21,317 nt of DNA. Source: a virus. The DNA is taken from positions 1 to 21,317 of IMG/VR virus record IMGVR_UViG_3300027747_000142. One strand, 5' to 3'. Position 1 is the first letter of the stretch; each line of letters begins with the position of its first letter. A model generated the notes under the pieces. It was not told where the DNA came from and made no database searches. It saw nothing but the letters and a program-made list of their open reading frames with translations. The translations under genes were made by a program, and so were the position numbers. Shown here piece by piece: positions 1-21,317 of the stretch.

Positions 1-234
1 TGTGGAAAATGTTGTACCACGCTGCCAAATACCAAAATCACCATTAATAACTTTATTTTTGCCCGCTGCAAAATTGCCTTGATAGCGCAAGCCTGTTGAA
101 GTGGAACTATCTGCTACAATTTGCTCCCCATCATTTCCGACAGCCAATCTTGCTGGTGCTGTGGAGTAACCGAATAGATCACCCTTTGCTGTTAACGGCG
201 AGTTAGCCGTTGTTGGAACTCTACCTGTAGCCAT
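1..234 (-). CDS. Tail-fibre-like protein, N-terminal part (cut by window edge)
   Basis: The first 78 codons are visible; the gene runs off the left edge without a stop. It starts with ATG at 234-232, which overlaps the TAA stop of the preceding gene by one base (TAATG). Residues 15-40 contain GDLFGYSTAPARLAVG, a module common at the start of phage fibre and appendage proteins. Residues 64-76 read NGDFGIWQRGTTF, a motif I associate with the N-terminal part of phage tail-fibre or receptor-binding proteins, just before a lectin-like or beta-rich region. The same GD..PARLA.G module occurs in the gene at 485-1105, so the two probably share an attachment or trimerisation segment. The role in host adhesion is inferred from these motifs and from the position at the end of the virion gene run. 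The total length is unknown. Confidence 0.8.
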   Translation of the reverse strand, partial: MATGRVPTTANSPLTAKGDLFGYSTAPARLAVGNDGEQIVADSSTSTGLRYQGNFAAGKNKVINGDFGIWQRGTTFST

Positions 235-485
235 TAGTTGCCTCCTAGGAGTAGTCGTGCTTCATCTTCTGTAATACCAAGGCGCTCTAACAAGGCAGCG
301 CGTTCGTGTGCTTTGGCTGCTTCTTGTTCTGTTTTCCAAGCATCGTATTGTGCAAAGCCATCACTATATTGTTTTTTTGTAATTGGCTCGCACTCTAAAA
401 ATTGAATGCCTTCGTATTCTTCTCCTACAGCATAATATCCGCCGTTTGGAATTAGCATTGTTAAAACCTCAACACTTGTAGCCAT
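234..485 (-). CDS. Small conserved phage protein, 83 aa
   Basis: I chose ATG at 485-483 because it overlaps the preceding stop as TAATG and has AGGTG four bases upstream. An upstream in-frame ATG at 539 would add 18 residues inside the neighbouring gene and looks spurious. The N-terminal half is hydrophobic to mixed (VLTMLIPNGGYYAVG). The middle has the segment KKQYSDGFAQYDAWK. The C-terminal third is a charged helix ending in LLERLGITEDEARLLLGG. This layout matches small proteins I have seen next to tail-fibre genes in actinobacteriophages, but their function is unknown. Its place between two fibre-like genes suggests an accessory or chaperone role for the appendage. That is inference from position only. 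Confidence 0.8.
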   Translation of the reverse strand: MATSVEVLTMLIPNGGYYAVGEEYEGIQFLECEPITKKQYSDGFAQYDAWKTEQEAAKAHERAALLERLGITEDEARLLLGGN

Positions 486-1105
486 TATGCACCTATTTCC
501 ATTAAAGTAATGCTTGATTGATTTCCATTTTGCTGACAAATAGCAATGTCTGCTGCTGTATACGGTGCAAATTGTGTTTTGTATGTTGTTGCAGAAGTAG
601 TTGCTGGACTATCTAAGACATTTATCGCTGCATAAGTTCTTAATCCAATACGAGCATTAGTACTTAAACCAGATTCAATGTAATGAGCGGTGCCAGTGCC
701 CAAAGTATCATCAATAATCACTGTTGATCCGCGTAAAGTTTTCAGACCAATACCAACAAAAGCACCTGTTCCTTGTGCCGTTATCATCTGACTGACAATA
801 ACTAGGATCTTACTTGTATTTAATGTAGGGGTTATAGTTGCTGTTAAAGACGTATCAGCATAAGTGGTAGTCGTGTTTGTGGTGCTTGTTGTTGATACAC
901 CTTGGACAACTTGCAAAACTTTGCCACCACTTGCAGGTGTAGCCCAAGTTGGAATACCGCTTGCAACCGTCAGCACTTGAGCAGATGAGCCAATGGCTAG
1001 ACGGGCAGGGTTTGAGGCAGATGAGGCATAAAGAATGTCACCTGTTGTGGTAAGAATGGTTGGTTGAATACCACCTTCAACCGAAGGTATGCGTGAGATA
1101 GTCAC
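485..1105 (-). CDS. Tail-fibre or appendage-like structural protein, 206 aa
   Basis: The GTG start at 1105-1103 shares one base with the TAG stop of the upstream gene (TAGTG). The GTG start is therefore supported by translational coupling; no strong Shine-Dalgarno sequence is visible. Residues 20-47 carry GDILYASSASNPARLAIGSS followed by QVLTV, the low-complexity module of phage fibres that also occurs in the partial gene at 1-234. The remaining roughly 150 residues are rich in T, S, A, I and V, with alternating hydrophobic residues typical of beta sheet, and have no catalytic motif. The protein has no signal peptide or membrane segment. I infer a short fibre or decoration protein. The basis is the shared module and gene position; the exact location in the particle is unknown. 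Confidence 0.75.
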   Translation of the reverse strand: MTISRIPSVEGGIQPTILTTTGDILYASSASNPARLAIGSSAQVLTVASGIPTWATPASGGKVLQVVQGVSTTSTTNTTTTYADTSLTATITPTLNTSKILVIVSQMITAQGTGAFVGIGLKTLRGSTVIIDDTLGTGTAHYIESGLSTNARIGLRTYAAINVLDSPATTSATTYKTQFAPYTAADIAICQQNGNQSSITLMEIGA

Positions 1106-1434
1106 TATGCAATCTCGCTTCCAAAAGCGTTAAATGAAAATGTTGCTGCTGAAGCATAGACTGTGATTACATCTGTAGCACCTAGAGTCACACCTAGAGT
1201 CAGGGTGTCTGAGGCATTACCAGGTAGTGAGACATCATAGGCTAGATACTGCTTGGCATTATCTGCTGCTGCAGCCACACGCACCGAGATGCGGTAAGTA
1301 CCAGCAGTTGCTGTTTGGTTAGTTACTGTCAGCGTAGACACGATTGTTTGTGTAGAGGCTGGGACTGTATAGAGCGTTGTTGCTGTGGTTGCTGCTGGGT
1401 TAACTTGCCCAAGCACCTTGTAAGTTGTTGCCAT
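1105..1434 (-). CDS. Small beta-rich phage structural protein, 109 aa
   Basis: The ATG start at 1434-1432 has AAAGGA about ten bases upstream. The protein begins MATTYKVLGQVNPAATTATTLY, continues with a T/V/S-rich stretch (TIVSTLTVTNQTATAGTYRI), and ends with FSFNAFGSEIA. It is nearly all predicted beta strand, has no cysteine, and carries few charges. I recognise the overall pattern (tripeptide-rich start, TLYTVPA, LAYDV, terminal FNAFGSEIA) from small proteins beside fibre genes in actinobacteriophages and environmental phages. No function is established for it as far as I know. A jelly-roll or Ig-like decoration subunit is a reasonable guess from its composition. Confidence 0.75.
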   Translation of the reverse strand: MATTYKVLGQVNPAATTATTLYTVPASTQTIVSTLTVTNQTATAGTYRISVRVAAAADNAKQYLAYDVSLPGNASDTLTLGVTLGATDVITVYASAATFSFNAFGSEIA

Positions 1435-1468
1435 TTATTCTTTTTCCTTTACTGTAGTGTTTGGTTGT

Positions 1469-1849
1469 TTACCCACCCATAAGAAGTAGGCTGCTAACAG
1501 TTCCACCAGAACTGCCAGTTAGCCCATTCTCAAAGTTGGTTAGATCATATGATGTGAGTACGTGTTTGACACTTGCTCCTGCTGAGTGGGTAACTGCAGA
1601 TGATCCTGCCTGCCCACGCACAATCGTCATTGTATCGCTTGTTTGGTTAGTAATAAAAACAATTTCTTCGTTGATAGTGTCAACGTCAATAGCAACTGTA
1701 AAGACATCTACGTTGCCAGAGGCTAGGGTAACACCACCCATTAGGGCAGTGCCTGTTCCTGTTGAAACCACCATACTAGTAGCACCAGTTGTGGTGATAG
1801 CATTTTGCAGCGTAGTGGCTACGCTAGTAGAGGAGAATTTACTAGTCAT
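1469..1849 (-). CDS. Beta-rich structural protein with an RG..G(S/T).A..H motif, 126 aa
   Basis: The ATG at 1849-1847 is preceded by AAGGGA with five bases of spacing. The central part reads DTINEEIVFITNQTSDTMTI, then VRGQAGSSAVTHSAGASV. This pattern (acidic pair, beta hairpin, RGQ.GS.A..H..G..V) is a small beta domain repeatedly seen in phage virion proteins. A related version occurs in the neighbouring 300-aa protein at 1859-2761. The C-terminus is glycine/serine-rich and ends SLLLMGG, similar in style to the LFLGGM terminus of the collagen-like protein. A structural or appendage role is inferred from these features and from the neighbours. There is no enzymatic motif. Confidence 0.7.
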   Translation of the reverse strand: MTSKFSSTSVATTLQNAITTTGATSMVVSTGTGTALMGGVTLASGNVDVFTVAIDVDTINEEIVFITNQTSDTMTIVRGQAGSSAVTHSAGASVKHVLTSYDLTNFENGLTGSSGGTVSSLLLMGG

Positions 1850-1858
1850 TGGTTTCCC

Positions 1859-2761
1859 TTATTTTGTGTAATGAATACGGATTGGGTACTTGTCAGCCAA
1901 CTTTAACGCTTCTTCATTGAGTCGCTGTTGGTACAAGGCGAAGATATAACGAGAGGCAGCTACGCCGGCAGTTGATGGAAGTTTTCCATCGTTTAGATCT
2001 GCCTCAGCACTAGAGAGATTGATTCGTCCAGCGTCAAGGTAAGACAATAATTTGTATGATGCTCCGAGTATGACAACATCTTTACAAGAATCAGGTAAGC
2101 CAGATACGTCAGCAAAATCATCTGTGTTGGCGTCAAGAGTGTTTGGCGTGGATGTGTACCATACTTGAACTGTACGACCAGGCTGTATTCCCTCATAAAT
2201 GTTAATTGTTTTCTGTGTATTAAAGGTAGCTGTATTTGCCATAGTATCTAAGCGCCAGCGATTTACTGGTAGCCATTCTTTACTAGAACCTGTAGTTTGC
2301 CAAGAAATAAACAAGACATCTTGAACATCATCTGGCAAAGCATAAGTAGTCTGAGATGCGTTAAAGGTAAATGTATAGGCAGAGGCAATCCAGAGCTTAG
2401 GATAGAAGCTATTGATTGTGTCGTTGATAGCCTTCTTGATTGTGCTGCGAGGAAAGGTAGGAGATAGAGTTACTTGTGCATACTGGGCGTGAGGTGCTGC
2501 AGTTGTTCCCTGATAGCCACGTCCAAAGCCTGGTATGACGTTAAGAGTGTTGCTTGCTGTAGTAAAAGAATCAATCCAAATAAGTTCATCGTCAATTTCA
2601 ATAACACCTTTAGCAAGGTTATTACTAGATCCAACAGTAATAGCAGTGCTAGTGGTGGTTAGACCAGCAGCGTTGGCAACATAAGTAATGCGGTCTTGAC
2701 GCAGGGCGTAGCCTTGCAGGTTAGCCCGTACTTCATCAACCATCTCATTTAACGTTGGCAT
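1859..2761 (-). CDS. Head-tail connector / adaptor-like protein, 300 aa
   Basis: ATG at 2761-2759 overlaps the glycosyltransferase stop as TAATG, with GAGG five bases upstream. The protein starts MPTLNEMVDEVRANLQGY, a helical opening typical of phage adaptor proteins. It then carries a small beta domain around residues 35-100 (EIDDELIWIDSF and RGYQGTTAAPHAQ) and a helix with IKKAINDTINSFYPKLW. Next comes a beta region with YALPDDVQDVLFISW and a long helical C-terminus (ASRYIFALYQQRLNEEALKLADKYP). This layout matches the broad class of portal-ring or tail-tube adaptors in short-tailed phages. The role of joining portal to tail machinery is inferred from the family-like architecture. I cannot distinguish an adaptor from a tubular tail protein without structural comparison. 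Confidence 0.65.
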   Translation of the reverse strand: MPTLNEMVDEVRANLQGYALRQDRITYVANAAGLTTTSTAITVGSSNNLAKGVIEIDDELIWIDSFTTASNTLNVIPGFGRGYQGTTAAPHAQYAQVTLSPTFPRSTIKKAINDTINSFYPKLWIASAYTFTFNASQTTYALPDDVQDVLFISWQTTGSSKEWLPVNRWRLDTMANTATFNTQKTINIYEGIQPGRTVQVWYTSTPNTLDANTDDFADVSGLPDSCKDVVILGASYKLLSYLDAGRINLSSAEADLNDGKLPSTAGVAASRYIFALYQQRLNEEALKLADKYPIRIHYTK

Positions 2762-3822
2762 TATTTCCTCTCATACCAGCCATCTCCCCATAGAGTTAGC
2801 AGTCGTGCAAAGTATTGTTCGTATTGTGGTCCTATAGCATCTAGTGAGTACAACGCTACTGCTCTCTTATGTATTGCTACTGGGTCTAGGTCCTTTACCC
2901 ACTCTGTAGCTACTGCAAACTCCATTGCATTTCTGCAACGATATCCAGTAACACCTTGTGGATTAGTCTCTGTAAACGCTCCCCAGTCTGTGGTAATTGT
3001 TGGAGTTCCACAGGTCTGTGCTTCGATAACTACATTACCAAAAGGTTCTATGTATAGCGTTGGAGCAAATAGGGCAATTGCACCGCCCATTAACTTTGCT
3101 CGTTCTTCTGCTCCTACTGGTCCTACCCATTCACCATACTCAATCTTGGGATCTTTACCAGGTCCTGCCATAATAAGTTTAAGCCCAAGTTCTTTACAAA
3201 CGTGTTGAGCAACAACTAAGCCTTTGCGATCTACCATACGTCCAACGTATAAGTAATAATCTTCTTTCTTTTCTTGCAGCGGAAACATCTCTGGTTCTAA
3301 GTAACCAGGAATAACCGCATCATAGAAGTTGCCATCTACTAGCGTAGGGTTCTTAAACATTGCATAGATACTGTGCATCCAAGCGTATGATTCAAAGACT
3401 TTGTACTTACTAAATACTCCACCATAGCCAACACCAAACTCTACGCTAATGTGATTTGGATAAGCCTTAGCAATAGGTTCTTGTGATGCTCCACCGATAA
3501 GACAAATAAAATCTTTCTTCTCTAGGCGCTTACCTAGTTCTTTAATGGCGTTGCCGTTAAAGATCTGCCAATGTGGTAGTTCATTATTAAACTCAGCTTC
3601 TGTAAAGTGTTTACCAGCTAATGCTTCTTGCTGTTGCTCTTTAGTAATACAAGTAATTAACTCATCACACGGAGCTTCGTTGTCTTCACTAGCATAAAGA
3701 TAGACCGTATGACCAAGGCTTTTCATCATTATACAAAAGCGTCTAACCTTTTCGGTATAGGCGCAGTTAACATACTCTTTAGTTGTCTGCGTATGGGGCA
3801 AACTAATAACGTGAAATCTCAT
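2761..3822 (-). CDS. GT4-family glycosyltransferase, 353 aa
   Basis: This is a GT-B-fold retaining glycosyltransferase of the GT4 type, which moves a sugar from a nucleotide-sugar donor to an acceptor. The N-terminal half is the less conserved acceptor domain. The donor domain starts near residue 188 with YYLYVGRMVDRKG, in which R195 and K200 sit where GT4 enzymes bind donor phosphates. The E-x7-E motif is present as E259 and E267 in YIEPFGNVVIEAQTCGTPTI. There is no signal peptide or membrane helix, so it acts in the infected cell's cytoplasm. The ATG at 3822-3820 has no clear Shine-Dalgarno sequence and follows the collagen-like gene's stop by nine bases, which suggests dependence on translation of that gene. 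The virion-gene context suggests modification of a particle protein; the acceptor is not shown by the sequence. Confidence 0.88.
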   Translation of the reverse strand: MRFHVISLPHTQTTKEYVNCAYTEKVRRFCIMMKSLGHTVYLYASEDNEAPCDELITCITKEQQQEALAGKHFTEAEFNNELPHWQIFNGNAIKELGKRLEKKDFICLIGGASQEPIAKAYPNHISVEFGVGYGGVFSKYKVFESYAWMHSIYAMFKNPTLVDGNFYDAVIPGYLEPEMFPLQEKKEDYYLYVGRMVDRKGLVVAQHVCKELGLKLIMAGPGKDPKIEYGEWVGPVGAEERAKLMGGAIALFAPTLYIEPFGNVVIEAQTCGTPTITTDWGAFTETNPQGVTGYRCRNAMEFAVATEWVKDLDPVAIHKRAVALYSLDAIGPQYEQYFARLLTLWGDGWYERK

Positions 3823-3831
3823 ACGAGAAGT

Positions 3832-5019
3832 CTACATACCGCCTAGGAACAAAGCTACGGGAATGGCATCTGCCCCAGGGCCTGTCGCACCAGTTGGACC
3901 TGTAGATCCTGTGACTCCAGTTGTACCTGTTACTCCTTGCGGTCCTGTTGCTCCTGTTGGCCCAGTCGCACCAGCAGGGCCAGTAGCCCCAGTAACGCCA
4001 GTGGCACCAGTAACACCAGTAGCACCAGTAGTTCCAGTAACACCTTGTGGTCCAGTAGCACCTGTTGGTCCAGTTGAACCTGTTGGTCCAACTAAATTAA
4101 CCCCAGCAGGCCAAGTGCCTGCTGCTTTAGGTCCAAAGATTTTATTGCTAGTAGTGTTAATGTAGAAATCACCATTGACACCTTGGGTTGTAGGATCAAC
4201 TGTTCCGTTAAGAACTGTATATCCAGCAACACCTGTAGGTCCTGTTGCACCAGTTGCACCTGCTGGACCTGTTGCCCCAACGGGTCCTGTAGCCCCTGTA
4301 GGCCCTGTAGCACCCGTTACTCCAGTAGGTCCAACAGTTCCAGTTACACCTTGTGTACCAGTGGCTCCTACGGGACCTGTTGCTCCAGTGGGACCAACTA
4401 GGTTAACTCCAGCAGGCCAAACGCCTGCTGCCTTTGGACCAAAAATCTTATTAGTTGCGGTGTTGATATAGAAGTCACCGTTAACTCCTTGAGTAGTTGG
4501 GTCTACTATGCCGTTAAGAACCGTGTAACCAGCAACGCCAGTTGCACCTGTAGCACCAGTAACTCCTACAGGGCCTGTGGCACCTGTGGCACCTTGTGGG
4601 CCAGTCGCTCCCGTAGGTCCTGTCGCACCAACTGCTCCTGTCGTTCCAGTTGCTCCAGCTGGTCCCGTAGATCCAGTAACTCCCGTGACTCCTGTAGCGC
4701 CAACAGGTCCTGTCGCACCTGTTGCTCCCGCTGGACCCGTTGCTCCTGCAGGGCCTGTGGCGCCTGTAGTTCCAGTAGCACCCGTGGTACCCGTTGGGCC
4801 AGTCGGCCCAGTACTTCCTGTAACACCTGTTGCTCCTATCGAACCAGTAGCGCCAGTTACACCTGTTGCACCTGTAGCACCGTTTGGTCCTGTTGCTCCC
4901 GCAGGACCAGAAGGTCCCGTCGGTCCAGTGGCACCTTGACCACCTTGTGGTCCTTGATCTTGCGAAAACTCTACCGCTACTTGCGGCGTAATGTTTTCAA
5001 TAACAATTATTGTGCTCAT
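3832..5019 (-). CDS. Collagen-like virion fibre protein, 395 aa
   Basis: ATG at 5019-5017 overlaps the upstream stop (ATGA). After a short N-terminus ([18 protein letters not shown]), residues about 23-162 are uninterrupted Gly-X-Y triplets, mainly GAT, GPT, GVT and GPA. Two more collagen blocks follow (about 209-264 and 311-382). The blocks are separated by two nearly identical 45-residue spacers (164-208 and 266-310) containing [22 protein letters not shown] and IFGPKAAG. This spacer type is known from bacterial and phage collagen-like proteins. The last residues are [12 protein letters not shown]. The protein should form a trimeric rod with two globular knots. Threonine in the Y position is a common O-glycosylation site in bacterial collagens such as BclA, and a glycosyltransferase follows directly. 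It is probably a fibre on the particle surface. Confidence 0.9.
4091..4230 (-). repeat. Collagen spacer repeat, copy B (C-terminal copy)
   Basis: This stretch encodes the second non-collagen spacer of the collagen-like protein. It is repeated in frame 306 bases (102 codons) away at 4397-4536. The protein copies are nearly identical, while third codon positions differ often, so the duplication is not recent or is kept by selection on the protein. Confidence 0.85.
4397..4536 (-). repeat. Collagen spacer repeat, copy A (N-terminal copy)
   Basis: This is the partner of the repeat at 4091-4230 and encodes the first spacer. Between the two protein copies I see a handful of substitutions (for example I/T after LNG, TA/TS before NK, V/T before WP), against many silent changes in the DNA. 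Confidence 0.85.
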
Positions 5020-5357
5020 ACAGTCACAGCTCCTGTCACAATAAATTTGCCTTCAAGATATCTAGTAACTGTTACACCAGATGTAAGTATTAGGTCATAT
5101 GAATAACGACCAGCACTAATAGCACCTGTAATTGTGGCACTGAGTGTAACTGTGACACGACCATTTGTTGCATCAAAGACCATATAACCATTGTCAGTAG
5201 ATGCCACTACAGTTGTAGTAGATGCGCCCACAAATGGGCGCACTGTCATAGTGCCTGTATAACCATTTAGATTTACAGGAGTATTATTTTCGAGTATTTG
5301 AAACTGAAAATTAAATGTAGTGGCTTGGTCACAGACCAGATTATATTTAGCACTCAA
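5016..5357 (-). CDS. Ig-like/BppU-N-like structural protein, 113 aa
   Basis: I place the start at TTG 5357-5355 because it overlaps the preceding stop (TTGA) and gives an N-terminus of the form [15 protein letters not shown], which looks like the usual start of this protein type. An in-frame ATG at 5420 would add 21 residues inside the upstream gene and has no good ribosome site. The sequence is beta-rich: [16 protein letters not shown], then [13 protein letters not shown], then [12 protein letters not shown] and a final [10 protein letters not shown]. This pattern resembles the N-terminal domain of baseplate upper proteins and small Ig-like proteins found in phage tail regions. Its 3' end overlaps the collagen-like gene by four bases, so the two are probably made in a fixed ratio and may assemble together. 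Confidence 0.7.
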
Positions 5358-5638
5358 GATGAGATCGCTCTGAGAGCCTGCGCTGCAGGTAACTGAGTAG
5401 TGCCAGCGAGAGCGTTGCATACGCCATTAAAATCAAGGCGATTAGTGCTAGTCGTGCCTTGAATCGCATTGAGTACTCCCACCGTGTCTGTTAAATTTGT
5501 TGTTACTGATTTTAAGACTGCCCATTGGCGAGCAGCCAAGGCTTGTCCTACCATCGCACCTGGTACTCGATAGGTGCCACCATTAGCTAAACGATTAAGT
5601 TCATCTAATAGCGTTGTTCCTGCTACTCCTAGTGCCAC
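5354..5638 (-). CDS. Small conserved hypothetical phage protein, 94 aa
   Basis: The GTG start at 5638-5636 has a strong AAGGAG six bases upstream, which decides the start. The protein begins MALGVAGTTLLDELNRLANGG and continues TYRVPGAMVGQALAARQWA; the second half is mixed helix with NAIQGTTSTNRLDFNGVCNAL. It is alanine-rich, has one cysteine, and lacks membrane or catalytic motifs. I do not recognise a named domain. It shares a four-base overlap with the next gene and lies between the tiny-gene cluster and the fibre genes, so a minor structural role is possible but not shown. Confidence 0.7.
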   Translation of the reverse strand: MALGVAGTTLLDELNRLANGGTYRVPGAMVGQALAARQWAVLKSVTTNLTDTVGVLNAIQGTTSTNRLDFNGVCNALAGTTQLPAAQALRAISS

Positions 5639-5649
5639 CTATATCTCCT

Positions 5650-5814
5650 TTACTTCTTCTTGGTTTTCTTTGCTGCAGCGTTATCTACTAGATTTGGATA
5701 TGGTCGTCCTGCTGCTTTTGCTCTTGCCTTAGCTGCAGATTTCTGAGCTGGCGTTAGAGGTGTTGACTTCTTGTTAGGATTCTTTGTATCCCAAAATGCT
5801 ACTTTCTTTTTCAC
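5650..5814 (-). CDS. Small lysine-rich protein, 54 aa
   Basis: The GTG at 5814-5812 is the best start: AAGGGG lies six bases upstream, and GTGA overlaps the stop of the cysteine-rich gene at 5811-5909. An ATG at 5853 also has an SD-like AAAGG and would give 67 aa with a long overlap. The mature sequence is very basic: it opens with a KKK run, contains DTKNPNKKSTPLTPAQKSAAKARAKAAGR in broken form (residues about 8-37), and ends AAAKKTKKK. There is no cysteine. Such composition suggests nucleic-acid binding or charge neutralisation during packaging, as inferred for other small basic phage proteins. The function is unproven. Confidence 0.65.
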   Translation of the reverse strand: MKKKVAFWDTKNPNKKSTPLTPAQKSAAKARAKAAGRPYPNLVDNAAAKKTKKK

Positions 5815-5909
5815 TTTTTTCCCCTTGCGTTTTTGCAGGTAGAACAGGTGCATTTACAACCCTTTTGAGGATTGCCTGCTTTACATTTGCATTTACATTT
5901 AGCACACAT
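5811..5909 (-). CDS. Tiny cysteine-rich, metallothionein-like protein, 32 aa
   Basis: The 32-residue reading frame has eight cysteines at positions 2, 5, 7, 9, 18, 20, 22 and 25. Spacing is CxxCxCxC, eight residues, then CxCxCxxC, a mirror-symmetric arrangement. Most residues between the cysteines are lysine, and the tail is NARGKK. Both ends fit the operon exactly: ATG at 5909-5907 shares a base with the upstream TAA (TAATG), and TGA at 5813-5811 overlaps the GTG of the next gene (GTGA). AAAGG lies nine bases upstream. Clusters of CxC and CxxC with no histidine or bulky hydrophobics are typical of metallothioneins, which bind Zn, Cu(I) or Cd by thiolates. With such high lysine content it could also touch nucleic acid. 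Metal binding is inferred from composition; I know of no named family for it. Confidence 0.72.
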   Translation of the reverse strand: MCAKCKCKCKAGNPQKGCKCTCSTCKNARGKK

Positions 5910-6211
5910 TATTTTTTGCCTTTATTCCTTTTAGAAATGGCTGCAGCCTTAGACTTGGCATCAGCTTTAGATGATGCACCCCAGGCTTGTAAAGATAATA
6001 GTAATCTGGTTGGCTCTCCATTAGGCTTGCGTTCAGGTCCTGGGTTACCAGCAGCGCGAGCAAGGTAACTTGCTCTACGTGGGTTATCGCCAGATTTAAC
6101 AGGTGCTTTAATATCTTGACCTGCAGCCTTTAATGAGGCGCGGCCTTTTGCATTAAGTCCACCTTTAGGGTTTTGTCCTTCTTTGCGTTGCCACGCTGGA
6201 GTCTTTGCCAT
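5909..6211 (-). CDS. Small basic conserved protein (DUF6321-like), 100 aa
   Basis: ATG at 6211-6209 directly abuts the upstream stop (TAAATG). The sequence matches a conserved small family found in many phage and some bacterial genomes: AWQRKEGQNPKGGLNAKGRA near the start, APVKSGDNPRRASYLARAAG in the middle, and GEPTRLLLSLQAWGASSKAD before a lysine-rich tail. I believe this is the DUF6321 type, but the number is from memory. Conserved GG-N-KGR, SGDNPRR and AWGAS motifs are all intact and the length is normal. The many Arg, Lys and Gly residues suggest RNA or DNA contact. Molecular function is not known. It forms part of a coupled block of tiny genes. Confidence 0.82.
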   Translation of the reverse strand: MAKTPAWQRKEGQNPKGGLNAKGRASLKAAGQDIKAPVKSGDNPRRASYLARAAGNPGPERKPNGEPTRLLLSLQAWGASSKADAKSKAAAISKRNKGKK

Positions 6212-6388
6212 TTACTTCTTCTTACCCATTTTCTTATTAGATATTTTTGCCTCAGATAATGCAATAGCAACTGCTTGCTTTCTATTAGTTACTACTGGAC
6301 CTTTTTTAGATCCTGAATGGAGCATCCCACCCTTAAATTCGTGCATAACTTTTTGGACTTTAGCATTACCCTTAGTCTTCTTTTTCAT
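6212..6388 (-). CDS. Small basic conserved protein (DUF6496-like), 58 aa
   Basis: ATG at 6388-6386 shares a base with the upstream TAA (TAATG), and the TAA stop abuts the next ATG. The protein opens MKKKTKGNAKVQKVMHEFKG, continues GSKKGPVVTNRKQAVAIALS and ends with NKKMGKKK. The core VMHEFK...SGSKKGP.V.NRKQA.AIALSEA is a pattern I recognise from a widespread small family, which I recall as DUF6496; the number is from memory. The RKQAIAIALSEA segment looks like a short DNA-binding or interaction helix. The function is unknown in all members I can recall. Its position beside other lysine-rich tiny genes fits a shared role, perhaps in genome condensation. Confidence 0.82.
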   Translation of the reverse strand: MKKKTKGNAKVQKVMHEFKGGMLHSGSKKGPVVTNRKQAVAIALSEAKISNKKMGKKK

Positions 6389-6525
6389 TATTTAGCAGCC
6401 TTACCCATCGCACCTGTTTGTAGTTCTTCATAAGTTTCGTACTTGAGGTTACTTGGGTATTGCTTATCTGCTGGTGGGTAGACAAGATTATTTATGTCTG
6501 TTGTTAATTCTTTGTTGTTATTCAT
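6388..6525 (-). CDS. Small hypothetical protein, 45 aa
   Basis: ATG at 6525-6523 lies two bases after the upstream stop and has AAAGG nine bases before it; the TAA overlaps the next ATG by one base. The protein starts MNNNKELTTDINNLVYPPAD and ends LQTGAMGKAAK, with tyrosine-rich NLKYETYEEL in the middle. Unlike its neighbours it is not strongly basic. I do not recognise it. The exact fit between two coupled neighbours is the main support for its being real. Confidence 0.65.
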   Translation of the reverse strand: MNNNKELTTDINNLVYPPADKQYPSNLKYETYEELQTGAMGKAAK

Positions 6526-6527
6526 TA

Positions 6528-6719
6528 TTACTTGCCTTTCTTCATAGCGGAGTTTTTCATTGCTTTACCATTAGGCATCTTGTGCATACCTTGTTTTACT
6601 TCTTTGGCTTTTTGTGCTTTGGTTTCGCCCTTTTTAAGTTCTTTCTTTTTCATTGCTTTTGGTTCTGTTTTTTCGTAGGCTGCATAAGCCTTCATCATCT
6701 TAGGTGACATCTTTGCCAT
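6528..6719 (-). CDS. Small lysine/methionine-rich protein, 63 aa
   Basis: ATG at 6719-6717 is preceded by AAGGAG with eight bases of spacing. About a third of the residues are lysine, and methionine is unusually frequent: MAKMSPKMMKAYAAYEK at the start, a KKKELKKGETKAQKAKE stretch in the middle and NSAMKKGK at the end. There are no cysteines, and the sequence is probably helical or disordered. It resembles the 46-aa protein at 17224-17364 in composition, though not in sequence order. Binding to nucleic acid or to an acidic scaffold is plausible from charge alone. No known domain is visible. Confidence 0.72.
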   Translation of the reverse strand: MAKMSPKMMKAYAAYEKTEPKAMKKKELKKGETKAQKAKEVKQGMHKMPNGKAMKNSAMKKGK

Positions 6720-6724
6720 TATTA

Positions 6725-6997
6725 TTACTCCTTAAAGGTCATTGAGATTCCATCGAAAGCCTTACCAGCTTCGTTGGAAAGTTTAACTGCTGCATCTATA
6801 TCTTTGCTTTTTGTTGAACGTGGTTCTATGCCTTGTCTTGTAGCATCATAATAAGATTGTAGTTCCTTATCGTGTTGCTTAGCAGTAGGTATACCTCTGT
6901 GGTTTGCCACGCCTACGCTCAACTCTAGTTCTCCTACTTTGCAACCAAAGCAGTCTTCAACATACTCAAGATGCGTGGTGCGTCTATGTAAACTCAT
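6725..6997 (-). CDS. Conserved small phage protein with possible zinc site, 90 aa
   Basis: The start is ATG 6997-6995, overlapping the upstream TGA (ATGA); an in-frame start at 7012 lacks this fit. The N-terminus reads MSLHRRTTHLEYVEDCFGCK, giving H4, H9, C16 and C19, which could form one zinc site. The rest is a charged region with KQHDKELQSYYDATRQGIEP and KSKDIDAAVKLSNEAGKAFD, ending MTFKE. I recognise this combination (HxEYVExCFGCK near the start, AGKA(F/Y)D near the end) from small proteins near the capsid genes of actinobacteriophages, which supports an actinobacterial host. No experimental function is known to me. Metal binding is inferred from the ligand pattern. Confidence 0.78.
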   Translation of the reverse strand: MSLHRRTTHLEYVEDCFGCKVGELELSVGVANHRGIPTAKQHDKELQSYYDATRQGIEPRSTKSKDIDAAVKLSNEAGKAFDGISMTFKE

Positions 6998-7317
6998 ACG
7001 GCAGTTAACCAACTTCCGTATCCTGCAGCTGTTAATACCCCTGCTTGGTAATCACTAATAACATATTCGTGACCACCAAGGAAATAATAACTAGCTGCTG
7101 CTAGATCATCTTGGTTTGGAGTCATAGTAATAGTTACTGTAGTTCCATTAACAATTAAAGTCTGACCTCTTGCTACATCTGTAAGGCTAATTGGAATAGA
7201 ACCGTCAATAGTGCCCCCATTAAAGCGACGCCCAGCAAGACGTGAGTACTTGGTGTTTTCACCACGACCAGCGCCCCAAGTTTGCCACTCGTAAGGAGTC
7301 ATTAACTTATATGCCAT
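6994..7317 (-). CDS. Small conserved hypothetical protein near capsid, 107 aa
   Basis: ATG 7317-7315 has AAAGG six bases upstream; a TTG two codons earlier would sit on the ribosome site, so I reject it. The protein starts MAYKLMTPYEWQTWGAGRGE, followed by a beta-rich middle (IPISLTDVARGQTLIVNGTT, VTITMTPNQDDL) and a C-terminus with YYFLGGHEYVISDYQAGVL. It could be a head-completion or decoration protein, because it is the first gene after the major capsid gene and a stem-loop. I do not recognise a named family. It ends by overlapping the next start by four bases. Confidence 0.72.
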   Translation of the reverse strand: MAYKLMTPYEWQTWGAGRGENTKYSRLAGRRFNGGTIDGSIPISLTDVARGQTLIVNGTTVTITMTPNQDDLAAASYYFLGGHEYVISDYQAGVLTAAGYGSWLTAV

Positions 7318-7335
7318 ATCCAACCTTTCCTAAGT

Positions 7336-7365
7336 GACAGAGGTGGGTTTGACCCCACCCCTGCC
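7336..7365 (-). promoter_or_regulatory. Intercistronic 12-bp stem-loop after the capsid gene
   Basis: In the minus-strand transcript, GGCAGGGGTGGG pairs with CCCACCTCTGTC over 12 positions, two of them G-U, around a six-base loop. It lies 15 bases past the capsid stop. No U-run follows, so it is not a standard intrinsic terminator. It may slow RNA decay or partly stop transcription so that capsid mRNA exceeds downstream mRNA. Confidence 0.7.
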
Positions 7366-7380
7366 GTTGCACTAGCGGAA

Positions 7381-8562
7381 TTATCCGTTTGTTGCGGCTG
7401 ACTCAATGCGATAGAGCGCAGCTTCACGAAGGCGTGCAAAGCCTCCGAAGTAGTACCAACCGATTGTGCGGAAACGACGTAGTGCGTCAATCTCTGGACC
7501 GATAACGGTTGAGATGTCTGCAGCTTGTGCTTCAGCCAATGCTTCACGACCAGCGACGATTGCGCGGTAGTTGTTAGTAAATGTTACAGTACCTGTGTCA
7601 GCAACTGATGTGATATTAGATGCTGTCAATGAGTATGTAAATGTTGTTGTTGATGGTACAGACGCAAGTGTGTATGTACCGTTAACTCCAGTGTTAGTTG
7701 TAGCAGCAACTGTTACAATCTGACCTGTACCAAGACCGTGAGCAACTGCTGTAGTAATTGTTACTACGTTAGATGTCAAAGCAACGTTGGTGATAGTTGT
7801 TGTAGTTGAGATACCAGCAGCTAACTTTAGACCGTTAAGAACACGTGGTGTCTCAACGATGAAAGCGCCTTCAATCACGCCTACTGCACCAGCAACGAAC
7901 GGTGTACGCTCAACGTACTTTGTTAGTTCCTGGAAGCCACCTGTACCAGTTTCAGCACGAAGATCGGCTGACTGACGTGGGTGTAGGTATGCAGCATATA
8001 GTTCGCCCATACGAGGCAATGCCTTGTTTGTGCGTAGTGATACAACAGCGTTGCGGATATCCGCAACTGTCATTGTGTCTCCTGATAGAATTGCAGATGA
8101 TGCAGTTGGAGTAGTTCCTGATGGACCGTTTGAGTAGATCACGTTAGTTCCTGCTGACAGGACCTGACCTACAACGTTGTCAATAGAATCTGCTGCGTTG
8201 TAAGCGATGATGTCAGCAAGAGCTGAATCAACATCGTTAAATGAAGTTAGGTTTAACTTCTTTGTTGTTGTAACTGCTGAACCGTATTCGTTCAGTGTTA
8301 CTGTAACCTGTGAAGGGTTACCTAATGCAATGGAAGATACATCTGAAGTTTCTGTCAATGTAGAAGTGGCTTGTGCCAAGTCTGAATAGATTGAGAAAAC
8401 AACTGATGATCCTGGCATTGCCTGTTGCACTGGCTTGACGTCGGCAAGTGAACGCATAACAGGAATGGAGCGAAGCGCCATTCTTACATACTGGTCGTAT
8501 GCTGCTTGTACGAGGTTGCTGATCGTCGAGCTAGAGGTGGGGGTACCTGTTGGAATTGCCAC
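7381..8562 (-). CDS. Major capsid protein, N4-gp56-like, with inserted beta domain (393 aa)
   Basis: The GTG start at 8562-8560 has AAAGG ten bases upstream. The shell-forming part has features of N4-gp56-type capsid proteins (HK97-like fold): YDQYVRMALRSIPVMRSLAD at residues 22-41, MPGSSVVFSIYSDL at 49-62, VTVTLNEYGSAVTTTKKLNL at 86-105, and a C-terminal PEIDALRRFRTIGWYYFGGF at 356-375. Residues about 252-329 interrupt this core with a T/V/S-rich segment including VAHGLGTGQIVTV and GTYTLASVPSTTTFTY, a beta sandwich-like module found elsewhere in phage virion proteins. The core resumes with NYRAIVAGREALAEAQ. The insert probably projects from the capsid surface. The preceding gene is the scaffold, as is usual. 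The assignment is firm at family level from motifs and gene order. Confidence 0.87.
   Translation of the reverse strand: MAIPTGTPTSSSTISNLVQAAYDQYVRMALRSIPVMRSLADVKPVQQAMPGSSVVFSIYSDLAQATSTLTETSDVSSIALGNPSQVTVTLNEYGSAVTTTKKLNLTSFNDVDSALADIIAYNAADSIDNVVGQVLSAGTNVIYSNGPSGTTPTASSAILSGDTMTVADIRNAVVSLRTNKALPRMGELYAAYLHPRQSADLRAETGTGGFQELTKYVERTPFVAGAVGVIEGAFIVETPRVLNGLKLAAGISTTTTITNVALTSNVVTITTAVAHGLGTGQIVTVAATTNTGVNGTYTLASVPSTTTFTYSLTASNITSVADTGTVTFTNNYRAIVAGREALAEAQAADISTVIGPEIDALRRFRTIGWYYFGGFARLREAALYRIESAATNG
7576..7809 (-). other. Segment coding for the inserted beta domain of the capsid protein
   Basis: These bases encode capsid residues about 252-329. The composition (Thr, Val, Ser, Ala, almost no charge) differs sharply from both flanks, and the flanking sequences read as a continuous capsid core if the segment is removed. 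The boundaries are estimated by eye. Confidence 0.6.
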
Positions 8563-8593
8563 TTTGGTCTAGCCTTTCTGTTTTAGGATCGGA

Positions 8594-9070
8594 TTAGAGT
8601 CCAGACAACCTAATAACTTCATCCAGTTCTTCTTTGCTGTTTGCATTCATTAGTTTTTGCATAATGTCTCCGTTATGTTCTGGCGAAGTGCCAGAGTCGG
8701 CGGAGTTTGTCATACGCTTATATGCTGCAGCATCGGCTGGATTTACATTAGGTGTTGCCTGGGTTTGACTTGTTTCAATACCGAATACATCGGCATATTC
8801 TTCAAGCCATTTAGATACAGACTCTTCAGTTGGGTCTATATCCTGTGGGATAAATGAAGCAATTTTGCTGTTTACCCCGCGAGCTGCGAGGGCATCCTTT
8901 ATTGCTCTTTCGCGCTGGCCCTTACTTAAAGAATCAAATTGAGAACGAAGTTCTGCTAGTTCTTTATCTTTTTGTTTTGATGCCTTGCGTAGTTGCTTTA
9001 CTAGATCGTTTGATGTTGTATCTTCTGTTGTGAAGTCGTCATCATCATCCTCGTAGTCGTAATTGGACAT
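8594..9070 (-). CDS. Capsid scaffolding protein, 158 aa
   Basis: ATG 9070-9068 has GAAGGA five bases upstream. The N-terminus is strongly acidic (YDYEDDDDDFTTED). It is followed by a coiled-coil-like helix (residues about 22-60, VKQLRKASKQKDKELAELRS) and a region ending QKLMNANSKEELDEVIRLSGL. An acidic start, central coiled coil, helical C-terminus and a position immediately before the capsid gene are the classic signs of a phage scaffold. It would guide capsid assembly and leave or be degraded before packaging. No protease gene is visible nearby, so release without cleavage is more likely. The identification rests on composition and location, not on a sequence motif. Confidence 0.82.
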   Translation of the reverse strand: MSNYDYEDDDDDFTTEDTTSNDLVKQLRKASKQKDKELAELRSQFDSLSKGQRERAIKDALAARGVNSKIASFIPQDIDPTEESVSKWLEEYADVFGIETSQTQATPNVNPADAAAYKRMTNSADSGTSPEHNGDIMQKLMNANSKEELDEVIRLSGL

Positions 9071-9195
9071 AGTGGTCCTTCTCCCTATTAGTTGTTGGCG
9101 CAGGCCTCATATTCGTTTGGGGAAACGGTATGGCTCCTACTTCTGGTCTTGTTGTCGCTCCACTAGGCCAGTCGTTCTAGTGGCAGGCTTTTTAT
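9071..9195 (-). promoter_or_regulatory. Intercistronic region with two hairpins
   Basis: This is a 125-base gap in an otherwise packed gene run, just before scaffold and capsid. CCACTAG at 9160-9166 pairs with CTAGTGG at 9177-9183 around ten bases, and CGTTT/AAACG (9114-9118, 9123-9127) pair around four. The first hairpin is close behind the stop of the 452-aa gene. No convincing -35/-10 pair is visible on the minus strand. It may set mRNA ends or stability for the scaffold-capsid part. Confidence 0.55.
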
Positions 9196-10554
9196 TTAGT
9201 AAGCGCCAGCACGATCTCGTACTAAGGCGCTAGATGATGCTCCAGATTGACCACTGAAGGTGGCCTTTTCTAATGATGTAAGTTTCTTGCGCTGTTTCTC
9301 TGCTTCTGTTGAGCCAGCGATGTTAAAGATTTCAGACTCTGCTGTTGTCTGTGTATATGGACTTTCTCCATAGATTGATGCAAGTTGTGAACCACGTTGT
9401 AGTCCACCTGCTATAGCACCATAACCTTGCTGTGCTTGTTGCTTGGTAACACCGGCAGCACCAAGTTCTTCAGCGCGAGTCATACTTGTACCTAAACCTC
9501 TTTGCATTGCTGCACCACCAATTTCAGCAGCTGTTACCTTGCGCTTAATATCTGTAAGTGCCTTAGTTGGGTCAAGCGTGTAAGCCAAGATATCGCTATT
9601 AGTAATATCTGGGTAGAATGATTTAAGGGATGCAAGAACTTCTGGGTTAGAGTTAATTACACGCTGTTGTGCTGTAGCGATACGGTCTTCTAACTCTGCT
9701 GCAGATACATCGTTACTAAGTAACTTATTAAATCCTGCTTGTGTACCTATTGAATCTTTTGCATAATAAGAAGCAGGTAACCCGTAGTTACGCATAATGT
9801 TTTGATAAGAGTCTTCTAGGTTAATATATTCAGCAGGTGATAATGCACGAAGACCAGCTTTAATTCGGTCTTGATTGGCAGAAAAACGCTGTTGATATTC
9901 TTTAGTATTTTGAAGAGCAATAGCAAACTGTGATGGAGATACAGTTGCATCTGTAATCATTCCTTTAATGCTTTCAACTAATGAACCTAGTCCATACTTA
10001 TTGAATTCATTATATAAGGTATCATAAGCAGATTGACGTCCTGCTTTTTTCTCAGCGTCAATTGCTGTTTGATTTTGTGCTGCAACTAAATTTGCTGCTG
10101 CTGTTGCAGCATTTGTAGAAGATCCACCTTTATTGTAAGTTTGGAGAGTTTCTTTTCTACCACTTTTATATGTATTTGTTGTAGTGCCATCACCGTTATC
10201 TACACTTGAAACAATTGTATCAGCACCTGATGTATCATTACTAACTGCATCTTTATACAATTTCCATTGTCCACCAATAAATGACCAATGTGTTCCAGCA
10301 GGTGCCTCAGAAGGAGGAGTAGTTCCTCCACCAGTTTCACGTGTAGTTGTTTGACGTGCTAAGCGGTCGGCAACAAACTTCTCATAACCTGGATCACCAG
10401 GTCCTGGTTGACGTCCAGTTACTACATTTTGATTTGGAATATAGGCAGTAGGAGCAACAGTTGCTGCTACCTTTGCAGCAGCATCATCTACGGTTGAATA
10501 AGACTTAGGAATTGAAATTCCATCTGGCATATCTCTATCTAATCTAGCCATCAT
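9196..10554 (-). CDS. Putative internal virion/ejection protein, 452 aa
   Basis: Two adjacent ATGs (10554 and 10551) start the gene directly after the upstream stop; GGGG upstream fits the second slightly better. The N-terminal 150 residues look disordered, with PGPGDPGYEKFVADRLARQ, the stretch GTHWSFIGGQWKLY, and NGDGTTTNTYKSGRKET. The rest is helical, with the alanine/glutamine-rich part EELGAAGVTKQQAQQGYGAI near the C-terminus, ending LVRDRAGAY. There is no enzyme motif and no signal peptide. Large helical proteins next to a portal or capsid gene in short-tailed phages are often carried in the head and ejected with DNA, as T7 gp14-gp16 are. I infer such a role from architecture and neighbours; sequence similarity to T7 proteins is not visible. 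Confidence 0.65.
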   Translation of the reverse strand: MMARLDRDMPDGISIPKSYSTVDDAAAKVAATVAPTAYIPNQNVVTGRQPGPGDPGYEKFVADRLARQTTTRETGGGTTPPSEAPAGTHWSFIGGQWKLYKDAVSNDTSGADTIVSSVDNGDGTTTNTYKSGRKETLQTYNKGGSSTNAATAAANLVAAQNQTAIDAEKKAGRQSAYDTLYNEFNKYGLGSLVESIKGMITDATVSPSQFAIALQNTKEYQQRFSANQDRIKAGLRALSPAEYINLEDSYQNIMRNYGLPASYYAKDSIGTQAGFNKLLSNDVSAAELEDRIATAQQRVINSNPEVLASLKSFYPDITNSDILAYTLDPTKALTDIKRKVTAAEIGGAAMQRGLGTSMTRAEELGAAGVTKQQAQQGYGAIAGGLQRGSQLASIYGESPYTQTTAESEIFNIAGSTEAEKQRKKLTSLEKATFSGQSGASSSALVRDRAGAY

Positions 10555-12135
10555 TTACCCCATAAATCCAAAGTCTTTAAGGACTTGTTGTGTAGCGGAT
10601 GCTACTTCTTGATTAGCTTGCTGTGTGTACTGCCAACGATTATCTTTACGAAGTGCACGTTGGAAGTCATACAAGTTCTGTGGTGCTTGTGAGTTAGGAC
10701 CTTGTTGTCCAATCACTCCAGATCTAGCAAGGTCATTAAGAGTTATGCTATTTGGATCTAATTCCAATGTATCTGCGTAAGTCTTTTTGTATGTTCCATA
10801 GATTGCATCTAGAGATACACCTTGATCCATTAACTTAGCCACATTATCTGATACGTTCCAAGCAACCTTGGCAGCATCACGAATAATCTTTGAATAGGTT
10901 GAAATGTCTTCTCCAGAGTTAACTGCCTTCAAAACATCATTAAGAGTTGCAGCATCAAAGACCTTATCAAGCGTTAAGCCATTAGCAAGCGCTACTTTGT
11001 TAAGAGCATCTACGCCCTTACCAGCTTCGCCGGTGTACATATCTGTGGTGGTAGCACCTGTTTTTACACCAGTCTTACCAAAGGTTAACTGAGAATCTAT
11101 GTAAGACTTAGCTGCTGTAGAGTCTAGTTTTAAACCGTTATCCAAAAGATACTTAGCAATATCAGCAGCTTTTGTTATATCTGCTCCTGCATTTTTAATT
11201 TTAGCAGTAATGGTTGATTCATACTCTTTTAAGTTACGACCATAGGTAGTAGAATCTTTTGCTGCTTTAATCTTTGCAGCATCTCCTGCAGCATCACTAA
11301 TTAACTTGTCATAAATTGCTTTATCTTTATTAACACTTGTTAATTCTGGTGCTACTGTTTTTACAGTTTCTACTTCAGACGCAAACTTGCTATTAACATA
11401 GTCAGTTAAGAACTGATCAATGTTGGTTCCACCAGTACTCTGATAGCCAGTAATCTGACCAGCACTATTCTTAATAGGTGTTTGAGTGGTGTAATTCTTC
11501 TTATTGTTTTCATCAGCATTAAGAGCTGCGGTAGCAGCCTTTACTTCAGCATCGCTAGGTTCACGCTTTAAAACATTCCTAAAGATATCAACAACTTTAG
11601 CCTTTGCATCTTCTGCATTGGTGATCTTTGGGTAGACCATAGGCCCTGTGTAACCAGGTGCCCCAGCTGTGGTTCCAAAGCCTTGCTTCTGCAAAGCAGC
11701 AGCGTAAACAAATGGATCCTTGTTCTTTGGGTTTGGATCATTTGCTGCGCCATAAACAATCTGTGCCCACTTATTCAGTAGGTTGTTTGGGTCACGTGCC
11801 TCAGCCTTTGTGAGCTGATTATACTTAATTAAGTTTGCACGGATAGTACCAAGGTTAGCAGCACTATAAGCCTGTGCTACAGCGTCAGCTACAACAGTTG
11901 GTTTACCCTTAATTAAAACAGTTTGTTCACCAGTAGTGCTACCAGTTGGATAATTTCCACCGGCATTATTAGTATAGCCAGTAACAGCATTACCTGTATA
12001 AGTAGTAATCTTTACCTTAGACTTAGCTGATTCAGCATTTGCTGCTGCTTGGTTGACAACGCGAGTCTGGCCATCACTATCGGTGATAGTAAACTTGCCA
12101 TTACCATTGCTTACAATAGAGGTTGTCTGTGCCAT
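10555..12135 (-). CDS. Putative internal virion protein, 526 aa
   Basis: ATG 12135-12133 follows the stop of the 1475-aa gene by one base; GGGA a few bases upstream is a weak ribosome site, so coupling is likely. The first 170 residues are Gly/Thr/Asn-rich (NGNGKFTITDSDGQTRVV, NAVTGYTNNAGGNYPTG). Residues 174-208 form a helix pair with KVVDIFRNVLKREPSDAEV, resembling a short domain I associate with phage virion proteins. The C-terminal 250 residues are mostly helical with lysine/alanine-rich stretches, and the end is QQVLKDFGFMG. There is no catalytic motif. It probably acts together with its two large neighbours in the head interior or ejection apparatus. This is inference from gene order. 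Confidence 0.65.
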   Translation of the reverse strand: MAQTTSIVSNGNGKFTITDSDGQTRVVNQAAANAESAKSKVKITTYTGNAVTGYTNNAGGNYPTGSTTGEQTVLIKGKPTVVADAVAQAYSAANLGTIRANLIKYNQLTKAEARDPNNLLNKWAQIVYGAANDPNPKNKDPFVYAAALQKQGFGTTAGAPGYTGPMVYPKITNAEDAKAKVVDIFRNVLKREPSDAEVKAATAALNADENNKKNYTTQTPIKNSAGQITGYQSTGGTNIDQFLTDYVNSKFASEVETVKTVAPELTSVNKDKAIYDKLISDAAGDAAKIKAAKDSTTYGRNLKEYESTITAKIKNAGADITKAADIAKYLLDNGLKLDSTAAKSYIDSQLTFGKTGVKTGATTTDMYTGEAGKGVDALNKVALANGLTLDKVFDAATLNDVLKAVNSGEDISTYSKIIRDAAKVAWNVSDNVAKLMDQGVSLDAIYGTYKKTYADTLELDPNSITLNDLARSGVIGQQGPNSQAPQNLYDFQRALRKDNRWQYTQQANQEVASATQQVLKDFGFMG

Positions 12136-12136
12136 T

Positions 12137-15100
12137 TTATCCCAACTTTAGAAATACGCTGTAGATTACTGAATTTAAACGTGGATCTTGCTCAGCACGA
12201 GTCATCAAGTAATCTTCCCAATTTTGCTTGTTCATCTGAGAAGCCACTCCACGAATGTTCATCATATTGAACTGTGACTTCTGTGATACATACTGGTTGT
12301 ACTTATCCAACAGTTCCTTCACCAACTTAGCCTGTTCGTGCTGTGGTGGATTAGGACTTGTAAAGATCTTGTTCAACTGGTTAACCGCAGTCTGTGCTTC
12401 AATACGACGGTCTGGATTTGTGTAATCGCTGTACCATAGTGGGTAAAGATTCTTCATCTTGGTCATAACTGCTGACCAACGGTCCTGTTCCAACTGAGCA
12501 AGCGCTGGAATGTTCTGTGCTTGCTGTAGAGCTGCTACGTGCTTTGTGATTTCAGGAGCCATCTGTGCATAACCCTGAGATACATAGAATTGCTTCAACA
12601 ATTCCTGTGGAGTACGCTGACTACGCAAGTGCATATTCATCAGTTCGCCATATACTGCACGATCTGACTCATTCTTTGAGTTATCTTGTGGAACTAAGAA
12701 GAATGCTCCAGTAGATACACCAGATCTAGGATCAAATTGATCCTTGTTTGCACGAATATAGTCTACGGTTTCCTGAATGTAAGGAAGTCTTAGACCACGA
12801 ATGGCTGATTGAGTTTTACCTACAGTGTATGAAACAGCACGAGTACCGTGATCTCCCAAGAACTGCTGCAAAGCGTCAGCAAAATTGTTGTTATTAGCTT
12901 TTACTAACTTCCAAAATTCTTCACGTAGTCCTGGATCTTCCTGCTTTACTTGCGGTGCAAGTGGGGAAGTAAGGTTTAGGAAAGTCTTAATAAGTAGGAT
13001 CGAACGTGCATTGTTCTTAATGCGATCTACGAAAGCCTGACGGTCATAGTCACTGCTTGTCGCATCAGGAACTTGTCCATTGTAGTAAGCAGATGCTAGA
13101 GCAGATGCTAGTGCGCTGTTCATTTGGTTCTGCAAGTCAATAGGTGTCAGCGCAGAAAGTGCTGTCTTAGCCCAAGTTGCAGGTACCAAACTGTCTAGTA
13201 CACCACGTTGGAATGAGATATCTCCAACAGTTCCTTGCACAACTCCCTTAAGTGAAGGGAAGAAATCTGCAAGTAAATTTCCGCTAACAGCCATCATAGG
13301 CGATACACCTGGAGTCTGTAGTTCTGGTAAAACTGACTTCAATGAAACAGTTGAACCCTTAACAGAAATAGGCAAACCTGAAACGATTGGAACACCAAAA
13401 GCACTTAATGCGTTTTGTGTTGCTGATCCAAACTCTCCAACTAGCGGAATGTTAACAAATTTGTTGCCATTCTCATCTGTTGTCATAAAGGTTGGGTCAG
13501 ACATAGCGTGCTCTGCCAACTGATAGAAGCGCATACCACGAGAAAATATTGGGGACGCAATGCTTGTATCTTTAAGAGTATTGAAAGCACGCTTAAGTGC
13601 CTGCTCTTGTGCAAAGTAGAAAGGCAAGAAGTTATTTGCTAGTTGTGCAAATTGACTACGTAGCGCAGTATTGTGGATCTGAGGCAACATTCCATATGAA
13701 GCCTGAGTCTGTGCAATACGTAGAGCTTGATCCTCTGAGATCCACCCTTTAGCAATCTGTGTTTCAAGACGCTTGTAAGCATCGCCTACGTGCAAGACGT
13801 ATAGCGGTTCACGAGCAAGACCATTAACGATAGGGTCAATTACTTTCTTAAATCCAAGGTTTACAATGTAAGTAATTGGGTTCTTGCTTGGCACATATGG
13901 CTGAAGCATTGGTCCAGATACGCTTACAGGCAAAGATTGTGGATTCTTACGACTTAACTCTGCAATAGAGTTTAGATCTGTATCTAATCCTTTAGCAACG
14001 TTATCTGCCCACTTTTCGTGGAATGTTCCATCCTTACCAACAAGCATACCTAGTGTTGAATCAACACGATCTTCTGCAAACTGGTGAATATCTCCATCAC
14101 GCCAACGTGTAAGCACCTTGCGCTCTGCATCATAAGGCTTGTACTTGCCTTCGATAGAAGCCATCATACGCTTGTATTCAGACTCTACTAAAGCCTTACG
14201 CATATCAATAAACTCTGGAGTATCGTAGAACTCGCCAGTAGTTAACTTAGGGCTAACTGGAACTAGTTCACCTTCACGCTTAAACGCTTTGGCGTAGTTC
14301 TTTTGATAGCGAAGAATATCGCCAGCAATGTTGGAGTTAGAAACTTCCTTAGATGCCTTGTTTAAGTTTGTTGTCAAACGTGGCGCATAGTGCATATCTG
14401 ATGAAGAGTATGTTGTCCATTCAGGTTGATCTCTAAATAGCGGGCTATTCTTTTGAAGTTGGAAGTAGTAATGAGCAGCCTGGTTATTAAAGAATGATGT
14501 ATTGGCATCATAACCGTGGCCAGTCTGAACTGCCTCAGAAAGTATGTGACCATTGTTAGCCATTACCAAACGAGTAGCCAAATCAATTTGCTCTTCAGAA
14601 GTTAACTTCTCAGCAAACTTTAACTTTAATTCTTTTGCTTTCTTGAAAGCAGGAAATCCCTTAGATAGAACATCGTTTGCAATACCTTCTCCAGCACCAA
14701 GACCGACAAGTGTTGCAGATGCAATATCCTCATCTTCGCCCTTAATTAAATTAAACTTAGTTTTAGCTGCGTTAGCAATAATCTTTGACTTAACAGTGTT
14801 CATTACACCGTAGCGTGCAAAGGTAGGAATCATTTCAGCTGCAGCTACGCGAAGACCAAAGCCTGCTGTTGCAAGTGCTAATGGCTTAAATACGTTATTG
14901 GTATAGCCAGTGATAGCGCTTGAAGTAAAGTCATCTAGTTTTCCAACAAATTTATTGTACTGACCAGCTTGACGCATAGCTTTTCTAATTTCACGAAAAT
15001 CAGGAATGTTAAACATTTCCTGCGCTTGATGCTTAACAAGACCTGCTGTCTTTGTCGCTCCACTAAGTGTTTCATATTCACCAAGAATACGACCAGCATA

Positions 15101-16564
15101 GTCAACACCGTAAACCTGAGTTCCAACTAATGGTTGCTCTAGCTTCTGGGTTTCATTCCAGATATGTGTAACAAACTTGTTATCGTCAGGCAAACCAAGT
15201 GCCTTAAAAGTTTCTGTTAAAGCATTGTTTTTGACAGAACGAGCAAGTGCTAAATCTCCTGTTACAACAGCCTGAGCGTATTGTCCTGCCCATTCCTTAG
15301 CTGCTCTGTCACCCATACCAATACGAGCAATACGATAGACAGTAGTTGCTGCATCATTTGAGTTCCAACGGAACTTAGTAAGAGATAACTTCTGTGTCTC
15401 TGCATCTACGCTATATGGCATATAACCAGAAAAAGTCTTGTAGATCTTGCCAGGCAATGATCCGTCATTACGTAGGTAATCTACTACTTTGCTATCGCCA
15501 AGTTTTGAACGAAGAATTGTGCGTGCTGGCATCATTGCTTGACCAGCAAGTGTTCCTTGCATTTCACCAAAGTATAGTGATGTCTTTAAAAAGTTGTGTA
15601 CTTCATCGGCTGTCTTGAGTGCACCAATACGACCTGCTGCAACTGTACCTAGTTGTGGGTATTTCTGTACAATCTCACCAGCAGTAGACTTTGCTAGATC
15701 ATCAAGTGCGCGGTTATATTGAGCGCCTACGCCAAAAAATTTTCCTGCGTTGGAGCGAACTAAATCCATCTGCTCAGATGTTAGTGGTGCGCCTGTGCGA
15801 GAAATAACAAAATTTTTAACGCCTGGAATAGAATCTAAAATAGGATATTTAATTTGAATCTCGCCAGCTTTAGATAAGTTTACTAACTTACCTGTCTTCA
15901 TTAACTGACTGAATCTTCCAGCAACACTGAGTGGATCCATTGTAATATCAAAAGCGATATCACCGCCACCAGATACAACTTTACCAAAACCCTTGCTTGT
16001 ATCTTTAAATGTTTTAGCCATAGCATCAGCACCCACAGCAGAAGATGCCGTTGCTAATACATTTGAAAAGTCACGTCCTGGAGAAACCTTGTAGTTCTCA
16101 TCTTCAGACTTTGCGTATGAATCTTTAAAGATGTTACCCAAAGCCTTACGAGTAGCAGCACCTGCAGCATCAGCTGCAAGTACGCCACCTAGTGGACCTG
16201 CTACAACTGTTCCTGCAACACCGGCACCTAAGATGCCAAGAGATGCTGCAAAGCCTGGTAGAAAACCGTGATCTACATAAACTGAGTGAACAAACTTATA
16301 GTCGCGTTGAACTTCTTTTAATGGCTTACCCAACCACCCAAGCGTGTTAATAGTATCTGTGCCTAGACGTGACCAAAAGGTTTGTGTTCCATTACCTTCT
16401 GAATGGTCGTTAATGGCATCAAGAGTTGACACACCTTTAGCAGTATGAGACAGAACAGTTCCTACTGCATTAGGCAACTTAGAGTTGTAAGTATCCATAG
16501 CAAGACCAGGGTTACGTGCTAAATCTGGCGTAACCCAACCGTTCCAATTTGTATTGTCGGCCAA
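12137..16564 (-). CDS. Very large putative internal virion/ejection protein, 1475 aa
   Basis: The start is TTG 16564-16562, one base after the upstream stop, with AAGGA seven bases before it. It is by far the largest gene in the window. Residues about 98-138 are glycine/alanine-rich and hydrophobic (GFLPGFAASLGILGAGVAGT, VVAGPLGGVLAADAAGAA) and could insert into a membrane. The rest is long, mostly helical sequence, including FLPFYFAQEQALKRAFNTLK near residue 980 and a C-terminus LNSVIYSVFLKLG. I see no lysozyme, protease or RNA-polymerase motif. Size, helical content, hydrophobic segment and position between portal and scaffold suggest an ejection protein comparable in role to T7 gp16. A tape-measure protein is less likely because no tail-tube or baseplate genes are present. 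Confidence 0.7.
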   Translation of the reverse strand: MADNTNWNGWVTPDLARNPGLAMDTYNSKLPNAVGTVLSHTAKGVSTLDAINDHSEGNGTQTFWSRLGTDTINTLGWLGKPLKEVQRDYKFVHSVYVDHGFLPGFAASLGILGAGVAGTVVAGPLGGVLAADAAGAATRKALGNIFKDSYAKSEDENYKVSPGRDFSNVLATASSAVGADAMAKTFKDTSKGFGKVVSGGGDIAFDITMDPLSVAGRFSQLMKTGKLVNLSKAGEIQIKYPILDSIPGVKNFVISRTGAPLTSEQMDLVRSNAGKFFGVGAQYNRALDDLAKSTAGEIVQKYPQLGTVAAGRIGALKTADEVHNFLKTSLYFGEMQGTLAGQAMMPARTILRSKLGDSKVVDYLRNDGSLPGKIYKTFSGYMPYSVDAETQKLSLTKFRWNSNDAATTVYRIARIGMGDRAAKEWAGQYAQAVVTGDLALARSVKNNALTETFKALGLPDDNKFVTHIWNETQKLEQPLVGTQVYGVDYAGRILGEYETLSGATKTAGLVKHQAQEMFNIPDFREIRKAMRQAGQYNKFVGKLDDFTSSAITGYTNNVFKPLALATAGFGLRVAAAEMIPTFARYGVMNTVKSKIIANAAKTKFNLIKGEDEDIASATLVGLGAGEGIANDVLSKGFPAFKKAKELKLKFAEKLTSEEQIDLATRLVMANNGHILSEAVQTGHGYDANTSFFNNQAAHYYFQLQKNSPLFRDQPEWTTYSSSDMHYAPRLTTNLNKASKEVSNSNIAGDILRYQKNYAKAFKREGELVPVSPKLTTGEFYDTPEFIDMRKALVESEYKRMMASIEGKYKPYDAERKVLTRWRDGDIHQFAEDRVDSTLGMLVGKDGTFHEKWADNVAKGLDTDLNSIAELSRKNPQSLPVSVSGPMLQPYVPSKNPITYIVNLGFKKVIDPIVNGLAREPLYVLHVGDAYKRLETQIAKGWISEDQALRIAQTQASYGMLPQIHNTALRSQFAQLANNFLPFYFAQEQALKRAFNTLKDTSIASPIFSRGMRFYQLAEHAMSDPTFMTTDENGNKFVNIPLVGEFGSATQNALSAFGVPIVSGLPISVKGSTVSLKSVLPELQTPGVSPMMAVSGNLLADFFPSLKGVVQGTVGDISFQRGVLDSLVPATWAKTALSALTPIDLQNQMNSALASALASAYYNGQVPDATSSDYDRQAFVDRIKNNARSILLIKTFLNLTSPLAPQVKQEDPGLREEFWKLVKANNNNFADALQQFLGDHGTRAVSYTVGKTQSAIRGLRLPYIQETVDYIRANKDQFDPRSGVSTGAFFLVPQDNSKNESDRAVYGELMNMHLRSQRTPQELLKQFYVSQGYAQMAPEITKHVAALQQAQNIPALAQLEQDRWSAVMTKMKNLYPLWYSDYTNPDRRIEAQTAVNQLNKIFTSPNPPQHEQAKLVKELLDKYNQYVSQKSQFNMMNIRGVASQMNKQNWEDYLMTRAEQDPRLNSVIYSVFLKLG

Positions 16565-16565
16565 A

Positions 16566-16982
16566 TTAGAATCCTTGTTGTATGCGCTGCGCTAGGTATT
16601 GTAGTGTTGGCGAAGCGTCTGGATTGCTTGCTAATTGATTGATAAGATCATATGCAGTTGCATACTGTGTCTGTGCCTGATTAGGCATAGCTAAAATGTT
16701 GGAACCAGCACCTGGTCCTATATCTACACCGTGTGTTACTGGTTCTCCTGGGCGTTGTGATGGTGCATATAATTCTGTTACTGGTGCTTGTGCGGCTGCT
16801 TCACGCACATCGCCTGCGCGAGCAGGACGTACATCTTTAGTTGTAGAAAGCGGAGCGCCAGACTTAATAGCCTGTGTATCAACGCCTTCACCGTATGCGG
16901 TAGATCCCATTTGCAAATTATCGGTACGTGTGGAGTACTTACCTGGGCCTGCTGGTCCAGCCAGTGGATTCATCATACTCAC
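16566..16982 (-). CDS. Hypothetical portal-adjacent protein, 138 aa
   Basis: I set the start at GTG 16982-16980: AGGAGG at 16990-16995 is seven bases upstream, and GTGA overlaps the preceding stop. A longer reading frame from 17030 would add 16 residues but ignores this ribosome site. The protein is mostly low-complexity and probably unfolded: MMNPLAGPAGPGKYSTRTDN, then DVREAAAQAPVTELYAPSQR, PGEPVTHGVDIGPGAGSN, and a helical end DASPTLQYLAQRIQQGF. Gly/Pro/Ala-rich proteins of this type occur close to portal genes in actinophages. I do not recognise a function. A head-interior or portal-associated role is possible. Confidence 0.72.
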   Translation of the reverse strand: MSMMNPLAGPAGPGKYSTRTDNLQMGSTAYGEGVDTQAIKSGAPLSTTKDVRPARAGDVREAAAQAPVTELYAPSQRPGEPVTHGVDIGPGAGSNILAMPNQAQTQYATAYDLINQLASNPDASPTLQYLAQRIQQGF

Positions 16983-17194
16983 TGTTTGTCCTCCTCTAAT
17001 TTTTCTAAATCGTTTGCCATATCTTCCCAAGCACTGTTGGTTTGGGTAATATGATTTGAATGGTAAATAGATAGTTCCATTAGTTCACCTGTTAATGTTT
17101 CAACAGATGATGCTATGTTGTGTAAAAAACCTACACCGACAACTACAAAATCAAGAAAGCGCACTGGACGAGGAATGTAATTATCATCTTTCAT
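16979..17194 (-). CDS. Small hypothetical protein, possibly membrane-associated, 71 aa
   Basis: ATG 17194-17192 (MKDDNYIPRPVRFLDFVVVG) is my choice, with AAGG about eleven bases upstream; a GTG at 17206 would add MYWA but is only about three bases from the ribosome site. Residues about 12-24 (FLDFVVVGVGFLH) are hydrophobic but short for a full membrane span. The C-terminal half is acidic and helical (WEDMANDLEKLEEDKQ). Similar short proteins occur in phage head modules. A holin is unlikely given the single short segment. The four-base overlap with the next gene supports expression. Function is unknown. Confidence 0.65.
   Translation of the reverse strand: MKDDNYIPRPVRFLDFVVVGVGFLHNIASSVETLTGELMELSIYHSNHITQTNSAWEDMANDLEKLEEDKQ
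16990..16995 (-). promoter_or_regulatory. Shine-Dalgarno AGGAGG that fixes the GTG start at 16982
   Basis: AGGAGG is seven bases before GTG 16982, inside the end of the upstream gene. It rules against the longer in-frame start at 17030. Confidence 0.85.
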
Positions 17195-17223
17195 CGCCCA
17201 GTACACCTTCCCTTAAAAAGTTA

Positions 17224-17364
17224 TTATCCTTTTTTTACTGTCTTACCTTTTTTGGCTTTAGTCATCATTCCAAACATTACTTTGCCTCCTGCTGGCTTTG
17301 ATGTATCCATCTTGCCCTGCTTTGGCGCTGCCATAGATGCTTTTGCGCGTGATCCTTTATTCAT
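17224..17364 (-). CDS. Small lysine-rich protein, 46 aa
   Basis: ATG 17364-17362 is preceded by a perfect AGGAGG (17371-17376) six bases upstream, the strongest ribosome site I saw, and the frame ends with two stops (TAATAA). The protein reads MNKGSRAKASMAAPKQGK at its start, then MDTSKPAGGKVMFGMMTKAK and a KKGKTVKKG tail. It is strongly basic, has five internal methionines and no cysteine. The composition is like the small proteins at 5650-6719, far downstream. High predicted translation suggests many copies per cell, as would suit a DNA-neutralising or head-internal protein. That function is inferred from charge and expression signals. Confidence 0.78.
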   Translation of the reverse strand: MNKGSRAKASMAAPKQGKMDTSKPAGGKVMFGMMTKAKKGKTVKKG

Positions 17365-17370
17365 ATTACA

Positions 17371-17376
17371 CCTCCT
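17371..17376 (-). promoter_or_regulatory. Perfect Shine-Dalgarno AGGAGG for the 46-aa gene
   Basis: AGGAGG lies six bases before ATG 17364. It makes this tiny frame credible and predicts strong translation. Confidence 0.85.
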
Positions 17377-17381
17377 CTTAT

Positions 17382-19133
17382 TTATGCTGCGCCGGTTATA
17401 CCAGCTAGTAGTTGGGCTATATCGGGTTTTTGACCAGCAGCAGGGGCCTGACCAGCTTGTTCTTGTGGAGGTTGCTGCGAGGCAGGAGCGGGGGCCGCAC
17501 CTGCTGCTGGAAGTTGAGGTCCACCTGCCATTGCCATATTTGGCGCAGGTGGTTGTGGTTCTGGTGTAAATGCTTTTTCAATTACTGCTTCTAGTGATTG
17601 TCCCTTTTGGCGACCTTGAATAACAGATGCAATACGGGTAATGATTTTACTAGGGTCTTGACCTTGCGCTGCAAGAGATGGTATCGCCTGAGCGTACTGA
17701 GCAACAGCAACGCGCAAAGAATCGCGCATCTCTTCAATATCAACACGTTGTTCCTCCTGCGTAACATTTAAGTCCATAGGTATCTCACGACGTACATAGT
17801 CACGAGATACGAGCTTGTCTGAACGCATTTGTAGTAAAGCAATGATGGCACGGTTAGGATCCATACCAGACATAATTCCGTAACGTACATCTACACCATA
17901 CTCGCCCTTAATATCACGAGATGGGATGTATTTAAGAACGTAAGGTGTTCCATCATCTGAACCCTTAATTGTTTTTGGAATACCGCCAAATACTTTCTCA
18001 TCTGCTTCAAAGCAAATAGAAATAAGTTCTTGGAACATACGAGCAAACTGTGCTTGTGCTGCCTTGATTTGTGTATCAAAACCAGCCTGTAGTTCTTGCA
18101 CACCACGACCTGTTACAACTGATGCGTTAATGTTACCTGAACGAGATTCTGGGTAACGAGCACCAAGGCGTAGCTCACGTTCTAGTACGCCAGACTCTGT
18201 AAAGACTCCAGGTGGTAGTTCTAGTGGAACACGACGAATACCTTGTGGGTTAGCAGAACGCATAATTGCATCAGGACCAAGGGCTAACTCTTGCACATCT
18301 TGTGGGATAGCAATAGGTGCTTGGATAGACTTTTCTGCTGCTTGGATTTGCAATACTGCAAAACGAGCACGAGCAAGTTGAACTGATAGAACATCATCAA
18401 ACTGTCCACGTGCTTCACCATCTAAAGATGAGCGCATCACAACAGAGGCCATAGCCTTGCCTAAGATATTTGGTGTACGTGATAAAACTAAGTTCTTACG
18501 CTCTGGTAAGTAGAGCAAATCTTGTTCTTTGTCGTGATACTTGACCATTGAGATATAAGGAGAAGATAAAGCGTATTGATTTCTACCTAAGATTAAATCA
18601 TAAAACTCTGGGTACTGCGCACCTAGCGTTTCTGCATCGGTAACAATTACTTGAGTAACTGATAGCACGCGACCATAACGATCTAACTCTGGATACGTAC
18701 CAAATGGGTTAAGCATACGAACACGAGGATTGTTGTCATCGTAATCCATCTCAACCATACCGATACCAAGACCATAGGTGTTATACCAGTCTGCTGCTGT
18801 GTACATCTGCAGTTGTAGGTCAGAGTTTGATACATAAAAGTTTGCAATACGAGTTCTAGTATCTGCAGCTTTGCGTGCAGTATCTGAAACCATATTGGTT
18901 GCTGAACAGTTAAATGATGGCAGTGGTGCCATTACTTCTGCTAAGTCACGTGCTGCTACATCAATAAAGTTTGCAACGAGAGGCTTTGGGTAATCCTCTG
19001 AAAACATTGCAGGATATACCTTAGAGATATCTCCCTGACGCACCGAGAGCACATCACGCATACGTTGATCTCGCGCTGATGAGCGAGTACGTAAGCGTGC
19101 TAGCTTAGCGTCTACTTCTTTGACTGATAACAA
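17382..19133 (-). CDS. Portal protein, 583 aa
   Basis: The start is TTG 19133-19131; AAGGA six bases upstream lies in the 13-base gap after the terminase stop. The portal forms the dodecameric ring through which DNA enters and leaves the capsid. The sequence shows an N-terminal helical region (SVKEVDAKLARLRTRSSARD, then PLVANFIDVAARDLAEVMAP), a wing-like beta/helix region with WYNTYGLGIGMVEMDYDDN and LNPFGTYPELDRYG, and a helical crown. The last 65 or so residues are Pro/Gln/Ala-rich (PEPQPPAPNMAMAGG, PAPASQQPPQEQAGQAP) and end AQLLAGITGAA, probably a flexible tail inside the head. Length is normal for a portal. Position immediately after the large terminase gene supports the assignment; individual motifs are weakly conserved in this family. 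Confidence 0.85.
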   Translation of the reverse strand: MLSVKEVDAKLARLRTRSSARDQRMRDVLSVRQGDISKVYPAMFSEDYPKPLVANFIDVAARDLAEVMAPLPSFNCSATNMVSDTARKAADTRTRIANFYVSNSDLQLQMYTAADWYNTYGLGIGMVEMDYDDNNPRVRMLNPFGTYPELDRYGRVLSVTQVIVTDAETLGAQYPEFYDLILGRNQYALSSPYISMVKYHDKEQDLLYLPERKNLVLSRTPNILGKAMASVVMRSSLDGEARGQFDDVLSVQLARARFAVLQIQAAEKSIQAPIAIPQDVQELALGPDAIMRSANPQGIRRVPLELPPGVFTESGVLERELRLGARYPESRSGNINASVVTGRGVQELQAGFDTQIKAAQAQFARMFQELISICFEADEKVFGGIPKTIKGSDDGTPYVLKYIPSRDIKGEYGVDVRYGIMSGMDPNRAIIALLQMRSDKLVSRDYVRREIPMDLNVTQEEQRVDIEEMRDSLRVAVAQYAQAIPSLAAQGQDPSKIITRIASVIQGRQKGQSLEAVIEKAFTPEPQPPAPNMAMAGGPQLPAAGAAPAPASQQPPQEQAGQAPAAGQKPDIAQLLAGITGAA

Positions 19134-19146
19134 TGGGGTTCCTTAC

Positions 19147-21006
19147 TTAGATGAATGTGCGATCTTTTTCTGCAAGCAGTTCATCTATGTTGATAACTGT
19201 TCGCTTGCCTACCTCACTACGAGATAGAAATGGATTCTTCATATGGTGTGTCTTGTGCATACCTTGGTTGAGCATCTCACGTGCTCTGATCTCACAAAAC
19301 CAAAGAGCCATTACCATATCGGTTTTACCCTTAGTAGTTGGTGACCACGTAATCAATTGCTCAATGAGCGCCTTGATGTTTTCAGTCTGGTCAGAAGGTA
19401 AGTGAATAAGGTTGTCGCGGTGGTGTTTGTTGTCAAATTGTTTTGTGCCGAACAAGGTAGACATAGAAGCAACACCAAAACCGGAGTCCCACTTGTTGTT
19501 ACCTGTATGGTGTTCTCGCAGTAACACACCCCTAGAGGCAAGGTTTGCGCGGATGCCCTCATCTTGCGTAAGGAATGATTGAAAAGCATTCTTCTCTACT
19601 ATCCACTCACTCGGTGAGTACAGGGTAGTCCAGTCAAAGATTAACTGACGGATCGCAGCAGGCGTTGGCCTAGTAATTTTAATAGCATCAACAATGTAGC
19701 GTTTATGTGTAGCCCTATCAACAGCATAACAAACGACGGCTGTATCACCAACCATAGCGGGATCAAGACCACAAATAAAACTAAAGCCGTTGACATCACG
19801 TGGATGACCTGGGTTACCAGGAACCAACCGACCTGCTTTACGCATACCATCTATAGAACCTCGCACACATACTGGATCAAAGATGGCATCATCTGAGATG
19901 TCTTGCTGCTGGTAAACTAACGCCCAAGTACTTGCATCCATAGCTTGGCGTTCATTGTAAAGGTTGCGACCATTCCAACGTGGGTATAGGCCATCTTCAT
20001 CTAAATCTGATTCTACTTGTCCATCAAATGGGGCATCTGATGCAGGCCACAGAGTTTCCCACTTGTCGGGATCATTGTCTGTGGTCAGTAGAGCTGGCAT
20101 TGCAAGGTAGGTCCAAGGGACTTGTCCACCAGGGTAGCGGTCTTCGGAGCGCAGCTCTTTGTATAAATCTACTGCAGAGACACGCGTACCAATAATAATC
20201 AATTTACCAGTAGGGTTCAAACGAGAGCGCACATCCTGGGTTAACCAGCGGATTTGTTTCTCAAACTCATTAGCGTTCTTTAAGGTAACGGCGTCATCTA
20301 CAATAATCATATCGGCACGCTTACCGTAGATTTGACCGCCGATACCAACGGCTTCGATGTTCGGGTCTTTTTCAGATGACTCACGTAGCTCATCACCAAA
20401 GGTGACACGGGTAGCCTGCCACGAGGCTGACTTAGAGTTAAACCCTACGCCAGCAGCGTAAGCCTGTTGGAGTGCTTCATAATTTGGATGAGTCAGGCGT
20501 TGCTTGATGGCGTAGAGAAAGTCGGCAGCTAACTGCTGCGTTTGAGATACGATGAGTACTCTAAAGTTAGGGTTTTGACAAACCTGCCAAGTAACGTAAT
20601 CAATGGTCACGGTCATAGACTTGGCGTGGTTGGGCGGAATGTTCAAAAGGATTCTGTTATTAGCCAGACCCTTTTCAAACTTCATACTAGGGTGTAACCA
20701 CCCAGGCTCTCTACCTTCAATTACATCTATTAGGTTCTGCTGGTGGGCAAAGGTGCGGGAGTGTAGGTACTTCTGGCGGAACTCGGCAAAGGTCAGATCG
20801 TGAACATCGGATGCTGCAAAGCTCTTGTCTTTTAGACCAAGGCGTGTTCGGTCAACCTTGTCTGTAAAGATCTTGTCAGTGCGTCGGTAGTACTCGTAAG
20901 TCTTAATAGATTTACCGGCGGAGGCACAAGCTGCCTCAATGGTCATACCTTCAGCAACACAACCAAGGATAATTCTCTTAGCGATGTCGGCACTATTGTC
21001 AGCCAC
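19147..21006 (-). CDS. terL: Terminase large subunit with N-terminal HTH, 619 aa
   Basis: The GTG start at 21006-21004 has AGGAG five bases upstream. It is the ATP-driven DNA-packaging motor and nuclease. The ATPase domain has a Walker A-like IPPNHAKS at residues 123-130, Walker B IIVDD at 234-238 and a GTR coupling motif at 273-275. The RNase H-like nuclease domain shows likely metal ligands D415 (CGLDPAMVGD), E471 (WIVEKNAF) and D563 (KGKTDMVMAL). Residues about 1-60 are an extra helix-turn-helix (TIEAACASAGKSIKTYEYYR) of the kind found in small terminase subunits. Walker A is therefore unusually far into the protein. No separate small-terminase gene is seen in the window, so the fused domain may recognise phage DNA. 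The packaging role is firm; the HTH role is inferred. Confidence 0.95.
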   Translation of the reverse strand: MADNSADIAKRIILGCVAEGMTIEAACASAGKSIKTYEYYRRTDKIFTDKVDRTRLGLKDKSFAASDVHDLTFAEFRQKYLHSRTFAHQQNLIDVIEGREPGWLHPSMKFEKGLANNRILLNIPPNHAKSMTVTIDYVTWQVCQNPNFRVLIVSQTQQLAADFLYAIKQRLTHPNYEALQQAYAAGVGFNSKSASWQATRVTFGDELRESSEKDPNIEAVGIGGQIYGKRADMIIVDDAVTLKNANEFEKQIRWLTQDVRSRLNPTGKLIIIGTRVSAVDLYKELRSEDRYPGGQVPWTYLAMPALLTTDNDPDKWETLWPASDAPFDGQVESDLDEDGLYPRWNGRNLYNERQAMDASTWALVYQQQDISDDAIFDPVCVRGSIDGMRKAGRLVPGNPGHPRDVNGFSFICGLDPAMVGDTAVVCYAVDRATHKRYIVDAIKITRPTPAAIRQLIFDWTTLYSPSEWIVEKNAFQSFLTQDEGIRANLASRGVLLREHHTGNNKWDSGFGVASMSTLFGTKQFDNKHHRDNLIHLPSDQTENIKALIEQLITWSPTTKGKTDMVMALWFCEIRAREMLNQGMHKTHHMKNPFLSRSEVGKRTVINIDELLAEKDRTFI

Positions 21007-21031
21007 GTGATCTCCTAAAATTTATTGGGGA

Positions 21032-21039
21032 CCGGCCGG
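21032..21039. other. CCGGCCGG palindrome, candidate packaging-end site
   Basis: The perfect 8-bp palindrome sits in GGGGACCGGCCGGAATCGGT, about 30 bases before the terminase start, in otherwise AT-rich flanks. Actinophages with cohesive ends often have GC-rich end sites near the terminase genes. Whether this is such a site is a guess. Confidence 0.3.
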
Positions 21040-21073
21040 AATCGGTTTATTTTGTTACTAGGCGAGGGAGGTT

Positions 21074-21091
21074 TTATCTACCAGTAGATAA
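21074..21091. promoter_or_regulatory. 18-bp operator-like palindrome
   Basis: TTATCTACCAGTAGATAA is a perfect inverted repeat with 8-bp arms and a two-base centre. It is located 68 bases upstream of the terminase start. The size suits a dimeric HTH repressor. The 18-bp length and small centre make it a poor RNA hairpin, so DNA binding is more likely. Confidence 0.5.
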
Positions 21092-21120
21092 TCCTATCCC
21101 CACTAAAAGTACTGGGCAGG

Positions 21121-21137
21121 TCGGGCTTGACGCCCGA
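21121..21137. other. GC-rich hairpin 1
   Basis: TCGGGC pairs with GCCCGA around five bases (TTGAC). It is one of two adjacent stable hairpins in the leader, and no T-run follows on either strand. Confidence 0.55.
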
Positions 21138-21181
21138 AGGAGCTACAGCGAACTGAGGGGTAAGACTGAACTCGGCCTAGG

Positions 21182-21197
21182 GGCCTCGTAAGAGGCC
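21182..21197. other. GC-rich hairpin 2 with GNRA-type loop on the plus strand
   Basis: GGCCTC pairs with GAGGCC around GTAA. Read from the plus strand the loop is a GNRA tetraloop, a feature of structured RNAs; from the minus strand it is TTAC. Outer pairs GGTA/TACC (21159-21162, 21199-21202) and CTGAG/CTCAG (21153-21157, 21210-21214) could enclose it. Confidence 0.5.
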
Positions 21198-21237
21198 ATA
21201 CCGTAGCAGCTCAGGGCTTTTCCTATTAAAACCCCTT

Positions 21238-21243
21238 ACTATA
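21238..21243 (-). promoter_or_regulatory. Candidate -10 box TATAGT (P2)
   Basis: On the minus strand TATAGT fits the actinobacterial TANNNT pattern and lies within CCTGCCTTATATATAGT. No good -35 is found 16-18 bases upstream. The predicted start (about 21231) would place the CRP-type operator at about -60, the usual distance for activation of a promoter lacking a -35 box. Confidence 0.45.
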
Positions 21244-21282
21244 TATAAGGCAGGAAATTTAACGCATTTCCCGTTTTTACAA

Positions 21283-21298
21283 TGTGACCTTCATCACA
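21283..21298. promoter_or_regulatory. CRP/GlxR-type operator
   Basis: TGTGA-N6-TCACA is present with both half-sites perfect. This is the binding pattern of the CRP/FNR superfamily and of actinobacterial GlxR (TGTGA-N6-TCACA). It lies between two -10-like boxes in the intergenic leader. Confidence 0.6.
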
Positions 21299-21303
21299 GT
21301 ATA
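21298..21303 (-). promoter_or_regulatory. Candidate -10 box TATACT (P1)
   Basis: On the minus strand TATACT lies in CCTGCGGTTATATATACT, a close copy of the P2 box region 60 bases away. The CRP-type operator starts right behind it and would cover the predicted transcription start, a repressing position. The -35 region would fall at or beyond the window edge. Confidence 0.4.
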
Positions 21304-21317
21304 TATAACCGCAGGTC

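Follow-up and report, generated by a model that had tools for sequence, protein, structure and literature searches.

cys8, a previously unnamed family of tiny, strongly basic and probably metal-binding proteins from uncultured viruses, probably of aquatic actinobacteria

The eight-cysteine gene and its neighbors

The window (the whole 21,317-nucleotide stretch of a virus record from IMG/VR that was analyzed here) encodes a 32-residue protein, MCAKCKCKCKAGNPQKGCKCTCSTCKNARGKK, on the minus strand from base 5909 to 5811. Its cysteines lie at positions 2, 5, 7, 9, 18, 20, 22 and 25, forming a CxxCxCxC motif, eight intervening residues and a CxCxCxxC motif. The plus-strand translation of 5811-5909 is unrelated to this protein. 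The ATG shares a base with the TAA that closes the DUF6321 gene (TAATG at 5909), and the stop codon is overlapped by the GTG of the phrog_34011 gene (GTGA at 5814), which is preceded by AAGGGG. The original prediction, made from the letters alone and naming no strand, of a real eight-cysteine frame that fits its neighbors at both ends thus agrees with the reading of the minus strand. We refer to the protein and its relatives as cys8. The features around the gene are:

5354-5638, minus: phrog_27452 protein, one of the two fixed flanks of the cassette (E=5e-31)
5650-5814, minus: lysine-rich 54-aa protein phrog_34011 (E=2e-27 over residues 1-54; relatives in 33 family loci)
5811-5909, minus: eight-cysteine microprotein, 32 aa, CxxCxCxC-x8-CxCxCxxC
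5909-6211, minus: DUF6321 basic protein, 100 aa (PF19846, E=4.2e-18; relatives in 32 family loci)
6212-6388, minus: DUF6496 lysine-rich protein, 58 aa (PF20106, E=1.9e-10)
6388-6525, minus: 45-aa cassette protein (from the ORF list; by eye like cluster 21 of other loci)
6528-6719, minus: Lys/Met-rich 63-aa cassette protein (from the ORF list; no family match)
6725-7000, minus: phrog_10483 protein, the other fixed flank (E=2e-19)
7381-8562, minus: major capsid protein (phrog_1357, E=4e-71; PF13252)
19147-21006, minus: large terminase (43-46% identical to the terminases of Streptomyces podophages (Beephvirinae) and of ct2KA10)

Phages of the window type carry a handful of small genes, most of them lysine-rich, between phrog_10483 and phrog_27452, and which genes these are differs from phage to phage. 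This variable cassette (window 5650-6719, minus strand) also occurs in loci L201, L231, L249, L248 and L456, with both flanks fixed. Its recurrent items are DUF6321, DUF6496, phrog_34011 and phrog_7595, which share the cassette, the size class and lysine richness with cys8 but lack the cysteine array and are unrelated to it in sequence. One cassette neighbor weakly resembles part of the 'minor head protein and DNA pilot' phrog_220 (E=1e-6). At 64 loci (L094, L103, L148 and others) the cassette carries lysine-rich microproteins of cluster 4, many of which start with MCxxCGCGKK; having CxxCxC only, these are possibly a reduced relative of cys8.

Elsewhere in the window, a collagen-like gene with Gly-x-Thr/Pro repeats (3832-5019, minus, 395 aa) follows a BppU_N-like gene and is common to relatives of the window type. 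A 353-aa protein that is glycosyltransferase-like by eye (2761-3822, minus) is encoded inside the tail gene region, and similar genes occur near the tail region in other loci of this type.

cys8 is a protein family

A DNA pattern that fixed the ATG and the eight TGY codons and left the central gap free between 12 and 42 bases matched at least 119 stretches in IMG/VR, where by our own arithmetic estimate well under one chance hit is expected. Among the matches listed, 106 are family members, all with a 24-nt gap and hence the 8-residue spacer; re-reading the loci showed that the few matches with other gap lengths are unrelated. An unrelated, extremely cysteine-rich frame that also matches the pattern (L132:6610-8000) carries CC/CxC runs over ~150 residues, after which its C-terminal region is more ordinary. 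With two further patterns the collection came to 165 loci, including a few duplicate contigs (for example L092 and L271), and to 121 distinct 25-codon cores.

The family has three forms. The solo form has 28-36 residues, a second form of 69-90 residues has a lysine-rich tail, and in the third cys8 is the N-terminal domain of proteins of 104-363 aa. Each of 25 long contigs carries exactly one copy. The start codon overlaps the stop of the upstream ORF by one base at 57 of the ~138 loci that have an upstream ORF on the same strand. One member (L440:10018-10278) is frameshifted after codon 19 and reads into the next gene, DUF6496, through either an assembly error or real decay.

A chance origin of the frame is ruled out by recurrence of the family, cysteine retention, dN/dS and simulation. 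A Markov simulation with the nearest-neighbor composition of the window yielded 34,497 open frames of 25-60 aa, of which none carried the motif and only seven had at least eight cysteines. Decisive is that the same pattern recurs, encoding a conserved protein, at over 160 further viral loci. The gene in the window is therefore a family member and not a singleton.

Selection and composition

Purifying selection on the cysteines, proposed beforehand as a check, is evident. Under a search pattern that left positions 5, 7, 9, 22 and 25 free, these were Cys in 505 of 505 cases (101 distinct sequences), with both codons in common use (73 TGT and 28 TGC at position 5) and exchanging freely. With a pattern leaving positions 18, 20, 22 and 25 free, 76 of 77 sequences retained all four cysteines, the exception being the frameshifted L440. 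Among 1,053 pairs that differ by at most 20%, pS was 0.566 and pN 0.052. The dN/dS is ~0.05 overall and ~0.11 when Cys codons are left out, ratios that are slightly low because part of the set was picked by patterns fixing some non-Cys codons. Entropy is about twofold higher at third codon positions (1.56) than at first and second positions (0.75).

Conservation extends beyond the cysteines. Gly17 is present in all members, Lys16 and Lys19 in ~90%, and the GKP loop is also conserved. Solo members consist of 24% Cys and 28% Lys and have no Phe, Trp, Tyr or His in 3,944 residues. The protein has a net charge of 9.8.

Genomic setting

Three unrelated virion types hold cys8 at the same place, between the capsid and the neck/tail genes, which bears out the earlier assignment to a virion module. 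The window type, with its phrog_1357 capsid, accounts for 27 loci. Sheath-bearing myophages account for 102; their tail sheath is 36% identical to those of Streptomyces phages BRock and GiJojo. The remaining type, capsid-E-type phages, contributes 14 loci, all with the fused form (104-363 aa), and has a capsid 41-45% identical to those of Roseobacter RDJL, Arthrobacter and Microbacterium phages. Overall, cys8 is placed in the structural module in ~143 of 165 loci. About a dozen loci have it elsewhere than between capsid and tail genes, or close to a Dps gene. Clusters at L180:10934-11863 and L397:1507-2711 are on the strand opposite to their neighbors and run in the order phrog_34011, cys8, a 74-aa probable membrane protein, phrog_7595 (in L397) and a Dps-like ferritin.

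Of the loci that have both cassette flanks, 21 carry cys8 and 40 do not, counts that are not a frequency as the loci were sampled through cassette genes. We consider cys8 an accessory gene, since syntenic phages often lack it. The expectation that related phages would keep the frame and its cysteines thus stands in part: the cysteines are kept where the gene is present, but the gene itself comes and goes.

Hosts and relatives

The hosts are probably actinobacteria. WhiB, which is described as restricted to actinobacteria (PMC6802176), is encoded on 22 of 25 long cys8 contigs tested. It also occurs on 15 of 24 control contigs, mostly those found via phrog_34011, and is absent from the 21-kb record that forms the window. 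For both the terminase and the capsid of the window, the nearest relatives are those of Caudovirales sp. ct2KA10 and of Streptomyces podophages.

A tblastn search with the 32-mer gave no match among phage isolates. The low-complexity filter probably masks this query, so regions of six isolate or isolate-like relatives were read directly with an HMM, and no cys8 was found in the regions checked. The 80-aa and 271-aa longer forms and the DNA of the Dps operon likewise had no match among phage records. We looked for a cellular origin with a pattern scan of genome contigs and rejected it: at least 116 stretches matched, and none of the matches listed is a family member. A search of 396 genomes from a single phylum, selected by way of an actinobacterial genome, returned one partial match (E=0.006, positions 8-31), which we take as chance.

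Comparison with known families

No entry for cys8 was found in the curated families searched, in keeping with the original prediction, which knew of no such protein in a phage virion module. The 61 members searched had no Pfam match at E<=10 and no convincing PHROG or NCBIfam match, and NCBIfam gave no metallothionein model, although HMMER's composition filter penalizes such sequences. PDB sequences (E<=10) and PADLOC gave no match. A weak match of one fused form to phrog_28167 was dropped, as phrog_28167 did not match the family loci.

By composition, cys8 falls within metallothioneins in the broad sense: it is small and cysteine-rich, has CxC and CxxC motifs and, in solo members, no aromatic residues. 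This part of the earlier description as metallothionein-like holds (24% Cys, 28% Lys, no aromatics or His), but searches of Pfam, NCBIfam and PDB found no sequence relationship to any metallothionein. SmtA of Synechococcus, the Pseudomonas metallothioneins and MymT resemble cys8 in being small and cysteine-rich with CxC/CxxC motifs. In SmtA a metal cluster is paired with a fold like that of a zinc finger (PMC10612145), and SmtA-like and Pseudomonas metallothioneins contain His, which can bind Zn (PMC7387436, PMC10612145). In contrast to these bacterial proteins, cys8 has only eight cysteines in a different spacing and no detectable sequence relationship, it is set in a phage virion module, and mixed His and Cys ligands of the SmtA kind are absent, as no solo member has a His. 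In the open literature searched, no phage metallothionein is described; the gene called 'metallothionein' in a paper on Pseudomonas phage Ab31 (PMC3974807) belongs to the host.

Archaeal C(P)XCG zinc-finger microproteins, some of which bind Zn and others another metal or none, are likewise very small with paired CxxC motifs (PMC11241148). They differ from cys8, which is phage-borne, lysine-rich and without CPxCG and has another four cysteines, arranged as CxC pairs. Its two CxxC sites do not both follow CxxCG, reading CAKCK and CSTCK in the window. Given no family match, no His and no C(P)XCG, we conclude that cys8 is a new phage family of microproteins of a metal-binding type. It could function in the manner of a metallothionein or small zinc finger, but it belongs to none of the families that could be tested.

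Predicted structure

The AF2 model of the window protein, built from 61 sequences, has a pLDDT of 84 and a pTM of only 0.47. It was examined for a zinc-ribbon or treble-clef fold, in which a knuckle, a hairpin and a helix hold four ligands in a tetrahedral array; it places a helix at residues 23-30 that starts inside the last CxxC, and bridge residues at 10/12. AF2 models do not reveal whether four cysteines are positioned to bind metal, and 5 of 14 predicted zinc-finger microproteins were zinc-free (PMC11241148). Foldseek found no PDB match for the model. Its sole BFVD match, A0A6J5RC25, covers 29 columns (TMq 0.76, 62% identity), with an E-value of 0.12 as expected for so short a query. This 61-aa uncharacterized protein of an uncultured Caudovirales phage is longer than the window protein and is probably a cys8 member deposited without annotation.

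Possible functions of cys8

In a basic peptide of 32 residues, eight cysteines that are invariant and closely paired are most naturally explained by metal-thiolate binding, and cys8 very probably binds metal. The ligands would most likely hold two Zn(II), or else a small Zn/Cu(I)-thiolate cluster. In the two-Zn(II) version, the nested CxxC-CxC-loop-CxC-CxxC arrangement would form an outer CxxC...CxxC site and an inner CxC...CxC site of four cysteines each, a geometry that we put forward tentatively. The metal would fold an otherwise featureless basic peptide (~+10) around a fixed GKP..KGCKC loop. A loose metal sponge explains the fixed 8-residue spacer, the invariant Gly17, the near-invariant Lys16/Lys19 and the occurrence of cys8 at the N terminus of longer proteins no better than a small, defined domain for metal binding does.

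A role in assembling the virion or within the particle is favored by the position and neighbors of the gene, the charge of the protein and the fused forms, and we consider its odds roughly even. The explanation that we prefer as a whole, with a probability of about 0.5, is a metal-folded actinophage microprotein with a late, nucleic-acid-contacting accessory role in virion assembly or inside the virion. It would be translated together with the other small lysine-rich proteins of the variable cassette between the capsid and the neck/tail genes. Association with the virion or its DNA, taken as a claim of its own, falls a little short of an even chance. A narrower version makes cys8 a protamine- or nucleocapsid-like member of a mix-and-match lysine-rich set packaged with or around actinophage DNA. 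Its Zn/thiolate chemistry would then both compact the DNA and shield it against damage by metal or peroxide, and the recurrent Dps neighbor would be accounted for; we hold this version to be unlikely.

Alternatively, cys8 could be a metallothionein-like buffer, made late and free in the host cytoplasm instead of part of the virion, that would sequester Zn/Cu or quench reactive oxygen and thereby let the DNA of the host or the progeny survive. Its metallothionein-like composition is consistent with this, and defense against reactive oxygen, including ferritin, has been proposed as a phage-borne function in freshwater phages (PMC6802176). The small operon in L180, in which cys8 stands between phrog_34011 and the genes for the 74-aa membrane protein and Dps, also fits, and a stress role is favored by the dozen or so loci with cys8 away from the capsid-tail interval or close to a Dps gene. 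Of 164 family loci, 11 have Dps/ferritin-like genes, against 1 among 159 control phage loci (Fisher p=0.006), but the controls are not matched for phage type, related loci inflate the count, and the effective number is smaller because there are only about four Dps lineages. The buffer is also at odds with the persistence of cys8 in the structural module, and a sponge would need neither so rigid a spacing nor such conservation outside the cysteines. We regard it as rather unlikely.

The two other readings are less probable still. A zinc-finger-like regulator could bind host RNA polymerase, the ribosome or nucleic acid and redirect the actinobacterial host, as phage small proteins often target host machinery (PMC11323111). 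A small, basic protein with two CxxC pairs and a predicted C-terminal helix after the last CxxC would suit this role, but cys8 is encoded among virion genes in most loci, is fused to long Gly-rich C-terminal regions in one lineage and resembled no regulator in the family searches, which makes such a function improbable. The absolute conservation of the cysteines and the placement of the gene next to capsid genes could also reflect a thiol/disulfide protein that cross-links capsid or cement proteins or acts as a redox agent without metal. The cytoplasm is reducing, though, and CxC and CxxC pairs in close tandem with interleaved lysines are typical of metal thiolates, so this reading appears very improbable.

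Significance

cys8 is a very short protein that is widespread in phages of aquatic actinobacteria and has no entry in the curated libraries searched. Should it bind Zn or Cu, it would be, as far as we know, the first metallothionein-like phage family, none having been found in the open literature searched, and one could then test whether phages place metal-thiolate proteins inside their virions or next to them. The lysine-rich cassette varies in content and keeps its position across unrelated virion types, and we found no paper on such a cassette. cys8 offers an entry point to the cassette as a whole.
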